Shown: positions 1 to 64,000 of the stretch, one piece after another
Layout of the letters: every line of letters starts with the position of its first letter
Numbering within the stretch: position 1 is the stretch's first letter
Source: Promethearchaeota archaeon
GTDB taxonomy: Archaea > Asgardarchaeota > Lokiarchaeia > Sigyniarchaeales > SOKP01
DNA: 64,000 nt
Direction of reading: 5' to 3'
NCBI GenBank assembly: GCA_018238625.1
Contig: JABCSY010000002.1
Coordinates: 1 to 64,000, forward strand
The notes under the pieces: model-generated
Database searches by the model: none
The model's input: the letters and a program-made list of their open reading frames with translations, nothing else
Told to the model about the DNA's origin: nothing
Translations under genes and position numbers: made by a program

Positions 1-167
1 ATCTCATAATCTATAGTGAACCGCTTGATAATTCCATCTTCTTTCAATTTTTTCACTCTTCTTCTAACGGTTGCCTCCGTTTTGCCTATACTCTTACTAA
101 TGTCACTAAACGACATTCTACTATCCATTTTTAATTCTTCTAAAATCTTAATGTCTATAACATCCAT
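1..167 (-). CDS. Lrp/AsnC-family transcription regulator, N-terminal part (cut by window edge)
   Basis: Reading leftward from the ATG at 167, 55 residues are visible before the window ends. They form the N-terminal helix-turn-helix of Lrp/AsnC proteins: MDVIDIKILEEL, then a serine-rich turn and the recognition helix TEATVRRRVKKL followed by KEDGIIKRFTIDYE. This follows the family pattern (DxxDxxIL, then EATVRRRIKxLEexGVI). The RAM ligand-binding domain would lie outside the window. Such proteins control amino-acid or central metabolism genes and usually their own gene. A 12-bp direct repeat lies 55-80 bp upstream and could be its operator. Confidence 0.85.
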   Translation of the reverse strand, partial: MDVIDIKILEELKMDSRMSFSDISKSIGKTEATVRRRVKKLKEDGIIKRFTIDYE

Positions 168-221
168 TTCAATTAACTCACTTGTTAAGTTTTGATAGCT
201 TTACAAAATTATAATGTTCTT

Positions 222-247
222 ATGATCAATTATCAATGATCAATTAT
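222..247. promoter_or_regulatory. Direct repeat upstream of the Lrp gene, possible operator
   Basis: ATGATCAATTAT occurs twice, at 222-233 and 236-247, 14 bp apart, and each copy contains the palindrome TGATCA. A TATA-like CATTATAATTT on the minus strand (about 206-217) lies between the repeat and the regulator's ATG at 167. The repeat therefore sits just upstream of the putative TATA box, where Lrp autoregulation or activation is often found. Binding is inferred. The rest of 168-433 is AT-rich without visible genes. Confidence 0.4.
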
Positions 248-433
248 TAATTTTTATCGTTTTTCGCAATTTTTCAGAAACCATATCTAACAATATCTCA
301 TAAATTTTTATAAAATGTTACCACTTCATCATCGCTTCACCAAATTAATCCGTAAAAAAACTAAAATCACATCGAAATTGATATTAATTTGATGTCAAAT
401 TAGGATAGTAGAAATGAGTTGAGCTAAAAGTAA

Positions 434-1381
434 TCACACCTTAAAAAAATCCTCTGCGTGAACGAATTGAAACCCACAACGATTTGCAAAGGTATTATCA
501 ACCTTCATATCGCCTACCATTATACATTGGGAAGGATCGAGCCTATGCTTTTCGATAAATTCAACACCCATTCCAGGCATCGGCTTCCTGCAATAACAAA
601 TCTGCGGAAAAGCAGGGTGAGGGCAAAAAAGACGTTCAAAATCTATTCCTAAAAGTTTATGGGTGTAAGCGAAACATTCAAGAAGCTCATCAAGAGTCAT
701 ATCCCCTTTCGCAACAAACGATTGGTTTGACACCCCTAAGAGAAGATATCCGTTTTCTTGATACTTTTTTAACACTTCGGTTCGGTGGGGGAGTATCTCT
801 ATATCTTCGGGCGTGGACGGATACCTCGCTCCTGACTTTGTTTTCCTAATCGTTCCGTCGTAATCTAAGACGATTGCTTTTTTCGTATACTTAGTTTTAT
901 CAACTACTCGCGTAAACTTTACTTTTTCTACGGCGTGAAATCCTTCTTGGGTTTTTGGAGGTATTACCGTTTTTCTATATTTATAGATTACTACTGGAGG
1001 ATATACACCTACCTCTTTACTCTTTTTAATCTCTTCAGGAGTCAATAACCTCCCGTAAGTATCGATCAATCGTTTAGAAGCGTTATACAACGCATCTCCG
1101 ACGTCAATATCAATATATTTACACCGAATCTCGAAATCGTTGTTACCGGCCCATTTGATAATAGACTGGCGGGACTCTACGGTGGGATAGGTGTTATCCA
1201 AAACAAACTGAGAAGTACCGTTCTCGGCATATTCGCGTTCTAAGTGCTGAACTAGCCCATCCAACGATCCGCCAAGCTCGTCTCTATTTATCCTACAATA
1301 GCCTTGTTTTTCGTACTTTCTGGCAAGGACGGTTTTTCCCGAAGCAGGATATCCCATAATTAGAACAATATTTTTATCCAT
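434..1381 (-). CDS. Polynucleotide kinase-phosphatase-like protein (P-loop kinase + HAD phosphatase)
   Basis: Two domains in 315 residues. The N-terminal P-loop kinase has Walker A GYPASGKT (10-17), NRDEL (32-36) and DNTYPT (62-67), the last matching the DNT motif of PNKP/T4 Pnk kinases. The C-terminal HAD phosphatase has DYDGT (173-177), SNQ (218-220), RKP (265-267) and GD with a further Asp (290-295). The kinase-then-phosphatase order matches phage T4 Pnkp, the reverse of animal PNKP. Its phosphatase half carries CPH (253-255) and CYC (262-264), resembling the zinc loop of GmhB/HisB-type phosphatases. By family it would phosphorylate 5'-OH and remove 3'-phosphate ends of nucleic acid, but a small-molecule substrate is possible. 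It stands alone, convergent with nothing. Confidence 0.75.
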   Translation of the reverse strand: MDKNIVLIMGYPASGKTVLARKYEKQGYCRINRDELGGSLDGLVQHLEREYAENGTSQFVLDNTYPTVESRQSIIKWAGNNDFEIRCKYIDIDVGDALYNASKRLIDTYGRLLTPEEIKKSKEVGVYPPVVIYKYRKTVIPPKTQEGFHAVEKVKFTRVVDKTKYTKKAIVLDYDGTIRKTKSGARYPSTPEDIEILPHRTEVLKKYQENGYLLLGVSNQSFVAKGDMTLDELLECFAYTHKLLGIDFERLFCPHPAFPQICYCRKPMPGMGVEFIEKHRLDPSQCIMVGDMKVDNTFANRCGFQFVHAEDFFKV

Positions 1382-1978
1382 CGTTCCTCAAACATTTTTA
1401 TTGTTACATATATTTAAACCAAAAAAATAATTAAAGTTAGCAGAGTGTTAAACTTTTTCAACAATGTTTTGTAGCTACTCAAACGGTAATAACTACAAAT
1501 ACTTTAAAGTTTTCTTACTATCTTCCGAAACTCTAACATTATATTTTTTAGGTTCAAATATTTTAATTTTTAAAAACTATCAAAACACGCTTCCTACTCG
1601 TTATTTTTAAAAATAATAGGTTCATTGGTTACATTCGTGTCCAAGGGAATTCATGATTTTTACCATTTTATAGCGATTATTTTTCGAAAAGTTTCATATA
1701 TTTGGGTTTTTTTGAACTTTTTTTACATTTTGAAACAGATTATAATGGTATTCTATATTAATCAGTGATTTGGATCAGTTAAAATTGCTTCGTTACCGAA
1801 TGCATGAATTCTGATCGGAATCATTATCCTAAACTAACAAAATCATAGTTATCGATAAAAAGATTAGTCGAAAAGTTCGAAAAAGTTAGTTTTAAATACT
1901 AGTTTATCTAATAATGATCATAGTAAAAAAATTGTGGGAATTAATTCACAATAAAAAAATAATAAAAGTGAATAAAAA
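1382..1978. other. AT-rich intergenic stretch with a promoter at its right end
   Basis: About 600 bp without a convincing ORF on either strand. The left end is the upstream region of the kinase-phosphatase gene; the right end holds the TATA element of the cysteine-rich gene set. No RNA gene or repeat was recognised. Confidence 0.5.
1891..1898 (+). promoter_or_regulatory. TATA box for the small cysteine-rich gene cluster
   Basis: TTTAAATA, preceded by an A-rich BRE-like stretch (GAAAAAGTTAGT), lies about 80 bp before the first small gene. This suits transcription starting near 1920 with a leader of about 60 nt. Prediction from spacing and sequence only. Confidence 0.4.
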
Positions 1979-2155
1979 ATGTGTAATAGTTGCGATTGCG
2001 AAAACTACGAAAAATGTTCCATTGTCGGGTATTTTCCACTAGGTTTTTGTTGTCCTAAATGTGCTTTTTACGAAAACCGGGAAACATGCTTTCAAACACT
2101 AAGAGAAGTTGAGTTCAGCAGGAATAACCTGCCAACACAGACAATTATTCACTAA
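1979..2155 (+). CDS. Small cysteine-rich protein 1 of a tandem family
   Basis: A 58-residue ORF from the ATG at 1979 to TAA at 2153-2155. The translation starts MCNSCDCENYEKCSIVGYFP, then GFCCPKCAFYENRETC. This is the same pattern as the next two ORFs (MCN-C-C-x-Y-x-(K/R)-C-SIVGY-P-FCC-x-x-C-x-x-Y-x(5)-C), and that conservation is the argument that it is real. Eight cysteines lie in the first 40 residues; the tail is short and polar. No Shine-Dalgarno sequence is evident. The cysteine spacing suggests a zinc or iron-sulfur centre; I recognise no named family. The downstream operon is for iron-sulfur redox enzymes, so a link is possible but unproven. Confidence 0.75.
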   Translation: MCNSCDCENYEKCSIVGYFPLGFCCPKCAFYENRETCFQTLREVEFSRNNLPTQTIIH

Positions 2156-2175
2156 AAATCGAGAGGTAATTAAAA

Positions 2176-2406
2176 ATGTGTAATAGCTGTAATTGTAGTC
2201 AAGATGCTTACGATCGATGTTCGATTGTTGGGTACCAACCGATTGCGTTTTGTTGCGAACTTTGCGTAGGGTACGAAAATAGGCATTCGTGCGAAAATTT
2301 TATTAGAATGAAAGCGAAGGTTTTTGACTCAAGTTCTCAACATATCCGAGTTGAAACTCAGGTAGAAGCAAGAAAGGAAAAGGTAACCCCTATCATCGGT
2401 AAATAG
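2176..2406 (+). CDS. Small cysteine-rich protein 2 of a tandem family
   Basis: 76 residues, with a strong GAGAGGT ribosome-binding site 8 nt before the ATG. The first 40 residues repeat the family pattern: MCNSCNC, then CSIVGYQP, AFCCELC and ENRHSC. The C-terminal 35 residues (FIRMKAKVFDSSSQ onward) are charged and differ from both neighbours, so selection appears to act on the cysteine-rich head. No signal peptide or membrane segment is present, so it should be cytoplasmic. Likely metal-binding; function unknown. It lies 20 bp after copy 1 and 12 bp before copy 3, so the three are probably co-transcribed. Confidence 0.8.
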   Translation: MCNSCNCSQDAYDRCSIVGYQPIAFCCELCVGYENRHSCENFIRMKAKVFDSSSQHIRVETQVEARKEKVTPIIGK

Positions 2407-2418
2407 AGGTAAACGCTT

Positions 2419-2697
2419 ATGTGTAACAACTGTAATTGCGATAATTACGATAAGTGCTCAATAGTGGGATATATGCCGGAAGGTTTTTGTTGTTCTCACT
2501 GTTTTCTCTATAACGAGCAACGCACGTGCTTAAAGACTAAGACGAAACGTCCTGAAGAGGGTGCCGCTCCAAAAGCGCCCGAAGAGGAGTTAAAACCAGT
2601 CAGCACGTCTATAGAGGATGGGCTTTTAAGAGTTGTTATTAAGAAGAAGGGCGAAGAGATACCAATTTACATAGATCTTCAAAAGCATCTCGAGTAA
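2419..2697 (+). CDS. Small cysteine-rich protein 3 of a tandem family, with C-terminal extension
   Basis: 92 residues, with GAGGT upstream of the ATG. The head has the family pattern: MCNNCNCDNYDKC, SIVGYMP, GFCCSHC, then YNEQRTC. Unlike copies 1 and 2 it continues through a proline/lysine/glutamate linker (KRPEEGAAPKAPEEELKP) into about 30 residues predicted to be beta-rich (LLRVVIKKKGEEIPIYIDL). The extra piece may be a partner-binding strand. Function unknown. It ends 207 bp before hdrC, across a hairpin and a separate TATA box, so it is probably not part of the Hdr transcript. Confidence 0.8.
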   Translation: MCNNCNCDNYDKCSIVGYMPEGFCCSHCFLYNEQRTCLKTKTKRPEEGAAPKAPEEELKPVSTSIEDGLLRVVIKKKGEEIPIYIDLQKHLE

Positions 2698-2762
2698 TAA
2701 AAAAAAAACAAAATCAAATTTAAAAATTATCTGAATAGGTTAGTCTATTCCAATTAGGTTAG

Positions 2763-2785
2763 AATGGAAATGTCGATTTTCCATT
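2763..2785. terminator. Inverted repeat between the cysteine-rich genes and the Hdr operon
   Basis: AATGGAAA (2763-2770) and TTTCCATT (2778-2785) form a perfect 8-bp stem with a 7-nt loop. It may end the upstream transcript or serve as an operator for the Hdr operon. Two ATTGTGA copies follow directly (about 2799-2815) and could be regulatory. None of this is tested. Confidence 0.35.
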
Positions 2786-2840
2786 ATAATTTATCTTATT
2801 GTGAAGGATTGTGATAAATTATTGATTAAAATATTTCTTT

Positions 2841-2848
2841 TTTATAAA
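2841..2848 (+). promoter_or_regulatory. TATA box of the Hdr/Flx operon
   Basis: TTTATAAA lies 57 bp before the hdrC ATG. With the usual archaeal spacing of about 25 bp, transcription would start near 2870-2875 and leave a leader of about 30 nt containing AAAAGAGGATTTGAC before the ATG. Confidence 0.45.
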
Positions 2849-2904
2849 ATTTAAATTAGTTAAACAATTAAAAAACACAAAAGGTTAGAAAAAGAGGATT
2901 TGAC

Positions 2905-3402
2905 ATGAGTGTCGTAAATTATAATTTTAGAAACGAAGTGCTCAAGCACAACGCGTCGTTGAGTTATTGTTATCAATGTTCAACGTGTTCTGGGGGGTGT
3001 CCTGTTGCTTTACTCACAAATGGGAAGTACAATCCTAGAAAAATAATTGAAGAGGCAATATTAGGGCTAAAGGATAAGTTAGTTGAGAGTCAAGATCCTA
3101 ACCCTTGGTTGTGTTCGACTTGTCAAAAATGCGTTGAGTTGTGCCCTCAAAAGGTAGAATTAACGGAGATATTTACTTTAATAAAAAACTTATGCTTTGA
3201 AGAGCAGAAATATCCCGAAGCGTTTTACTCGCAGGGTAAAGCGGTGTATGATACTGGAGTTGCCATTCCTTACTCAAATTCGATCGTTGCGAGGCGCAAA
3301 AAATTAGGTCTTCCAGAGATCAAACTCGCATCAGTGGAAGAGATTAGAACTCTAATGAGAGAGACTAATTTTGAAAAAAATATCTTGAAGGGGGGCGAAT
3401 GA
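2905..3402 (+). CDS. hdrC: Heterodisulfide reductase subunit C-like iron-sulfur protein
   Basis: 165 residues with two [4Fe-4S] motifs of the HdrC type: CYQCSTCSGGCP (22-33) and CSTCQKCVELCP (70-81). HdrC carries electrons between HdrA and the catalytic HdrB. It is the first gene of the 2905-15682 operon, and its stop is one base from the hdrB start, so the two are translationally close. The length is within the usual range for soluble HdrC. Asgard archaea are not known to make coenzyme M/B heterodisulfide, so the real disulfide or other acceptor is unknown. The N-terminal start MSVVNYNF is preceded by a purine-rich AAAGAGGA. Confidence 0.9.
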   Translation: MSVVNYNFRNEVLKHNASLSYCYQCSTCSGGCPVALLTNGKYNPRKIIEEAILGLKDKLVESQDPNPWLCSTCQKCVELCPQKVELTEIFTLIKNLCFEEQKYPEAFYSQGKAVYDTGVAIPYSNSIVARRKKLGLPEIKLASVEEIRTLMRETNFEKNILKGGE

Positions 3403-3403
3403 A

Positions 3404-4279
3404 ATGGCGTACGATTTATTTTTGGGTTGCGTTATTCCGGCGAGATTACCTTATTTAGAGCTATCTTCAAGAAAAGTTTTTGAAAAACTTGGTATTGAGT
3501 TGCGGGATGTTGACGGGTTTAGCTGTTGTCCTGATCCCACTGGGATTGAGCTAATTGACCACGAAACGTGGTTAGCTTTGGGGGCAAGAAATTTAAGTTT
3601 GTGCGATAATAATGGAGGAGTTATATCTTTTTGCTCAGGATGCGTTGAAACATTAAAAGGCGTAAATCATTTTATAAATAAGGATATAGAAGCTAAGCAA
3701 AAAGTTAACAAATATTTAAAAAAGATTGGAAAGACATACGAGGGCAAAACAGAGGTAAAACATTTTGCTCAAGTTCTTTATGAAAATCTAGAAAAAGTTA
3801 AAGAAACCATAGAAAAACCTTTAGAAGGTTTTAAGGTAGCCATTCATTACGGTTGTCACTATTTAAGACCTTCAGAGTTTATTAAATGGGACGACCCATT
3901 TGAACCAGTAACTTTAGATGAAATCGTTAAGACATTAGGAGCGGAATCCGTAGAATACGAGCTAAAAATGGAGTGTTGTGGAAATCCTCTTGATAAGTCT
4001 GATAGGGATTTATCTTTGCAAATGATAGATAATAAATTGAAAGCGATTAACGAAGCTGGCGCTAACTGCGTTGTCGTAGTATGTCCTGCTTGTTACCAAC
4101 AATTTGAGTTTAATCAGAGAGAACTTAACAAGAGAAATAATTCTGAATATAAAATTCCTATTTTTTATTTGTCTGAGTTGATGGCTTTATCGTTTGGGTT
4201 TAAACCGGAAGAATTAGGATTTAACTTTCATCGAATTAAACCAAATGAATTGTTCGAAAGTATAGGGTTTAATGTTTAA
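3404..4279 (+). CDS. hdrB: Heterodisulfide reductase subunit B-like protein (two CCG domains)
   Basis: 291 residues with both cysteine-rich CCG repeats that bind the non-cubane [4Fe-4S] clusters of HdrB. The first runs from GCVIPARLPYLE through FSCCPDP to CSGC; the second from YGCHYL through ECCGNP to VVCPACYQQFEF. In methanogens this subunit reduces CoM-S-S-CoB. Here the same fold probably reduces another disulfide or passes electrons on. All expected CCG cysteines can be seen, so the protein looks functional. It sits directly after hdrC and 12 bp before the first HdrA-type gene, which supports a soluble HdrABC-type complex. Confidence 0.9.
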   Translation: MAYDLFLGCVIPARLPYLELSSRKVFEKLGIELRDVDGFSCCPDPTGIELIDHETWLALGARNLSLCDNNGGVISFCSGCVETLKGVNHFINKDIEAKQKVNKYLKKIGKTYEGKTEVKHFAQVLYENLEKVKETIEKPLEGFKVAIHYGCHYLRPSEFIKWDDPFEPVTLDEIVKTLGAESVEYELKMECCGNPLDKSDRDLSLQMIDNKLKAINEAGANCVVVVCPACYQQFEFNQRELNKRNNSEYKIPIFYLSELMALSFGFKPEELGFNFHRIKPNELFESIGFNV

Positions 4280-4291
4280 CCTTTATTAAAA

Positions 4292-5632
4292 TTGAAATTA
4301 AAATTAATAGTGAGTGAAGTAAATTTGGAAAAAAACTCAAAGAGTGCCTTAGTTATTGGTGGTGGGATCGCAGGAATTCAAGCAGCACTAGATTTAGCAG
4401 ATATGGGAATACATGTAGATATGGTAGAAAAGAAACCAAATATTGGGGGCAGAATGGCCCAATTAGATAAAACATTTCCTACTAACGATTGTTCGATCTG
4501 CATATTAGCCCCTAAATTATCAGAATGTTACAGACATCCAAACATTACGCTCTATTCGTATTCAGAAGTTCAGAAAGTGGAGGGTGAAAGCGGTAATTTT
4601 TCGGTCGAAATTTTACGGCGCGCACGCTATGTTAAAGAAGATGAGTGTATAAATTGCGGTGTTTGCGCAGAAAAATGCCCAATGAGGGTAATAGATGAAT
4701 TCGACCGTCAGCTAAGAAAAAGAAGAGCTATTTATATGTATTACTTACAAGGAGTCCCCGCTATAATGACGATTGATAAGGACAATTGCTTATGGTTTAC
4801 AAAGAACGCGTGTAGAATTTGCGAGAAAGTTTGTGAGAGGGAAGCAATTGATTTTGAGCAACAAGATCAACATATTAAATTGAATAACGTTGGTTCTATC
4901 ATCGTTGCTACGGGTTATAGTTTGATCGAAGATATTGATAATGAAGTTTTAAGAAATTACGGTTATCAAAAGTACAGAAACGTCGTTACCGCCTTAGAGT
5001 TCGAAAGATTGTTAAGCGCTTCTGGACCTCAAGAGGGGCACGTAAAACGACTATCTGACGGCGAAAAACCAAAAAAAATAGCTTATTTGCAATGTATCGG
5101 TTCGCGAAACGATAGAAGTAGAAAGTATTGCTCGTCAATTTGTTGTATGTACACAACTAAAGAAGCTATGATAGCTTACGAGCATAACAACGAACTGGAG
5201 TCGTACGTCTTTTATATAGACATGAGAGCAGGGGGTAAAGGCTTTCAATCTTTTATTCAAAGGGGCGAAAATGATTATAATATTAAATATATTAAGAGTA
5301 AAATTGCTCAAATTACCATCGATAATAAAGAAAATCCGATTATAGCGTATGAAGATTTGGACAGTGGAGAGATAATAGAATTAAAAGTGGACTTAGCAGT
5401 TTTAGCCACGTGTATTATCCCGCCAGAGGGAATTGAGAAAATGTCAGAAGTTTTAGGTATTGAATTAAACGAGTATAGATTTGTTAAGACGCCTCCTTTT
5501 GACTCAACAGAAACCAGTAAGGGGGGTATCTTCACGTGCGGATGCGTACATGAGCCAATGGATATACCTCGCTCGGTTTCTGAGGCGAGCGGTGCGGCAG
5601 CAAGAGCAGCAGAAGTAATTAGAGGAGGCTAA
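4292..5632 (+). CDS. hdrA: HdrA-type flavoprotein, QmoA-like unfused N module
   Basis: 446 residues from a TTG at 4292; an in-frame GTG at 4310 (SEVNLEKN...) is an equally good start. A Rossmann FAD fold opens with VIGGGIAGIQAALDLADMG. The HdrA insertion FPTNDCSICILAPKL follows, then a ferredoxin motif CINCGVCAEKCP, a second cluster ending CRICEKVC, and the conserved CIGSRNDRSRKYCSSICC. It ends after the second half of the FAD domain, with no C-terminal ferredoxin. It matches residues 1 to about 440 of the fused protein at 8105-11119. The layout resembles QmoA, and by family the FAD could split or merge electron pairs. The next gene starts 3 bp downstream. Confidence 0.88.
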   Translation: MKLKLIVSEVNLEKNSKSALVIGGGIAGIQAALDLADMGIHVDMVEKKPNIGGRMAQLDKTFPTNDCSICILAPKLSECYRHPNITLYSYSEVQKVEGESGNFSVEILRRARYVKEDECINCGVCAEKCPMRVIDEFDRQLRKRRAIYMYYLQGVPAIMTIDKDNCLWFTKNACRICEKVCEREAIDFEQQDQHIKLNNVGSIIVATGYSLIEDIDNEVLRNYGYQKYRNVVTALEFERLLSASGPQEGHVKRLSDGEKPKKIAYLQCIGSRNDRSRKYCSSICCMYTTKEAMIAYEHNNELESYVFYIDMRAGGKGFQSFIQRGENDYNIKYIKSKIAQITIDNKENPIIAYEDLDSGEIIELKVDLAVLATCIIPPEGIEKMSEVLGIELNEYRFVKTPPFDSTETSKGGIFTCGCVHEPMDIPRSVSEASGAAARAAEVIRGG

Positions 5633-5635
5633 AAA

Positions 5636-7327
5636 ATGTCAGAAGAAAAAAAGAAAGATATTGAAGATGTAAGGGTGGGAGTATTTGTATGCCACTGCGG
5701 TTCTAATATAGGCGGTTTGATAGACTGTAAGGCTTTAGCTGAAGAAGCGAAAAGTCTTCCAAGTGTTGCCTATGCTGAGGATAACCTCTATACTTGTTCA
5801 GAAAACGGTTTAGCGAGTATTAAGGCGGCAATCGAAGAACACAATTTAAATCGCGTTGTTGTAGCATCTTGTACGCCAAGAACTCACGAGCCTTTATTCC
5901 GAGATTGCGTTTCCGAAGCGGGCTTAAATAAATATCTCTTTAACTTTGTTAATATTCGCGATCAATGTACTTGGGTACACCAAAAGCAACCCGAGGAAGC
6001 TTATAAGAAAGCTCAAGATTTAATTAGGATGGGAACTGCTAAAGCCGTAAAGCTTGAAGCGCTAGACATAATAATGGTAAGTGTTAATCCGTCCGCTTTA
6101 ATAATTGGTGGAGGTGTCGCTGGAATGAGCGCGGCTCTTAATTTAAGCAGACAAGGATTTCAAACCTATTTGATTGAAAAAGAAGATAAATTAGGGGGAA
6201 GGTTAAATTCGCTACATAAACTCTTTCCTCATCAATTAGACGCTTCAGATTTTTTAGATAGAATTAAAAATAACGTTCAAAATGCTCGAAATTTGCAAGT
6301 TTTAACATCTACTATAGTTAAAAATATTGATGGATTTGTGGGTAATTTCGAGGTAGAAGTAGAACAAAACGGTAAAAAAATTGAATTGTCCGTAGGTGCT
6401 ATAATAGTTGCTGTAGGTTCTTCGCTTTTTACGCCTAACGATTTATATGGCTACGACGGTAAAAAAAGAATCACGCAATTTGAATTAGAGTATAAATTTA
6501 TTAATAACGACGTAAAAGCAAATAATTTTGTAATGATACAATGCGTAGGTTCTCGAATTGACGAACGTCCATACTGTTCAAGCGTTTGTTGCATGACGGC
6601 TTTAAAAAATGCTTTAGTTATTAAAGAGAAAAATCCTGAAGCAAATATTACGATCTTATTTAGAGATTTGTATACTCCTGGAACAGATTACGAAAAATAT
6701 TATAGAGACGCAAGGGAACAAGGCGTGCTCTTTATTAAATACAGTCTTGATAAAGTACCAACTGTAGAAGAAAACCAAGTAAAAGTATTTAACGAATACA
6801 TGGGGGAAGAATTGATCCTTCCATACGATTTACTTGTGTTATCAACGCCGTTAGTTGCGAATAACGATAACAAAGAACTTGCTCAAAAGTTAAAGGTCCC
6901 TTTAGAAGCTAACAAATTCTTTTTGGAAGCACACGTAAAACTACGTCCTAACGACTTTGCCACAGATGGGATCTATATTGGTGGTTCGGCTAAATGGCCC
7001 GTAGATATAACAGAAGCTATTACTCAAGGATATGCTGCTGCGGCTAGGGCAAGCAGAGTTTTGTCTCATGAATCGCTCGAAGTAGACGGAGCAACTTCAA
7101 GTTTACCCGAATATAATAAAAGTCTGTGTAGTGGTTGCGAAATATGTATTAAAGTTTGTCCTTTTAATGCAATTATCAAAAATGAAAAGGACGAGATTGA
7201 AATTATAGAAGCATTATGTAAAGGATGCGGAGTGTGTGGTGCAACATGCACGAATCAAGCAATTGTGATAAGACATTTTACAGACGATCAAATTTTTTCT
7301 GAAATTGAAGCTTTTGGAGGTCAATAA
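5636..7327 (+). CDS. hdrA: HdrA-type flavoprotein, QmoB-like unfused C module
   Basis: 563 residues. The N-terminal HdrA domain contains GVFVCHCGSNIGG and SCTPRTHEPLF. It is followed by the FAD domain (IIGGGVAGMSAALNLSRQG), the CVGSR...YCSSVCC segment and two C-terminal ferredoxin motifs, CSGCEICIKVCP and CKGCGVCGATC. The order matches QmoB without its MvhD tail, and an MvhD protein is encoded by the very next gene. It is the unfused counterpart of residues about 445-1004 of the 8105-11119 fusion. AGGAGG precedes the ATG. Role: cytoplasmic electron-transferring flavoprotein subunit of the Hdr-like complex. Confidence 0.88.
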   Translation: MSEEKKKDIEDVRVGVFVCHCGSNIGGLIDCKALAEEAKSLPSVAYAEDNLYTCSENGLASIKAAIEEHNLNRVVVASCTPRTHEPLFRDCVSEAGLNKYLFNFVNIRDQCTWVHQKQPEEAYKKAQDLIRMGTAKAVKLEALDIIMVSVNPSALIIGGGVAGMSAALNLSRQGFQTYLIEKEDKLGGRLNSLHKLFPHQLDASDFLDRIKNNVQNARNLQVLTSTIVKNIDGFVGNFEVEVEQNGKKIELSVGAIIVAVGSSLFTPNDLYGYDGKKRITQFELEYKFINNDVKANNFVMIQCVGSRIDERPYCSSVCCMTALKNALVIKEKNPEANITILFRDLYTPGTDYEKYYRDAREQGVLFIKYSLDKVPTVEENQVKVFNEYMGEELILPYDLLVLSTPLVANNDNKELAQKLKVPLEANKFFLEAHVKLRPNDFATDGIYIGGSAKWPVDITEAITQGYAAAARASRVLSHESLEVDGATSSLPEYNKSLCSGCEICIKVCPFNAIIKNEKDEIEIIEALCKGCGVCGATCTNQAIVIRHFTDDQIFSEIEAFGGQ

Positions 7328-7329
7328 AG

Positions 7330-8100
7330 ATGAGTTTTGAACCCAAAATTTTAGGCTTTTTATGTAATTGGTGCTCCTACGCTGGTGCCGATTTAGCAGG
7401 CGTTAGTAGAATTCAGTACCCCACGAATATGCGAGTAATTAGAGTTATGTGTAGCGGTCGAGTTGACCCTAAATTTATTTTTCACGCTTTCGAATTAGGA
7501 ATCGATGGAGTTTTTGTAATGGGATGTCACCCCGGAGATTGCCATTATCTTGAAGGAAATTACGAAGCAATAACCAAATTTGATATGACACAAAAATTTC
7601 TTAAAGCTATTAACTTTGATAAAAGAGTGAGATTAGATTGGGTTTCTGCTTCGGAAGGTATTAGATTTGGTGAGGTTGTAACCGAATTCATTGAGCACAT
7701 TAAAGAATTAGGTCCTTCACCCCTAAGTGGAGGGAAACCCGACGAAGACATACTCGATAAACTTAAAGCAATAAAATTAGCTGCAGGTAATAGTAGGATG
7801 CGAGCATTAGTAGGAAGAGAGAAAACCCTACTTGAAAGTGAAAATGTCTATGGGGAACAAATCATTGAGGAAAGGTTTAACATTTTAATGGATAAAGCGA
7901 TAAAAGATGAATTTGAACGGCACCGAGTTTTAGTTGCTTTAGAAAAGGATTCGAACTCGGTAAAAGATTTAGCAGTCGAGTTAAATATTGATCCGAGTGT
8001 AGTTTTGGAGCACGTAATAACTTTGAAAACTCGCGGTCTAGTTGACTTTCAAGAAATTAAAGGAAATACACCAATATTTATGAGGTTATGGGTGAAATAA
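7330..8100 (+). CDS. mvhD: MvhD-like [2Fe-2S] protein with C-terminal helix-turn-helix-like extension
   Basis: 256 residues. Positions 1 to about 140 are an MvhD/FrhD domain with CNWCSYAGAD, CSGRVDP and GCHPGDCHYLEGN; in methanogens MvhD passes electrons from the hydrogenase or another donor to HdrA. The remaining 110 residues are not part of plain MvhD. They contain VKDLAVELNIDPSVVLEHVI and LKTRGLVDFQEI, which read like a winged-helix motif. Such a tail could be a protein-contact domain rather than a DNA reader. The second MvhD at 11124 lacks it. The gene lies 2 bp after the QmoB-like gene and 4 bp before the HdrA fusion. Confidence 0.88.
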   Translation: MSFEPKILGFLCNWCSYAGADLAGVSRIQYPTNMRVIRVMCSGRVDPKFIFHAFELGIDGVFVMGCHPGDCHYLEGNYEAITKFDMTQKFLKAINFDKRVRLDWVSASEGIRFGEVVTEFIEHIKELGPSPLSGGKPDEDILDKLKAIKLAAGNSRMRALVGREKTLLESENVYGEQIIEERFNILMDKAIKDEFERHRVLVALEKDSNSVKDLAVELNIDPSVVLEHVITLKTRGLVDFQEIKGNTPIFMRLWVK

Positions 8101-8104
8101 GATT

Positions 8105-11100
8105 ATGGAGAAGATTGGAGCAGTAATGGTTGTAGGCGCTGGAATTGGAGGTTCGCAAGCGGCATTAGACTTAGCAGATTCGGGATACAAAGTTTATTTG
8201 ATTGAATCCACGACGAGTATTGGTGGTGTAATGGCACAGTTGGATAAAACATTTCCTACGAACGATTGTGCGATGTGTATTGTAAGCCCTAAGTTAGTAG
8301 AAACTGGGCGACACCAGAACATAGATTTGAGTATTAATTGTGAAATTCAAGATGTTATAGGAGAAGCTGGAAATTTTACGATAAAAGTACTAAAAAAATC
8401 GTTATTTATTAACCCAGAAAAATGCACTGGCTGTGGAGTGTGCGGTCGCGAGTGTCCTGTTGAAGCGATTGACGTCTTCAACGAAGGTTTAGCGAAATAC
8501 GCAGCAACATCAGTTAAATATCCTCAAGCAGTACCTCTCGTATTTGCTATTGATAAGGATTATTGTATAGGTTGTGGAATATGTCAAGGAGTCTGCAAAG
8601 CAAAAGCCATAGAATACGATAGAAAAGACGAGGAAGTCGAAATTAACGTTGGTGCAGTAATATTAGCTCCTGGGTTTGACGAATACATTCCTCCAGAAGG
8701 TAACCTTTATGGGTATGGAAAGTATAAGAACGTAGTTACGAGCATAGAGTTTGAAAGGATTTTAAGTGCTAGCGGCCCTTACGCGGGGAGAGTTTTACGG
8801 CCCTCGGATGGGGATGTCCCCGAAAAGGTTGCATTCCTCCAATGTATAGGCTCTCGTGATTATACAGGTAAAGGAAAGCCCTATTGTTCGTCAGTATGTT
8901 GTATGTATACAGCAAAAGAAGCAGTAATTGCCCATGAACACATGCATCAAATACTGCCAACTATTTTTAGCATGGATGTAAGGGCATATGGTAAAGATTT
9001 TGATAAATACATTATTCGAGCACAAGAAGAATATAGCGTTCGCTATATTAGAAGCCGTGTATCTTCAGTAACCGAAGTACCAGAAACGAAAGATTTAAGA
9101 ATTAAATATGAAACTGAAGACGGTACGGTAGTAGAAGAAGATTATCACATGGTAGTACTTGCTGTTGGTTTAAATCCGCCTAACGACGCTAAATATCTTG
9201 CGGAGAAGTTTGGTATAGAATTAAATGAATATGATTTTGCTATGACAGATGTTTTTAACCCCGTACAAACATCAAAACTTGGAATATTTGCTTGTGGTGC
9301 TTTTTCTTCGCCAAAAGACATTCCGGATACAGTTACGCAAGCTAGCGCTGCTGCTGGTTGCGTTAATCAACTTTTATACGAAAAAAAAGGTACGCTAATA
9401 ACAGAAAAATCGCTTCCTCCGGAGATATTTGTAAGAGGTCAACCACCCAGAATTGGTGTGTTTATCTGTTACTGTGGAATTAACATAGGGGGGTTTTTAG
9501 ATGTACCAGAAGTTACCAAATATGCAAAAAGTCTTCCAAATGTAGTGTTAGCTGATAATAATTTATACACATGTTCTGCAGATACTCAAACATTAATAAA
9601 AGATGCAATAAAGGAATATCACCTTAACCGCGTTGTTGTTGCTTCTTGTACGCCAAGAACTCACGAACCTTTGTTTCAAGAAACAATTAGAGAAGCGGGT
9701 TTAAATAGATATTTATTTCAAATGGCAAATATCAGAGATCAATGTTCTTGGGTTCACATGAACGAGTGGGACAAAGCAACCGAAAAAGCAAAGGACCTCG
9801 TGAGGATGGCTGTAAATAAAGCAAGAAATATTGAGGCTATCGAAAGGATAAAATTACCTGTAACGCAAAAAACTTTAATAGTTGGCGGTGGAATTAGTGG
9901 AATGGTTGCTGCACTTAATTTTGCAACGCAAGGATATGAGACGTTTTTGGTTGAAAAACAAAAAGAATTAGGGGGATTTGCTCGACATATATATAACACG
10001 CTTGAAGGTGGCAACGTTCAAGAATTTATATCAGATTTAATTGAAAAAATCAATTCAAACAAATTAATCCGTGTTTTTACTCAAGCAGAAATTGAAATTA
10101 TTGATGGTTATATTGGAAATTTTAAAACTACAGTTATCCACGGTCCAAAAAAAGAGAAAGCAGAATTTGAACACGGGGTGGTGCTTGTAGCTACAGGAGC
10201 CAAAGAATATCAACCTAAAGAGTATTTATACGGTCAGAATAACAAAGTAATTCTACAATCAGAATTTGAAAAACTTTTAAACACTTCTAATAATATTAAC
10301 GATAAAAAATCGGTAGTTATGATCCAGTGTGTTGGTTCTAGAAATGACGAGCATCCCTATTGCAGCAAAATGTGTTGTGCTGAAGCTATAAAGAACGCTC
10401 TTTTAGCAAAACAGAAAAATCCAAACGTTGAAGTTGTAGTTTTATTTAGGGATATAAGAACATATGGGTTTAAAGAAAAGTATTATCGTGAGGCGCGAGA
10501 AAAAGGAGTAATATTCATTAGATACGAAGAAAATGATCCTCCAGAAATAATTTCAGAAGGCTCAGTGTTAAAAGTTAAATTAAAGACTGCGAAGATGGGA
10601 GAAATTACGATTGAATCCGATCTTTTAGTTTTAAGTGCGGGCATTATAGCAAAACGCGAGGATAACGAGGAGTTAGCAATGATGTTAAAAGTTCCTTTAA
10701 ACGACGATAATTTCTTTTTAGAAGCCCATGTTAAATTGCGTCCAGTAGATTTCGCTACAGAAGGCGTATTCGTGGCTGGATTAGCACATTGTCCAAAAAC
10801 AATTGAGGATTCTATTGTTCAAGCTAACGCAGCTGTTGCAAGGGCTTGTACAATTCTCTCTAAAGACGAGATCGAGGTTGAAGGAAAAATTGGAGAGGTT
10901 GACATGGCTCGTTGCACTGGATGTGGGATGTGTATTGATAATTGCGCCTATAATGCTATTGAATTAATCGACGATAGGCGATTCGGTAGAGTTGCATATA
11001 TAAATTCAGCACTCTGTAAAGGATGTGGGGCGTGTGCCGGTAATTGCAGGTGTGCGGCCATTGATATTCGCGGTTTTACAGGTGAACAAATATTTGCAAT

Positions 11101-11119
11101 GATAACTGGGAGGAATTAA
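8105..11119 (+). CDS. hdrA: Double HdrA fusion (QmoA-like plus QmoB-like modules in one chain)
   Basis: 1004 residues with two complete FAD modules. The first half repeats the 446-residue gene: VVGAGIGGSQAALDLADSG, FPTNDCAMCIVSPKL, CTGCGVCGRECP, CIGCGICQGVC, then CIGSR...YCSSVCC. From about residue 445 it repeats the 563-residue gene: GVFICYCGINIGG, SCTPRTHEPLF, IVGGGISGMVAALNF, and terminal ferredoxins CTGCGMCIDNC and CKGCGACAGNC. The length is close to the sum of the two upstream genes (446 + 563). It probably carries two FADs and at least six clusters, forming the electron-transfer core or a second arm of the complex. An MvhD gene follows 4 bp downstream, mirroring the unfused set. Confidence 0.9.
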   Translation: MEKIGAVMVVGAGIGGSQAALDLADSGYKVYLIESTTSIGGVMAQLDKTFPTNDCAMCIVSPKLVETGRHQNIDLSINCEIQDVIGEAGNFTIKVLKKSLFINPEKCTGCGVCGRECPVEAIDVFNEGLAKYAATSVKYPQAVPLVFAIDKDYCIGCGICQGVCKAKAIEYDRKDEEVEINVGAVILAPGFDEYIPPEGNLYGYGKYKNVVTSIEFERILSASGPYAGRVLRPSDGDVPEKVAFLQCIGSRDYTGKGKPYCSSVCCMYTAKEAVIAHEHMHQILPTIFSMDVRAYGKDFDKYIIRAQEEYSVRYIRSRVSSVTEVPETKDLRIKYETEDGTVVEEDYHMVVLAVGLNPPNDAKYLAEKFGIELNEYDFAMTDVFNPVQTSKLGIFACGAFSSPKDIPDTVTQASAAAGCVNQLLYEKKGTLITEKSLPPEIFVRGQPPRIGVFICYCGINIGGFLDVPEVTKYAKSLPNVVLADNNLYTCSADTQTLIKDAIKEYHLNRVVVASCTPRTHEPLFQETIREAGLNRYLFQMANIRDQCSWVHMNEWDKATEKAKDLVRMAVNKARNIEAIERIKLPVTQKTLIVGGGISGMVAALNFATQGYETFLVEKQKELGGFARHIYNTLEGGNVQEFISDLIEKINSNKLIRVFTQAEIEIIDGYIGNFKTTVIHGPKKEKAEFEHGVVLVATGAKEYQPKEYLYGQNNKVILQSEFEKLLNTSNNINDKKSVVMIQCVGSRNDEHPYCSKMCCAEAIKNALLAKQKNPNVEVVVLFRDIRTYGFKEKYYREAREKGVIFIRYEENDPPEIISEGSVLKVKLKTAKMGEITIESDLLVLSAGIIAKREDNEELAMMLKVPLNDDNFFLEAHVKLRPVDFATEGVFVAGLAHCPKTIEDSIVQANAAVARACTILSKDEIEVEGKIGEVDMARCTGCGMCIDNCAYNAIELIDDRRFGRVAYINSALCKGCGACAGNCRCAAIDIRGFTGEQIFAMITGRN

Positions 11120-11123
11120 TAAA

Positions 11124-11585
11124 ATGAACGAAATTACGAGTGAATCAGAACAATTGAAAAATAATAATGATGAATGGGAACCTAAGATATTAGCATTTTT
11201 ATGCAATTGGTGTTCTTATGCTGGAGCAGATCTAGCAGGAGTGAGTAGAATTCAATACCCTCCAAATATTAGAGTAGTTAGAGTTCCATGTTCAGGTAGA
11301 ATAAACCCTTATTTTATAGTAAAAGCATTATTAGATGGATGGGATGGAGTTCTGGTTTCTGGATGTCATCCTGGAGATTGTCATTATTTAACAGGAAATT
11401 TAGTAGCTAGAAGAAGGTTTGGAATTTTGAAGGATCTGTTGGAATTTTTCGGAATTGAACCAGATAGAGTTAATTTTATGTGGGCTTCCGCTGCTGAAGG
11501 CGAACGATTTGCTGTTTTGATAAGAAAGACCACCAAGTTGGTTAGAAAATTGGGACCAAATAAAAAATTTGAGAAAAAATGGTGA
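11124..11585 (+). CDS. mvhD: MvhD-like [2Fe-2S] electron-transfer protein
   Basis: 153 residues: a short charged head, then the MvhD domain with CNWCSYAGAD, CSGRINP and GCHPGDCHYLTGN. It is clearly homologous to the first 140 residues of the 7330-8100 protein but lacks the C-terminal extension, so the two MvhD copies probably have different partners. In Hdr-Flx systems this protein (FlxD) links the Flx NAD(P)H module to HdrA, and it is directly followed here by Flx-like genes. Start ATG with a GGAGGAAT purine stretch upstream. Confidence 0.88.
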   Translation: MNEITSESEQLKNNNDEWEPKILAFLCNWCSYAGADLAGVSRIQYPPNIRVVRVPCSGRINPYFIVKALLDGWDGVLVSGCHPGDCHYLTGNLVARRRFGILKDLLEFFGIEPDRVNFMWASAAEGERFAVLIRKTTKLVRKLGPNKKFEKKW

Positions 11586-11591
11586 TAAAAA

Positions 11592-12605
11592 GTGGGAGAT
11601 ATCGAATCAGAAAACCAAGACATCGGAAATAAGATTAAAGAATTAGCAAGGAATTTACTTAGAGAAAAGGAAGTTGATGTTATTATCGGCTATTCAAAGG
11701 GAACGGTGCCCTTAAGCTCTTCACCAGTTTTCATTACGAATGAAGAAGATGTGGATAAATTATTGTGGAATAATTTATGTTATGTAAATTTGGCTAATTA
11801 TTTAGCTCCTAGAATTCCTACGCTATACGACGATGAGGGTCAAAAACTGAAAGTTGGGATTGTCGCAAAAGGTTGCGTTGGAAGAGCGCTAATTCACTTA
11901 GCCGTCGAGAATCAAATTAATTTTGATAACATTAAAATGATAGGAATTTCCTGTAATGGAATAATAAACAGAAAAAGAATTGAGAAGGAAATTGGAGAAA
12001 GAGAAATATTAGAAACCTCTATTTTGGGTAATAATATTATCGTAAAGGGAAGAGATTTTGAAGAAACATTTCCTTTCGACGAATATATGAACGAATTATG
12101 TAAAGTGTGTAAAGTTAAAGCCCCTCCTAACGTGGATGGTTCATGCGTAGGAGAATGCTTAGAAAATCCTGTTATTGAAGATGATTTTAACGATATTTCT
12201 GATTTTGAATCTAAAACTTCTGAAGAAAAATGGGCATATATTAAAGATACTTTAAGCGCATGCACGAGATGTTATGCCTGCAGAGAAGTGTGTCCGATGT
12301 GTTATTGCAATCTGTGTTTCGTGGACCAAAATAAACCCATTTGGTTTGGAAAAACAACTGATTTTCCAGATATTTTTGCTTTTCATTTTAATCGAGCTAT
12401 GCACTTAGCGGGTAGATGTGTTGCTTGTGGCGCTTGTAGTAGCGTTTGCCCCATGGGTATAGATTTGAATTTAATAACGAGAAAATTAGAGAAAATTGTT
12501 AAAGGAAGATATAACTTTACTTCAGGTATAGATAAAGAAACGGTACCTCCAATGATGTCGTTTAGAATGGATGATAAAGAAGAATTTATGATGGAAGAGG
12601 ATTAA
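11592..12605 (+). CDS. FlxC-like iron-sulfur protein with FrhB-like N-terminal domain
   Basis: 337 residues from a GTG start, with GGTGAT placed 6 nt upstream. The N-terminal part (KVGIVAKGCVGRALIHLAVE, MIGISCNGII) resembles the F420-hydrogenase beta/FdhB family, and CKVCKVKAPP...CVGECLE adds four cysteines. The C-terminal half is a dicluster ferredoxin: CTRCYACREVCPMCYCNLC and CVACGACSSVCP. It would pass electrons between the neighbouring AsrA/FlxB-like and MvhD proteins. Assignment to FlxC rests on architecture and position, so it is less certain than the adjacent subunits. Confidence 0.7.
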   Translation: MGDIESENQDIGNKIKELARNLLREKEVDVIIGYSKGTVPLSSSPVFITNEEDVDKLLWNNLCYVNLANYLAPRIPTLYDDEGQKLKVGIVAKGCVGRALIHLAVENQINFDNIKMIGISCNGIINRKRIEKEIGEREILETSILGNNIIVKGRDFEETFPFDEYMNELCKVCKVKAPPNVDGSCVGECLENPVIEDDFNDISDFESKTSEEKWAYIKDTLSACTRCYACREVCPMCYCNLCFVDQNKPIWFGKTTDFPDIFAFHFNRAMHLAGRCVACGACSSVCPMGIDLNLITRKLEKIVKGRYNFTSGIDKETVPPMMSFRMDDKEEFMMEED

Positions 12606-12621
12606 TATAGGTGGTGAGAAA

Positions 12622-13683
12622 ATGGAAGAAATGATTTTAATGAAAGACCAGGTCGCAAAGTTATATAAAGAATTATCAGGAGAATATAATTTCTTTGCTC
12701 CCGTCAAAGAAAAAGGTTATATTGCTTATAGAAAAATTACAAACCCAGAAGAAATTGAACTAAATTATTTCAATTCTAAAATACCTCCAAAAGAAATTTT
12801 GTTTCCACAAATGGAAGTTCTTTTTGAATTTGAAACAGATGGTAAAAATGTTACAGAAATTAAAGATAGAAAAGACTTAGACGAAAAAAACATTCTTTTT
12901 GGCATAAGACCGTGCGACGCTCATAGTTTTGATCTGTTAGAAAAATTCTTTGCTTTTGGAGATTTCCAAGATGAGATATTTTTAAAAAAAAGAAAAAATA
13001 GCTTAATAATAGGAATTGGTTGTAATTCTCCAAAAAGCACGTGTTTTTGTACGTCGATTGAAGGACATCCCTTCCAAAAAGATGATATGGATATCTTTTT
13101 AGTAGATTTAGGCGAAAAATATTTAGTAGAAGGTATAACTGATAAAGGAATTAAATTAATCCAAAAATTATCGTGGCTTTCAAAAGCTTCTAAAGCGGAT
13201 GTAAAAAATGCACAAGAATTAGCAAAGAAGGCAGAAGATTTAATAACCACAAAATTAGATCTAACTAACACGAGTAAGATTTTAGAAAGTAATTTTGGCA
13301 ACGAAATTTGGAAAGAAGTTAGCGAAAATTGTTTAGGGTGTGGATCATGTACGTTTTTATGCCCTACATGTACTTGTTTTGATGTTATCGATGAGAATGA
13401 TCAATACAAGAATCGTGGCAGACGAATAAGAATCTGGGATACTTGCCAATTCTGCCTTTATACACTTCATACGAGCGGTCACAATCCCCGCAATAGTAAT
13501 ATTGAGAGATGTCGAAATCGTATATTACACAAATTTAGTTATTACCCCTTGAATTACGATATAATTGGATGTGTGGGGTGTGGACGATGCATCCAAGTAT
13601 GCCCAGTTAATAACGACCTCAGAACAATAATTAATAAAATAAATAATATAAAACCAAAAGAGGAGGAGAATGTGAGTGCCTAA
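12622..13683 (+). CDS. Sulfhydrogenase beta / AsrA / FlxB-like iron-sulfur subunit
   Basis: 353 residues. The N-terminal region contains FGIRPCDAHSF and GIGCNSPKSTCFCTS, diagnostic of the sulfhydrogenase beta (HydB), AsrA and FlxB family. Two [4Fe-4S] motifs follow: CLGCGSCTFLCPTCTCF and CVGCGRCIQVCP. In these complexes the subunit carries electrons between the FAD/NAD(P)H subunit and the catalytic core. Its end overlaps the next gene (FAD/NAD subunit) by 8 bp, typical of translational coupling in such pairs. A GGTGGTGAG ribosome-binding site precedes the ATG. Confidence 0.85.
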   Translation: MEEMILMKDQVAKLYKELSGEYNFFAPVKEKGYIAYRKITNPEEIELNYFNSKIPPKEILFPQMEVLFEFETDGKNVTEIKDRKDLDEKNILFGIRPCDAHSFDLLEKFFAFGDFQDEIFLKKRKNSLIIGIGCNSPKSTCFCTSIEGHPFQKDDMDIFLVDLGEKYLVEGITDKGIKLIQKLSWLSKASKADVKNAQELAKKAEDLITTKLDLTNTSKILESNFGNEIWKEVSENCLGCGSCTFLCPTCTCFDVIDENDQYKNRGRRIRIWDTCQFCLYTLHTSGHNPRNSNIERCRNRILHKFSYYPLNYDIIGCVGCGRCIQVCPVNNDLRTIINKINNIKPKEEENVSA

Positions 13684-14515
13684 TCTTTATATTCCAACGT
13701 TAACCACTGTAAAAAATATTGTTTCTGAAAACAAAGTAAATGACATTAAAACTCTTGAATTAGAATTTAAGAAAGAAGAAGATTATAATAAATTCAACTA
13801 TATTCCTGGACAATTCGCTGAAATAAGCTTAATTGGAAAGGGTGAATCACCTATAGGAATTGCCTCATCTCCTACTGAAGAAGGCTCGATTAAATTTACA
13901 ATAAAAAAGATGGGAACTGTAACATCGGAATTTCACAACTGCAATATTGGAGATGTTGTAGGTGTAAGAGGTCCTTTTGGAAACGGATGGCCTATTGAAG
14001 AAATGAAGGGTAAGGATATTGTGGTTATTGGTGGGGGGTTCGCGTTTTCGACTTTAAGGTCCCTCGTTATTTACTTGTTAGACGAGAAGCACAGAAAGGA
14101 TTACAAGAAGATCACAGTGATTTATGGAAATCGCGACTCCAGCGAAGTTTTGTACCGCAATGTTTTAGAAGAATGGAAAAAACACGACGATATCGAAGTG
14201 GTTTTAACAATTGATCGCGAAGAGGAAGGGTGGAAAGAAAAAGTAGGTTTCGTAGCCGCAATTGTAAAAGAAGTAGCCCCTTCTTCGGATAACGCTATAG
14301 CTGTAGTGTGTGGCCCCCCAATCATGATTAAAACGACGATAGCCGTTCTAGAAGAATTAAAATTTAATGACGAACAGATACTAAATTCCTTAGAAATGAG
14401 GATGAAGTGTGGAATTGGAAAATGTGGGAGATGCAATATTGGCAATAAATTCGTCTGTATCGATGGTCCCGTTTTTTCTTTGGCAGAGCTTAAAAAATTG
14501 CCATCCGAATATTAA
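13676..14515 (+). CDS. Sulfhydrogenase gamma / AsrB / FlxA-like FAD- and NAD(P)-binding subunit
   Basis: 279 residues from a GTG. The FAD-binding barrel shows PGQFAEISL and SPIGIASSP, the NAD(P) domain shows VVIGGGFAFSTLRS and VVCGPPIMIKT, and the C-terminal [2Fe-2S] motif is CGIGKCGRC followed by a distal Cys (KFVC). This is the PyrK/HydG/AsrB/FlxA fold, which exchanges electrons between NAD(P)H and the iron-sulfur chain. It gives the operon a pyridine-nucleotide entry point. It is followed by a 54-bp A-rich gap before the FrhB gene. Confidence 0.88.
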   Translation: MPNLYIPTLTTVKNIVSENKVNDIKTLELEFKKEEDYNKFNYIPGQFAEISLIGKGESPIGIASSPTEEGSIKFTIKKMGTVTSEFHNCNIGDVVGVRGPFGNGWPIEEMKGKDIVVIGGGFAFSTLRSLVIYLLDEKHRKDYKKITVIYGNRDSSEVLYRNVLEEWKKHDDIEVVLTIDREEEGWKEKVGFVAAIVKEVAPSSDNAIAVVCGPPIMIKTTIAVLEELKFNDEQILNSLEMRMKCGIGKCGRCNIGNKFVCIDGPVFSLAELKKLPSEY

Positions 14516-14569
14516 AAAATTAAAAAAATTTCAAATAAAAAGAAAAATAAAAAAAAGGTAGGTTAAAAA

Positions 14570-15682
14570 ATGGTTGACGAAGTTTTACCAAAATCTTTTG
14601 ATGATTTAATAAAAGACGTTCACGAACTTGGAATCTGTGGAGAATGTGGAGGATGCGTGAGTTTTTGCTCAGCACACGAGATAAAAGCAATCGAGATGTC
14701 TGAATCCGGACCTCCTATATATTATAATAAAGATAATTGCTTAAAATGTGGTATTTGTTATTTAATTTGTCCTCAAACCCATGTATTGGATAATGAGTTA
14801 AATGATAGATTCAATTACAAAGTATCAATAGGTAATTGGGCTAAAATAACTTCAAGTCAAGCTAATTCGGAAGAAATTCTAAAGAACGCAACCGATGGAG
14901 GTGCGGTCACTGCCATTCTTAGTTATTTATTAGATCGTAATTTAATAAATGGGGCAATCGTTTCTAAAAAGGAAGGACCGTTTAACCGAGTACCCTTCTT
15001 TGCGACAACTAAAGAAGAATTAATAGAAGCAGCAGGATCTCATTTTGATTTATCTCAAGGAGTTGTTGGTTTAGAAAACTATAATACATTCATTCCTACA
15101 ATCGCTAAATTAAAAAAAGTCGTTAGCGCGGATATGATGAGCATTGCAGTCGTTGGTACCCCTTGCCAAATTATGTCTATTAGGAAAATGCAAGAATTGA
15201 GTATTTTACCGGCACACATAATAAAATATACTATAGGGCTATTTTGTAATTTTAATTTTTCTTTTAGCATTAAGGGTCGAGAAGAATTGGAAAAAAAATT
15301 TCACTTCTTGTTTAGCGAAGTTGAAAAAATGAATATCAAAGAAAATCTTATATTAACGCTTCAAAATCAGAAAACTATCCACATAGATTTTAACGAATTG
15401 GGAGGAATTACTAGAGCAGCTTGTTTAGCTTGCCGAGACTTTTCCAATGTTTACGCAGACATATCATTTGGGGGTTTGGGCTCGCAAGATGGATTCACTA
15501 CGACTGTGATAAGAACTAAAATTGGCGAAGAAATTTACAACAATGCTTTAAAAGAAGGTTATATTAAAGAGCCAAACGAATTCAACACATCCGTCAAAAA
15601 GTCAGAAATGTTAGCTAAAGTAATAGGTTTTGGCAAAAGGAAATACGAGAGATATGCAAAGGCTTTAAAAGAGCGACAGTAA
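14570..15682 (+). CDS. frhB: FrhB/FdhB-family F420-dehydrogenase beta subunit
   Basis: 370 residues. Two N-terminal ferredoxin motifs (CGECGGCVSFC and CLKCGICYLICP) are followed by the FrhB N domain (TDGGAVTAILSYLL) and C domain (VVGTPCQIMSIRKM, CLACRDFSNVYADISFGGLG). FrhB-type proteins bind FAD and pass hydride to coenzyme F420; relatives act on ferredoxin, glutamate synthase or Hdr. GGTAGG precedes the ATG. As last gene of the operon it offers an F420 entry or exit point beside the NAD(P)H point of the FlxA-like protein. Whether this organism makes F420 cannot be told from the window. Confidence 0.85.
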   Translation: MVDEVLPKSFDDLIKDVHELGICGECGGCVSFCSAHEIKAIEMSESGPPIYYNKDNCLKCGICYLICPQTHVLDNELNDRFNYKVSIGNWAKITSSQANSEEILKNATDGGAVTAILSYLLDRNLINGAIVSKKEGPFNRVPFFATTKEELIEAAGSHFDLSQGVVGLENYNTFIPTIAKLKKVVSADMMSIAVVGTPCQIMSIRKMQELSILPAHIIKYTIGLFCNFNFSFSIKGREELEKKFHFLFSEVEKMNIKENLILTLQNQKTIHIDFNELGGITRAACLACRDFSNVYADISFGGLGSQDGFTTTVIRTKIGEEIYNNALKEGYIKEPNEFNTSVKKSEMLAKVIGFGKRKYERYAKALKERQ

Positions 15683-15703
15683 TTTATATGAATTAAGTTC
15701 AAA

Positions 15704-15715
15704 TTTTTACTTTTT
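15704..15715 (+). terminator. T-rich tract after the Hdr/Flx operon
   Basis: TTTTTACTTTTT lies 20 bp after the FrhB stop, between two convergent genes. Archaeal RNA polymerase commonly stops at such T runs. Low certainty because the region is AT-rich throughout. Confidence 0.35.
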
Positions 15716-15752
15716 ATTATATTCTTCTATCGCGTAAGTTTCAACATATTAC

Positions 15753-16727
15753 TTAAATATCGAAGATGTTTCCCGAATTGTATATCGTATCATCTAAATC
15801 GAGAATTATTTGACCCCCTGAAGCGATTTCTATGGCATAATTAAGTCCTTCCAATACTCTTTTCATCATAAATTCGTAAGCTTGAAATAAATCTTCAAGT
15901 TGAGCTCGATTATTCCCTAAATAACAATTTGAAATCGCCGGTATTAGTACTGGTATAAAATCTTGGCTTAACATAATTTCTTCAGCATCGATCATAGTCT
16001 CTTTACCAACGGTAAAAGGGCTAAGAACATCCATTTGTGCGAACATGACTTTGCATACGAATAGAGAAGCCTTAATTTCTCTCATAATAAATTTAATTCG
16101 ATTCTTGTCATCTAAAAACTTTTTAAAAGTTATCGCGTAAATAATATCCTCGTTAGTTACAATGTCCTTAATATCTATTAATTTACTAACTCTTTCTGAA
16201 ACTCTTTTTGTTGAAAGCATTAATCTAAGATTCATTTTATTCTTATGAGTGTAGTCCTTATAGAAAGAAGCCATAAACGCGTGAGCTCCTAAACCCTCTT
16301 GTCCATCTGGTATATTTAATTTAAATTTATTTTCTTTAAATTCCTTCATAAAATGATTTATGATCAAAAACTTTAGCTTCAATCTATGCAGCGCTAGATA
16401 GAGACACATACGCGTTTTAGTGTAAGCCGCTACATTTCCCATTCTAAATCGATCTTGATGGTCCCTTGCATACATTACGATCGGTTTGAGTTTATGCACA
16501 ACTACATCTATAAAATATTCAATAATCCTCTCAAGAGGTTTGCATTCTAAAATTCGAAAAGCTTCTATAATTTTTTGGCTTGATGGTTGACTTTTGGGAA
16601 CCTCTTTGATCAGATCGTAGTTATAATATTCTAAAAACAAAGATGTTAGTGCTTCCATCTCTAATACCGTTCGACAAGGTATAAAAACCTTGTTAAGATC
16701 GTTTAAAATAACGCTACTTTCAGGCAT
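15753..16727 (-). CDS. Uncharacterised 324-residue alpha-helical protein
   Basis: I do not recognise a family. The sequence is mainly amphipathic helix with no signal peptide and no clear membrane segment. Notable segments are AYTKTRMCLYLALHRLKLKF in the middle and a C-terminal GGQIILDLDDTIYNSG; the latter looks like a beta strand followed by an acidic loop but lacks the rest of a HAD fold. Codon use and length suggest a real gene. It is convergent with the Hdr operon and shares no operon with its neighbours. It may be an Asgard-specific protein. Confidence 0.6.
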   Translation of the reverse strand: MPESSVILNDLNKVFIPCRTVLEMEALTSLFLEYYNYDLIKEVPKSQPSSQKIIEAFRILECKPLERIIEYFIDVVVHKLKPIVMYARDHQDRFRMGNVAAYTKTRMCLYLALHRLKLKFLIINHFMKEFKENKFKLNIPDGQEGLGAHAFMASFYKDYTHKNKMNLRLMLSTKRVSERVSKLIDIKDIVTNEDIIYAITFKKFLDDKNRIKFIMREIKASLFVCKVMFAQMDVLSPFTVGKETMIDAEEIMLSQDFIPVLIPAISNCYLGNNRAQLEDLFQAYEFMMKRVLEGLNYAIEIASGGQIILDLDDTIYNSGNIFDI

Positions 16728-16973
16728 ATTACTTGGATTTCTATAATTATTTCTGGTGTTACCTATATTATATTAATTATTAAACAAATTATTTTAATTT
16801 TTTTTACTTTATTGGAATTTTTTGAATATTTTTATTAAAAAATGTGGATATGTTTAATCTTATAAAACCCTTTTCAAATGCTTAAGAATAATGAAATTAT
16901 TGGTATTTCTCGTAATGAAGATAAAATTATTTTAGAGAATCTAGATGATATTAAAGAAAAATTTATTTTTAAG

Positions 16974-17450
16974 TTATTTCTTTTTAATAAAATAGAAATG
17001 ATCGCAACAATCACAGCCTTCCATTAAAGTCTTAGTTCTTCTAAACCCAATATTTGAATTGAATCCTTCCACAATACTATAATCGGATAAACAATAGAAA
17101 TGATACCCCCAATCAGTTGCTTTAAATTCCTTTGCAGTATCTACTAAAGGACAATACGATACTTTTATCTGGGTTCCTTTTTCTAACTTTTCAACGGTGA
17201 ATTTAAAACCAGCAGATTTGCACATTTGTTCCCAAAGGATATCAACTAATTTATTAATATCATTATCCCCTTCTGAATTTGCGATGTCTTGCCATTGCGC
17301 TAATGTGTCTTTTTTGACAAGAGAATCAACTTCGTCAACCACTCTTGAACCAAATTCTATTTTTAAAGTATTCAAAAATTTTACTTTTTCTTTAAAATCA
17401 CATTTTTTAATACTTTCAATTTTACTTCTTAAATCGTCATTATCTTCCAT
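16974..17450 (-). CDS. ATC hydrolase-family protein (L-2-amino-thiazoline-4-carboxylate hydrolase-like)
   Basis: 158 residues. The C-terminal half has the pattern of the ATC_hydrolase Pfam family: YCPLVDTAKEF, GYHFYCLSDYSIVEGFN, then FRRTKTLMEGCDCCDHFYF. In Pseudomonas the named enzyme opens a thiazoline ring to S-carbamoyl-cysteine, but most archaeal members are untested and the conserved Cys and His residues suggest metal or haem binding. The N-terminal 70 residues are helical (KVKFLNTLKIEFGSRVVDEV). It stands as a single gene between the orphan protein and actin. The specific substrate is not supported by context. Confidence 0.65.
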   Translation of the reverse strand: MEDNDDLRSKIESIKKCDFKEKVKFLNTLKIEFGSRVVDEVDSLVKKDTLAQWQDIANSEGDNDINKLVDILWEQMCKSAGFKFTVEKLEKGTQIKVSYCPLVDTAKEFKATDWGYHFYCLSDYSIVEGFNSNIGFRRTKTLMEGCDCCDHFYFIKKK

Positions 17451-17653
17451 AATATCACATCTTGATAAAATTAAACGGTGTTGAAGATATTAATACTTTT
17501 AAAAATACTACTTCAATGTAAGTTTTGTATTTTTAATAACTTTAGCAATCCAGATAATTAGTAAGATTTTCATATTTGATTTAAGGAATTGAAAAAATAA
17601 TAAAAAAGAAAAATAAAAAATTCAAAAAAAATTAGGTATATGCCCGAAAGGGC

Positions 17654-18799
17654 TTAAAAGCAGCGGTGAATTACTTGAGGGCCCATTTCTTTGTACTCCC
17701 GACGAGTAACCCACATTCTGTGGAATGTCTTCAAGGAGCTTAAGATTGAACCGCCAATCCATACGGAATACATACGCTCTGGAGGGGCAATGATTTTAAC
17801 ATCAACGGACTCTGGAATCTGTTCCTTAATTTCTTTGGTTAATCTTTCTTTGATTCCAGGGAACATTGTTGAACCGCCAGAAAGCACAATATTACCATAA
17901 AGGTCTCTACGAAGGTCGACATCACATTCGGTAATAGCACCAACAATTACATCATCGAGAGGTTCTAACTCTTTCCCGATTACTGATGGATTGAAGAAGC
18001 ATTCGGGTGCTAAAAATCTTTCTACGCCTACATTTATAGTCTCTCCGTCAGGAAGCATGTAGCTTTTTTCCATTCCAGCAACTTTCTTAGAAAGCATCAT
18101 TTCTTTCTCTGGATCGATTGCTACATAGCAGAGTTTTTCTTTGATATCTCTAACAATTTCTTTCTCTGCAGAAGTTGTAAAGGAATACCCTTTTTGACGG
18201 AGTAATCTTTGTAGGTATGTTGTGATATCACGGCCAGCAAGATCGATTCTTTGGATAGCATGACTTAAAGCGAAACCTTCGAAAATAGGTACGACGTGAG
18301 AGACACCATCTCCAATATCTATTACGCATCCCGTAGTACGACCAGAGGCGTAAAGAGATAGAACCGCTTGCATCGCAACGTAAAGGGCTGGAACGTTGAA
18401 TGTTTCAAACATTATTTCAGCCATTTTTTCTCTGTTTGGTCTTGGGTTTAATGGAGCTTCAGTTAAAAGAACTGGATGCTCGCTAGGATCGATTCGTAAG
18501 TCGGTGTAGAACGTGTAATGCCAAATCTTTTCCATAGCAGTCCAATCTTCGATAATACCATGTTCTACAGGAAACATCAACTTTAAAACACCTTTAAGTT
18601 GCATAGCTTCCTCTCCAATGTAATATTCTCGAGTGTAATGTTCGACATCGGTCATTATCGATTCATATTTAGGATAGCCAATAAGAGTTGGAAATACAGA
18701 ACGAGGTTGGTCTTCACCAGCGAAACCGTTTTTTGAAATTCCGGTACCGTTGTCAACGACTAAGGCTTTCGCGTTTAAAAAACTTTCTTCTTCTGCCAT
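17654..18799 (-). CDS. Actin (lokiactin-type)
   Basis: 381 residues, collinear with eukaryotic actin (about 375). Phosphate loop 1 is [14 protein letters not shown]. Typical actin blocks follow: [30 protein letters not shown], phosphate loop 2 [17 protein letters not shown], the adenosine-binding [13 protein letters not shown], and [11 protein letters not shown] near the C terminus, ending HRCF where eukaryotes have HRKCF. Much closer to eukaryotic actin than to crenactin or MreB. It forms ATP-dependent filaments in Asgard cells. It is transcribed alone from an AT-rich promoter region. A profilin-like protein lies 24 kb away. Confidence 0.97.
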
Positions 18800-18846
18800 A
18801 ATATTCAGCTTTTTAATTTTTATTTACTTGTTAATTTTATTCAAAA

Positions 18847-18855
18847 TTTTTTATA
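18847..18855 (-). promoter_or_regulatory. TATA box of the actin gene
   Basis: On the minus strand TATAAAAAA lies 48 bp before the actin ATG, predicting a leader of about 20 nt. From 18800 to 19140 no gene is visible; the sequence is extremely AT-rich and probably holds divergent promoters for actin and the LRR gene. Confidence 0.4.
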
Positions 18856-19245
18856 CACTTATCAATATTATTTTTTTGCGTATAATAATATCGACAAATT
18901 ATAACAAATTCAAATTATCATAATAATAAATTAGATATATATAAATTTTTTTTATTACAAAAAAATTAAGATATTTGGAGGGTATTTCTTTAATAAAAAT
19001 AAGTTTATATATCTTTTAATACAGAAAAATCACAAAATAATTTTTTCATTTAATTTTTTCATTTTTTATTTAGTATAACAAATAATAACTTTTGAAATCA
19101 CAATAAAATCTATTTGTGTATACAAAATGAATTGAAGTAATTAATAAACAAAAATTCATATATATCTGAAATTGAAGAATATATTTTAAATAAGCAATAC
19201 GATTCTTTATTAGAAGATTTCAAACATTTATTTAAATATTTGAAG

Positions 19246-20685
19246 ATGGATTTAAATCCTGATTACGTTAAAAAAAATTTGGAACAAATTGGTAAAGAAA
19301 CAGCAAGAGATATATTAAAAGAGTGGATTGTAAGTTCAGATGATATCAATCTAAGGGAAACCGCGTTAAACCTCTATTCTTCTATGGATGAGGGAAGGGA
19401 GTTTAAATTTTTCGAACAATTATTTCTTTCAGATGAGAGTTTTGAAATCAGATTTTTATCAGGGAACATCTTACGAGACAACTATTTTTATCATAAAAAG
19501 TTCGTATCTCTTCTAGAGTTTACGCTAAATGATGTAAACAATATGGATCAAAAGTTCTTTGCTGTAGAAACATTAAACTCGATTGATACAAAAAAAGCTC
19601 GTAAAATTATTAAAGATTATTTGAAGAAAGCCATTAAATTAAGTTTTAAGAAAAAAATTTATGAGTTTCCTGAAGAAATATTTAATTCTAATTACGATAC
19701 ACCTATTCCTGGTTCAATATTAGAAGTTTGCTTTAATTTAATTCTTTACAACTATTACGTAAATTCATGTGGATATAACGTAACATTAAGGGAAGGATTA
19801 ATAATCCTATTAAATTGTGAGGGTAGTAGGTTGGATGATATTTCTGACATTCAAGCATTTAATAAGCTTGTTAAATTAGAGCATCTACAGCTCCAAAGAA
19901 ATAACATCCACAATATTCGTGGCCTTAGCCATTTAACACAATTAAAAACTTTAAACTTATCACAAAATCAAATTAAAAAGATTGAAAATTTAGACAGCTT
20001 GAATAATCTCCAGGAAATCACTTTATCTTCAAATAAAATAAATAAGATTGAAAATCTGGATTTGAGGAGTTTAAAAAAAGTATCTTTGGATCGGAACTTA
20101 ATTACAAAAATTGAAAATTTAGATAATTTACGCGATTTAGTACTATTAAATCTTAGCTATAACGCTATTTTAAAACTGAAAAACCTCGATAATTTAGGTA
20201 ATTTAAAAACTCTTTTTTTGTCTTTTAATCAAATAGAAATAATTTCTGGTTTAGAAAAACTTGAGAACTTAGTTACTTTAAATTTAAACGATAATCGGAT
20301 TGCTCATATTCAGGGGTTAGAGCGCTTGCTGAGCTTAAAAGTTTTAAGTTTATCCAATAATATTATTAAGAATATTGAAAATTTAGATAATCTAACAGAA
20401 TTAAATAAATTAGAGATTTCTAACAATAAAATTGAAACATTTAATGGATTGGAAAATCTTAAAAATCTTCAAGAACTATTTATTGATAAAAATCGTATTA
20501 AGCAGATGGAAGGAATAAATAATCTAGAGAGCTTAATTATTCTTTTTTTAGAAAACAACGATATTAAAGATTTTAAACTAAGTTATATTGATAATTTAAA
20601 AAATTTGAACTTTATTTTTTTAAACGAAAATCCGTTAACTCCCGAAAGTTGGGAAATCTATCAAAAGAGAACTCGATTTCCGTAA
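19246..20685 (+). CDS. Leucine-rich-repeat protein, SDS22-like, with helical N-terminal domain
   Basis: 479 residues from the ATG at 19246. The N-terminal 190 residues are helical and repeat-like (LRETALNLYSSM, FEIRFLSGNILRD, FAVETLNSID), resembling HEAT repeats. From about residue 205, twelve 22-residue LRRs of the SDS22 type follow (for example LKTLNLSQNQIKKIENLDSL), closed by an LRR cap (NENPLTPESW). Such proteins bind other proteins; in eukaryotes SDS22 binds phosphatase PP1. The reading frame stays open and looks coding back to 19141, without an ATG, GTG or TTG, so the real N terminus may be longer. No signal peptide. Confidence 0.85.
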   Translation: MDLNPDYVKKNLEQIGKETARDILKEWIVSSDDINLRETALNLYSSMDEGREFKFFEQLFLSDESFEIRFLSGNILRDNYFYHKKFVSLLEFTLNDVNNMDQKFFAVETLNSIDTKKARKIIKDYLKKAIKLSFKKKIYEFPEEIFNSNYDTPIPGSILEVCFNLILYNYYVNSCGYNVTLREGLIILLNCEGSRLDDISDIQAFNKLVKLEHLQLQRNNIHNIRGLSHLTQLKTLNLSQNQIKKIENLDSLNNLQEITLSSNKINKIENLDLRSLKKVSLDRNLITKIENLDNLRDLVLLNLSYNAILKLKNLDNLGNLKTLFLSFNQIEIISGLEKLENLVTLNLNDNRIAHIQGLERLLSLKVLSLSNNIIKNIENLDNLTELNKLEISNNKIETFNGLENLKNLQELFIDKNRIKQMEGINNLESLIILFLENNDIKDFKLSYIDNLKNLNFIFLNENPLTPESWEIYQKRTRFP

Positions 20686-20712
20686 AGAAATCCCTTTTAA
20701 TTTCGAAAGAAT

Positions 20713-21279
20713 TTAAGGGTTGTGTGCTAAATAGTCATCTATCCACAAATCCAATAGGATTTCGTCGTAATACTTAGAACCCATGTAAAATTGTTTCTTT
20801 CTTATACCTATTATTTGAAAACCCATTTTTTTATAAAGATATAGAGCTCTTTTGTTGTTAGAAAAACAACTTAAGATAATTTTTTCTTTATTATTTAGAT
20901 TTTTAGATTCTCGAATCGCTTCATCAATTAAATTAAAGCCAATACCCAAATCTCTAAAGTTTGTTTGTATAATTATACCTAGTTTGCCCACGTGAGTGGC
21001 AGCATCCCATTCAAGATTTGAGATTTCACATTGACCAAGGATATTGTGTGGATTTTTTAATTTTGGGTGGACAGCTACAATACATATTTCTCTTTCTTTT
21101 TTAATATTCTTATACCACGATTGTTTTTCGAATTCAGATCTTACCGGGAATAAAACGGGAAGATATATCCCTTCATTAACAACTATGTTGAAATTATTCC
21201 AAATTCCGTCAATATCTGATTCGTTAACGTGTCTAATGATAATGGTTTCTCCGGTTTTTAACTTTAAAACTTTTTTCAT
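20713..21279 (-). CDS. GNAT-family N-acetyltransferase
   Basis: 188 residues. The GNAT core is visible: IIIRHVNESDIDGIW at the start, and the acetyl-CoA-binding strand-loop-helix GKLGIIIQTNFRDLGIGFNLI, a Q/RxxGxG/A variant. Then come SCFSNNKRALYLYKKMGF and GIRKKQFY, typical of the RimI/RimJ group that acetylates protein N termini or small amines. No context gives the substrate. Convergent with the LRR gene, ending 27 bp from it. Confidence 0.85.
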   Translation of the reverse strand: MKKVLKLKTGETIIIRHVNESDIDGIWNNFNIVVNEGIYLPVLFPVRSEFEKQSWYKNIKKEREICIVAVHPKLKNPHNILGQCEISNLEWDAATHVGKLGIIIQTNFRDLGIGFNLIDEAIRESKNLNNKEKIILSCFSNNKRALYLYKKMGFQIIGIRKKQFYMGSKYYDEILLDLWIDDYLAHNP

Positions 21280-21324
21280 TAATTGAATATAAGTTTTTAT
21301 AATTAAATTCCTTATCGTATTATT

Positions 21325-21786
21325 ATGGAGAATAAAAACGAAGATGAGAATTCGAAAAAAGAAGTAGGGGATAAAGAAAAAATTCGCAATTACTTAGAGC
21401 AAATGTCTCAAAATAAAAAATCACCAGTTGCAAAAGATTTGGTACAATTAAAACACGTCGAAGTAAAGAAACAAGAAGCAAGTCAAGAAACAATCAATCT
21501 TGCCAAATCTCTTAAAGATCAAATTTTAGAGCACGACCAATTTGAACGACTTTCTAACGACGAGCTTACAGTTCTTGAATCGTTTATGAGTAAAAGAATG
21601 TTTCTTACACGCATCGCGATCGTTGTTAATCAAAGTAGAATACCGTTAGGTATTGAGCCATTTAAAAAAGCAGATTTAGAAAAAATTCTAGATGTTTTAA
21701 TTTCTAAGGGTTATTTAGAAACAGAGCAAGTCGAAGGAAATACGGTATACATTCTTACAGAAAGAGGGAAATATAGAATTCAATAA
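21325..21786 (+). CDS. Small protein with C-terminal winged-helix domain
   Basis: 153 residues. The first 75 are highly charged and probably disordered or coiled coil (many Lys, Glu and Gln). The C-terminal 75 form a winged-helix-like unit: FERLSNDELTVLESFM, KADLEKILDVLISKGYLE and a final beta-wing VEGNTVYILTERGKYRI. It may bind DNA or be part of a protein complex, as in MarR-like or RNA polymerase accessory factors. No specific family is recognised. It lies 12 bp before a membrane protein gene on the same strand, so they may share a transcript. Confidence 0.7.
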   Translation: MENKNEDENSKKEVGDKEKIRNYLEQMSQNKKSPVAKDLVQLKHVEVKKQEASQETINLAKSLKDQILEHDQFERLSNDELTVLESFMSKRMFLTRIAIVVNQSRIPLGIEPFKKADLEKILDVLISKGYLETEQVEGNTVYILTERGKYRIQ

Positions 21787-21798
21787 AATTGAAGGGTA

Positions 21799-22431
21799 AT
21801 GGAGCGAATAAAACAATTTTTACAAGACGACGAATACATTTTATGGAAAAAATGTCAAGTAAAAAACTATTTGATAAGAATTCCGTTAGTAATATCTCTT
21901 TTAGGAATTCTAATAACTAGTATCGCTCTATTCTTTTGGTATATCCCTGGTTGGGAAGGAACTTTTTATATATTTAACACAAATATTGAAGTTAATCCTA
22001 TTATTATTTATTTAAGCATTTTATCTATCTTTTATACTGGTATAATAATAGTACTTGGTGATTTCTTTCGAGAGTTTAAAAAATATAACAAGAAATTGGA
22101 TTTGAAATTAATTGACCTAAAGAACTATAATGAAATATATATATTAACTAATAGAAGATGGATTCAAAAAGAATTAAAATATAGTTTTTTGATTGACGAC
22201 TCTAAATTTTCCCCCGACATATTATATCGAATAAAAGATGTGATGTTTATAGATTTAAACAATTTCAAAATAGCATCTATTCAAAAAAGAAGATCACAAT
22301 ACACAATTTTCTTCTGTATTAATAATCCAAATAATAAGGATTTTAATCAAAAAATCTTTTTAAATTTAAATATTAAAGAACACAATGATCTAATTATTCA
22401 TTTAAGCAAATTGATTCCTACGAATATCTAA
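21799..22431 (+). CDS. Membrane protein with two transmembrane helices and a PH-like domain
   Basis: 210 residues. The start MERIKQFLQDDEYILWKKCQ is typical of bacterial/archaeal PH-domain (bPH2-like) membrane proteins. Two hydrophobic helices follow (IRIPLVISLLGILITSIALF and IIIYLSILSIFYTGIIIVLG), then a soluble beta-rich domain: YILTNRRWIQKEL, VMFIDLNNFKIASIQKRRSQ and YTIFFCINN, the last close to the DUF304/bPH pattern. Function unknown; probably membrane-anchored with the C-terminal domain in the cytoplasm. Confidence 0.7.
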   Translation: MERIKQFLQDDEYILWKKCQVKNYLIRIPLVISLLGILITSIALFFWYIPGWEGTFYIFNTNIEVNPIIIYLSILSIFYTGIIIVLGDFFREFKKYNKKLDLKLIDLKNYNEIYILTNRRWIQKELKYSFLIDDSKFSPDILYRIKDVMFIDLNNFKIASIQKRRSQYTIFFCINNPNNKDFNQKIFLNLNIKEHNDLIIHLSKLIPTNI

Positions 22432-22437
22432 AATGCA

Positions 22438-22752
22438 TTAATCTTTTTTAAGAATCAATTTATTAATAGGAATATCTTGATATTCTCCTGAAGGATACTC
22501 CCGTCGAATTGTTAAGGGTAAAATTTTAGATTTTAGTTCAAGCAAGGCTATCTTAATTGGGTCTATTAAATCCTTAGGCTTATTTATTAATATAGGGGCG
22601 CCGTATGAAATTTGAAGTGCTCTTGCACCTGTGATGCGGGCTTTTTCGTATCTGGAAAGAAAAATAAAACCGATCTTGATATCTTTTCGAACTTCTTTAT
22701 ACAACTTTCTCAATTCACGAGACTCTAAAAAAGAAGACATAGCATAAACCAT
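22438..22752 (-). CDS. rpoK: DNA-directed RNA polymerase subunit K (Rpb6 homologue)
   Basis: 104 residues (or 100 from the Met at 22740, [10 protein letters not shown]). The core matches RpoK/Rpb6: [40 protein letters not shown] and [19 protein letters not shown]. It stabilises the RNA polymerase clamp and largest subunit. In many archaea rpoK lies with rpoN or enolase genes; here it is isolated and converges on the PH-like protein gene, 6 bp away. Confidence 0.92.
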
Positions 22753-22851
22753 AGAAATAGTAATTAAATTTTGAAATGTAATATAAAATAAAACTTTTTT
22801 GGATTTAATTAATAAACCTCAGTAAGAAACCTTGAATTTAGTGATAAAATA

Positions 22852-22859
22852 TTTATAAC
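22852..22859 (+). promoter_or_regulatory. TATA box of tRNA-Val(CAC)
   Basis: TTTATAAC lies 25-32 bp before the first base of the tRNA at 22884, the spacing expected for an archaeal promoter that starts at or near the mature 5' end. Confidence 0.5.
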
Positions 22860-22883
22860 TTAAGGAATTGAATTAAATATCAA

Positions 22884-22989
22884 GTGCAAGTGGTCTAGCT
22901 CGGTATGATGACACGCTCACACCGTGTAAATCTACATTAATTCTTTATGTAGATCACGTCGGTCGGGGGTTCGACTCCCTCCTTGCACA
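22884..22989 (+). tRNA. tRNA-Val(CAC) with a 32-nt intron in the variable region (44/45)
   Basis: Acceptor stem GTGCAAG/CTTGCAC, discriminator A, D arm GTCT...TGAT, anticodon arm ACACG-CTCACAC-CGTGT (anticodon CAC), and T arm GGGGG-TTCGACT-CCCTC. A 32-nt insert at 22929-22960 separates the anticodon arm from the T arm. It forms a bulge-helix-bulge: CGTG/CACG (4 bp) flanked by 3-nt bulges TAA and TCG, with inner stem ATCTACAT/ATGTAGAT; the outer helix is only 2 bp. Cutting after the second base of each bulge restores a 74-nt tRNA with the normal variable loop AGGTC. CCA is not encoded. Confidence 0.9.
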
Positions 22990-23071
22990 CTAAATTTATC
23001 TTATTTTAAATAGCGATTTAATAAATATTAATACACTATGAGATTAAATAGTAAATTATAATTCATTACAT

Positions 23072-23356
23072 ATGGATAAATCTGATGTAAAACAGAAGGA
23101 TAAGGATCAAGAAAATGTTGAAGATATGTGTAATAATTTGATTTGTCTTATAAACAAACATTATCCTTCTAACTTAAATCTGATTCCTTCCTTAGGCTCT
23201 TTAGCAAGAAAATATAATTTAAATAGAAATACAATAAGAAAGTATATTTTGATAAATTTAAAGAAAGAAATGAGTCATGAAAACGCTAATAAAATCTATT
23301 CAGATATTTGGAATAGGAATACAATTAATAGTTTTCAGGAAGAGATTACTAAATAA
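23072..23356 (+). CDS. Small helix-turn-helix protein
   Basis: 94 residues. The middle reads LIPSLGSLARKYNLNRNTIRKYILINLKK, a helix-turn-helix pattern like those of GntR or resolvase-type proteins (short helix, turn at NLNRN, recognition helix TIRKYIL). The ends are charged. It may be a transcription regulator. No close family is recognised. It is a single gene between a tRNA and hef with its own AT-rich upstream region. Confidence 0.6.
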   Translation: MDKSDVKQKDKDQENVEDMCNNLICLINKHYPSNLNLIPSLGSLARKYNLNRNTIRKYILINLKKEMSHENANKIYSDIWNRNTINSFQEEITK

Positions 23357-23588
23357 AATATCTCTCATCCGATATTCCAAAATATGTATATAATCCATTT
23401 TTAAAAAAATTAGAGAAGCAAAAATCAATAATGGACTTTCTCCGTTAATATCTGTAATTATTAAGAATCGTTCAAAAATATCTATTAACTAATTATTAAT
23501 ATAATTTAAGAGATTCTATAGACTCTGTAACTTTAAAACATATACTAAAAACATAACTGTAAAAAGCCTTTTAGAACGATATTTTCTG

Positions 23589-25937
23589 GTGATCTCTATA
23601 TCGAAAAAAGAACAGTATATATCTCACCCATTAATTAAAGAAAATACAGTCTTAAGGCGAGCTTATCAAGAAAGTATATTTATTAATTGCCTAAACACCA
23701 ACTGTTTAGTGGTTATTCCTACGGGGCTAGGAAAAACGATTATAGGCTTAATGTTAGCGGTACAGAGATTAACAGAAAAACCCAATTCAAAAGTGATATT
23801 TTTAGCTCCGACCAAACCGTTAGTTAATCAACATTATAAATCGTTCTTAGGATTAACTGTTATCCCTTCTCAAAGCTTGAAAGCAATTACAGGAACGACT
23901 TCACCAGAAAAAAGGAAAGTATTATGGGATGATTTAAAGGTCGCTTTTATGACGCCACAAGTGCTCCAAAATGATGTAATTTCAAATCTTTATTCAATAG
24001 ATAGTGTTAGTTTAATTATTTTCGATGAATGCCATCGCGCTGTTGGGGATTACGCATATTGTTTTATTGCTAAAAAGTACATGGAATCCTCGAAAAATCC
24101 TCAAATATTAGGGCTTACTGCAAGTCCAGGATCGACGGAAGGGAAGATTAATGAAATAAAAAATAATTTATTTATCGATCACCTTGAAATTAGAACAGAT
24201 CTTGATTCAGATGTTAAACCTTACATTTATAAAGTCGATAACGAGTGGATTAAGGTTAAGCTTCCAAGCGAGTTTTTAGATATTAAAAAAATTATTTCAG
24301 AAAAACTAAGAACAATTTATAAATGGTTAAAGCAAAAAGAATTATTGAATACATCAGACATCTCTAGAGTTACAAGAAAGAATTTATTAGCTTTAGATAA
24401 AGTAATCAATGGGAGGATTTCGAAGTCTAGAACTGACGACGAGAAGTTCCAATTATTTACAGCTAAAAAATATAATGCAAATGCTATAAGGCTTTCTCAT
24501 ATGGAAGAACTGATAGAAACTCAGGGATTGAGCGCTTTAGATGATTACATGAAAAAAAACGTAGAAAAGATAAAACAAAATACAGCAAATAAATCGTTAA
24601 AAGAACTCCTAAGAGATCCTGACATTAAACGCGTTATTGAGTTAATTGAATCTAACAAAGTAAAGGGAGTTGTACATCCTAAACTAGAGAAATTAGCGGA
24701 AATTCTACATAATCAGATTTTTGGAAATAGTGATTCAAGAATTTTAGTGTTTTGTCATTTTCGAGATTCCGTTAACAATATAGTTAAATTTCTTAAAACA
24801 GATCCGAGTATATCGGCACATAAATTCGTTGGACAACAGAGTAAATCATCTGATAAAGGTTTAACTCAAAAGGAACAAATTAGCCTTCTTGACGACTTTA
24901 AAAAGGGAGTTTACAACACGCTAATAGCGACGAGCGTTGGCGAAGAAGGATTAGATATAGCAGAATGTGATTTAGTTATTTTTTACGATGTTGTTCCGAG
25001 CGCTGTACGCTCAATTCAACGTCGTGGGAGGACTGGCAGAAAAAAAGAAGGAAAAGTTATTATATTAATGGCTGAGGGTACCCGTGATGAAGGGTATTAT
25101 TGGGCGGAAAGAGCTAAGGAGCGTTCTATGAAACAGAGTTTAAAAAAAATAACAGAGACTGATTCCAACTCTAAAGTCGTTGGGCAATCAAGTCTCTTAA
25201 ATTTCGTTAAAAAAGAAAAAGAAAGTAGAGATAAGTCTGACTTAAAAAATGAAAATGAAATTAAGTTGATCCAAAAAATTGAAGGTGCTGAAGAATTTAC
25301 TATTATTTGTGACAATAGAGAAACCGCCTCTGCGGTTGTTAGGACACTATCATTGATGGGAGTTGATTTAAAATTAAAACAACTATCTGTAGCTGATTAC
25401 GTAGTGTCGGAAAGAGTTGGGATTGAACGGAAATCTGCCCAAGATTTTAACGATTCTATTAAAGATGGAAGATTATTTAACGAATTGAACGACCTAAAAA
25501 ATAATTTTATTAGGCCCATCTTAATTTTAGAAGGAGACCCTTTTATTAATTCAAATATTAATCAAAACGCGCTTTATGGTGCAATAACATCCATTATTTT
25601 GAATTTAGGCATTTCTATATACAAAACAAAAGATCCCTCTGAAACTGCTACTTTCCTTTTCCAATTAGCGAAAAAAGAACAATCTAGTGTTAAAGGTGAA
25701 TTAAAACTAAGGTTTGAGAAGAAACCCATCGAAATTTCTCGTTTATTAGAATACATTGTTGCAGGCGTTCCTGGCGTAAATGCGCTTAGAGCAAGAAACC
25801 TTCTTCGAGAATTGAAATCCCTCCAAGATATTTTCAACGCTGAAATTGGTGATTTATTGAAAGTTGAGAATATTGGAAAGAAAATCGCTCAAGAAATCTA
25901 TAAATTAAGTAGATTTAAATATCGTAGTGACTCCTAA
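23589..25937 (+). CDS. hef: Hef-type helicase-nuclease (FANCM/XPF family)
   Basis: 782 residues from a GTG. The N-terminal SF2 helicase has Walker A IPTGLGKT (about 43-50), Walker B FDECHRA, motif III LTASPGS and motif VI QRRGRTGR. A linker follows, then the XPF-type nuclease with CDNRETASAV and ERKSAQDF, which holds the ERKxxxD catalytic motif. The C terminus has tandem helix-hairpin-helix motifs (VPGVNALRARNLL, VENIGKKIAQEIY). Hef unwinds and cuts stalled-fork and branched DNA. The helicase box is DECH rather than DEAH. All active-site residues are present, so the enzyme looks intact. Single gene. Confidence 0.93.
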   Translation: MISISKKEQYISHPLIKENTVLRRAYQESIFINCLNTNCLVVIPTGLGKTIIGLMLAVQRLTEKPNSKVIFLAPTKPLVNQHYKSFLGLTVIPSQSLKAITGTTSPEKRKVLWDDLKVAFMTPQVLQNDVISNLYSIDSVSLIIFDECHRAVGDYAYCFIAKKYMESSKNPQILGLTASPGSTEGKINEIKNNLFIDHLEIRTDLDSDVKPYIYKVDNEWIKVKLPSEFLDIKKIISEKLRTIYKWLKQKELLNTSDISRVTRKNLLALDKVINGRISKSRTDDEKFQLFTAKKYNANAIRLSHMEELIETQGLSALDDYMKKNVEKIKQNTANKSLKELLRDPDIKRVIELIESNKVKGVVHPKLEKLAEILHNQIFGNSDSRILVFCHFRDSVNNIVKFLKTDPSISAHKFVGQQSKSSDKGLTQKEQISLLDDFKKGVYNTLIATSVGEEGLDIAECDLVIFYDVVPSAVRSIQRRGRTGRKKEGKVIILMAEGTRDEGYYWAERAKERSMKQSLKKITETDSNSKVVGQSSLLNFVKKEKESRDKSDLKNENEIKLIQKIEGAEEFTIICDNRETASAVVRTLSLMGVDLKLKQLSVADYVVSERVGIERKSAQDFNDSIKDGRLFNELNDLKNNFIRPILILEGDPFINSNINQNALYGAITSIILNLGISIYKTKDPSETATFLFQLAKKEQSSVKGELKLRFEKKPIEISRLLEYIVAGVPGVNALRARNLLRELKSLQDIFNAEIGDLLKVENIGKKIAQEIYKLSRFKYRSDS

Positions 25938-25955
25938 ATTGAGAAAAGAATATTT

Positions 25956-27263
25956 TTAAGTTAATTTTTTGAGATTATGGACGCCTTTACCTATTCGTTC
26001 TATAATCTCTTCAATTTCTTCTTCTTTCACGATTAACGGCGGCATCATAATAATGGTATTTTTTCTATTACCACAATAATTTTGTAAAACGCCTTCTTTT
26101 ATTATGGAGAGCATAGCTAATTGCCCAAATATTTCGCTATTAAACTCCATCCCCCATATAAGCCCTCTTCCCCTCACTTCTTTTATTAATTCAGAATTAT
26201 CGTCCGCTATTTCTTCTAAACCTTTGCCAAACAACTTACCCATTTCTTTTACGTGCTTTAAAAATTCGGGATCGGATTGTATGTCTAACATCTCGCATGC
26301 AATCGCACAACCTAAATCTGAACCACCAGTTGTAGAAATATGAATGAACGGATCGTCCTTAAAAACTGACTTCTCTATAAATGGTTTGTAACTACAAGTA
26401 GAGATTGGATATATCCCCGAACTCATACCTTTCCCTAAAACCATAAAATCAGGAACGACTTTTTCGTTCTCATATAAACCGCCATAAATCGCCCAGAAAT
26501 GACTCGATCGTCCAAGCCCGGCTTGAACTTCGTCAATGATCATCATAACCCCATGTTCGTCGCAGAGTTCCCGAACCTCTGAAAAGTAACCTTCTGGAGC
26601 GATTAATACACCGGCTGTTGCAGGGATAGTTTCTAAAATAACGCACGCATCATCATCCGAAATAGTTTTTTTCAAGGCGTCTCCATCGCCAAAAGGGACT
26701 TGCTTAAAACCAGGAAGATTCCATAGAAAGTTTTCTTTAAAGTCAGGGTCTCCAGTTGCCAAGGCAAATCCAGTATGGCCGTGAAATCCTCCAGTTGCGG
26801 AGATACATCCTTTCCTTTTTGTATATGCCCTTGAAAACTTAATGGCAGTATCAACTGCTTCACCACCGCTAACTCCAAATGTTGTTTTTGTTATTCCTGG
26901 AGGCATTAATTCCGCTAATTTTTTCCCCAAAATAGCTCTCCATTCTGATAACTGCAGGTGATCGCCGATATCTAGCCCCCCATCTAAAGCATCCTTAAGA
27001 ACTTGAATAATTCTTGGATTTTGATGACCTAAATTATAAACACCTCCACAAGTGTGACAATCAAACAGTTCCATTGGTGGATCAGAGGGTCTTGGTCCAG
27101 CAAGTGACCTAAATTTAACTCCGCTCCGCTCTCCCGGTACGATTCCTATCCCAAATCCTTTAAAAGTGCGAACTTTTGGTGCGTTCACGTGCTTTGCGTA
27201 TAATTTCATTAACTCTTTCTGTGATAAAGTCCCAATATATTTTTTGTTCGAACGATTTTCCAT
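25956..27263 (-). CDS. Class III PLP-dependent aminotransferase
   Basis: 435 residues. Fold-type I markers are FGVSGGEAVDTAIKFSRAYT (phosphate binding), GGFHGHTG, the PLP-contacting IIDEVQAGLGRSS and the Schiff-base lysine in VLGKGMSSGIYPIS. The family includes acetylornithine, ornithine and 4-aminobutyrate aminotransferases and glutamate-1-semialdehyde mutase. The N-terminal LAGPRPSDPPMELFDCHTCG replaces the usual substrate loop, so the amino donor cannot be named. It converges on hef, leaving 18 bp. The 263 bp upstream to 27526 is AT-rich and holds divergent promoters, with nothing else seen. Confidence 0.88.
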   Translation of the reverse strand: MENRSNKKYIGTLSQKELMKLYAKHVNAPKVRTFKGFGIGIVPGERSGVKFRSLAGPRPSDPPMELFDCHTCGGVYNLGHQNPRIIQVLKDALDGGLDIGDHLQLSEWRAILGKKLAELMPPGITKTTFGVSGGEAVDTAIKFSRAYTKRKGCISATGGFHGHTGFALATGDPDFKENFLWNLPGFKQVPFGDGDALKKTISDDDACVILETIPATAGVLIAPEGYFSEVRELCDEHGVMMIIDEVQAGLGRSSHFWAIYGGLYENEKVVPDFMVLGKGMSSGIYPISTCSYKPFIEKSVFKDDPFIHISTTGGSDLGCAIACEMLDIQSDPEFLKHVKEMGKLFGKGLEEIADDNSELIKEVRGRGLIWGMEFNSEIFGQLAMLSIIKEGVLQNYCGNRKNTIIMMPPLIVKEEEIEEIIERIGKGVHNLKKLT

Positions 27264-27526
27264 GATTTGACAATATTTTTTTTTCTATTAAAATATTGCT
27301 TATATTTTATTCAAAATTGAATTCTATAAATAAAAGGATACTTTTTATGGCAAATAATACTAAAAAGGTTGTAGTAAAATTTCATAATTACACGAAATAT
27401 TTTTTAAAAATTAGAAAAAACAAACAATTAAAATTAATAACAAAATTTTTATGATTAAAGATTAATACTTATATTCTAATATTTACAATAATAAGATTAT
27501 AATCAAAAAAACTTGGTGGAAAAACA

Positions 27527-28117
27527 ATTATCAAATTTAAAGTAATAGTAGCAGGTGCTAAAAATGTAGGAAAAACGTCTCTCATTAGGCGCTACGCCAC
27601 TGGAAAGTTTGATAAATCAACTTTATCGACAATAGGGGTTGATTTCGAAACAAAAAAGGTTGTAGTGGACGATACAGAGATTCTCCTCAACATTTGGGAT
27701 TTTGCCGGAGAAAAAAAGTTCCGTCTTTTATTACCCTCTTACGTCTCGGGCGCTTCTGGAGCTCTTATTCTTTATGACATTACAAATAGTGATTCCTTAA
27801 TAGATCTTCACGATTGGGTTAAGGTTATTACTTCAGTTCCAAATTCTCCAAAAACAAAATTAATGATTGAAGCTAAGATTGATTTAGAAAATCAAAGGGA
27901 AGTCAAACATGAAGACGCTAAAGATGCATTTAATAAATACAAATTTCAAGGAGAAATAATTGGAGTTTCTTCAAAGACGGGAGAAAATGTAGAAAATGCC
28001 TTCGAGATGCTTGGACGACAGATCCTCAAGAATTCTTTAAAAAAATGTTCTAGTTGTAATAAATATTATCCATTAGAGCTTAAATATTGTCAATATTGTG
28101 GACAAAAAACTCGCTAA
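27527..28117 (+). CDS. Ras/Rab-like small GTPase with C-terminal zinc ribbon
   Basis: 196 residues if begun at the ATT at 27527, which follows GGTGGA by 6 nt. G1 is GAKNVGKTS (10-18), G2 STIGVDF, G3 WDFAGEKKF (57-65) and G5 SSK (148-150). G4 is AKID (116-119) where most relatives have NKxD, so guanine recognition may be weakened. The C terminus lacks a prenylation site and carries a zinc-ribbon pattern CSSC...CQYC (174-191). The frame is open to 27503 but has no ATG, GTG or TTG before G1. One extra A in the run at 27520-27524 would instead join a TTG/GTG start (VEKTIIKF). Expanded Ras-like GTPase families are an Asgard hallmark. Confidence 0.85.
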   Translation: MIKFKVIVAGAKNVGKTSLIRRYATGKFDKSTLSTIGVDFETKKVVVDDTEILLNIWDFAGEKKFRLLLPSYVSGASGALILYDITNSDSLIDLHDWVKVITSVPNSPKTKLMIEAKIDLENQREVKHEDAKDAFNKYKFQGEIIGVSSKTGENVENAFEMLGRQILKNSLKKCSSCNKYYPLELKYCQYCGQKTR

Positions 28118-28276
28118 TTCTACTATATTGAAAAAAATTCTTGTCGGCCAAATGACACATGATTTTAAAATCGCTGTATAATTTTTAATTATTAGGAAAT
28201 TAATTATTTATATTTTGAAATTAATAAATTTAATAATTTTTTGAAAATTTTATAAAGATAAAAAGGCGTTGTAAAA

Positions 28277-29350
28277 ATGACTTATCACATACAAGATGAT
28301 ATTACTGAAATAATTAATCGTCTTAGAAAAGATAACATTACATTTCAAGATAAAACTATTTTAGTAACTGGAGGCGCAGGATTCCTAGGTTCCTGGGTAT
28401 GCGATGTTCTAGTAAAACAAGGGGCATATTGCATATGTTTAGATAATTTATCTTCGGGGAGATTTGATAACATCTCTCAATTAATGGAAAAAGAAAATTT
28501 CCGTTTTATTAATCACGATGTATCTAAACCTATTTATTTTGGATTGACCCATCATCCAAACGGAATTTGCGTGGGCAATATTAATAGAATTGATATTGTT
28601 ATGCATATGGCTAGCAGGGCGTCTCCATTTGAATTTAAAAGATTTCCAATTCCAATACTAAAAAGTAATACTCTTGGAACGATGAACGCTTTAGGTATTG
28701 CAAAAGCCCATAATGCGTTATTTTTCTATACAAGTACTTCGGAAGTGTATGGTAATCCTCCCGATGAAGCAATTCCGACACCTGAGACCTATTTTGGGCA
28801 CGTAAACCCCGTAGGTCCCAGAAGTTGTTACGATGAGTCTAAAAGGGCTGGAGAGGCTTTTGTCAAGGCGTATGAATTACAACACGGAATCAGAACGAAA
28901 GTAATAAGAATTTTTAACACTTCTGGACCAAGAATCAGATCTGGACCGGAGTTTGGAAGAGTTGTTCCAAATTTTATTCGTCAAGCGTTAAGCGACGAAG
29001 ACATTACGATTTTTGGCGATGGTTCTCAAACTCGTTCTTTCATTTATGTTGTAGATGAGATTGAAGGAATTTTAAAGGTAGTTTATAAAGACGAAGCAAT
29101 TGGAGAAGTTATTAATTTGGGTAACGATAAAGAATACACTATTTTACAATTAGCTAAAATAATAACAGAATTGACTAATTCTAATTCAGAAATTGTATTC
29201 AAACCTTTGCCTATTGACGATCCTGTCAGAAGATCTGCTGATTTAAGAAAGGCAAAAAGAATTCTAAATTGGCAACCTACAACTTCTTTTAAAGATGGGT
29301 TATTGAAAACAATAGCTTGGTTTAAAGATAATGTTCAAAATGAAAAATAA
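28277..29350 (+). CDS. NAD-dependent nucleotide-sugar epimerase/dehydratase (UDP-xylose synthase-like)
   Basis: 357 residues, extended short-chain dehydrogenase. NAD motif TGGAGFLGSWV, then LDNLSSGRFDNI, the YTSTSEVYGNP active-site strand and the catalytic YDESKRAGE (YxxxK). RIFNTSGPRIR and FGDGSQTRSFIYVVDEIEGI are typical of UDP-glucuronate decarboxylase and dTDP-glucose 4,6-dehydratase. The best guess is UDP-glucuronate decarboxylase or a UDP-sugar 4-epimerase, in surface glycan synthesis. Its last 20 bp overlap the next gene, which encodes an exported-domain protein; that may link it to the cell surface. Confidence 0.85.
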   Translation: MTYHIQDDITEIINRLRKDNITFQDKTILVTGGAGFLGSWVCDVLVKQGAYCICLDNLSSGRFDNISQLMEKENFRFINHDVSKPIYFGLTHHPNGICVGNINRIDIVMHMASRASPFEFKRFPIPILKSNTLGTMNALGIAKAHNALFFYTSTSEVYGNPPDEAIPTPETYFGHVNPVGPRSCYDESKRAGEAFVKAYELQHGIRTKVIRIFNTSGPRIRSGPEFGRVVPNFIRQALSDEDITIFGDGSQTRSFIYVVDEIEGILKVVYKDEAIGEVINLGNDKEYTILQLAKIITELTNSNSEIVFKPLPIDDPVRRSADLRKAKRILNWQPTTSFKDGLLKTIAWFKDNVQNEK

Positions 29351-29855
29351 AGAAGCAAAAAAAAAAGTAACTAACAGTTACGAAGAATTTGATAAACTTC
29401 TAAAAATTCTCTTAATTATCGGTATAATTGTTGTGTCTGGCTTTATAATTTATGCCGTATTATCTCCTAAATCAGGTTATTGGTATCTTGGTATTTTGAA
29501 TTCTGACAAAAAAGCAGAAAACTACCCTACAAATGCTGCAGTTGATGAAAATATTACTTTTTATATTTCTGTTGGAAATTATTTAAATCGGGAATTTTCT
29601 TTCCATTTAGAAATTTTAAAGGGAAATAACGATACCGTACTAGGACCATTCCCCTCGATAAACGCAACCACATTTGTGAATTCGTCAACAATTACTCTAC
29701 AGCATAGAGAGGTTTGGATTTCAAGTGCATTTAATGTTTCCTTTTCACAGGCTGGAGCGAATCAAACTATAATTGCGGAATTATGGGAAGTCCCATCTGC
29801 AGGAATTAGAAGATTTTATGATGTGGTATATGTAAGATTAAATATTACTTCTTAA
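29331..29855 (+). CDS. DUF1616-like membrane-anchored protein
   Basis: 174 residues from the ATG at 29331 (ATG at 29340 is an alternative). One N-terminal transmembrane helix (LLKILLIIGIIVVSGFIIYAVL) is followed by an outside domain. GYWYLGILNSDKKAENYPTN and VDENITFYISVGN match the DUF1616 family found in archaeal envelope proteins. Several N-x-S/T sites (NDT, NAT, NSS, NVS, NQT, NIT) suggest N-glycosylation. Translationally coupled to the sugar epimerase upstream, so a role in surface glycan assembly is possible. Confidence 0.75.
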   Translation: MFKMKNKEAKKKVTNSYEEFDKLLKILLIIGIIVVSGFIIYAVLSPKSGYWYLGILNSDKKAENYPTNAAVDENITFYISVGNYLNREFSFHLEILKGNNDTVLGPFPSINATTFVNSSTITLQHREVWISSAFNVSFSQAGANQTIIAELWEVPSAGIRRFYDVVYVRLNITS

Positions 29856-29910
29856 CAATCGTGAAAATGAAATAAATCTTAATTGTAGCAATGAATTAAA
29901 TCGTGATAAT

Positions 29911-31287
29911 TTAATTTTTAGATCCAATAATTTGTACGTCTTTGACCCTTACATACGGGGCTTTAAAAGGCCCATATATTTTATAATCTCTTGATACAGC
30001 ATCAATATTTTTAAACAAATCCACTAAGTTTATTCCAAACATAGTTTCGTTTAAAGCTTGTTTTACTTCTCCATTTTTAATTACATTACCTTGGGAAATT
30101 AATCCACTAAAGTCCCCTGTAGCAATATTTGCCGAATCTCCTGTAGAATTTAAGAATATACCCTCTTTAACATCTTGTATTATTTCTTCTATAGAAGAAG
30201 TTCCAGTTTGCATAACGAAGTTTGAAATACCTATGGAGGGGACAGAACTAAAGGACCTTCTAGAGGCGTTCCCTGTGCTTTCAACGCCTTCCTTCCCTGC
30301 TGTATAGCTGTTGTGTAATAAGCCCGATTTCAAAAAAATTCCTTTTTCTATAATTTTTTTATTCTTGCAAGGAACGCCCTCTCCATCGAAATTACTAGAT
30401 CCTACAGCACCATCTATCAATGCGTTATCTTCAAGAGTTAAATATTCAGAACCAATAACTTTTTCTCTCTTATCAACCAGAAAACTTCGTTTATATTGAA
30501 ATAATTCTGCGTTTATGGCGGAAGCAATTGGGTTTAAAATAAGATTTATAGTCCCTTTAGGAGATAAAATTACGGGCATCTTTTTAGTCTTAATTTTAAT
30601 TCTATTAAGATTTCTTTTCGCGTTTTTTAAAGCTTCAATCGCGGTATTTGTTCCGTTAATATCCTTTAGTTTTCTTTTCATTTGGGATTCGTACCCATTT
30701 GAAGTCTCTCCAGTACTTTTATTTTTTACAATAATGTTTGATGAAATTGAAAATACAGTTTCTTTTTCAAACACTTCGATATCGTTTGAATTGAATACAT
30801 AGGAAGTATTGCAATTAGATGTGAAATCACCAGATTGAGAAATCGCTAAGTCATCGTCTTTACATACTTTAATCAATTCTTTAACATATTCAATTGAGTC
30901 TTCGATGGTTAATGTTTTTATACGGGTATCGTATAATTGTCTAATATTGGGATAAGATTTGTATTTTAATGGTAAATTTTGAAAGTTAGGATCGGCAGTG
31001 CCTACATTCATCATCTTTATGGCGTTTTTAATAATTTTTTCGATAATTCTTTTATTTAATTTATTTGTGAACGCAAACCCTAAAGAACCTCTTTTATCGT
31101 AGATTCTAATCGAAACTCCATGGTCACTTCCTATTTCACTGAATTTTATTGAATTTTCTTCTAGTTCGATGTTGGTATATTCGTTCTTGCCAACGAATAT
31201 TTCTGCGCATTTAAAATTTGGAGCTTTTTTTTCGGCGATTTTTATCCCATAATTGGCAAGCTCAAAAATATCAATCGTATTATCCAT
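29911..31287 (-). CDS. tldE: TldE/PmbA-like protein, partner of TldD
   Basis: 458 residues of the TldD/PmbA family but without the HExxxH zinc motif, which identifies the TldE/PmbA half of the TldD-TldE heterodimer. Visible signatures are SDHGVSIRIYDKRGSLGFAF in the N-terminal domain and STGNASRRSFSSVPSIGISN near the end. Known TldDE pairs are metalloproteases that trim peptides (microcin B17, CcdA) by threading unfolded chains. It lies directly after tldD on the minus strand, the start abutting the tldD stop, so the two should be made together. Cytoplasmic. Confidence 0.88.
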   Translation of the reverse strand: MDNTIDIFELANYGIKIAEKKAPNFKCAEIFVGKNEYTNIELEENSIKFSEIGSDHGVSIRIYDKRGSLGFAFTNKLNKRIIEKIIKNAIKMMNVGTADPNFQNLPLKYKSYPNIRQLYDTRIKTLTIEDSIEYVKELIKVCKDDDLAISQSGDFTSNCNTSYVFNSNDIEVFEKETVFSISSNIIVKNKSTGETSNGYESQMKRKLKDINGTNTAIEALKNAKRNLNRIKIKTKKMPVILSPKGTINLILNPIASAINAELFQYKRSFLVDKREKVIGSEYLTLEDNALIDGAVGSSNFDGEGVPCKNKKIIEKGIFLKSGLLHNSYTAGKEGVESTGNASRRSFSSVPSIGISNFVMQTGTSSIEEIIQDVKEGIFLNSTGDSANIATGDFSGLISQGNVIKNGEVKQALNETMFGINLVDLFKNIDAVSRDYKIYGPFKAPYVRVKDVQIIGSKN

Positions 31288-32748
31288 TTAATTCAATCCC
31301 CCTACGGTTATATTGTCGATTCTAATGTACGGCCCTCCATCACTTACACGAACGCTTTGACCGCCCTTGCCACATATTCCAGATGAAAAACCGAATGTGT
31401 TTTTGTCACCAATAGCGGAAATTTTTTTTAAAACTTCTAAAATCATACCTGATAACGCAACATCTCTCATCAATTCTTGTTTTTCTCCATTTTTAATTTT
31501 ATAGGAAAATTTACATTTAAATTGGAAGTTTCCTGTGGTCGGATTCGTATAACCATACAAAAAGTCTTCACAAAGAATTCCGTTTTTCGTGTCTTGAATC
31601 ATTTCATCGGCATTCCAGTCTTTTGGTTCGATGTAAGTAAATCCCATTCGAACTTGAGGCTTAGAAGAGCTAGATGAAGCTCTTCCATGGCCATTTGGAG
31701 GTACATTCATTCTAGAGGAGGTTTCTAAGTTATGTAAATAATTCTTGAACACTCCATTTTCAATTAGCACTGTTTTTTGGGAAGGTGTCCCTTCATCGTC
31801 TACAAAAAAACTCCCAAATAACTCATATGGTAATCCAAAATTGGACCCTTGCCCCATTGAAGGATTATCCACTACATTAACATCGTCAGAAGCCACTTCT
31901 TGACCAATTTTTCCTTCCAATATGCTTTCCTTGCTCAAAACCAAATCTGCTTCACACGCATGTCCAAGTGCTTCGTGAATTAAGGTTCCGGCAAGTTTAG
32001 GATCGGCTATAATCGTAAAATTTCCTCCAACCGGAGATTTTGCTTCTAATAATTTAATGGATTCTTCTGCTGTTTTAACGCTTAAATTTTCTGCTTTCTT
32101 TGTAGATAATATTTCGAATCCCCCCAAACCGCCGACAGAATTAATTGATCTTTGGATTACACCCCCCTGTTGGGAATAAACTATGTTCAACAAGCGTAAA
32201 TATGAAAGATCCTGATAAATATTACTACCAAACGAGTTTATTAAAACATAGCTTTTAACGCCATCCATGTAAATCGTATGCGTATTTTTTACCTTTTTAG
32301 AATAAGTAGATGCAAGCTTTTCGTGATGTTTTACGAGAAGAATCTTTTCTTCAATATCTACATCTGCAAGCTTTCTCTTACTCTTAATTTTAAAGTTTTT
32401 TTTAATAGGATCAACTTCTTTGATTTTGAACTTGTGTTTTGATAAAGACTCTGTTAATTTAGCTAGCTTAATCGATTTCAAAAAGCTTGTTTTAATTAAA
32501 TCTTTGTTAAGATCTTTCAAGACATAAAATCCCCAACCTCCATTTACAAAAGTTCTTATTCCACAATTTGTAATTTCATAGGAAGAGATTTCTGTGCTTT
32601 TTTGATCCGTAAAATCTATAGTTGTTCCATTGCTTATCGTTGCCCTTATATCCCAATAATCTATCTGGTTTCCCGCTTCTTGAGTTAAGTGTTTTATAAA
32701 ATCGGTATCAAATAGCTTTAATTCGTCTTTAATCCCCATAGTATTCAC
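31288..32748 (-). CDS. tldD: TldD zinc metalloprotease
   Basis: 486 residues. The catalytic zinc motif HEALGH lies in GTLIHEALGHACEADLVL, and RMGFTYIEP and GICGKGGQSVRVSDGGPYIR are typical TldD blocks. With TldE it forms a peptide-cleaving heterodimer in the cytoplasm. The gene is first in a two-gene operon, and the pair is co-directional without a gap. The translation begins MNTMGIKDELKLF; the second Met is another possible start. The 108 bp to the next gene on its upstream side is AT-rich. Confidence 0.92.
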   Translation of the reverse strand: MNTMGIKDELKLFDTDFIKHLTQEAGNQIDYWDIRATISNGTTIDFTDQKSTEISSYEITNCGIRTFVNGGWGFYVLKDLNKDLIKTSFLKSIKLAKLTESLSKHKFKIKEVDPIKKNFKIKSKRKLADVDIEEKILLVKHHEKLASTYSKKVKNTHTIYMDGVKSYVLINSFGSNIYQDLSYLRLLNIVYSQQGGVIQRSINSVGGLGGFEILSTKKAENLSVKTAEESIKLLEAKSPVGGNFTIIADPKLAGTLIHEALGHACEADLVLSKESILEGKIGQEVASDDVNVVDNPSMGQGSNFGLPYELFGSFFVDDEGTPSQKTVLIENGVFKNYLHNLETSSRMNVPPNGHGRASSSSSKPQVRMGFTYIEPKDWNADEMIQDTKNGILCEDFLYGYTNPTTGNFQFKCKFSYKIKNGEKQELMRDVALSGMILEVLKKISAIGDKNTFGFSSGICGKGGQSVRVSDGGPYIRIDNITVGGLN

Positions 32749-32856
32749 TCAATCACCGTATATGAATTATTAATTAAAATTTAATAGTATTATATTTAGA
32801 ACTTTAAAAAGATTGAAGAGGAGAGGTTTAAATAATTTTATTTTTTAAAATAATTT

Positions 32857-33099
32857 TTATTTAATATCATCTTTTGGGTTAAGATAATAAAAAAGCGATT
32901 CTTTTTCTCCACTCATCTTTAGTTTCTTGATAGTTTTAATCGCTTCTTGGAGCGTTACCATCTTTGAAATTTTAACAGAATTTTTAAACTGAAACGATCG
33001 ATTACATTTCCAACATTTTTTTGATTTTAATATCTTTTTGCTATAAAACCATTCGCCACAGTGATAGCATCTAAAGAAGTAGAACTTTTGAATGTGCAT
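32857..33099 (-). CDS. Small zinc-ribbon protein, DUF1922-like
   Basis: 80 residues. The N-terminal half is a zinc ribbon with FRCYHCGEWFYSKKILKSKKC and WKCNR (C-x2-C, C-x2-C). The C-terminal part, VTLQEAIKTIKKLKMSGEK, is a short helix. This resembles the archaeal DUF1922 group, in which a ribbon is followed by a 'DAEEALELVRKLQ' helix. Probably a nucleic-acid- or protein-binding accessory factor; function unknown. It stands divergent from the phosphate transport cluster. Confidence 0.7.
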   Translation of the reverse strand: MHIQKFYFFRCYHCGEWFYSKKILKSKKCWKCNRSFQFKNSVKISKMVTLQEAIKTIKKLKMSGEKESLFYYLNPKDDIK

Positions 33100-33288
33100 C
33101 TTAAGGTGATAATAAAAAAATTAATTTAAATTTCCAGTAAGGCTACTAGTTTTCTAACATACAAAGTAGTATATTTTGACATTGATAAAAAAAGGGTAAA
33201 ATTAAATTTCCAATAGAAACTATTAATTCTATATAATTATATATATCGTATATATCAAAAATTTAAGATTTCTCAAGGTTAATTCAGA

Positions 33289-33951
33289 ATGAAGGAGATA
33301 AATGAGAAGGAGTTAAAAAAACTAAATATTGATGAATTAACGCACTTATTTGTCGATAACATAAACGAACAAAATTTGAAATTAATTGAAGGCATTGAAT
33401 TTCTTGTCGAGGAAGATTTTAACAATTTCAAAAAAAACCTAAATTATGTCATTGAGACTAATACTGAAGTTCAAATCAAAAAAGCTTTTGAAGCTAAGAT
33501 ATTTAAATCTAAGCTAATGTTTTCAAAGGCAGATAGGCTAAAACTATTTAATAAAATTAACGATATCAAAAATATTGGAGAATTTTCTGCTAACAAAATG
33601 CTCCTTTATAGAGTTGTATTTCCTGATGAAGAGTTTAAACTCCAAGTACAGAAAATACTTAAATCATTAAAATTGATTTCAAATCAATTGACAGACGCAA
33701 TCAAATTTATTGGTTCTGATTTAACTAAAGCTCACGATGTCTGCGAAAATATCAAAGACGAAAGACGGAGGATGAGAAAAGAAGAGTGGCAACTTCTTAA
33801 CCGTTTGTATAATTATGATATGGATTACTTATCAAGGACTTTCCTTTACTTGAAAGAATTAATAGAAGGCGTAATGAAGTTGGCTGACCACATCAAGAGT
33901 TTTTCAGAGTACATTCAATTTTTAGCAATAAAATATTTAATTTTCGATTAA
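33289..33951 (+). CDS. PhoU/DUF47-like helical protein before the phosphate permease
   Basis: 220 residues, almost entirely helical with heptad-like patterns (for example VQKILKSLKLISNQLTDAIK, LYLKELIEGVMKLADHIKS). The two-bundle layout and the position 21 bp upstream of a PiT permease suggest a PhoU/DUF47 phosphate regulator. The expected E/DxxxD metal-binding motifs are not clear, so this is an inference from shape and context. If right, the permease is flanked by two such proteins. Confidence 0.6.
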   Translation: MKEINEKELKKLNIDELTHLFVDNINEQNLKLIEGIEFLVEEDFNNFKKNLNYVIETNTEVQIKKAFEAKIFKSKLMFSKADRLKLFNKINDIKNIGEFSANKMLLYRVVFPDEEFKLQVQKILKSLKLISNQLTDAIKFIGSDLTKAHDVCENIKDERRRMRKEEWQLLNRLYNYDMDYLSRTFLYLKELIEGVMKLADHIKSFSEYIQFLAIKYLIFD

Positions 33952-33972
33952 AATATAAAACTAGGATTTGAT

Positions 33973-35004
33973 ATGGCCGGCGACCTGACTTCAATTTTAG
34001 TTATCGTTTTAATTATTTTGGCGATCTCCCTCGCATTCGCTATAGGCGCTAATGACGAAACTTTATCTTCGTTAGTAGGAGCGGGAGTTCTAAAGTTTAA
34101 GGTTGCGTTATTAATTGGGGGAATTGCCGTCGGAGCTGGGATGTTCTCCTTTAGTTTTTCGTTTGTAGCAAAAACGGTAGGTTCTGACTTATTAGGAGAG
34201 GGTTTAACCTATACTACTTTTATGTTGTTAACTGTTTTAATAAGTAGTATAATTTGGCTAGTAATTGGGAGTTTCGCGGGAATTCCTTTAAGCAGCACTC
34301 ACTCGCTAATAGGAAGCATAGTTGGAGTTGTAATCGTGTATTCTTTTTTACAAGGAGGAGTAAATCCTGAAACGGCGTTTAATTGGGTTAAATTAGGTAA
34401 TGTCGTTCTTGGTTGGTTTATATCGCCTGTGTTTGGCTTAATTATTACATATATGCTTTTTAAAATAATTGCTAAAACTTACTTATCTAAATTGAAAGGT
34501 TTGAATCAGATCGAGAAATCTGAAAAGAATTTCAAGTGGTTATTGTTAATTACAGTTATCTTTGCCGAGATATGGGTGGGGGCAAATTCGGGCGAAGCTT
34601 TAGGTATCCTTTACGGGTTATTGGATAATGGCTCGTTGAATATGGGGCAGTATTTATTCTACGCATTTATATGCGGGATCGCTTCTTGTATTGGAATATA
34701 TTTTGCCGCACGATACGTAATTAGAAACTTAGCGTCGCAAATGATTGATTCTCGACCGAGCGAAGGTTTAATTATTCAATTAAGTACTGCCTTAATTTTG
34801 ATGGTTGCTACATTATTAAGTTTACCAATATCTCATAGTCACGTCATCGTATTTTGCATAATTGGTATGGGTTTAGCTCAAAAAAAAGAAGTAGATTATA
34901 AAGGATTAGGAAAAATGGGGATATATTGGGTTATTACCTTCCCAATAGCAGCGCTGCTTGCCGGATTTCTTTATTTTGGATTTAATTTTTTTGGATTAAA
35001 ATGA
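33973..35004 (+). CDS. pit: PiT-family inorganic phosphate transporter
   Basis: 343 residues with about ten transmembrane helices. The PiT signatures appear twice: AIGANDETLSSLVGAG near the N terminus (GANDxxxxxG) and WVGANSGEALGILYG in the second half, with PLSSTHSLIGSIVG and LSLPISHSHVIVFCIIG as the inverted-repeat PiT loops. It moves phosphate with H+ or Na+. In the second repeat GANSGE replaces GANDxx, a common variant. It forms a cluster with two DUF47/PhoU-like proteins, as usual for Pit systems. Confidence 0.93.
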   Translation: MAGDLTSILVIVLIILAISLAFAIGANDETLSSLVGAGVLKFKVALLIGGIAVGAGMFSFSFSFVAKTVGSDLLGEGLTYTTFMLLTVLISSIIWLVIGSFAGIPLSSTHSLIGSIVGVVIVYSFLQGGVNPETAFNWVKLGNVVLGWFISPVFGLIITYMLFKIIAKTYLSKLKGLNQIEKSEKNFKWLLLITVIFAEIWVGANSGEALGILYGLLDNGSLNMGQYLFYAFICGIASCIGIYFAARYVIRNLASQMIDSRPSEGLIIQLSTALILMVATLLSLPISHSHVIVFCIIGMGLAQKKEVDYKGLGKMGIYWVITFPIAALLAGFLYFGFNFFGLK

Positions 35005-35076
35005 CGCTCTAAAAAAATATATATATATAAATATTATATATGCATTACAAAAAAAAGTAAAAAAAATGTGATAAAA

Positions 35077-35760
35077 ATGGGTTCATTAATAGAATTTTTA
35101 AAAAGAGAAACGGCTTTAAATGTTTTAGAAAAAACGATTAAACACGCGCAAATCGTTCAAGAATGCGTGAAAGAATTAGAAGTGGGGTTAAATTTATTAT
35201 TAAAAGAGAAAAATATCGAAAAAGCTAATAAAAATTTTCATAAAGTTGATCTTCTAGAAGACGATGCGGATAAATTAAGAAGGAAAATCCAAAGAGAAGT
35301 CTCTAAAGGTGAGTTAAACCCTAGCATAAGATTAAACTTATCACATTTAGTAAAAAGATTGGATGATGTAGCAAATTGTAGCACTGGCGTTGCTCGAAGA
35401 ATTGTTACGATACCAATAAGTTTTTGGGAACAAAGTAGCGAAGAGACCCTTAGCATTGTCTTGAAAATAATTAAAACAACCGTAGAAGCAGTTGAATATT
35501 TAGATAAGATCGTGATTGATTTAGTGGAAAAAAGGAAAAATGTGAAAGAGTACGCTAAACTAATAAATCAATACGAACACGAAGTAGACCTATTAAATAT
35601 TAAATTAAGAAAAAGCCTTCAAGAAACAGACTACAACGTAAATTTCTTTACAATTTTTACTGTCGGAAACATATTCGACATATTAGAAGCTATATCCGAT
35701 TCTATTGAAGGCGTTGCCGATTATATTATGGTTCTTCTTACAAGTTCGAGCAGTCTTTAA
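35077..35760 (+). CDS. DUF47/PhoU-like phosphate transport regulator
   Basis: 227 residues from the ATG at 35077 (MGSLIEFLKRE); a GTG nine bases upstream is less likely. The pattern VDLLEDDADKLRRKIQREV is the DUF47 acidic metal-binding motif, followed by LVKRLDDVANCSTGVARRI and TIFTVGNIFDILEAISDSIE, all typical of the Pit-associated TIGR00153 family. Such proteins, related to PhoU, control Pit transport. Cytoplasmic, all helix. It follows pit by 72 bp that includes an AT-rich ATATATATATAAATATTATATA tract, which may be a second promoter. Confidence 0.88.
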   Translation: MGSLIEFLKRETALNVLEKTIKHAQIVQECVKELEVGLNLLLKEKNIEKANKNFHKVDLLEDDADKLRRKIQREVSKGELNPSIRLNLSHLVKRLDDVANCSTGVARRIVTIPISFWEQSSEETLSIVLKIIKTTVEAVEYLDKIVIDLVEKRKNVKEYAKLINQYEHEVDLLNIKLRKSLQETDYNVNFFTIFTVGNIFDILEAISDSIEGVADYIMVLLTSSSSL

Positions 35761-35889
35761 GTCGTATTAAATTGCATAAGAACGAAATCAACATCAATTT
35801 GTAAAAATTAGATTATAAAATTAAAAAATCAATTGCTAATCCTTTTAAAAAATAAAGAAAAATAATGAAAAATTCTTTCTAAATACTAC

Positions 35890-36783
35890 TTAATTTTGTG
35901 TATCAAAATTAAAACTGATATTTTTAAGGAGTTCTTTATACCTTGAGCGTAATGTGACTTCCGTAACGGAAATTACGCGCGAAATATCTTTCTGACTCAC
36001 TTTAACGTTTCTCAACTTCGCGACAAGATATATGGCGCCCGCACACAATCCTTTAGGATCCTTGCCAGATATCGACGTAGTTTTAATAAAATTTTGAAGT
36101 ACGCGCATCGCCTCTTTTTCAACCTCGATCCCTAAATTCAAATCTGCGCAATAACGTGGAATGAGCGTTACCGGGTCAATATGCGATATTTTTAAATTTA
36201 ACTCCCGAACCAATATTTTATAGCACTTTTTTACTATGTTATCGTTAATTGAAGCTTCTGCTAAAATCTCTTGAAGAGTAATTGGTACTTTTTCGTCTTT
36301 ACACGCGTAATAAGCGCACGCTGCAACCATACCATTAATTGACCTGCCTCTTAATAGTTGTCTCTTAAAAACTTCTTTATACAATCGTACTGCGGATTTT
36401 TTTACTCTTTCAGGAAAATTTAAGTTGCCACCAATTCTTTTTAATTCGGTTATAGCCATTAACATGTTGCGTTTCTCCCAAGATAAGTGCGTATTCCATT
36501 TAGCAGCCCGCCTTAAATCTGGGTTTTTGATTTTAGTCCTATCAATAACAGTACTTAAGCCAATATCGGGCATTAAGATCGACATAGGAGATCCTGTACG
36601 TTCCTTTCTATCTTTTTCGTGTTTAGAATAGGCTCTAATTCCGCTATGGTTAATGTCTAAATTTCTCTCACCTACAACTAAACCACATTGTTGGCAGACG
36701 GTTTCCCCTCTTTCTAAAACATTGATTGTACTTCCCCCGCATTCGGGGCATAAATTTGCTAACACATCTATTTCTACGACCAT
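35890..36783 (-). CDS. tfb: Transcription initiation factor B (TFB/TFIIB)
   Basis: 297 residues. The N-terminal zinc ribbon CPECGG...CQQCG is followed by the B-reader/linker (SGIRAYSKHEKDRKERTGSP) and two cyclin folds. The first has LRGRSINGMVAACAYYACKD (the TFIIB signature) and the second ISGKDPKGLCAGAIYLVAKL with a C-terminal recognition helix (KDISRVISVTEVTLRSRYKEL). It recruits RNA polymerase to TBP-bound promoters and reads the BRE. The window shows no TBP gene. Confidence 0.96.
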   Translation of the reverse strand: MVVEIDVLANLCPECGGSTINVLERGETVCQQCGLVVGERNLDINHSGIRAYSKHEKDRKERTGSPMSILMPDIGLSTVIDRTKIKNPDLRRAAKWNTHLSWEKRNMLMAITELKRIGGNLNFPERVKKSAVRLYKEVFKRQLLRGRSINGMVAACAYYACKDEKVPITLQEILAEASINDNIVKKCYKILVRELNLKISHIDPVTLIPRYCADLNLGIEVEKEAMRVLQNFIKTTSISGKDPKGLCAGAIYLVAKLRNVKVSQKDISRVISVTEVTLRSRYKELLKNISFNFDTQN

Positions 36784-37309
36784 TTTAATATACCTCTTTT
36801 CAAACCATGTAAAATTTATCTTTTTTTAAATTTTTTTTTCGTTCTCCTAATTTTCATAGGAATTAATTGATAACAAAAATTATTTTTTGTACACATAATA
36901 TTTTGATTGTTATCACAAATTATACTTCTTACATATTTAAACATTACGATTTTAATTCAAAAATTTACTAATAACAGCAACAAATTTTTTTTTTATAACG
37001 AATTCAATTTTTTTCTGTGAAAAAAACGAATTTGAATATAAATATTTTTAATGGGATTAAAAATCTATATAATATCGATATATACCATAAATTAAGATTC
37101 TTTTTTGTTGGGATTTGATTTTTTGATTTTCTTACCAAGGAATTATTTTGGAATGTAGAAATCTGTTAACATTTCATTTTTTTCGTAAGTTAACGCGACT
37201 TAAATTACTCAAAAAAAAATAGTTGCTTAAGTGTGAGCAAAAAATTTCTATTTAGATAATATTAAATAATACTTCTTTCACTAATTTTTTGGTACAAATC
37301 GTGTTTTAA
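36784..37309. other. AT-rich intergenic region between TFB and the receiver-protein pair
   Basis: About 525 bp with no convincing ORF. It contains long T and A runs and several TATA-like elements (ATATAAATATT near 37040, ATTAAATAATA near 37262). It probably holds the divergent promoters of tfb and the first HisKA-receiver gene. No RNA gene recognised. Confidence 0.5.
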
Positions 37310-37456
37310 GGTGAAATATTAATCACGGAAAAACGTAGAAGCTCGAACAAATCGGAAGATGGGTCAAAAAAAGGAGACCACAATTCAAAAACTGAGAAAG
37401 AGCAACCTGAAATTAATAAGGGGGGCAAAACTGAAAAAAACGGCGATAGTCCTCGA

Positions 37457-38365
37457 ATGACTAAAAAAGAAATTGAAAACCTTGATTTGAACGATGAAAA
37501 AATTAAGCGTCTCATGGAAAAATACAAGAGAGAAACGGGTAAATACGTGATTTGGCGGGGGACTGTAACAGAGGGCTTTAAAAAATGGTTAAAAGGCGAG
37601 AAAATATATACACGAGATAAAGAAAGAATATCTTTATATGTAGCTGACGACACTAAGGATGAGTGGCAAGAATTCATTAACATAAACAAAGATGATTTTC
37701 CTACTTTTTCTGAACTAATAAGGCAGAGCGTCAAGTCGTTTATTGAAGACTCTAGTAAAGTTTCGAGCGAATTATCAAAACTTAACCCAAAAACAATATC
37801 CAACATATCTCACGCGTTAAAAGAACCGCTAACTTCTATTAAAGGGTACTCTCAATTATTGCTTGAGAGCGAAGATTATAAAGGTAAATTGAGCAATCAT
37901 GTAAAAGAAACTGTGAAAAATATCTTTGATCAAAGCAATTTGTTAGAAAATATTATAAAGAATTTCTTAGACAACATCAAACCCGATAGTTCTCCATACG
38001 ATATTTTATTAATTGAAGACGATTTAGCGACAATTCGATTGATCACCAGTTATTTTGATAGTAAAAAATACAAGTGTAAGGGTGTAGTTAGCGGAGCGAA
38101 AGGGTTAGAAGAACTACGAAGAACCACCCCTAAAGTCATTTTATTAGACATAATCTTACCAGACTTAAGTGGGTACGATATTTGTAAAACCATAAAAACT
38201 GATAACTCTTTTAAAAAAATTCCTGTGTACTTTCTTACGGCCATTTCGGCGTCTGAGGTAAAAAAACATGTTGAAGAAACAAAAGTAGATGGGTTTATTC
38301 TTAAACCTTTTAACTTTTCTGATTTTGACGTTATTTTTAAAATATTAAATGGAAGAGCAAAATAA
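37457..38365 (+). CDS. RHH-HisKA-receiver protein 1
   Basis: 302 residues from the ATG at 37457. In order: a conserved block VIWRGTVTEGFKKWLKGEKI (31-50); a ribbon-helix-helix-like unit (RISLYVADDTKDEW, then TFSELIRQSVKSFI; 57-95); a HisKA phospho-acceptor helix ISHALKEPLTSIKGYSQLL with His119; and a receiver domain with Asp188/189, acceptor Asp231, Thr261 and Lys283. No HATPase_c domain follows HisKA. The frame stays open upstream to 37310, adding a charged stretch like that of the paralogue; GGTGA at 37310-37314 lies 7 nt before an in-frame ATC, so initiation may be there. Roughly half of its residues match the next gene. Confidence 0.82.
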   Translation: MTKKEIENLDLNDEKIKRLMEKYKRETGKYVIWRGTVTEGFKKWLKGEKIYTRDKERISLYVADDTKDEWQEFININKDDFPTFSELIRQSVKSFIEDSSKVSSELSKLNPKTISNISHALKEPLTSIKGYSQLLLESEDYKGKLSNHVKETVKNIFDQSNLLENIIKNFLDNIKPDSSPYDILLIEDDLATIRLITSYFDSKKYKCKGVVSGAKGLEELRRTTPKVILLDIILPDLSGYDICKTIKTDNSFKKIPVYFLTAISASEVKKHVEETKVDGFILKPFNFSDFDVIFKILNGRAK

Positions 38366-38560
38366 TTAGAGTCAAATTCTCCTGTAAAAATCCTTAATTA
38401 TATGAGAAATTATTGCTTACATTTAGAGATAAAATATTATAGATTACTTACATATTAAAAAAAAAAAAACAATGTTTATTTTTTGTAAAAAATTACTTTT
38501 ATGTAATATTTGATAACAAAGTTAGAATTTTTTATAATTAGTAAATATTTACGGTAAATT

Positions 38561-39565
38561 TTGAACGGTAAAAAGCAATTAAATCACATAGTAAAAAAAA
38601 GGGTGTTAAAAATTCCTGACGAAAAGAAACGCAATAATAATTCGAACGGTGATAATAACTATTCTATACCTAAAGTAACTGAAAACGAATTAAAAAATCT
38701 TGATTTGAAGAGCGAAAAAACCAAAGAACTAATGAAAGAATACGAAGAAGAAACCGATAAATACGCTATCTGGCGTGGTTCTATAACCGAAGGCTTTATT
38801 AAATGGTTGAAAGGAGAAAAGATTTATGATCGCGAAAAAGAGCGAATTTCGTTGTATGTAGCCGATGAAACTAAAGCTGACTGGCAGGATTTTATAAATA
38901 CTCATAAAGAAAAATACAAAACCGTATCAAAACTCATAAGAGAAAGCGTAAATTACTTTATTAAACAGAAATCGGGCTTAATCGGTGAAGATTTGCATAA
39001 ACTAGACGAGAAAACTCTTACGAACATATCCCACGCGTTAAAAGAGCCATTAACATCAATTAAGGGATTTTCACAACTATTGATTGAGAATTATAAGGAG
39101 GAATTGACGGAAGATGTATTTAATACTATAAAAAATATCTTCGATCAATCTTTACTTCTCGAGAATAAAATTATTAGTATTCTAGACAATATAAAAATGG
39201 AAAGTTCTAAGTACGACATTTTGCTTATCGAAGACGACTTAGCGACAATTAGATTGTTAACGAGCTATTTTGATAGCAAAGGTTTTTCTTGTAAGGGTGT
39301 CGTAAGTGGAACAAAAGGATTGCAAGAATTAGCCAATAACCCTTGTAAATTAGTTCTACTCGATATTATTTTGCCAGATTACAGCGGTTACGATATCTGT
39401 AAAAAAATTAAATCAAATAGAAATCTTAAAGACATACAAGTCTTTTTACTAACAGCCATCCCGGGTTCTGAAGTAGAAAAAAATTTTGAGGATAGTAAAG
39501 CTAACGGTTACATCTTAAAACCATTTGATTTCTCTGATTTTGAAGTGCTATTTCAATATTTATAA
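38561..39565 (+). CDS. RHH-HisKA-receiver protein 2
   Basis: 334 residues from a TTG. A 40-residue charged linker, then AIWRGSITEGFIKWLKGEKI (69-88), an RHH-like unit (RISLYVADETKADW and TVSKLIRESVNYFI, 95-134), HisKA with ISHALKEPLTSIKGFSQLL (His158), and a receiver domain (IEDDLATIRL with Asp225/226, Asp268, Thr298, Lys320). As in protein 1 there is no ATPase domain. It could take phosphate from a separate kinase and act directly on DNA, or serve as a phosphorelay scaffold. It lies 195 bp after paralogue 1, so the two arose by tandem duplication. Confidence 0.82.
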   Translation: MNGKKQLNHIVKKRVLKIPDEKKRNNNSNGDNNYSIPKVTENELKNLDLKSEKTKELMKEYEEETDKYAIWRGSITEGFIKWLKGEKIYDREKERISLYVADETKADWQDFINTHKEKYKTVSKLIRESVNYFIKQKSGLIGEDLHKLDEKTLTNISHALKEPLTSIKGFSQLLIENYKEELTEDVFNTIKNIFDQSLLLENKIISILDNIKMESSKYDILLIEDDLATIRLLTSYFDSKGFSCKGVVSGTKGLQELANNPCKLVLLDIILPDYSGYDICKKIKSNRNLKDIQVFLLTAIPGSEVEKNFEDSKANGYILKPFDFSDFEVLFQYL

Positions 39566-39601
39566 AGAAATAGAACTTTTTTCTTTTATTAAAAAAATAA
39601 G

Positions 39602-39705
39602 CGGGCTATGAGGGACTTTCGCCTCCATCTGATAAGGATGGAAGTATCGAACCCCCGACCTGCCGGTTAAGAGCCGGATGCGCTACCTGCCTGCGCTAAT
39701 AGCCC
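39602..39705 (-). tRNA. tRNA-Lys(CTT) with a 30-nt intron in the T loop (59/60)
   Basis: Acceptor GGGCTAT/ATAGCCC, discriminator G, D arm GCGC/GCGC, anticodon arm TCCGG-CTCTTAA-CCGGC (anticodon CTT; 27/43 unpaired). The T stem GGGGG/CCCTC is split by an intron at 39616-39645. Structure: T stem, central helix TTCG/CGAA, 3-nt bulges ATA and AGT, inner stem CTTCCATC/GATGGAGG with loop CTTATCA. Cutting after base two of each bulge gives a 7-nt T loop TTCGATT and a 74-nt tRNA. This is a textbook bulge-helix-bulge at a non-canonical site. Confidence 0.92.
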
Positions 39706-39729
39706 TGTTTACTAAATCACCATTGAAAA

Positions 39730-39834
39730 CGCACCTGGAGGGATTTGAACCCCCGAGCGCTTACGCGCACTGGCTTGCTTGATAGTTTCTATTGTACGCT
39801 CAAGGCCAGCGTCTTACCACTAGGCTACAGGTGC
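39730..39834 (-). tRNA. tRNA-Ser(TGA) with a 23-nt canonical intron (37/38)
   Basis: Acceptor GCACCTG/CAGGTGC, discriminator G as in serine tRNAs, long variable arm (TGCGC GTAA GCGCT), T arm GGGGG-TTCAAAT-CCCTC. Anticodon stem CTGGC/GCCAG. The loop is interrupted at 39776-39798; central helix CTTG/CAAG with 3-nt bulges AGC and CAA. Splicing gives the anticodon loop CTTGAGA (anticodon TGA) and an 82-nt tRNA. It lies 24 bp upstream of tRNA-Lys on the same strand, so the two are probably co-transcribed. Confidence 0.92.
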
Positions 39835-40073
39835 TCTGGAATTACGGTTTTTCGACAAAGTGGTATTATTATCACACTCCACCGAATTATCCATGTTTAA
39901 TGGATGATCTATATTTTCTATTTTTTTTTTAATGATATAGGTATTAAAATAGATTATATTTAATAAAATAAATTTTTTTTTATTTTACTCTCGTAATTCA
40001 TACTTAAAAGAACACTTAAAAGAAAAATATAAATTTTATGTTTCATTGACTTATAATTGAGATGATATAAAAA

Positions 40074-40562
40074 ATGAGTGGGGCCAAAGATTTTAGATAT
40101 TTAATTCCGGAGCGAATCTTTAAATCGATAACTGACAGAGCAGCAGAAGTGTATCCTAACATCGAAAATTACTGGATTTTTGCGGATCGTAAAGAAAACT
40201 TCGGAATAGTTAATAAATTTATTGTTAATCCAGATTTGAGAAAAACCAAAGTTCACGTAAAACCTAGAAGTTGGATGCGATATAAGAAATCGAAAATCTA
40301 CAATATGCGGAAGTTTAAACAAGAGCTTGGAATAGATATAATCTGGCAGGCTCATACACACCCTTCAGGAAACGAGAAATTACACGCAATCGATAAAAAG
40401 ATTTTAAAATATCTCTCAAATGGTGTAATGATAATTGTAATTCCTAATCTTCCCGAAAACGAACCTCCTTTAAAAGCCCATTTAGTTGGTTGGTATTACG
40501 ATAAGCGATACACGAAGAAGCCAATCATCGAGATGATGGTGTTCGAGATAATCCAAGAGTGA
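40074..40562 (+). CDS. JAMM/MPN-domain metalloprotease-like protein
   Basis: 162 residues. DIIWQAHTHPSGNEKLHAID fits the JAMM zinc motif HxHPx(6)SxxD except that the serine is replaced by His. GVMIIVIPNLP and KAHLVGWYY follow, as in MPN folds. The N-terminal LIPERIFKSITDRAAEVYP and NYWIFADRKENFG match the first helix and strand. Asgard archaea encode RPN11-like deubiquitinases of this fold; whether this copy is active is unclear given the Ser-to-His change. No ubiquitin, E1 or E2 gene is beside it. It sits between two tRNA groups. Confidence 0.75.
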   Translation: MSGAKDFRYLIPERIFKSITDRAAEVYPNIENYWIFADRKENFGIVNKFIVNPDLRKTKVHVKPRSWMRYKKSKIYNMRKFKQELGIDIIWQAHTHPSGNEKLHAIDKKILKYLSNGVMIIVIPNLPENEPPLKAHLVGWYYDKRYTKKPIIEMMVFEIIQE

Positions 40563-40812
40563 TTTTAAGCTTAAATTTCTTTCTTTTCTTTTTAAATTTT
40601 ATTAGTTACTAATTTACGAGATTAAGCAACAAAAAGAATCGAAAATAACGCTAGTAAAAAAGGTGTGATTTTAGAATTATCACATTGAATTTTTATTTAT
40701 TTTTTCTTTGTTTCATTTCGATATAAATTAAATACGCAATACAATGAAAAAGTATTAAAATTTTAGATATTTATATGTAAAATATAAGATTTAAAGTTTA
40801 TAAAAACACTAA

Positions 40813-40944
40813 GCAATCGTCGCTTAGCCTGGTAGAACGGAAAAGCGTGCCGAAAGCGCTGGATTGCTAATCCAGTGTCCAAACGGACTCGTGGGTTCGA
40901 ATATCCCATTGATTACAATGGGGTCGGGACTCCCACCGATTGCG
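40813..40944 (+). tRNA. tRNA-Ser(GCT) with two introns (D arm and T loop)
   Basis: Acceptor GCAATCG/CGATTGC, discriminator G, anticodon arm CTGGA-TTGCTAA-TCCAG (anticodon GCT), variable arm GTCC AAAC GGAC. Intron 1 (40837-40853, 17 nt) lies at 21/22: helix GGTA/TGCC with bulges GAA and GAA; its removal restores D stem GCTT/AAGC. Intron 2 (40902-40930, 29 nt) lies in the T loop at 59/60: T stem GTGGG/CCCAC, helix TTCG/CGGG, bulges AAT and ACT, inner stem ATCCCATTG/CAATGGGGT. The spliced length is 86 nt with T loop TTCGAAT. Intron 1 has short flanking helices and is the less certain of the two. Confidence 0.9.
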
Positions 40945-40967
40945 TTCTTATAACATTTAAAAAGCAA

Positions 40968-41070
40968 GGGCCCATGGTCTAGTGGTTATGATTCAATTTT
41001 TAGAAATTGAATAATATACGTCTCGCTTACACCGAGAAGGTCGGGAGTTCAATCCTCCCTGGGCCCACCA
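40968..41070 (+). tRNA. tRNA-Val(TAC) with a 27-nt intron in the D stem (23/24)
   Basis: Acceptor GGGCCCA/TGGGCCC, discriminator A followed by an encoded CCA, anticodon arm TCTCG-CTTACAC-CGAGA (anticodon TAC), T arm GGGAG-TTCAATC-CTCCC. The D arm is interrupted at 40991-41017 by a bulge-helix-bulge: helix GTTA/TAAT, 3-nt bulges TGA and ATA, inner stem TTCAATTT/AAATTGAA with loop TTAG. Splicing restores TATGACG, the D-arm 3' strand seen in normal valine tRNAs, and a 73-nt molecule. It lies 23 bp after tRNA-Ser(GCT), probably on one transcript. Confidence 0.92.
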
Positions 41071-41080
41071 TTTTTTCATT

Positions 41081-41875
41081 CTATACAAATAATTTTCTGA
41101 TTCTTTCAGGTCTAATTGCGCTCAACTTACAATTTTTAAGGTATTTACCGATATCTGCAATAATTCCTGGAGCGTTTGTGTTTTGTCTTAGAATTACGAT
41201 ATTCTCCAGAAATCCGAATCGCTCTATTGACGCGATATCTCGATAATGACCGGTCCTTATAAGAGCTTTTTTGAATTGCCCTTTTGTTTCACCGCTTACA
41301 AAAACGCCCTCGAGATTTTCCACAACTAATTTACCGTAAATTTTTAAAGTCTTCTGATCTAGAATGCCTTGGATTTGTTCTTTTTCTTTATCGATTGAAG
41401 TAATTTTTATATAAACAGGAAAATGATCGATAAAATCGTAAGCTTTAATAATTTCTGTTAACGAAACATCTCTTCCTTTACATAATTGTTTTCTAAGAGC
41501 GTGAAGATTAAGTAAAACATCCGTTTTAGGGTTTAAAATAGCACAATCCACAAAAATTCCAAACCCTACCTTTCCTACGTCTAATAAGACTCCTTTATAC
41601 GTTTGATTTATTTCAACCTCATCGAACTCAACGATGGCTCCAACTTCTTTCTTAAATAAATTAAGAAGGAAGATTTCTTCTGGTCCTGATATTAGAATCT
41701 CAACTCTATCGTCAAATTGTCTTACCTTTTTTATTTGAACTTTTGTATTTGGAAAGCTTTGAGCTAATTCGTTCAAATATTTTCTATATCTTATTGAAAT
41801 TTCTCTTTTATCTTTATCTGTAGAGACGTTATAAATTTTATCGTATAGGACTAAATTTTTTACCATACAAATCAT
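41081..41875 (-). CDS. Conserved archaeal protein with S1-like segment, possibly DUF2110
   Basis: 264 residues. The centre, YKGVLLDVGKVGFGIFVDCAI, reads like an S1/OB strand pair, and the neighbouring EILISGPEEIFLLNLFKKEVG is a mixed alpha/beta segment. The C-terminal GFLENIVILRQNTNAPGIIADIGKYL is well formed. The overall layout recalls an archaeal family of unknown function (DUF2110), an assignment from memory only. A nucleic-acid role is suggested by the S1-like part. It ends 10 bp from the encoded CCA of tRNA-Val on the opposite strand. Start at M1 or at M4 (MVKNL). Confidence 0.6.
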   Translation of the reverse strand: MICMVKNLVLYDKIYNVSTDKDKREISIRYRKYLNELAQSFPNTKVQIKKVRQFDDRVEILISGPEEIFLLNLFKKEVGAIVEFDEVEINQTYKGVLLDVGKVGFGIFVDCAILNPKTDVLLNLHALRKQLCKGRDVSLTEIIKAYDFIDHFPVYIKITSIDKEKEQIQGILDQKTLKIYGKLVVENLEGVFVSGETKGQFKKALIRTGHYRDIASIERFGFLENIVILRQNTNAPGIIADIGKYLKNCKLSAIRPERIRKLFV

Positions 41876-42030
41876 TAAAATAATTATTATAATAGTAAGT
41901 ATAGCGTAATATTTCTTATTTTCTCTTATTCCATTAGTTAATTTTAGCTTAATTTCGTTCTGATAAAATTTAAATTGATAAACTTTTATGATAGTTTAAA
42001 GAAAAGCATAAGAATTTGTTGGTGTGAGTT

Positions 42031-42402
42031 ATGGAACAACAACGATTTAATTATTTAGTTGAAGAACTAAGAAAGTACGACGGTATGGGAGAAATTTTCT
42101 TGTTGGATTCTAACGGCGAGATAATTTTTAAATCAGAAGAATTCTCCTTATCAAACGAAGAAGCTAAAGCTATGCTTGTAGCGTGGAAGCAAAAAGAACC
42201 AGCTCTTAAATTTCAGAATCATAGATATGCAATATTAAAAAATGATGATATTCAATTAGCGGCAAAAAATATTGCTGGGGAAAAGGGAAATATAGTTGGA
42301 TCGATAACAAAAGACGGAGATTACCTCATAGCACATACTCAAGATGAAGGTTTGATTTTACTTGAGTGGTCAATTTTTATAAATAAGATTGCTTGGAGTT
42401 AA
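42031..42402 (+). CDS. Profilin-like protein (Asgard profilin candidate)
   Basis: 123 residues. The order of elements fits profilin: N-terminal helix FNYLVEELRKYDGMG, strands IFLLDSNGEIIFKSEEF, the helix SLSNEEAKAMLVAWKQ, a KFQNHRYAILKNDD strand pair, AAKNIAGEKGNIVGSITKDG, then DYLIAHTQDE and a final helix. Plant and Loki profilins share the pattern (dGxxW, then E at the helix start, then GxKY). Profilin controls actin assembly, and lokiactin lies 24 kb to the left. The alternative is a roadblock/longin-type domain, less likely because of the KNIAGEKGNIVGSI strand. GGTGTGAG precedes the ATG. Confidence 0.7.
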   Translation: MEQQRFNYLVEELRKYDGMGEIFLLDSNGEIIFKSEEFSLSNEEAKAMLVAWKQKEPALKFQNHRYAILKNDDIQLAAKNIAGEKGNIVGSITKDGDYLIAHTQDEGLILLEWSIFINKIAWS

Positions 42403-42627
42403 ACTGTTTGAAGAATTCACCTAATTATTATCAAGTCTTTTAAAATTACTTTTTATTTCTTTTTTATCTGTATCCTGAATTTGAGCAAATAGTTTTTTTT
42501 TTATTGTGAATTTATGTTCAAAAGCTAATACTTTATTTAGACAAAATATAAATTTTATTAAAAATTTCAATATTTTAATAGTAAAAAAAAAATAAGATAA
42601 TTAATTAAAAATTAAAAGGGATAAATC

Positions 42628-43344
42628 ATGTTCCAGCAAGCAGGACGAGGGTACGACATGGCAATAACTCAGTTTTCTCCAGAGGGTAGGCTGTTTCAGG
42701 TCGAGTACGCTATAGAGGCCGTGAGAAGAGGAACAGCGGCTATTGTCTGTAGGAATAGTCATTCAGTTGTTTTTGCCGTCGAAAAAAAGAGTTCCGAACT
42801 TCAAGAAATTATTGGCTCGGAAAAAATATTTAAAGTTGACGACCACATTGGCGCAGCTATCGCTGGGCTTACTGCTGATGCTAGAGTGCTTATTGACAGA
42901 GCAAGAGTTCAGGCACAAGTTAATATTTTAAATTACGAGGAGAATATTTCGGTTAAAGATAGTACGCTTAATATCTGCGAATATCTCCAACTTTTCACGC
43001 AGAACGCAGGTGTGAGACCTTTTGGAGTGAGTTTCCTTATAGCTGGAGTTGATCCAAATGGAGAGGCTTCGTTGTATTTGACAGACCCCTCGGGCGCTAT
43101 GTGGGGTTATAAAGCTTTTGCGATAGGTTCAGGTGCAACTGAGGCGCGGGTTTACCTTGAAGAAAATTATAAAGAAGATATTAGTGATGATGAATTAAAA
43201 TTATTACCTTTAAGAGCTTTAAAAGAATTAATGGGTGATAAATTGAATAAAGAAACTTGTGATGTAGCTTTCATTATAAAAGACGATGTTAAATATAAAT
43301 TATTGAGTAATGAAGAAAAGGAAGATTTATTGAATAAATTATAA
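42628..43344 (+). CDS. psmA: Proteasome subunit alpha
   Basis: 238 residues. The alpha-type signature GYDMAITQFSPEGRLFQVEY and AIEAVRRGTAAIVC is followed by IAGLTADARVLIDRARVQAQ. The N-terminal MFQQAGRG is the gate-forming tail of archaeal alpha subunits. It assembles outer rings of the 20S proteasome; the beta subunit is not in the window. It opens the conserved archaeal proteasome-SBDS-exosome neighbourhood. AAAGGGAT lies upstream of the ATG. The 225 bp before it is AT-rich and includes AAAATATAAATTT, a likely TATA box near 42545. Confidence 0.96.
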   Translation: MFQQAGRGYDMAITQFSPEGRLFQVEYAIEAVRRGTAAIVCRNSHSVVFAVEKKSSELQEIIGSEKIFKVDDHIGAAIAGLTADARVLIDRARVQAQVNILNYEENISVKDSTLNICEYLQLFTQNAGVRPFGVSFLIAGVDPNGEASLYLTDPSGAMWGYKAFAIGSGATEARVYLEENYKEDISDDELKLLPLRALKELMGDKLNKETCDVAFIIKDDVKYKLLSNEEKEDLLNKL

Positions 43345-43468
43345 TCTTCTATAATGTATTTAAAGTTCAAGGTTAGCCCTCATTAATATTTATCAATTAA
43401 TATAAGGCAAAAAATAAAAAATTGTAAAAAATGGGATCCTTCAATAAAGTAATTAGTGAAAAATTTAA

Positions 43469-44260
43469 ATGATAGGAAGAGCAAGAATAGATTTAGGTGG
43501 TTTCATTGTTGGGCGCATAGCAAAAGAGGGACGCACTTTTGAGATGTTATTAGCCCCGGACAAAGCATGGGAAGCGAAAAAATTCATTCGAGAAGAAATA
43601 AACAAACGTCTTATGGAAGGAAGCGAAAAATCTCGCGTTTCTGCTGAAGAACTCTTAAAAAATCCTAAAATTACAATTGATTTAATTTTTGAAAGTTTTA
43701 CCGTGTTTGAAGACTTGAGAAGGGGAAAAAAAGCAACTGACGGCGATATGGAAGCTGTATTTAATACTACAGACGGAAGACTTATCGCAAGCCACATTTT
43801 GTTAGAAGGAGAAATACATTGGACTCAGACCCAACGAGATGATGAAAGAGATAAAAAATTAAAGCAGATAATTACAATTATCTCTAAAAACGCGATAAAT
43901 CCTCAAAACAAAAAACCACACCCATATCAAAGAATTGAAAAAGCTATAGAGGAAGTAAAAGTTAAAGTTGACTTAATGAGAAGCGCGGAAGAACAAATTG
44001 AAGATGTACTTAAACAGATACGAGCAATCATACCTATTAGAATGGAGCAAGTGGAAATTGCGATAAAGATTCCTTCAGCCTTTACTGCAAAGGGCTATAA
44101 TGTTGTTGCGCAATTAGCACAAATTAAAAAAGAGGAGTGGCAATCGGATGGTTCTTGGGTTTCAGTTGTTAGTTTGCCTGCAGGATTGCAGATGGAGTTG
44201 ATTGATAAATTAAATAAGTTAACTCACGGACGAGTTCAAACAAAATTAATAAAATCCTAA
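43469..44260 (+). CDS. sdo1: Ribosome maturation factor SBDS (Sdo1)
   Basis: 263 residues. The family order is kept: an N-terminal FYSH domain (RIAKEGRTFEMLLAPDKAWE), a middle helical domain with TDGRLIASHILLEGEIHWT and KPHPYQRIEKAIEE, and a ferredoxin-like C-terminal domain (IRAIIPIRMEQVEIAIKIP, GYNVVAQLAQ). SBDS helps release anti-association factor aIF6 during 50S maturation. As in most archaea it precedes rrp4. The ORF may begin a few codons upstream, but the ATG at 43469 is the first good start. Confidence 0.95.
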   Translation: MIGRARIDLGGFIVGRIAKEGRTFEMLLAPDKAWEAKKFIREEINKRLMEGSEKSRVSAEELLKNPKITIDLIFESFTVFEDLRRGKKATDGDMEAVFNTTDGRLIASHILLEGEIHWTQTQRDDERDKKLKQIITIISKNAINPQNKKPHPYQRIEKAIEEVKVKVDLMRSAEEQIEDVLKQIRAIIPIRMEQVEIAIKIPSAFTAKGYNVVAQLAQIKKEEWQSDGSWVSVVSLPAGLQMELIDKLNKLTHGRVQTKLIKS

Positions 44261-44349
44261 CCAGGTAATTTTTAACTAATTTTCAATAATGGTTTTTTAC
44301 GATAATTAATCAAAAATATAAATAATAAATAGAGAGTGATTACAAATAA

Positions 44350-45159
44350 ATGGAAAATGAAGAAGATGAATTAATAGAAGAACCTCTTACAGATAATGAT
44401 GAAGCTGAAGAAATAGGTGAATTAGGTGGTGAGGAAGTTTCTCGGGAAGTTGTTGTGCCAGGAGAGGTATTGACAGAAGATACAAAAAATTTCTTACCAG
44501 GAAGAGGTACAATTTTAAATAAAAAAAGAACAAAAATAATATCTTTAAACATTGGTTTAAAGCAGATTAACAAAAATTACATTAATGTCATCCCTCTTAA
44601 AGGGTTTTATACGCCTCGAGCAGGAGATAAGATTATTGCTTTAGTTACAGATAAAAACCCAGTCAAATATAGATTAGATATTAACGCAAAAAAGGATGGG
44701 ATTTTAAAACCAAGAAATACAGTAAAAAGAGGAAAACCGAGAGGATTTAGAGGGGGAGGTTCAGATCATGAAACTCCTTCAACTGATAAGTATCAAATTG
44801 GAGATATATTAATTGTAAAGGTGCTTTCTGCGGATCGTCTAAATCAACCTGAATTAACAACCGTCGGTCAATATTTAGGCAAAAGAAGAGACGGCATTGT
44901 TATCTCAATCAATCCTCCAAAAATTCCACGAGTTATTGGACGTAGTGGTTCTATGATTAAAATGTTAAAAAATCTGACTAAAAGTAATATATTTGTAACG
45001 CAAAATGGGCGTATTTGGTTAAAAGGTGAAAATATTGCTTATGAAAGGTTATTAATTGACGCAATAAAGAAAATTGAAAGAGAAGCCCATACAGTCGGGC
45101 TAACGGACCGAATTTCAGAATATATTGATAACGAAAAAAAGATAAGAGGTATAAATTAA
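44350..45159 (+). CDS. rrp4: Exosome RNA-binding subunit Rrp4
   Basis: 269 residues. A very acidic N-terminal 45 residues (EDELIEEPLTDNDEAEE) precedes the NTD (PGEVLTEDTKNFLPGRGTI). Then an S1 domain (PRAGDKIIALVTDKNPVKYR) and a KH domain with PRVIGRSGSMIKML and GRIWLKGE. Rrp4 caps the Rrp41/42 ring and guides RNA in. A GTGATT ribosome-binding site lies 7 nt upstream. Its stop is followed immediately by the rrp41 ATG. A basic insert with GKPRGFRGGGSD (about residues 131-142) interrupts the S1 domain and is not usual for the family. Confidence 0.93.
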   Translation: MENEEDELIEEPLTDNDEAEEIGELGGEEVSREVVVPGEVLTEDTKNFLPGRGTILNKKRTKIISLNIGLKQINKNYINVIPLKGFYTPRAGDKIIALVTDKNPVKYRLDINAKKDGILKPRNTVKRGKPRGFRGGGSDHETPSTDKYQIGDILIVKVLSADRLNQPELTTVGQYLGKRRDGIVISINPPKIPRVIGRSGSMIKMLKNLTKSNIFVTQNGRIWLKGENIAYERLLIDAIKKIEREAHTVGLTDRISEYIDNEKKIRGIN

Positions 45160-45927
45160 ATGCCACTAATTATTAAAGATGAGTATCCAGAAAAATTATT
45201 TCGTGAAGATGGGAAGAGACTTGATGGTCGAGACAAAAATGAGTTAAGACCTATAAAAATGGAAGTAGGAGTACTAAAAAATGCAGATGGTTCAGCATAT
45301 TTAGAATGGGGTAATAATAAAGTTTTTTGTGCTGTTTACGGACCTAGAGATGTTCATCCTCATTATTTAGCGAAACCTGACAAAGGAATTTTAAGAGTTT
45401 TTTATAGAATGGCAACTTTTTCAGTGTTTGAGAGAAAACGCCCAGCTCCTGGACGTCGAGAAAAAGAGATCTCAATGGTATTAGGAGATTGCTTAGAACC
45501 TTTGCTGTTTCTTGAACTTTATCCTGGTAATTCGTTTGAGGTTTTTATTAACGTGATGGATGCTGATGGCGGAACACGATGTGCATGTGCCACAGTTGCT
45601 GCCTTAGCACTCGCTGATGCAGGGGTTCCTATGAGGAGTCTAGTAACAGCTGTTGCCGTAGGAAAAATCGATGGAGAATTAGTAACAGATTTATCAGGAA
45701 TAGAAGATAAAGCGGGTGATGCAGATTTACCGTGTGCGATAACATGGTTTAATGAGGAATTATCATTACTCCAATTCGATGGTAGTATGGATTTAAAAGA
45801 GTTTAACGAGAGTTTAACTCTTGCTAAAGATGCTCTAATAAAGATCCATGAAATGCAGTTAAACACGCTAAAAAATAAATATATTTCAATTCAAGAAGAA
45901 TATTCTGGAGGAAAGAATAAAAAATGA
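45160..45927 (+). CDS. rrp41: Exosome catalytic subunit Rrp41
   Basis: 255 residues of the RNase PH fold. Family motifs: DGKRLDGRDKNELRPIKME, ADGSAYLEWGNNKVFCAVYG, RRMATF-like FYRMATFSVFERKRPAP, GGTRCACATVAALALADAG and the active-site region GDADLPCA. Together with Rrp42 it forms the hexameric ring, and it supplies phosphate-dependent 3'-5' RNase activity. The last 4 bp overlap the rrp42 start, so translation is coupled. The product has a short charged tail. Confidence 0.95.
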   Translation: MPLIIKDEYPEKLFREDGKRLDGRDKNELRPIKMEVGVLKNADGSAYLEWGNNKVFCAVYGPRDVHPHYLAKPDKGILRVFYRMATFSVFERKRPAPGRREKEISMVLGDCLEPLLFLELYPGNSFEVFINVMDADGGTRCACATVAALALADAGVPMRSLVTAVAVGKIDGELVTDLSGIEDKAGDADLPCAITWFNEELSLLQFDGSMDLKEFNESLTLAKDALIKIHEMQLNTLKNKYISIQEEYSGGKNKK

Positions 45928-46748
45928 TGAATACAAAACGCGTAATCTCAACAATAGAAAAGAATTACATTCTCAATAATTTGAGGAAAGAAGAAAGAAT
46001 TGACGGTAGAGGACTTTGGGAATATCGAGATTGGACTATAAAACCAGATGTTATCGCTTCAGCAGAAGGATCTGCTGACGTCACATTAGGAGATACTAGA
46101 ATAATTACGGGGTTAAAATACGATGTAGGAACCCCATTTCCAGACATTCCTGAAGAAGGCGTTTGTACTTTTATGGCGGAACTGCTACCTTTAGCTTCCC
46201 CCATATTTGAGAGGGGACCTCCAAGTGAACAATCAATTGAACTTGCTCGTGTTGTTGACAGAGGAATTCGACATGCAGACTGCGTCCAAACAAAAAAATT
46301 ATGTATAAAAGCAAATAAAGCGGTATATATTTTATTTCTAGATCTATATATTATTAATTATTCGGGGAATTTAATTGATGCAGGTGGTATAAGTTCGTTA
46401 ACTGCATTAATTTCAAGTCACATTCCCGAAGGAAAATGGGTGGACGATCAAATTGAATGGACGGGCAAATATTTAACCGGAGAAACTATTGTAAATGAAC
46501 TACCAATTGTTACAACATTTGGAAAAATCGGCGATGTCATATTTTTAGACCCTACTTTACCAGAAGAACTAGTGAGTGATGGAAGAATCTCCATTTCTGT
46601 TACAGAAGATAATGTAGTATCTATTCAAAAAAGTGGTCTTGCTACATTTTCTTTAGAAGAAATAAATATGTTGTCCAAGAAATCTATGGAGATAGGTAAA
46701 AAAATTAGGAAGGAATTAAATCTTTGGCAATACAAAGTTAAATATTAA
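45924..46748 (+). CDS. rrp42: Exosome structural subunit Rrp42
   Basis: 274 residues. The RNase PH fold without catalytic residues: RIDGRGLWEYRDWTIKPDV, EGSADVTLGDTRIITGLKYD, PLASPIFERGPPSEQSIELA and DAGGISSLTALIS. It pairs with Rrp41 in the exosome ring. A second ATG three bases downstream is equally possible. It ends this part of the cluster; in many archaea rpl37ae follows directly, but here two minus-strand genes intervene before it at 50753. Confidence 0.95.
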   Translation: MMNTKRVISTIEKNYILNNLRKEERIDGRGLWEYRDWTIKPDVIASAEGSADVTLGDTRIITGLKYDVGTPFPDIPEEGVCTFMAELLPLASPIFERGPPSEQSIELARVVDRGIRHADCVQTKKLCIKANKAVYILFLDLYIINYSGNLIDAGGISSLTALISSHIPEGKWVDDQIEWTGKYLTGETIVNELPIVTTFGKIGDVIFLDPTLPEELVSDGRISISVTEDNVVSIQKSGLATFSLEEINMLSKKSMEIGKKIRKELNLWQYKVKY

Positions 46749-46815
46749 AACTTTTTTTAATTGTATTTTTTTTTTAATTTTTTCTGTTTTAAATGTTTTT
46801 TGAGATTATTTTGTA

Positions 46816-47793
46816 TTAAAATTGTTGTTTTCTATCTTTTCTTAGAGTTTCAAACGTGCCATATCCTCCCGAAATTCCATCAAGTTCAAAAGTTCCAAAT
46901 GCTTGTACTAAGATTGATTGATTACCCTCATTATCTTGAAAATTGACGGGGATAATTGTGCCTACATCAGCCTTGAGTATATGTCGATCGCCGAGATTGT
47001 CGATCAATTCTAACTCTGAACTTATAGGTAAAATTCCATCTTGTTGAAATTTTTGATCTATTATTCTTAGCGTCTTTAAAGGAATATTTTTTCCATCTTT
47101 AAATAAAAACCCACCCGTAGATAATCTGCCATCATTAGTAATAATCGCAGCAGGATTAATTGCTAAATTTTCGTTAAACCAAACTACGTAATAAAACCAA
47201 TCTCCAATACCAGTCCAATCTCTTACCCCATAAGTGTGATCTCTTTGTCCTAAAACCCGATTAATGTGAAAAATTTCATCACCAACTTTTAATTCCCCGG
47301 AAACAAGTCCTATTTGTTCCCAATGTTTATCTCCTGATTTTTTACCGATCTCTAGCGATTCTGGAGTCATATATTTGCTATATTCGTATGGTTCGTTGAT
47401 AGGATTAAACGAAAAATCCATTTCAATCGATTGGACTTTTAAAATGAGTTTTGGGTTTTCACGCACTTTTGGTAAGTCTAACGAGTTCTTTACAAAAACC
47501 ATATTACCTTTAAATTTATAATTCCAATTTCCATCTAATTGCCAACCATGTACCATTCCTTTTACTTTAAGAGCATCTGAATAATCCTTTTTTTTAATCT
47601 GTTGGTGATATCCTGCTACGGAACCATCAGGCAGAAAAAGAAAGAAAAAAGTCATACCCTCCTGTTTATTTGGTTTAAAACCAATTCTAGACATGCCCCC
47701 CAATTTGTCCTTTTTACTGTAAAAAACAAAATAATAACTTTCGTTCCATTCAGGATGTTTGGTTGATTTATCTATGTGAGTTATTTTTTCCAT
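46816..47793 (-). CDS. Lipocalin-like (CrtC/AttH-type) beta-barrel protein
   Basis: 325 residues, almost all beta strand. Repeated aromatic and Gly-Asp patterns (HGWQLDGNWNYKFKGN, INRVLGQRDHTYGVRDW, GDWFYYVVWFNE) recall the CrtC/AttH double-lipocalin fold, in which an RDH/S-x-G-x-R loop is conserved. A carotenoid hydratase role is not supported. The gene follows the dikinase gene by 19 bp on the minus strand, so the two are likely one operon and may handle a shared hydrophobic substrate. No signal peptide, so cytoplasmic. Confidence 0.65.
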   Translation of the reverse strand: MEKITHIDKSTKHPEWNESYYFVFYSKKDKLGGMSRIGFKPNKQEGMTFFFLFLPDGSVAGYHQQIKKKDYSDALKVKGMVHGWQLDGNWNYKFKGNMVFVKNSLDLPKVRENPKLILKVQSIEMDFSFNPINEPYEYSKYMTPESLEIGKKSGDKHWEQIGLVSGELKVGDEIFHINRVLGQRDHTYGVRDWTGIGDWFYYVVWFNENLAINPAAIITNDGRLSTGGFLFKDGKNIPLKTLRIIDQKFQQDGILPISSELELIDNLGDRHILKADVGTIIPVNFQDNEGNQSILVQAFGTFELDGISGGYGTFETLRKDRKQQF

Positions 47794-47812
47794 TTTTTAT
47801 TTTAAACCTTTG

Positions 47813-50551
47813 TTAATTTTTAATTGTAACAATTCCATTATAGCCATTAATATTTACAATTTGACCGTTTTTAAAGAGTTTACAGGCGTTTGGAACGTTT
47901 GTAACTGCAGGTATACCATATTCCCGAGCTACTACTGCACCATGACTAAGTATCCCTCCCGTTTCAGTGATAAGACCGCCTATTTTTGAAAATACAGGAG
48001 TCCACCCTGGATCTGTTCGAGGTACTACAAGGATCTCGTTTGCTTTAACTGTAGAGATTTGATTAATAGTTCGAATTATGTGAATTTTCCCAGTAATTAT
48101 TCCATGGCTTGCTGGTATTCCTTGGATAATTGAACTATCTTTTGAGTACTTTAAAACATCGTTAAATTCATGGGAATCTAAAAGAAATTTTGGAGGAACT
48201 TCATGCTCAAATTTTAGAAAATCTCTTTTTCTACTACTGAGTTCAATCTGTAATTTGGACAATTCGCTCTCATTAAATCTATGATGTAATAAATCTTCAA
48301 TCTCTTTTTTTTTTAGAAAAAATATATCATTTGACTCCTTTAGAATTCCCTCATTAGTAAATAGTTTTCCTATTTCTAAAAAAACCATCCGATTTCTTGT
48401 AATCCAGCGATCCAAGTTAAATCTCTGATTTTCTCTAAAGATTATGTATAACCGGCTTAGTTTTAAAATAACACTTAAGATTTTCCATTTTATAAAACCA
48501 AATCGTTGCGATCTAATTTTGTATTCAACTATCTTCTCAAATTTTTCTTGGATCTCACAGCTGAAAAAGTTTTTACTAGTTTTTGCATGTGTTGTTTCTG
48601 TGGTTAATGATTTTAAGATATTAAATATGTGAATCATTGGTTTTTCGCTCCAACGGGGGTAATATGGCTCTCTAGTGAATCCACGATCGCCAAATTTCTT
48701 TAAAAAATTATCCAATTCTAATAGAAAATTGTTAATTTGTGAATTTTTTTCATGTTTTAGCAGGTCATAAATATTTTCAGATTTATTGTCGAGTATTATT
48801 GACTTTAAGTTAGAGTCATCTTGAATTAAGGCCGCTAATGAATGAATTCCCTCATTAGTTTCAGTTAACTTATGTTTTAAGCCTGATATTAAAACGGGAT
48901 AATATAGTAATGATTCATTTTTCCCTAGAAAACGAGTTAGAAGATATTGTGTCATTAAATTCATTCCAATATTATGAACGGGGATCCCATACCTTACTAA
49001 ACAGAAATGAGGAACCATTGCACGATTGAGATCTTCTGCAAGTGAAAATAAAGCCAGCCCATCGCTTGTATCTTCAATTTTTTTGAATTTTAAATCAAAA
49101 TTTATGCAAAACGGATTAAATATCATATTAGTCCACTCATCGTATTTTACCGCAGTTTTAGTAATGCTACCATCAGGATCATAAAACATTACTCGAATTT
49201 CTGCAATCACACGATTCTTAATATGGAAAGGAAGGTTTTTAATTGTTTCTTTACCGTAGTATCCATAACCATCTGGAAAGTAATTTAAAAGATCTTCGTT
49301 TCGTAACATATTTGGAATTTCATTTTCTACTTTAAGTTTAAGAACATTTAAATTGAAATACACGTGACCATTATAAAGCTTTAAAAGCTTATTATCTATA
49401 TTTTCATAGCCCAAAATACTATTAAGCTCGATATTAACAATTTTGGTTAAATTATCTCCTAATAATTCGAAAAAGAGAGGACTAACAGGATCATTCCAAT
49501 AATCGTCGCTATAGCCTCGACTCCACATTTTTTTTTCTCTGATTTTTAAGGGACTCATTGAAGTTATAGGGCGCGATTGAAGAAGATAAATGCGATCGTC
49601 TTGATCTATAGCCCATTCTATGTCTTGAGGCTTTCCTCCAAAGATATTTTCAATTTTGCCCCCAATTCTAGCAAGTTTAACAATGATCTTGTCTGATAGA
49701 GAAGATTCCCTGCTTTTTTGTTCGGAGAGGAGTCTTTGCTCGATACCACTATCTCCATTAGTCTCTTTTGAAAAAATGGCAAATTCTTTTTTTCCTATTC
49801 TTTTGTCAATGACTCTAAATACTTTTTTTCCTTTTGTAAGTATTTTTTGAACAATGTATTGATCTGGATTAATCTGACCAGACATTAAGGATTCTCCTAA
49901 TCCAAAATTAGATTCAATAAGAATTTCTGAAATATCCGATGTAATAGGATTAGCTGTAAATAAAACTCCTGCAGATTTTGGTGAAATCATTTTTTGAACA
50001 ATGGTTGCAATTTTAACATTGTTATGAGGTATCATATTCTTTATCCTATAAGATATTGCTCTACCCGTCCAAAGAGATGCATAGCACTGTTTAATGTGAT
50101 GAAGAATCTGCTTGAACCCTTTAAGATTTAAATAAGTATCATATTGACCCGCAAATGAAGCTTCTGGTAAATCTTCTGCTGTAGCCGACGATCTTACGGC
50201 AACATAATAAGTTTCATAATGAGGATACTTAGCAGAGATTTCATTGGTGAGTTCAATAGGAAGTGGACTACCCTCAATAGCGTTTTGAATTGATTTCGCT
50301 GCTGCTTCAATAGAGGCATAATCATTATCTGTGATTTTATTTAGTGAATCTTGGATAATATTATCAAGCTTATTACGCACTAGAAATAATGAGTAAGCCG
50401 AAGTTTTTATGACGTATCCTTCTGGAACATAAAAATCATTTGCCATTAGAAAGCTGAGATTAGCGGCTTTACTACCGATATTTTTAACATCATCAGTTAA
50501 TATTTCAGTTAAATTTATTGTAAAAGGACCATCTACAACCAAATAAATCAC
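47813..50551 (-). CDS. Rifampicin phosphotransferase-like / PEP-synthase-like ATP dikinase
   Basis: 912 residues from a GTG at 50551; a TTG at 50542 with GGTGAT just upstream is an alternative. The N-terminal ATP-grasp domain has GSKAANLSFL, VAVRSSATAEDLPEASFAGQ and AGVLFTANPITSD. A large middle domain (about 335-800) has GYSDDYWNDPVSPLFFELLG and FGDRGFTREPYYPRW. The C-terminal swivelling domain has GGILSHGAVVAREYGIPAV with the phospho-histidine. There is no PEP/pyruvate TIM barrel, so the architecture is that of rifampicin phosphotransferase, not PEP synthase. It should transfer phosphate from ATP to an unknown substrate. Confidence 0.82.
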   Translation of the reverse strand: MIYLVVDGPFTINLTEILTDDVKNIGSKAANLSFLMANDFYVPEGYVIKTSAYSLFLVRNKLDNIIQDSLNKITDNDYASIEAAAKSIQNAIEGSPLPIELTNEISAKYPHYETYYVAVRSSATAEDLPEASFAGQYDTYLNLKGFKQILHHIKQCYASLWTGRAISYRIKNMIPHNNVKIATIVQKMISPKSAGVLFTANPITSDISEILIESNFGLGESLMSGQINPDQYIVQKILTKGKKVFRVIDKRIGKKEFAIFSKETNGDSGIEQRLLSEQKSRESSLSDKIIVKLARIGGKIENIFGGKPQDIEWAIDQDDRIYLLQSRPITSMSPLKIREKKMWSRGYSDDYWNDPVSPLFFELLGDNLTKIVNIELNSILGYENIDNKLLKLYNGHVYFNLNVLKLKVENEIPNMLRNEDLLNYFPDGYGYYGKETIKNLPFHIKNRVIAEIRVMFYDPDGSITKTAVKYDEWTNMIFNPFCINFDLKFKKIEDTSDGLALFSLAEDLNRAMVPHFCLVRYGIPVHNIGMNLMTQYLLTRFLGKNESLLYYPVLISGLKHKLTETNEGIHSLAALIQDDSNLKSIILDNKSENIYDLLKHEKNSQINNFLLELDNFLKKFGDRGFTREPYYPRWSEKPMIHIFNILKSLTTETTHAKTSKNFFSCEIQEKFEKIVEYKIRSQRFGFIKWKILSVILKLSRLYIIFRENQRFNLDRWITRNRMVFLEIGKLFTNEGILKESNDIFFLKKKEIEDLLHHRFNESELSKLQIELSSRKRDFLKFEHEVPPKFLLDSHEFNDVLKYSKDSSIIQGIPASHGIITGKIHIIRTINQISTVKANEILVVPRTDPGWTPVFSKIGGLITETGGILSHGAVVAREYGIPAVTNVPNACKLFKNGQIVNINGYNGIVTIKN

Positions 50552-50752
50552 CCATGAAATTTAGGATATAATTTTAAGTTTAAAATTAAAATCTTTAATA
50601 CATCTTTGTTTAAAATTATTTATAAAAGTTAATTTAACCTAGCCTACAAATTAACGAATTTAGGGGAAATTGATTTTTCTTAATTGGAAAAATTTAAAGT
50701 TTATAGTAGTTTTTATTTAAACACAACATATTAAAAGAAATTAGTGATATTA

Positions 50753-51046
50753 ATGGGTAAAACGAAAAAAACCGGTCTTTCAGCCACTTTTGGAGCTCGC
50801 TATGGCTCTAATGTTCGCAAGAAATGGAGACTAATCATGGAAAAGCAAAAAGGGGGAAATTTAAAATGCCCTCGATGCGAAACAAAAGGATCGATCCATA
50901 GAATTTCGACTGGTATATGGTATTGCAGAAAATGTAGTGCTAAATTTACAGGAGGGGCATATAACACCCAAACACCTCGAGGCGCAGAGTCCTTTAGAAT
51001 AGCGAAGCGAAAACAAAGAGAATCAGAAGTAATTGAAGAACAATGA
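50753..51046 (+). CDS. rpl37ae: Ribosomal protein L37Ae (eL43)
   Basis: 97 residues from the ATG at 50753, with GTGAT upstream. The zinc ribbon CPRCETKGSIHRISTGIWYC ends with CRKCSAKFTGGAY, and FGARYGSNVRKKW at the start is typical of eL43. It belongs to the 50S subunit. The next gene (pcc1) overlaps its end by 4 bp, as in the usual archaeal order L37Ae-(RpoP)-Pcc1-prefoldin beta; RpoP is not seen here. The 200 bp upstream is AT-rich and probably contains its promoter. Confidence 0.95.
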   Translation: MGKTKKTGLSATFGARYGSNVRKKWRLIMEKQKGGNLKCPRCETKGSIHRISTGIWYCRKCSAKFTGGAYNTQTPRGAESFRIAKRKQRESEVIEEQ

Positions 51047-51312
51047 ATAATGATAATTTTTTTACAATAAAATCTACTTTAGAGCTTAAATTTAAAACTT
51101 CTAAACTGTGTGATATTTCTTATAACTCATTTTTACCCGAATTTAACATAGTAAAATCGAAAAGATCTACTATAGAGATGAAAAAAGAGGAATATTCGTT
51201 AATATTTCAAATTAATAGCAACGATATCACTGCTTTCAGGGCAAGTATTAATGAGATAATCAGTTTTGGAAAGGTTATTGATAATACGCTAAAAATTGTT
51301 GAAAATTCGTAA
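51043..51312 (+). CDS. pcc1: KEOPS complex subunit Pcc1
   Basis: 89 residues. The fold of two helices on a sheet is suggested by LELKFKTSKLCDISYNSFLP, the strand YSLIFQINSNDITAFRASINE and the final helix IISFGKVIDNTLKIVE; DxxAxRAxxNs is the Pcc1 hallmark. In KEOPS it dimerises and binds Kae1 for t6A modification of tRNA. It overlaps rpl37ae by 4 bp and lies before prefoldin beta, the normal archaeal location. Two more t6A genes (Cgi121 and Sua5) are 4-6 kb downstream. Confidence 0.88.
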   Translation: MNNDNFFTIKSTLELKFKTSKLCDISYNSFLPEFNIVKSKRSTIEMKKEEYSLIFQINSNDITAFRASINEIISFGKVIDNTLKIVENS

Positions 51313-51370
51313 ATTTCATATTAGAAATTTCATTTTTCTATAAAATATAAAAAATATTATGTGATTATCA

Positions 51371-51727
51371 TTGACAATAAATTACGAATCCTTAAACGAA
51401 GAAACAAAGAAGAAATTTCAAACTCTATCTCAATTTGGTCAAACTTTAGAGATCCTTACACAACAGAAGTTACAAATTGATAGTAATATTAGAGAAACAG
51501 AACTAGCGATAGAAAATCTTACTGAAGCTACTCCAGATACTCCGGTTTACAAAAGTATTGGTGGCGTGATGGTAAAAAGTACTCGAGATAAACTGCTTGA
51601 CGAGAAAAATACTAATAAAGAAACTCTAACTATGCAATCTAAAACGCTTGCTCAAAAGATCGAAAGAACTAAGAGTACTTTTGAGAGCATGCAGAAATCT
51701 CTTCAAGAAGATTTACAAAATCAATAA
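51371..51727 (+). CDS. pfdB: Prefoldin subunit beta
   Basis: 118 residues from a TTG, with GTGAT five bases upstream. A central beta hairpin (PVYKSIGGVMVKSTRDKL) joins two long coiled-coil helices (QTLSQFGQTLEILTQQKLQI and LDEKNTNKETLTMQSKTLAQ), the layout of beta-class prefoldins. It makes a hexameric chaperone with prefoldin alpha, which is not in the window. It belongs to the rpl37ae-pcc1 cluster. The next gene begins 17 bp after its stop. Confidence 0.93.
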   Translation: MTINYESLNEETKKKFQTLSQFGQTLEILTQQKLQIDSNIRETELAIENLTEATPDTPVYKSIGGVMVKSTRDKLLDEKNTNKETLTMQSKTLAQKIERTKSTFESMQKSLQEDLQNQ

Positions 51728-51743
51728 TATATTCAATATTTTT

Positions 51744-52751
51744 ATGCTTAATACTAAAAAAGATGATTTTTTAAGTTATTTAAAGGGAAAAAATCTCTTA
51801 ATTACCACTCATGATTCAGCTGATCTTGACGGTTTTGTGTCTGTTATAGTTTTAAAATTCTTTTTTGAGAATTTTTTCTCAAATCAAAATATATATTTAA
51901 CCTTCTCAAAATTATCTAAATATACTCAAAATTTTGTTGTAAAATTTCTCCAAAAATTTCCAGACTTTAATTTTCCCTCTAAAAATGACGAAAACTTCTC
52001 GGATATTGACATTATAGTTATTGTCGACACAAATAATATAGAACAAATAAAATTGTCAAGCGCATTAAATTTAGAAGTCCCCTTTATTTTTGTAGATCAT
52101 CATTTAGATTTAAAAAAGAATTATGGAAGAAACATAACATCGTTAAATTTAATATTTGAAAATTATTCTTCGACAGCAGAGATAATATTAGAGTTAATTG
52201 ATAATTACGACTTCAATCTTCCAATCCCATACAAATATCTTTTAATATCGGCAATATTAACCGATTCAGGGTTTCTTAAATATGGAAATACCGAGACTAT
52301 CAAGCATTTATTGAATATTTTGCAAAATGGAATAGATTTTCAAGATGTTCTACCATTATTAGAGAATGAAACCGATATTTCTAAAAAAATTGCAAACATT
52401 AAAGGGTTGCAAAGAGCTAAACTAATTCGAGCTGACAGTTGGTTAATTGGTATTTCACATGTTAGTAGTTTTAGCGCCTCCGTTGCTTCAACTTTAATAA
52501 AAGTTGGATTTGATGTTGGAATTGTTTATACAAAAGAAAAATCTAAGTATAGAATCAGCGCTCGAGCAAAAAAAAATGTATGTTTAAAAACGGGGTTGCA
52601 TCTTGGGAAAGTTTTTAATGGAATAAGTAATGTAGATGGTGGCGGGCATGATGGCGCTGCGACTTTAAACGGTGAAAATGATTTAGAGCGTACTCTTAAC
52701 GAAATAATAGATTCTATAAAACGAACTTTAATTAATTATAAACCGTTATAA
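51744..52751 (+). CDS. DHH-family phosphoesterase (RecJ/NrnA-like)
   Basis: 335 residues from the ATG at 51744; the frame is open further upstream inside prefoldin, but those codons are not DHH-like. DHH motifs: I THDSADLDGF, II IVIVDTNN, III VDHHLD; then the DHHA1 domain with GISHVSSFSASVAS and the terminal GGGHDGAA. Such enzymes hydrolyse short oligonucleotides or cyclic dinucleotides with Mn2+. The archaeal version next to prefoldin is common. All metal ligands are seen. Confidence 0.88.
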   Translation: MLNTKKDDFLSYLKGKNLLITTHDSADLDGFVSVIVLKFFFENFFSNQNIYLTFSKLSKYTQNFVVKFLQKFPDFNFPSKNDENFSDIDIIVIVDTNNIEQIKLSSALNLEVPFIFVDHHLDLKKNYGRNITSLNLIFENYSSTAEIILELIDNYDFNLPIPYKYLLISAILTDSGFLKYGNTETIKHLLNILQNGIDFQDVLPLLENETDISKKIANIKGLQRAKLIRADSWLIGISHVSSFSASVASTLIKVGFDVGIVYTKEKSKYRISARAKKNVCLKTGLHLGKVFNGISNVDGGGHDGAATLNGENDLERTLNEIIDSIKRTLINYKPL

Positions 52752-52781
52752 AGCAAATAGATATGTAGATATCCTTATATA

Positions 52782-53621
52782 ATGAGCCTAATTAAATTTA
52801 GCAATTTTCATTTTCGATACAAAGGAAATGAAGAATATGCTTTAAATAATATTAATTTAAAAATTGAATCTAACAAATTTATTTTGTTAGCCGGAGAGAC
52901 TGGATCTGGAAAAACTTCGTTAATCAGATGCATGAATGGCTTAATCCCCCAATTTTATGCGGGTTATTATAAGGGATCTGTGGAAATCTCAGGAAAAAAT
53001 ACAACTGAAACATCTATATCAAAATTATCTAAAGATATTGGAATTGTATTTCAAAACCCTGAAAACCAATTAATTGCAATGAATGTAGAACACGAAATTG
53101 CTTTTGGTTTGGAAAACCTTGGAATTTCGAGGGATGTTATTAAAGAAAGAATTGAAGAAGTTGTAAAAATAACTGAAATTGAAAACATAATGGATAAAGC
53201 ACCTTTTGAGATCAGTGGCGGTGAGCAACAACGAGTTGCTATTGCTTCAATTTTAGTATTAGAGCCAAAAATTATCGTTCTAGACGAGCCTACCGCAAAT
53301 TTAGACCCTTTTTTTGCTCAAAAAATTATTACTTTATTGAAAAAAATTCAAATTGAAAAGAAAATTACAGTTATAATTAGCGAACATCGAATGGATTTGA
53401 TTGTCCCAATTGTGGACGATATAATCTTGATGAAAGAAGGTGAAGTTATCGCTTACGACGAAAAAGATAAAATAACTAGTGATGACATTTTTGAGAATTT
53501 AAATATTAATAAACCAAAAATATATTCAATTTTTAATAAATTGAAAAAAAGAAATTTATTTGGGCAAAATATTCCAATATCGATTCAAGATGCTATTAAT
53601 TTATTAAAAACTATTAATTAA
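52782..53621 (+). CDS. ecfA1: ECF transporter ATPase (EcfA1/CbiO-like)
   Basis: 279 residues. Walker A LAGETGSGKTSLIRCMNGL, Q-loop FQNPENQLIA, signature ISGGEQQRVAIASILVL, Walker B KIIVLDEPTANLD and switch His (ISEHRMD). The Q-loop FQNPENQ is typical of ECF ATPases. It pairs with the next ATPase and the EcfT membrane protein to energise uptake of a vitamin or metal by a substrate-binding S protein. No S-component gene lies beside them. The gene is first of a tight three-gene set starting 30 bp after the DHH gene. Confidence 0.92.
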   Translation: MSLIKFSNFHFRYKGNEEYALNNINLKIESNKFILLAGETGSGKTSLIRCMNGLIPQFYAGYYKGSVEISGKNTTETSISKLSKDIGIVFQNPENQLIAMNVEHEIAFGLENLGISRDVIKERIEEVVKITEIENIMDKAPFEISGGEQQRVAIASILVLEPKIIVLDEPTANLDPFFAQKIITLLKKIQIEKKITVIISEHRMDLIVPIVDDIILMKEGEVIAYDEKDKITSDDIFENLNINKPKIYSIFNKLKKRNLFGQNIPISIQDAINLLKTIN

Positions 53622-53633
53622 ATTTGAAAGGTT

Positions 53634-54509
53634 ATGAAGGAAAAGAACTCGCTACCTTTAATAATGATGCATGATGTTGAATATGTTTATTCAAATGGGA
53701 CGGTGGCATTAAAAAAAGTCTCTCTCAACATCAATAAAGGCGAGTTTATAGCAATAATGGGTCAAAACGGAGCGGGAAAAACGACATTAATTCGAACTAT
53801 TAACGGCTTAATCCGCCCTACTAAGGGAGAAATTTTTTTAGAGGGTGAAAATATCGACTCTAAAACTATTGCTACTTTATCTAAAAAAGTAGGAATTATT
53901 TTTCAAAATCCTACACATCAACTATTTTCTAATACGGTTGAGGATGAAATTAAGTTTTCGTTGAAAAATCTTAATTTAGACAAAGAAGAAATTCAGATAA
54001 AAGCAGATAAAGTATTAAAAGAATTTAATCTAGAAAAGTATCGAAATCGATCGCCATTAAGTCTATCTGGCGGAGAATCAAAAAAAATAGCTGTTGCTTC
54101 AATTATATGCCGCGACACCGAAATTTTAGTTTTTGACGAGCCAACATTGGGTCAGGATGCAAAAGAAATTAGATTTTTTGTTAAATTATTACATAACGAA
54201 TTAAAAAGGGGGAAAACAATAATTATAGTAACTCATAGTGTAGAATTTACTATAGAGCACGCCCCAAGGACCGTTTTAATGAGCGGAGGAAGAATTATTG
54301 CTGATGGTCCAACAAAAAATATTCTTACTAATGAATTTTTAGTAGAAAGCTCATCGCTAGTTATGCCACAAATTTATCAACTTAGAATTGAACTTCAAAA
54401 AATTGGAATTGATGTCCCTAAAGAAGTTGTAAAGGAGCAAGAAATGATAAATTTTCTTAACAATTATTTGGAAAATAAGACAACAACTATACCCGAGGGT
54501 CGTCCATAA
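53634..54509 (+). CDS. ecfA2: ECF transporter ATPase (EcfA2-like)
   Basis: 291 residues. Walker A MGQNGAGKTTLIRTINGL, Q-loop FQNPTHQLFS, signature SLSGGESKKIAVASIIC, Walker B EILVFDEPTLGQD and switch TH (VTHSVEF). It differs from EcfA1 in a longer C-terminal domain (about 60 residues after the ATPase core). Together they form the asymmetric ATPase pair of group II ECF transporters. It ends directly at the EcfT start. Confidence 0.92.
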   Translation: MKEKNSLPLIMMHDVEYVYSNGTVALKKVSLNINKGEFIAIMGQNGAGKTTLIRTINGLIRPTKGEIFLEGENIDSKTIATLSKKVGIIFQNPTHQLFSNTVEDEIKFSLKNLNLDKEEIQIKADKVLKEFNLEKYRNRSPLSLSGGESKKIAVASIICRDTEILVFDEPTLGQDAKEIRFFVKLLHNELKRGKTIIIVTHSVEFTIEHAPRTVLMSGGRIIADGPTKNILTNEFLVESSSLVMPQIYQLRIELQKIGIDVPKEVVKEQEMINFLNNYLENKTTTIPEGRP

Positions 54510-55286
54510 ATGTCTTTAGAATTTCTCAGTGCATTCAAATTTTTGAAAAAAGAAACTTTTTTACATAATCTAGATCCAAGAACAAAATTATTGTTAGCGA
54601 TAACCTACACTATTAACGCTTTGTTGTTCCAAGAAATCATCCCTTTATTATTAATTTTAATAACTTTACTGCCAATAATTCTTTTAGGACGCTTATTTAA
54701 ACAATGGTTAAGAAGTATCAAAGGAATGTCCTTTCTCTACATTTTTATCATTGTTTTGAACACCCTATTTATCAAGGACAGGGGTTTATCATTTGCAATA
54801 GCCATGATATTAAGAATCTCCATAATGATTTCAGCATTTTCATTGTTTTTCTTAACTGTCGACCCAAACGATTTGACTCTTTCTTTGATTTCTATGAAGA
54901 TTTCCTATGAATATGCGTTTTCCTTTTCATTAGCTTTTAGATTCGTTCCAACGATTGCAATAGAGGCTCAAAATATTATGGACGCTCAACAAAGTCGAGG
55001 TTATGAAATGCAACAAAAAGGCATTATTAATCAGGTAAAAAATCTATTTCCTCTCTTAGTCCCTCTAATAATAAGCTCTATAAAAAGAGCTTTTAACGTC
55101 GCAGAGGCTCTTGAATCAAGGGCTTTTGGAAGTAAAAAGGAGCGTACTTTTTATTTTACTATTAAATATTCAACCAAAGATTGGATATTTACGATATATT
55201 TGATTTTATTGTCGACTACTCTAATTTTTATTAAGATCCACTTTATTTCAATGCCACTATGGTTTAGATGGAGTTTACCTGTATGA
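54510..55286 (+). CDS. ecfT: ECF transporter transmembrane protein EcfT
   Basis: 258 residues with about six hydrophobic helices. The two EcfT coupling motifs, here read as DAQQSRGYEM and AEALESRAFGS (the A-R-G type helices that contact the ATPases), are both present. It forms the scaffold between the two ATPases and the S component. The last 4 bp overlap the Cgi121 gene. Without an adjacent S protein the substrate is unknown; shared S proteins elsewhere are usual in group II systems. Confidence 0.92.
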   Translation: MSLEFLSAFKFLKKETFLHNLDPRTKLLLAITYTINALLFQEIIPLLLILITLLPIILLGRLFKQWLRSIKGMSFLYIFIIVLNTLFIKDRGLSFAIAMILRISIMISAFSLFFLTVDPNDLTLSLISMKISYEYAFSFSLAFRFVPTIAIEAQNIMDAQQSRGYEMQQKGIINQVKNLFPLLVPLIISSIKRAFNVAEALESRAFGSKKERTFYFTIKYSTKDWIFTIYLILLSTTLIFIKIHFISMPLWFRWSLPV

Positions 55287-55939
55287 TCATAAATTCTTTC
55301 AAAGGTTTAAACGAAAATCTTAAGTATTACGTAGGAATTAATCAAATTGAGGTTGAGCCAGAAGAATTATCTTTAGAAAAGCTATTAAAATTAATTGAAG
55401 TTATACAAAAAAATCATAATGACACTGTATTACAATTTTTCAACGAAAAGTATGTTCTAAATAAAGAACATATATTTCACGCTTGTTATTTCGTTCAAAA
55501 CGCTTTTTTTAATAAAATTAATATTTCAAATAAAAAAAATATTGAACTTTTTTTATATTTGGCAGCTAAAAGGCAAATTAAGTTAGGTCTCGAAGATTTT
55601 GGGATAGATAATTATAATATTAACAATCGTAGAATTAGTTTTTGTGTAATCTCGTCGAAAAACAACGTTAAGCAAATTAATTTGGAAGTAAATGAGTATT
55701 TAGGTTCTAAAGACATGAGTTTAAATTTAGAAGAACCATCTATAGAAAAATACAAAATCGTTAAAAATTATTTTAATTTTTCTAATAAGCAAATTTTAAC
55801 TGTGTTAAAGTCATATGGGATTAAACTAAGTTACATAGAACCGAACGAGAAAAATATCGTTAATCTATTTAGAGCTTTAAACGATTTATTATGTGAAGAG
55901 ATGGCTTTGTTAAGTTTAGAGAAAACAAGATCTGATTAG
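55283..55939 (+). CDS. cgi121: KEOPS subunit Cgi121-like
   Basis: 218 residues from the ATG at 55283, which overlaps the ecfT stop as ATGA (an upstream ATG at 55268 is less likely). The core EHIFHACYFVQNAFFNKINI and NIELFLYLAAKRQIKLGLED is the Cgi121/TPRKB signature, in which the helix carrying RQI binds Bud32. It is longer than most archaeal Cgi121 proteins (about 150), with an N-terminal 65 residues and a charged C-terminal tail. KEOPS Pcc1 lies 4 kb upstream and Sua5 just downstream. Confidence 0.8.
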   Translation: MIINSFKGLNENLKYYVGINQIEVEPEELSLEKLLKLIEVIQKNHNDTVLQFFNEKYVLNKEHIFHACYFVQNAFFNKINISNKKNIELFLYLAAKRQIKLGLEDFGIDNYNINNRRISFCVISSKNNVKQINLEVNEYLGSKDMSLNLEEPSIEKYKIVKNYFNFSNKQILTVLKSYGIKLSYIEPNEKNIVNLFRALNDLLCEEMALLSLEKTRSD

Positions 55940-56466
55940 AGCCTATTAAACTTATTATTAATCCTAACTAAATCGTTTGGGTTTAAAAAAGAAATTCCAG
56001 TAACATTTCCCAGGATTTCTATCCTTATAATTTTGTCTGGATTATCCAAATTAACTTTATTATTAACAATTTTAGCAACCAATTCAATAACAGTGTCTCT
56101 TTCTACCAATTCATTTTTTCTACGTATTAAATCAATCTTAAAAGACTGATCTTCATTAATATAAATGCGATAATATTTATCTACGAATTCTTTGATAGTT
56201 TTTGTATTAGTTTCACAAACATAATCAATTGGGGTAATTTTTAAAACGAACTGAAAAAAATTAGGATCATTTTCTATTATGTTTTTAATTCTAGATATAA
56301 CTTCTTTACGATCAAGATTAGTTACTGCTGTTATCAATCCAGGATACTTTAGCCCTGATATAATAGGGTATTTGTCGCCACACATTAACAGAGTAAACCA
56401 GATTTCTGCTTTTGCGTTTGTCTCGTTATATCTTGAGGTTGAGATCAATAGATTAAAGTTGTTCAA
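55936..56466 (-). CDS. THUMP-domain protein, TAN1-like (tRNA acetylation partner)
   Basis: 176 residues. LLISTSRYNETNAKAEIWFTL at the start and YPGLITAVTNLDRKEVISRI are typical of archaeal TAN1-like proteins. FVLKITPIDYVCET and SFKIDLIRRKNELVERD then match the THUMP core, closing with DNPDKIIRIEILGNVTGIS. TAN1 presents tRNA to the acetyltransferase for ac4C formation; the catalytic Kre33/TmcA protein is not in the window. It abuts sua5 in the same direction (17 bp), so the two tRNA-modification genes are likely co-transcribed. It converges on cgi121, sharing 4 bp. Confidence 0.8.
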   Translation of the reverse strand: MNNFNLLISTSRYNETNAKAEIWFTLLMCGDKYPIISGLKYPGLITAVTNLDRKEVISRIKNIIENDPNFFQFVLKITPIDYVCETNTKTIKEFVDKYYRIYINEDQSFKIDLIRRKNELVERDTVIELVAKIVNNKVNLDNPDKIIRIEILGNVTGISFLNPNDLVRINNKFNRL

Positions 56467-56482
56467 ATTTTACTCCTTATTT

Positions 56483-57151
56483 TTAATCTTCCTTTATTTC
56501 TAAAATGCTTTCGATATCTTCTTCTTCTATCAACCCAATTCGCAGTAATTTTAACTTTTCTGAGCTACAATCAACGATTGTCGTAGGAACTTTCGATTGT
56601 GATTTTCCTCCATCGATTATTAAATCAATAGGTGTTAAGAATTTTTTCGCAACTTCGCTTCCACTAATAGATGCTGTCTCTCCAGAATAGTTTGCTGAAG
56701 TCCCAATTATCCCACCAAAGCATCCTTTTAATTTCAGTTTTTTTAAGATATGTAAAACGATCTCGTTTTCAGGAATACGGATACCAATAGTATTCTGAAA
56801 AGCAGTAACTTCTGGAGGAATGATATTTGGTTCTTTTTTTTTTAAAATTAAGGTTAGTTGACCAGGCCAAAAGTGATCTGCTAGCTTTCTACCTAAAATG
56901 TTAAACTCAGCTATTTTAGAAGCTTCCTCAACATCAGCTACTAACAATAACAATCCTTTAGATCGTTCTCGAAATTTTATTTCGTAAATTTTTTCAATAG
57001 CATTAAGATTTGTTGGATCACATCCAAGCCCATAGACAGAATTGGTAGGAAAAGCGATAACTTTTCCTTCTATTATGTTTTCCACTACAATATCTAGAAA
57101 ATATTCAATTTCTTCTATTTTTTTTCCCGCTAATTTAATTAAAAAACCCAT
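56483..57151 (-). CDS. sua5: L-threonylcarbamoyladenylate synthase (Sua5/TsaC)
   Basis: 222 residues of the YrdC/Sua5 fold without the extra Sua5 C-terminal domain. Motifs: GKVIAFPTNSVYGLGCDPTN (ATP/threonine site), IYEIKFRERSKGLLLLVAD, the KxR region, FWPGQLTLILKKKE and IGTSANYSGE. It makes threonylcarbamoyl-AMP, which KEOPS transfers to A37 of tRNA. Pcc1 and Cgi121 occur within 6 kb, giving three t6A genes together. The C-terminal 20 residues are strongly acidic. Confidence 0.92.
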   Translation of the reverse strand: MGFLIKLAGKKIEEIEYFLDIVVENIIEGKVIAFPTNSVYGLGCDPTNLNAIEKIYEIKFRERSKGLLLLVADVEEASKIAEFNILGRKLADHFWPGQLTLILKKKEPNIIPPEVTAFQNTIGIRIPENEIVLHILKKLKLKGCFGGIIGTSANYSGETASISGSEVAKKFLTPIDLIIDGGKSQSKVPTTIVDCSSEKLKLLRIGLIEEEDIESILEIKED

Positions 57152-57215
57152 AATATTCGGTTAAAATGTAAATGTAAATTAATAATAGAAAATGAAGATA
57201 GTAATAATTTAAAGA

Positions 57216-58157
57216 TTATTTTTGGTAATTATCTTGACAACTTAACTCAGCAGCAATTCGTTCCCAATTACGATCGAGGCGTTCTTGTAGTTCAATTAAA
57301 TCCTTTTCTGAAAGTTTTGAGAATCTTTTTTGATTCGAAAGATAGTCGATCAATGGCGTCCTCTTAGATGGGTCTAATAGTGGTTGGCTCTTTTTTGAAA
57401 GTTTCATTATACCATTTTCAATCTCATATAATATCCAAGAACCCGTTTTAACGGCCAAGCGCGCTAGTTCAATTGTACTTTCGGATTGATACCCCCATCC
57501 CGGTGGACATGGTGCTAGAATGTGAATGTATCTACATCCCTTAATTGATTTTGCTTTCTTAAATTTATCGTAAAGATCAAGCGGTTCACTAACACTACAT
57601 GTGGCAACATATGGAATCTCGTGAGCTGCCATTATAGCTGGAAGATTTTTCTTGTACCTTTCTTTTCCCAATGTTGTTGTCGTTGTAACAGCCCCGTGAG
57701 GCGTGCTTGATGATCTCTGGATGCCCGTATTCATGTAGGCCTCGTTATCGTAACAGCAATAAATAAAATCAGAATTTCTTTCAGCAGCTCCACTTAGACC
57801 TTGAATACCAATGTCCGTCGTACCTCCATCTCCAGCAAAAACTAGAGTTGTCATTTCCCCCCATACTTTACCTGGAAATCGATAATTCTTTGCTTTGAAT
57901 GCGGCAGACATCCCAGTTGCTGCCGCTGCTGCCGCTGCAAATGCCATGTTTGTAAAGGGAAAGTTTGGTGCAGCTTTAGGCCATAATCCTACTACTACAT
58001 TTAAACAACTAGCTGGCGTTACTAACGCTGTTTTAGGTCCTAACGCTTTCATTGCCCATCGTAGGGCAATTTCGAGACCACAACCAGCACAACAAGAATT
58101 GCCTGGAAGAAAAAACTCTTCTTGGCAAGATTCTAATGCTTCTTTTAATTTTACCAT
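57216..58157 (-). CDS. porB: 2-ketoacid:ferredoxin oxidoreductase subunit beta (pyruvate type)
   Basis: 313 residues. The [4Fe-4S] motif CAGCGLEIALRW near the N terminus and the thiamine-diphosphate site FAGDGGTTDIGIQGLSGAAE with YCCYDNEAYMNTGIQRS match PorB. HILAPCPPGWGY is conserved in pyruvate-specific enzymes. It is the last gene of the porGDAB operon. The enzyme reversibly turns pyruvate and CoA into acetyl-CoA, CO2 and reduced ferredoxin, a potential electron partner of the Hdr complex at 3-15 kb. Confidence 0.93.
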   Translation of the reverse strand: MVKLKEALESCQEEFFLPGNSCCAGCGLEIALRWAMKALGPKTALVTPASCLNVVVGLWPKAAPNFPFTNMAFAAAAAAATGMSAAFKAKNYRFPGKVWGEMTTLVFAGDGGTTDIGIQGLSGAAERNSDFIYCCYDNEAYMNTGIQRSSSTPHGAVTTTTTLGKERYKKNLPAIMAAHEIPYVATCSVSEPLDLYDKFKKAKSIKGCRYIHILAPCPPGWGYQSESTIELARLAVKTGSWILYEIENGIMKLSKKSQPLLDPSKRTPLIDYLSNQKRFSKLSEKDLIELQERLDRNWERIAAELSCQDNYQK

Positions 58158-58160
58158 TAC

Positions 58161-59417
58161 CTATTTCACCTCTAATAGCCCATCCCAATAAGTGCCATAA
58201 AGCATATCTTTTGGGAGCTCTCCGGTTTCGTTTAGTTTTATTAGCATTTTTAATTGATTTTTTTGTTGTTCTAAAGTAACTTCTCTTCCGCCTAAACCGT
58301 TTATCATTGGCAATATTCTAGCGGTACCCTTAACATCGTGTAAAGCTGTTTTTACCTCAGAGCTCACAGGTCCTCCCGTTGGGCTTCCAAACGCCGTTGC
58401 TCTATCAACTACTCCAAGAAGTGGGACTTTTTTAGCAATTTCAATAATATCTTCAACTGGAAAAGGTCTTAAATACCTTAATTTAACCATACCAACTTTA
58501 TACCCTTCTTCTCTCAAATCATCAACTGCTTGTTCCATTTGTAGAGCTAAGTCCCCATAAATTACCATTCCTACGTCTGCTCCATCCATTTTATATTCTT
58601 GAATTAAACCGTTTCCGTAATTTCTACCAAAGGCCTTTTCAAAATCTTTTGCTACACTCTTGATTTTCTCTTTAGCTCTAATCATGGCATCGTGGATCTT
58701 CATTCTGAATTCGTAATAGAATCCCGATGGCATAATGAGATTTCCAAACATTAGAGGCCTTTCCGGATCGATCCACATATGAGGCCATCCCTTTTCATCT
58801 GGCAAAGGTGGTAAAAATGAATCAACTAGATCTTGATCTTCAATTATTACAGGTTTAGACGTGTGAGATAATATAAATCCTCCATAAGCGACGAACTTAG
58901 GCAATAAAACCTCGTAATCTTCGCATATCTTATAGGACATTAATACTTCGTCGTAAATTTCTTGATGAGTCGCACAAAACGCAGTCATCCATCCAGTGTC
59001 CCGACAACTAATAACATCTGTAAAATCAGCCCATATATTCCATGGTGGAGCTGCCCCCCTTGATGCAATGGTGGTGACAATTGGCAATCTGGACCCACTA
59101 GCCCAATGAAGCATTTCAAACATGTAGAAAAGACCTTGTCCTGCCGTTGCTGTAAAAGTTCGAGTTCCAGCCATACTTGCTGTAATTACTGAAGCCATTA
59201 CAGAATGTTCAGACTCCACTTTTATATACTGAGTTCCTGGCATTAAACCATTATCGACAAATTCAGAAAGCTTTTCTACTACAGTTGTTTGAGGTGTAAT
59301 TGGATAAGCGCTTATTACTTGAACCCTAGCAGATTTAGCAGCATAAGCAGCAGAGATGTTTCCTTTTAATACTATGGTTTCTTTTTCTTGAATAAAATCA
59401 TTTGTGGCTTCAACCAT
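58161..59417 (-). CDS. porA: 2-ketoacid:ferredoxin oxidoreductase subunit alpha (pyruvate type)
   Basis: 418 residues. [21 protein letters not shown] and [15 protein letters not shown] are the family start, [17 protein letters not shown] and [15 protein letters not shown] follow, and the core ends with a transketolase-like domain ([17 protein letters not shown]). The alpha chain carries the domain that binds the pyrophosphate side of thiamine diphosphate and the CoA-facing region. Its start overlaps the delta gene by 8 bp and it ends 3 bp before beta, so the operon is tightly coupled. Confidence 0.93.
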
Positions 59418-59760
59418 CTTTTATATCACTCTCTCTAATCATTTCAATATTTTTAGTAGGACATTCTTTTGCGCAGATTCCACATCCTTTACAATACAAT
59501 AAATCAATTTCAAAATGCCCATCTTCTTTCTTTTCAATAACGCCTTCGGGACAGTACATCCAACAAAATCCGCATTTATTACAATTTTCTTGATCTATTA
59601 TCGGTCTAAACGTTCTCCAATCTCCAGTTGTTCCCATATTTCCTTCAATTGGTAGGGAAATAGGAATTGGAGATAATTCTTTCCAATTTTTATATTCTTG
59701 AACTTTGGGACGTTCTTCTTTAGATTTATTAATCTTTTTCCATTTTTCAGATTCAGACAT
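59410..59760 (-). CDS. porD: 2-ketoacid:ferredoxin oxidoreductase subunit delta (ferredoxin)
   Basis: 116 residues. Two [4Fe-4S] motifs, [15 protein letters not shown] and [16 protein letters not shown], in the spacing of PorD. The N-terminal 40 residues ([29 protein letters not shown]) are the standard wrap-around segment. It passes electrons from the beta-chain cluster to ferredoxin. The ATG is 2 bp from the PorG stop. Confidence 0.94.
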
Positions 59761-59762
59761 AT

Positions 59763-60338
59763 TTATACCTCCCTTACAGACTCATAAGCGTCTTTTGCCA
59801 CAGTCATGTTTTTCTCTAACCTATTTTCTCCAAATTCTTTTTTAAGAACTTTTTCCATAATCTTAAGATCGTAAAACCCCGTAATTTTACCAAAAGCCCC
59901 TAACATAGGTATATTTAGAATTGGTCCACTAGAATGCATGAATCCTCTATTGATGCAAATCCCTGTTGCATCTATTAGATAGATCTTTAGGTTTTTTGGA
60001 AATAAACTTAAATCGATCGGTTTAGCGCTATTAATTAAAAGTGTGACTCCTTCCTTAATCGTTTCTTTCACTCTTGGAATATCTAACAATGAAGTATCAA
60101 AAACCATGATGTAATCGGGATTGACTACACTGTCGTAAGTCTTTATAGGTTTATTCCTTGAGAACTTAGTGAATGCTTGAATTGGAGCACCTCTTCGTTC
60201 AGCACCTATAATTGGGATCGCAATAGCATCTTTAAAGCCTTTTTCAAAGGTTAATTGTGCTAATAACTGACTAGCAGTAATAGCCGTCTGACCACCCCTA
60301 CCATGGTAGGTTACTTCTACAATTTCATTATCTGTCAA
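59763..60338 (-). CDS. porG: 2-ketoacid:ferredoxin oxidoreductase subunit gamma
   Basis: 191 residues. [20 protein letters not shown] and [17 protein letters not shown] identify the gamma chain. The centre ([12 protein letters not shown]) and [13 protein letters not shown] are family blocks. First gene of the operon on the minus strand; its start MTDNEIVEV is followed by the conserved opening strand. The 272 bp to the ZPR1 gene on the other strand is AT-rich and holds the divergent promoters. Confidence 0.93.
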
Positions 60339-60610
60339 ATCTTTTTCACTTATTCGTTATAGAAAATTATAAACATTAAATTTGTACTAATACGGTTATT
60401 CTAGTGATTTTCACATAAAATTATTGGTGTACTATTAATTATTTCCAATACATTAAAAATTTCTGGAAAAAATTTATAAGTAAGCTGTTTAATAAGCAAT
60501 AGACCACTATAAAGAATAAAATACCCAAAAAAATTCTCACTTAATTGAATCAAAGAAGTTTTAGAATTTTTACATCAATTACAATAATTTAACTATATAT
60601 AAGTGAAATT

Positions 60611-61180
60611 ATGTCAGAGAGAGCTGAAAAAACCGAAATTAATTATTCTTTTAAATGTCCAATTTGTAGCGAAGGAAAAATTGAAATCAGTAAGGTGACA
60701 TATGATGTACCAGACGGAGATAAAATTTTAATTATTAAATTTGAATGTAACTTATGTAATTATTCTAACAATGATATAATCCCTTTAACAACTAATTTTA
60801 CGCCAGGTATTATGAAGTTAAAGGTTACAAGTGAAGACGACCTAAAATCTAAAATATATCGTTCCCCCGTAGGGGCATTAGAAATTCCAGAATTAGAATT
60901 AATTGTTAACCCGGGTCCTAGAGCTGATTTTTATTATACCAATGTAGAGGGTATTTTATTTCGATTTGAAAACGCAGTTTCAATATATCGGAAAAATCTC
61001 GAAGATGATGACGCTCAAATAAAAGAAATTGATAAAATTTTAAAAGACTTGGGAAAGGCATTAAAGGGAGAATTTAAGTTCACACTGATTATAACTGATA
61101 CAGGAGGGGGAAGTTATATTATTCCTAACGATAAATCAAAATATTCATTCGAAAAATTTGAGCCGAAAGAATTAAATTAA
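60611..61180 (+). CDS. ZPR1-family zinc-finger protein
   Basis: 189 residues with one ZPR1 unit. The zinc finger is CPICSEGKIEISKVTYDVPD...FECNLCNYSNNDI (C-x2-C, C-x2-C). The beta-rich A/B domain follows, with TPGIMKLKVTSEDDLKSKIY and SPVGALEIPELELIVNPGPR, then FRFENAVSIYRKNLE and a closing strand LIITDTGGGSYIIPND. Archaeal ZPR1 proteins have a single unit where eukaryotes have two; the eukaryotic protein binds elongation factor eEF1A as a folding factor. Its role in archaea is not established. Confidence 0.92.
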   Translation: MSERAEKTEINYSFKCPICSEGKIEISKVTYDVPDGDKILIIKFECNLCNYSNNDIIPLTTNFTPGIMKLKVTSEDDLKSKIYRSPVGALEIPELELIVNPGPRADFYYTNVEGILFRFENAVSIYRKNLEDDDAQIKEIDKILKDLGKALKGEFKFTLIITDTGGGSYIIPNDKSKYSFEKFEPKELN

Positions 61181-61248
61181 AGGAAATCATCATTATTTTT
61201 TTATAAATATTAATGAAAAAAATAGAATTATTAAAAATGTGAAATCAA

Positions 61249-61596
61249 ATGGTAATTAAAAAAGTTGGAATCCTTACGGGAGGTGGCGATTGCCCGGGTT
61301 TAAACTCCGTTATATATGGAATAATGTTGAAAGCTTATGATGCGGGCATAGAGTGTGTTGGAATCCTTAAAGGATGGAAGGGCCTTATGGAAAATCTTAC
61401 AATCCCTCTTAAGATTGCAGAACACGATGACTTGCATACTATTGGCGGGACTATATTATATACGAGTAGAACTAATCCCTTTAAAGGAGCAGAATCTAAA
61501 GAAAAAGTAGCAAAAGATCTGGTAACTAAATTTGAAGATTTAGGAATAGATGCGCTTATCGCTATCGGTGGAGATTTAAAACGGTTTACATTTTAA
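61249..61596 (+). CDS. pfkA: 6-phosphofructokinase (PfkA fold), N-terminal part before an interrupting insertion
   Basis: 115 residues up to a TAA at 61594. GILTGGGDCPGLNSVIYGIM is the nucleotide/phosphate-binding start of PfkA-type enzymes, followed by GWKGLMENL and a TIGGTILYTSRTNPF loop. The reading reaches IDALIAIGGD and then diverges, so the product would end just inside the catalytic GGD(G/D)T motif. The same frame resumes 30 bp later with DTLSVADAM. The rest of the enzyme is encoded at 61606-62427. By itself this fragment would be inactive. Whether the transcript is spliced, bypassed or dead is open. Confidence 0.8.
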   Translation: MVIKKVGILTGGGDCPGLNSVIYGIMLKAYDAGIECVGILKGWKGLMENLTIPLKIAEHDDLHTIGGTILYTSRTNPFKGAESKEKVAKDLVTKFEDLGIDALIAIGGDLKRFTF

Positions 61597-61605
61597 ACCT
61601 AAAAC
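61576..61605 (+). other. 30-bp stop-containing insertion in the phosphofructokinase active-site motif
   Basis: The bases between GGTGGAGAT and GATACTTTAAGC (TTA at 61576 to AAC at 61605) interrupt the motif GG-D-[ ]-D-T-L. Removing them, or an equal 30-bp shift left by one or two bases, gives GGDDTLSVADAM in one unbroken frame. The piece contains TAA at 61594 and 61600, a perfect 6-bp stem GGTTTA/TAAACC with loop CATTT, and TAAAACG repeats at both sides. Exon-like flanks can also pair: TATCG/CGATA and CGCTTA/TAAGCG. It does not form a strict bulge-helix-bulge. Confidence 0.75.
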
Positions 61606-61629
61606 GATACTTTAAGCGTTGCGGATGCT

Positions 61630-62427
61630 ATGTGCAAATACTCAAAAGCGAACGTAGTTGGCTGCCCAAAAACGATAGACAACGATTTGGCTGGAACACA
61701 TTACACGTTTGGCTTCTGGAGCGCTGTACAGCTAGCCTCCAACGCGATGGATAACTTAACGACAACCGCGCGTTCCCATCAGAGAGTGTTTGTGGTAGAA
61801 ATTATGGGAAGAGACGCAGGATTTCTTACAATGTATAGTGGAATTTCTGCTGGTGCCGATATAATATTAATTCCTGAATCACCATTTAGTTTAGAGAAGG
61901 ATATTATTGACGTGCTTAAAAAAAGAGTCAATGCAGGATACAAATACCACATAATTGCTACCTCAGAAGGAGCTTATCCAAATTCAGAATCGTTGGAAAA
62001 GGATTTTAAAACAATATCGAAAGAAACGATTGATAAATTACCTAAAGATACATATGGAAACCCTTTGCTTGTAAAATTGAATATATCCAAAATAATTGTT
62101 GACGAACTCAACTTAAGAGAAGATTTAAAAAAGGAATTTCAGAATAATGGGGTGGATTTTGAGTGTAGAAGCGTAGTTCTGGGCCACACAATGCGAGCAG
62201 GGACGCCTAATTCGTTCGATAGAATCTTAGGATTGAGATTTGGGTTAGCAGCTATGAATCTTGTTTTGAAATCTAAATTTGGGAACATGGTTTCGCTTCA
62301 AGGAAATAAAATTGAAACTATACCACTTTCAGAAGGGGTAAAAAAGAAATACATTACCTCGGATAGCGATAAAATGGAATTACGAGACCTATTAGTGAAA
62401 ATTAGATATTTATCGAAACAAAAATAA
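61630..62427 (+). CDS. pfkA: 6-phosphofructokinase (PfkA fold), C-terminal part after the insertion
   Basis: 265 residues from the first ATG; family similarity already begins at GATACTTTAAGC (61606, DTLSVADAM). Catalytic GCPKTIDNDLAGT and TTARSHQRVFVVEIMGRDAG are intact, and VVLGHTMRAGTPNSFDRI matches the GHxxRGGxP substrate loop. In-frame with the upstream part. If joined, the enzyme would be about 380 residues; a Gly-Gly-Asp-Asp motif is typical of PPi-dependent kinases, whereas ATP-dependent ones have GGDG. It phosphorylates fructose 6-phosphate in glycolysis. It is not obviously decayed: no other stop or frameshift occurs. Confidence 0.85.
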   Translation: MCKYSKANVVGCPKTIDNDLAGTHYTFGFWSAVQLASNAMDNLTTTARSHQRVFVVEIMGRDAGFLTMYSGISAGADIILIPESPFSLEKDIIDVLKKRVNAGYKYHIIATSEGAYPNSESLEKDFKTISKETIDKLPKDTYGNPLLVKLNISKIIVDELNLREDLKKEFQNNGVDFECRSVVLGHTMRAGTPNSFDRILGLRFGLAAMNLVLKSKFGNMVSLQGNKIETIPLSEGVKKKYITSDSDKMELRDLLVKIRYLSKQK

Positions 62428-62474
62428 TTCCACTGTTTTTTTAATTGTATTGTATTAAAAAAAAGAAATATAGA

Positions 62475-63713
62475 TTAACCATAATGTTTTTCCTCTTCGT
62501 GTTCTGCATCAATCGCGTCTTGCTCTACATCACGACCAAGCCATTTTTCGCTTAGCTTCTCTTTATAATATTCATGTTGGATGATGAGATTCATTATTTC
62601 CGTTGTTCCGGTCCAGATCTCTCCTATACGAGCGTCTCTCAAAAGACGTTCTATTGGATATACGGTTGTATACCCGATACCTCCCATTATCTGCATGGAT
62701 TTGTTAATAACTTTCCAGCACGCTTTAGTTGAAAATTTTTTGGATTCAGAAACTAATCTTCTTTGAAGAGCGGGTGGCGCTCCAGCATCTATAGATTTCG
62801 CAGTATTAAACACAATTGCTCTTGTTGCATCTAAATAAGTAATGCAATCCGCTATCATGAAGTTAACGGCTTGAAAATTCTTTATAATCTGTCCAAACGC
62901 TTTTCTTTTGGTGCTATATTTGGTTGCTATTTGAAAACAAGCGCGTGCCAATCCGAGAAAACCAGAAGCTGTAGTTAATCGTTCTGGAACCATCATGTGG
63001 TAAAATATTTTACCCCCATCTCCTTCTCCCAGGATTAAATTCTCCTTAGGGACTTCCACATCTTTAAAAACTAACCTCCCTGCTCCACCGCCTCTAGTAC
63101 CTAATAAACCGTAAATATATGCTGCGTCTACTGCATCGCTTTTATCAACAATAAATAAGCTTAAAGAATCTCGAGGGGACGCTTTAGGATCCGTTTTAGC
63201 GTAAACCAAAAAGAAATCAGCACCTTCAGCGCCAACAACGAATCGTTTTTCTCCATTTAATATGTAGTGATCTCCTTCTTTTACAGCAGTAGATGTGGCT
63301 CCAAAAAAATCCGAACCGCCTCTTGGTTCAGTTAACGCTTCAGCAGTAAATTTCTTACCTTCGCACATAGGTTTTAAATAATTTAACTTTTGGTCTTCTG
63401 TGCCAAATTTATTAAGCGCTTCCCCACATATGCTCGGTAACGAAAATAAACAGGTTAGGGAACTTCCTAGTACGCCAACTTCTTCTTGAGCAATAATTTC
63501 ACTTTCCCAATTTAAACCACGACCACCGTATTTCTTTGGAAACCTTATTCCAATCAAATTTTGTTTAGCTAATGCTTCCATCCACTCACTTGGATATTGA
63601 ATCTCGTCTTTATCCATTTGTCTTAATAATGAAGGTGGTACAGCGTTTTTAACGAACTCTCGAACTTCTTCTCTAAATTTTTTATTTTCTTCGCTTATTA
63701 AATAATCATACAT
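62475..63713 (-). CDS. Acyl-CoA dehydrogenase
   Basis: 412 residues. N-terminal helical domain (EFVKNAVPPSLLRQM), middle beta domain with AEALTEPRGGSDFFGATSTA and LLGTRGGGAGRLVFKDVEVP, C-terminal domain with RKAFGQIIKNFQAVNFMIAD, QIMGGIGYTTVYPIERLLRD and IWTGTTEIMNLII (the segment holding the catalytic or FAD-binding loop). FAD-dependent oxidation or reduction of an acyl-CoA thioester; electron partner usually ETF. No ETF or beta-oxidation gene lies next to it. The upstream 183 bp to the MFS start is AT-rich. Confidence 0.92.
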   Translation of the reverse strand: MYDYLISEENKKFREEVREFVKNAVPPSLLRQMDKDEIQYPSEWMEALAKQNLIGIRFPKKYGGRGLNWESEIIAQEEVGVLGSSLTCLFSLPSICGEALNKFGTEDQKLNYLKPMCEGKKFTAEALTEPRGGSDFFGATSTAVKEGDHYILNGEKRFVVGAEGADFFLVYAKTDPKASPRDSLSLFIVDKSDAVDAAYIYGLLGTRGGGAGRLVFKDVEVPKENLILGEGDGGKIFYHMMVPERLTTASGFLGLARACFQIATKYSTKRKAFGQIIKNFQAVNFMIADCITYLDATRAIVFNTAKSIDAGAPPALQRRLVSESKKFSTKACWKVINKSMQIMGGIGYTTVYPIERLLRDARIGEIWTGTTEIMNLIIQHEYYKEKLSEKWLGRDVEQDAIDAEHEEEKHYG

Positions 63714-63896
63714 TTTCGATTCTCCTTAGATGATTTATACTACAATTAAGTAATGATGGGTCTAATAAAAACAATAGATAAATCGAACTTTATTAGTTTA
63801 CAATTATTTAAATTGATCATTATAAATTGGATTTTTAAAGAAAAGAGAATATTACTTTATATTATATTATCAAACTCGTAAATTATTGATCTAATT

Positions 63897-64000
63897 TTGC
63901 TTACAAAAAATAAAAATGGTTTTAAAGAATATCCTAATGCGTTTAAAGTGTTAGTCCTCGCCACTTTCATTGATAGATTTGGAAGTTTTTTATTATTTCC
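63897..64000 (+). CDS. Major facilitator superfamily transporter, N-terminal start (cut by window edge)
   Basis: 34 codons from a TTG at 63897 to the window end. NGFKEYPNAFKVLVLATFID and RFGSFLLF match the first helix of MFS permeases, where LATFIDRLG(S/G)F is common. Nothing further can be told about substrate. The TTG is chosen because the frame has no ATG or GTG nearby and MFS N-termini usually start about 12 residues before the helix. Confidence 0.6.
   Translation, partial: MLTKNKNGFKEYPNAFKVLVLATFIDRFGSFLLF

Follow-up and report, generated by a model that had tools for sequence, protein, structure and literature searches.

The window, the whole 64,000-nucleotide stretch analysed here, comes from a Lokiarchaeia metagenome-assembled genome of 4.29 Mb in 201 contigs. 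It carries two tandem genes, RHR1 and RHR2, with a divergent gene for TFB, a homologue of TFIIB, upstream of them (Table 1). Each protein is predicted to combine a ribbon-helix-helix (RHH) segment, a HisKA domain and a C-terminal receiver (REC). HisKA and Response_reg exceed the Pfam cut-offs (26.9 and 30.2 bits, respectively) in both proteins. No Pfam match to HATPase_c was found in either, and a local HATPase model likewise detected no such domain in any RHH-HisKA-REC member scanned. The first-pass annotation, made from the sequence alone, had described a HisKA with its His joined to an intact receiver in the absence of a kinase ATPase domain, and the profile scores agree with it for both copies. 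The full-length AF2 model (pLDDT 89) comprises an N-terminal module, the RHH segment, two long HisKA helices and the receiver, and Foldseek searches with it return receiver matches.

Table 1. Features of the TFB-RHR locus in the window, followed by related loci elsewhere.
Feature	Coordinates	Strand	Remarks
TFB (TFIIB homologue) gene	35890..36783	-	divergent from RHR1; synteny across seven genera
Shared TFB-RHR1 intergenic region	36784..37321	.	such regions enriched in TGTGTGTA/TACACACA
Window variant of enriched motif	36883..36898	-	TTATGTGTACAAAAAA on TFB strand; between TATA-like TTTAAATA and TFB start
TATA-like TTTAAATA	36934-36941		upstream of TFB start
RHR1 (RHH-HisKA-REC copy 1)	37322..38365	+	frame open from 37310; first ATG 37457 (ORF 37457-38365)
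N-terminal Lokiarchaeia-specific module, RHR1	37496..37594	+	ETGKxxIWRGxxTxxFxxW
Ribbon-helix-helix segment, RHR1	37616..37747	+	family model, profile matches, AF2, Foldseek
HisKA, RHR1	37796..37972	+	Pfam 46.7 bits; H-box His codon 37811-37813, H+1 = Ala
Receiver, RHR1	38003..38323	+	Pfam 71.3 bits; phospho-Asp codon 38147-38149
RHR2 (RHH-HisKA-REC copy 2)	38561..39565	+	TTG start as listed
N-terminal module, RHR2	38714-38824		
Ribbon-helix-helix segment, RHR2	38834..38965	+	family model; profile and Foldseek support at family level
HisKA, RHR2	39014..39169	+	Pfam 31.3 bits; H-box His codon 39032-39034, H+1 = Ala
Receiver, RHR2	39218..39541	+	Pfam 62.1 bits
PAS-HisKA-HATPase kinase	L040:8084-9526		same strand, ~60 nt downstream of regulator L040:7175-8023
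REC-PAS-HisKA-HATPase kinase	L041:6520-8757		linked to own-genome single
PAS-HisKA-HATPase kinase	L042:1764-4178		linked to own-genome single
Module loci beyond the window	L178:2363-2476, L179:2551-2670, L182:3449-3568, L181:2152-2505 (-), L044:3135-3254		

Both genes, like many of their orthologues, have an apparent ATC, ATT or ATA start 6-8 nt past a GGTG. RHR1 could start with an ATC at 37322 after GGTGA and RHR2 with an ATT at 38612 after GGTG, a site at which the orthologues L028 and L033 have ATG. A coding signal ahead of the first ATG of RHR1 was considered and rejected: codon-position differences there are near flat (0.11, 0.15 and 0.16; core 0.04, 0.03 and 0.12), so this part is either not translated or under weak constraint, and where RHR1 begins is uncertain. 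Regulated non-AUG initiation is possible in these genes. Genome-wide, ATT, ATC and ATA starts showed no clear enrichment outside the family.

Ribbon-helix-helix segment

Neither RHR1 nor RHR2, taken singly, reaches the Pfam threshold for an RHH family. Among 68 homologous segments, RHH_1 is the family most often matched (14 of 68, best E 3e-4). A profile search of the PDB with the segment places 2kel, which we take to be an archaeal-virus RHH protein, at the top (E 0.14) and also lists 2k9i (ORF56, presumably an RHH protein as well). The AF2 model of the segment (pLDDT 88) has an extended stretch followed by two helices. RHH proteins account for six of its nine Foldseek matches in the PDB (ParD2, ParD, PrpA, ParB of pCXC100 and yiiF), with an rmsd of 1.6-2.0 A over ~45 residues and E-values that are weak (>1) because the segment is small. 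The ribbon-helix-helix reading made at first pass, for which structure prediction had been proposed as a check, is upheld by this strand-helix-helix fold.

ParD antitoxins are among the closest structural matches, and the segment might, as in antitoxins, mediate protein-protein dimerisation instead of reading DNA; ParD proteins bind DNA too. This alternative is improbable, given that the outward strand pattern R106-x-S108-x-Y110 (numbering in the 37310 frame) is kept in 138, 112 and 123 of 142 homologues and the helix-B N-cap Ser in 141 of 142, and given the motif enrichment and TFB synteny at the tandem locus described below. RHH-HisKA-REC proteins are quite probably DNA-binding response regulators.

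Distribution of the family

At least 142 distinct sequences keep the RHH-HisKA-REC order, which is thus not due to chance. Profile searches detected the family in 63 genomes, out of 228 for the Asgard phylum and 83 for the class Lokiarchaeia (the genomes are MAGs), and its members belong to two families within a single order of that class. Close relatives are nearly all annotated as Lokiarchaeota. The source genome encodes five full members, namely the tandem pair and three single copies, and contig C156 of this genome encodes a weaker relative that has a receiver without a recognisable HisKA. An RHH-HisKA-HATPase-REC intermediate was not found among the fetched ORFs.

The first-pass annotation had considered this domain order undescribed. 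It had in fact been reported by Galperin et al. 2018 (PMC5847659), in a single sentence that names four 'Arc-type RHH-HisKA-REC' proteins from Lokiarchaeum and to which the main text adds nothing. The Lokiarchaeum GC14_75 proteins have the same order, in four copies in one Lokiarchaeal genome (PMC5847659). That sentence comes without function, conservation, pairing, linkage to kinases or TFB, or analysis of the H-box. Since the architecture was already noted in 2018, the value of the present analysis lies in linkage and mechanism and not in the domain order.

Receiver conservation and the role of HisKA

Across the 142 homologues, the receiver residues D1, phospho-Asp, Lys and Pro are invariant (142/142), D2 is kept in 137, and the Thr position holds Thr in 138 and Ser in 4. 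Of these homologues, 133 retain the H-box His and all 142 the Lys at H+3, and the helix-packing positions of HisKA are conserved to the same degree as the His. In 85 members from close pairs (genus g2, which is HK-linked, was set aside) the His is found in 85 of 85, inside the almost invariant stretch SH[A/T]LKEPLT[S/T]IKG. An acidic residue at H+1, needed for autokinase activity (PMC3510030), occurs in 32 of 142 homologues overall, and Asp occupies this position in 3 of the 85 close-pair members. Both window proteins have Ala at H+1 and Glu at H+4. Because HATPase, the H+1 acid and the phosphatase-specific Thr/Asn at H+4 are missing, HisKA is unlikely to work as an ordinary kinase or phosphatase module. 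The pattern of conservation indicates that the H-box His is under strong constraint despite the missing H+1 acid.

HisKA could be solely a scaffold for dimerisation and docking, with a His that is either a relic or a contact for the receiver that is not itself phosphorylated, the unphosphorylated residue being the His. This would fit the missing HATPase and H+1 acid, the equal conservation of the helix-packing positions, and the repeated loss of the His outside the tandem clade, where it is replaced several times (by Tyr, Leu, Arg or Phe) and the receiver Asp is kept. However, full retention of the His in the tandem clade is unexpected for a relic, and we place this explanation somewhat below even odds. 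The proteins could instead be true phosphorelay nodes, in which phosphoryl groups pass from the receiver Asp to the HisKA His and on to another receiver (e.g., between RHR1 and RHR2), making them DNA-bound, HPt-like relays. The invariant His of the pair members within its near-invariant stretch, although H+1 is uncharged, argues for such a node, as do the invariant Lys at H+3 and the persistence of the two copies together since before the genera split. Against it, several lineages outside the tandem clade have lost the His and kept the receiver Asp, so a relay is not required by all members, and no downstream receiver was identified; we regard a true relay node as unlikely. Participation of the His in a relay is a tentative proposal and less likely than not.

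The first-pass suggestion that HisKA serves for dimerisation stands insofar as the domain is at least a dimeriser. Overlooked at first pass were the missing H+1 acid of the H-box, the kinase genes beside many paralogues, the divergent TFB gene and the N-terminal module shared with other proteins. We favour receiver phosphorylation as the core function, in which case the His would be an accessory site for docking or transfer that carries most weight in the pair. The retained His is probably a docking site or second phosphoryl site for the receiver.

Linked kinases

A gene encoding a HATPase kinase lies within 500 nt of 27 of 51 unpaired representatives (clusters at 97%). In 21 of the 51 it is tail to tail and at most 150 nt downstream, and in 4 it is downstream on the same strand. 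From the 36 HATPase matches in the 4.29-Mb source genome, we estimate that adjacency by chance would be roughly 1%. All three single copies in this genome have an adjacent kinase. The kinases that adjoin single-copy relatives are likely to be their trans-kinases, as judged from gene order. No linked kinase was found for the tandem pair within the DNA examined. Phosphorylation by a separate kinase, as had been suggested at first pass, is likely, with HATPase kinases next to many paralogues and an unlinked one for the tandem pair.

HATPase-only proteins, also raised at first pass as co-occurring partners, do exist in the genome. Those on contig C77 were tried as trans-engines and rejected: they are RsbRD-STAS, STAS, RsbW/RsbT and SpoIIE-like proteins, which belong to partner switching and are not obvious engines. 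In a split kinase, the HisKA His would receive its phosphoryl group in trans, straight from a protein with a HATPase domain, and the HATPase proteins without detected HisKA in the source genome would be in keeping with this. Such an arrangement is nevertheless very improbable: nearly all pair members lack the H+1 acid required for autokinase activity (PMC3510030), the HATPase-only proteins that were examined are of the RsbW/SpoIIE type, and the linked kinases have a HisKA of their own.

As a separate observation, genes for RsbRD-STAS, STAS, RsbW/RsbT-like, SpoIIE-like, HATPase and REC proteins follow one another in a row on contig C77 (L206:507-4446). By gene content, this Lokiarchaeon appears to have a stressosome-like set of genes for partner switching here.

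The tandem pair and its TFB neighbour

Based on phylogenetic analysis, first copies and second copies form two groups, each found across several genera, so the duplication is older than those genera; support is moderate at the base of the tree, and second copies of genus g7 fall in the first-copy group. The tandem pair appears to be an ancient duplication whose copies are usually still adjacent. A divergent TFB gene lies upstream of the pair in 23 of 25 loci from seven genera, a count that, like that of the motif below, does not represent independent cases because the tandem loci are phylogenetically related. The distance between TFB and the pair is usually 340-1000 nt (1.8-4.6 kb in three loci). 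Of the two loci without TFB, L084 has little upstream sequence on its contig and L077 is a rearranged pair on a 9.4-kb contig. Downstream, many loci continue with orthologues of three window genes, those at 40074 (JAB/MPN-like on visual inspection, without a Pfam match), 41081 (DUF2110) and 42628 (proteasome alpha). With nine TFB genes (18 repeats) in the source genome, the TFB divergent from RHR1 is one among several paralogues.

Three tRNA genes that ARAGORN missed were detected by Rfam at 39634-39705 (-), 39730-39834 (-) and 40968-41067 (+). The lengths of two of them, ~100 nt, suggest introns.

In the TFB leader, a locus-specific motif, TGTGTGTA, is abundant. Among 28 non-redundant TFB-RHR1 intergenic regions, 18 contain GTGTGTA/TACACAC, with 24 occurrences in total, and GTGTGTA is absent from a further 66 kb of intergenic sequence of this genome set, a background whose loci differ from the tandem loci. 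Most copies lie between the TATA-like TTTAAATA and the TFB start, and most point the same way, so the motif may function within the 5' leader RNA of TFB or be bound by a different protein. The enriched motif could be an operator or a leader-RNA element. A genome-wide regulon was also sought and rejected: in six genomes, TTTACACACAAA (with at most one mismatch) was no commoner than the reversed sequence used as a control, and the enrichment is thus local to the TFB-RHR1 locus.

Proposed mechanism and relation to known systems

From the computed domains, conservation, kinase adjacency, TFB synteny and motif enrichment, we infer that these proteins are response regulators that bind DNA as homodimers and are phosphorylated in trans, and that the tandem pair most likely regulates the divergent TFB and itself (probability roughly 0.6). 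Taken by itself, control of the divergent TFB by the pair is about an even call. Each biochemical step of the scheme is likewise deduced. A stimulus would lead to autophosphorylation of a separate PAS-HisKA-HATPase kinase, which would pass the phosphoryl group to the Asp of the C-terminal receiver. The HisKA helices would form a four-helix dimer hub that couples both ends of the protein and is rearranged on phosphorylation. The paired RHH would read DNA, and rearrangement of the hub would alter its binding and thereby change the expression of TFB and the RHR genes.

In response regulators of the OmpR/PhoB type, the receiver governs DNA-binding output, through a winged helix, in a dimer. Here, RHH stands in for the winged helix, the order is reversed and a HisKA hub is inserted. 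Hybrid histidine kinases (HisKA-HATPase-REC) have, as here, HisKA followed by a C-terminal receiver, but in the proteins studied here HATPase is absent, RHH replaces the sensor and the H+1 acid is mostly lost. Archaeal proteins with HisKA and no HATPase, and REC-(PAS/GAF)-HisKA regulators such as AF_1472, likewise carry a His-bearing HisKA without HATPase, sometimes with REC, and dimerisation or phosphotransfer has been proposed for them (PMC5847659). Unlike RHR1 and RHR2, the AF_1472-type regulators have PAS/GAF and no DNA-binding domain, and REC comes first, as in REC-(PAS)n-HisKA (PMC5847659).

Archaea have few DNA-binding response regulators, none of them from the typical bacterial families (PMC5847659). 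The family described here is a concrete candidate route from the output of the many Asgard PAS-kinases to gene expression. The answer that we offer is a set of regulators with an RHH output and a kinase-dead HisKA hub, often encoded beside a likely kinase, with one ancient pair tied to TFB, a promoter-selecting basal factor.

N-terminal module

The module at the N-terminus of both proteins has about 30-35 residues (consensus YEEETGKxAIWRGKxTxxFxxW). Matches at E <= 1e-6 come from 75 of 224 Asgard genomes, and with a single exception these 75 belong to the regulators' own order of Lokiarchaeia. Verified hosts are RNA polymerase A' (at the extreme C-terminus), aIF2-gamma and an ABC ATPase (both at the N-terminus), ribosomal L13e (two copies in the C-terminal tail) and an RHH-LRR protein. 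The module matches PF01693, the RNase H1 N-terminal domain, weakly in 2 of 16 instances (best E 0.009 alone), and that of the L13e protein scores 20.5 bits with a cut-off of 21. The RNase H1 N-terminal domain is hybrid-binding. Our guess is that the module contacts nucleic acid or a shared partner. A further step, which we hold to be speculative and rather improbable, is that the module brings TFB-partnered, phospho-controlled regulators into contact with polymerase, with nucleic acid or with a shared partner, as a Lokiarchaeia-specific transcription-control unit. If true, two-component signalling would govern a sigma-factor-like switching of promoters in this archaeal relative of eukaryotes.

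In a protein encoded at L088:4709-6067 (-), ~2.7 kb from an RHH-HisKA-REC gene, alternating RHH and module units are followed by leucine-rich repeats.
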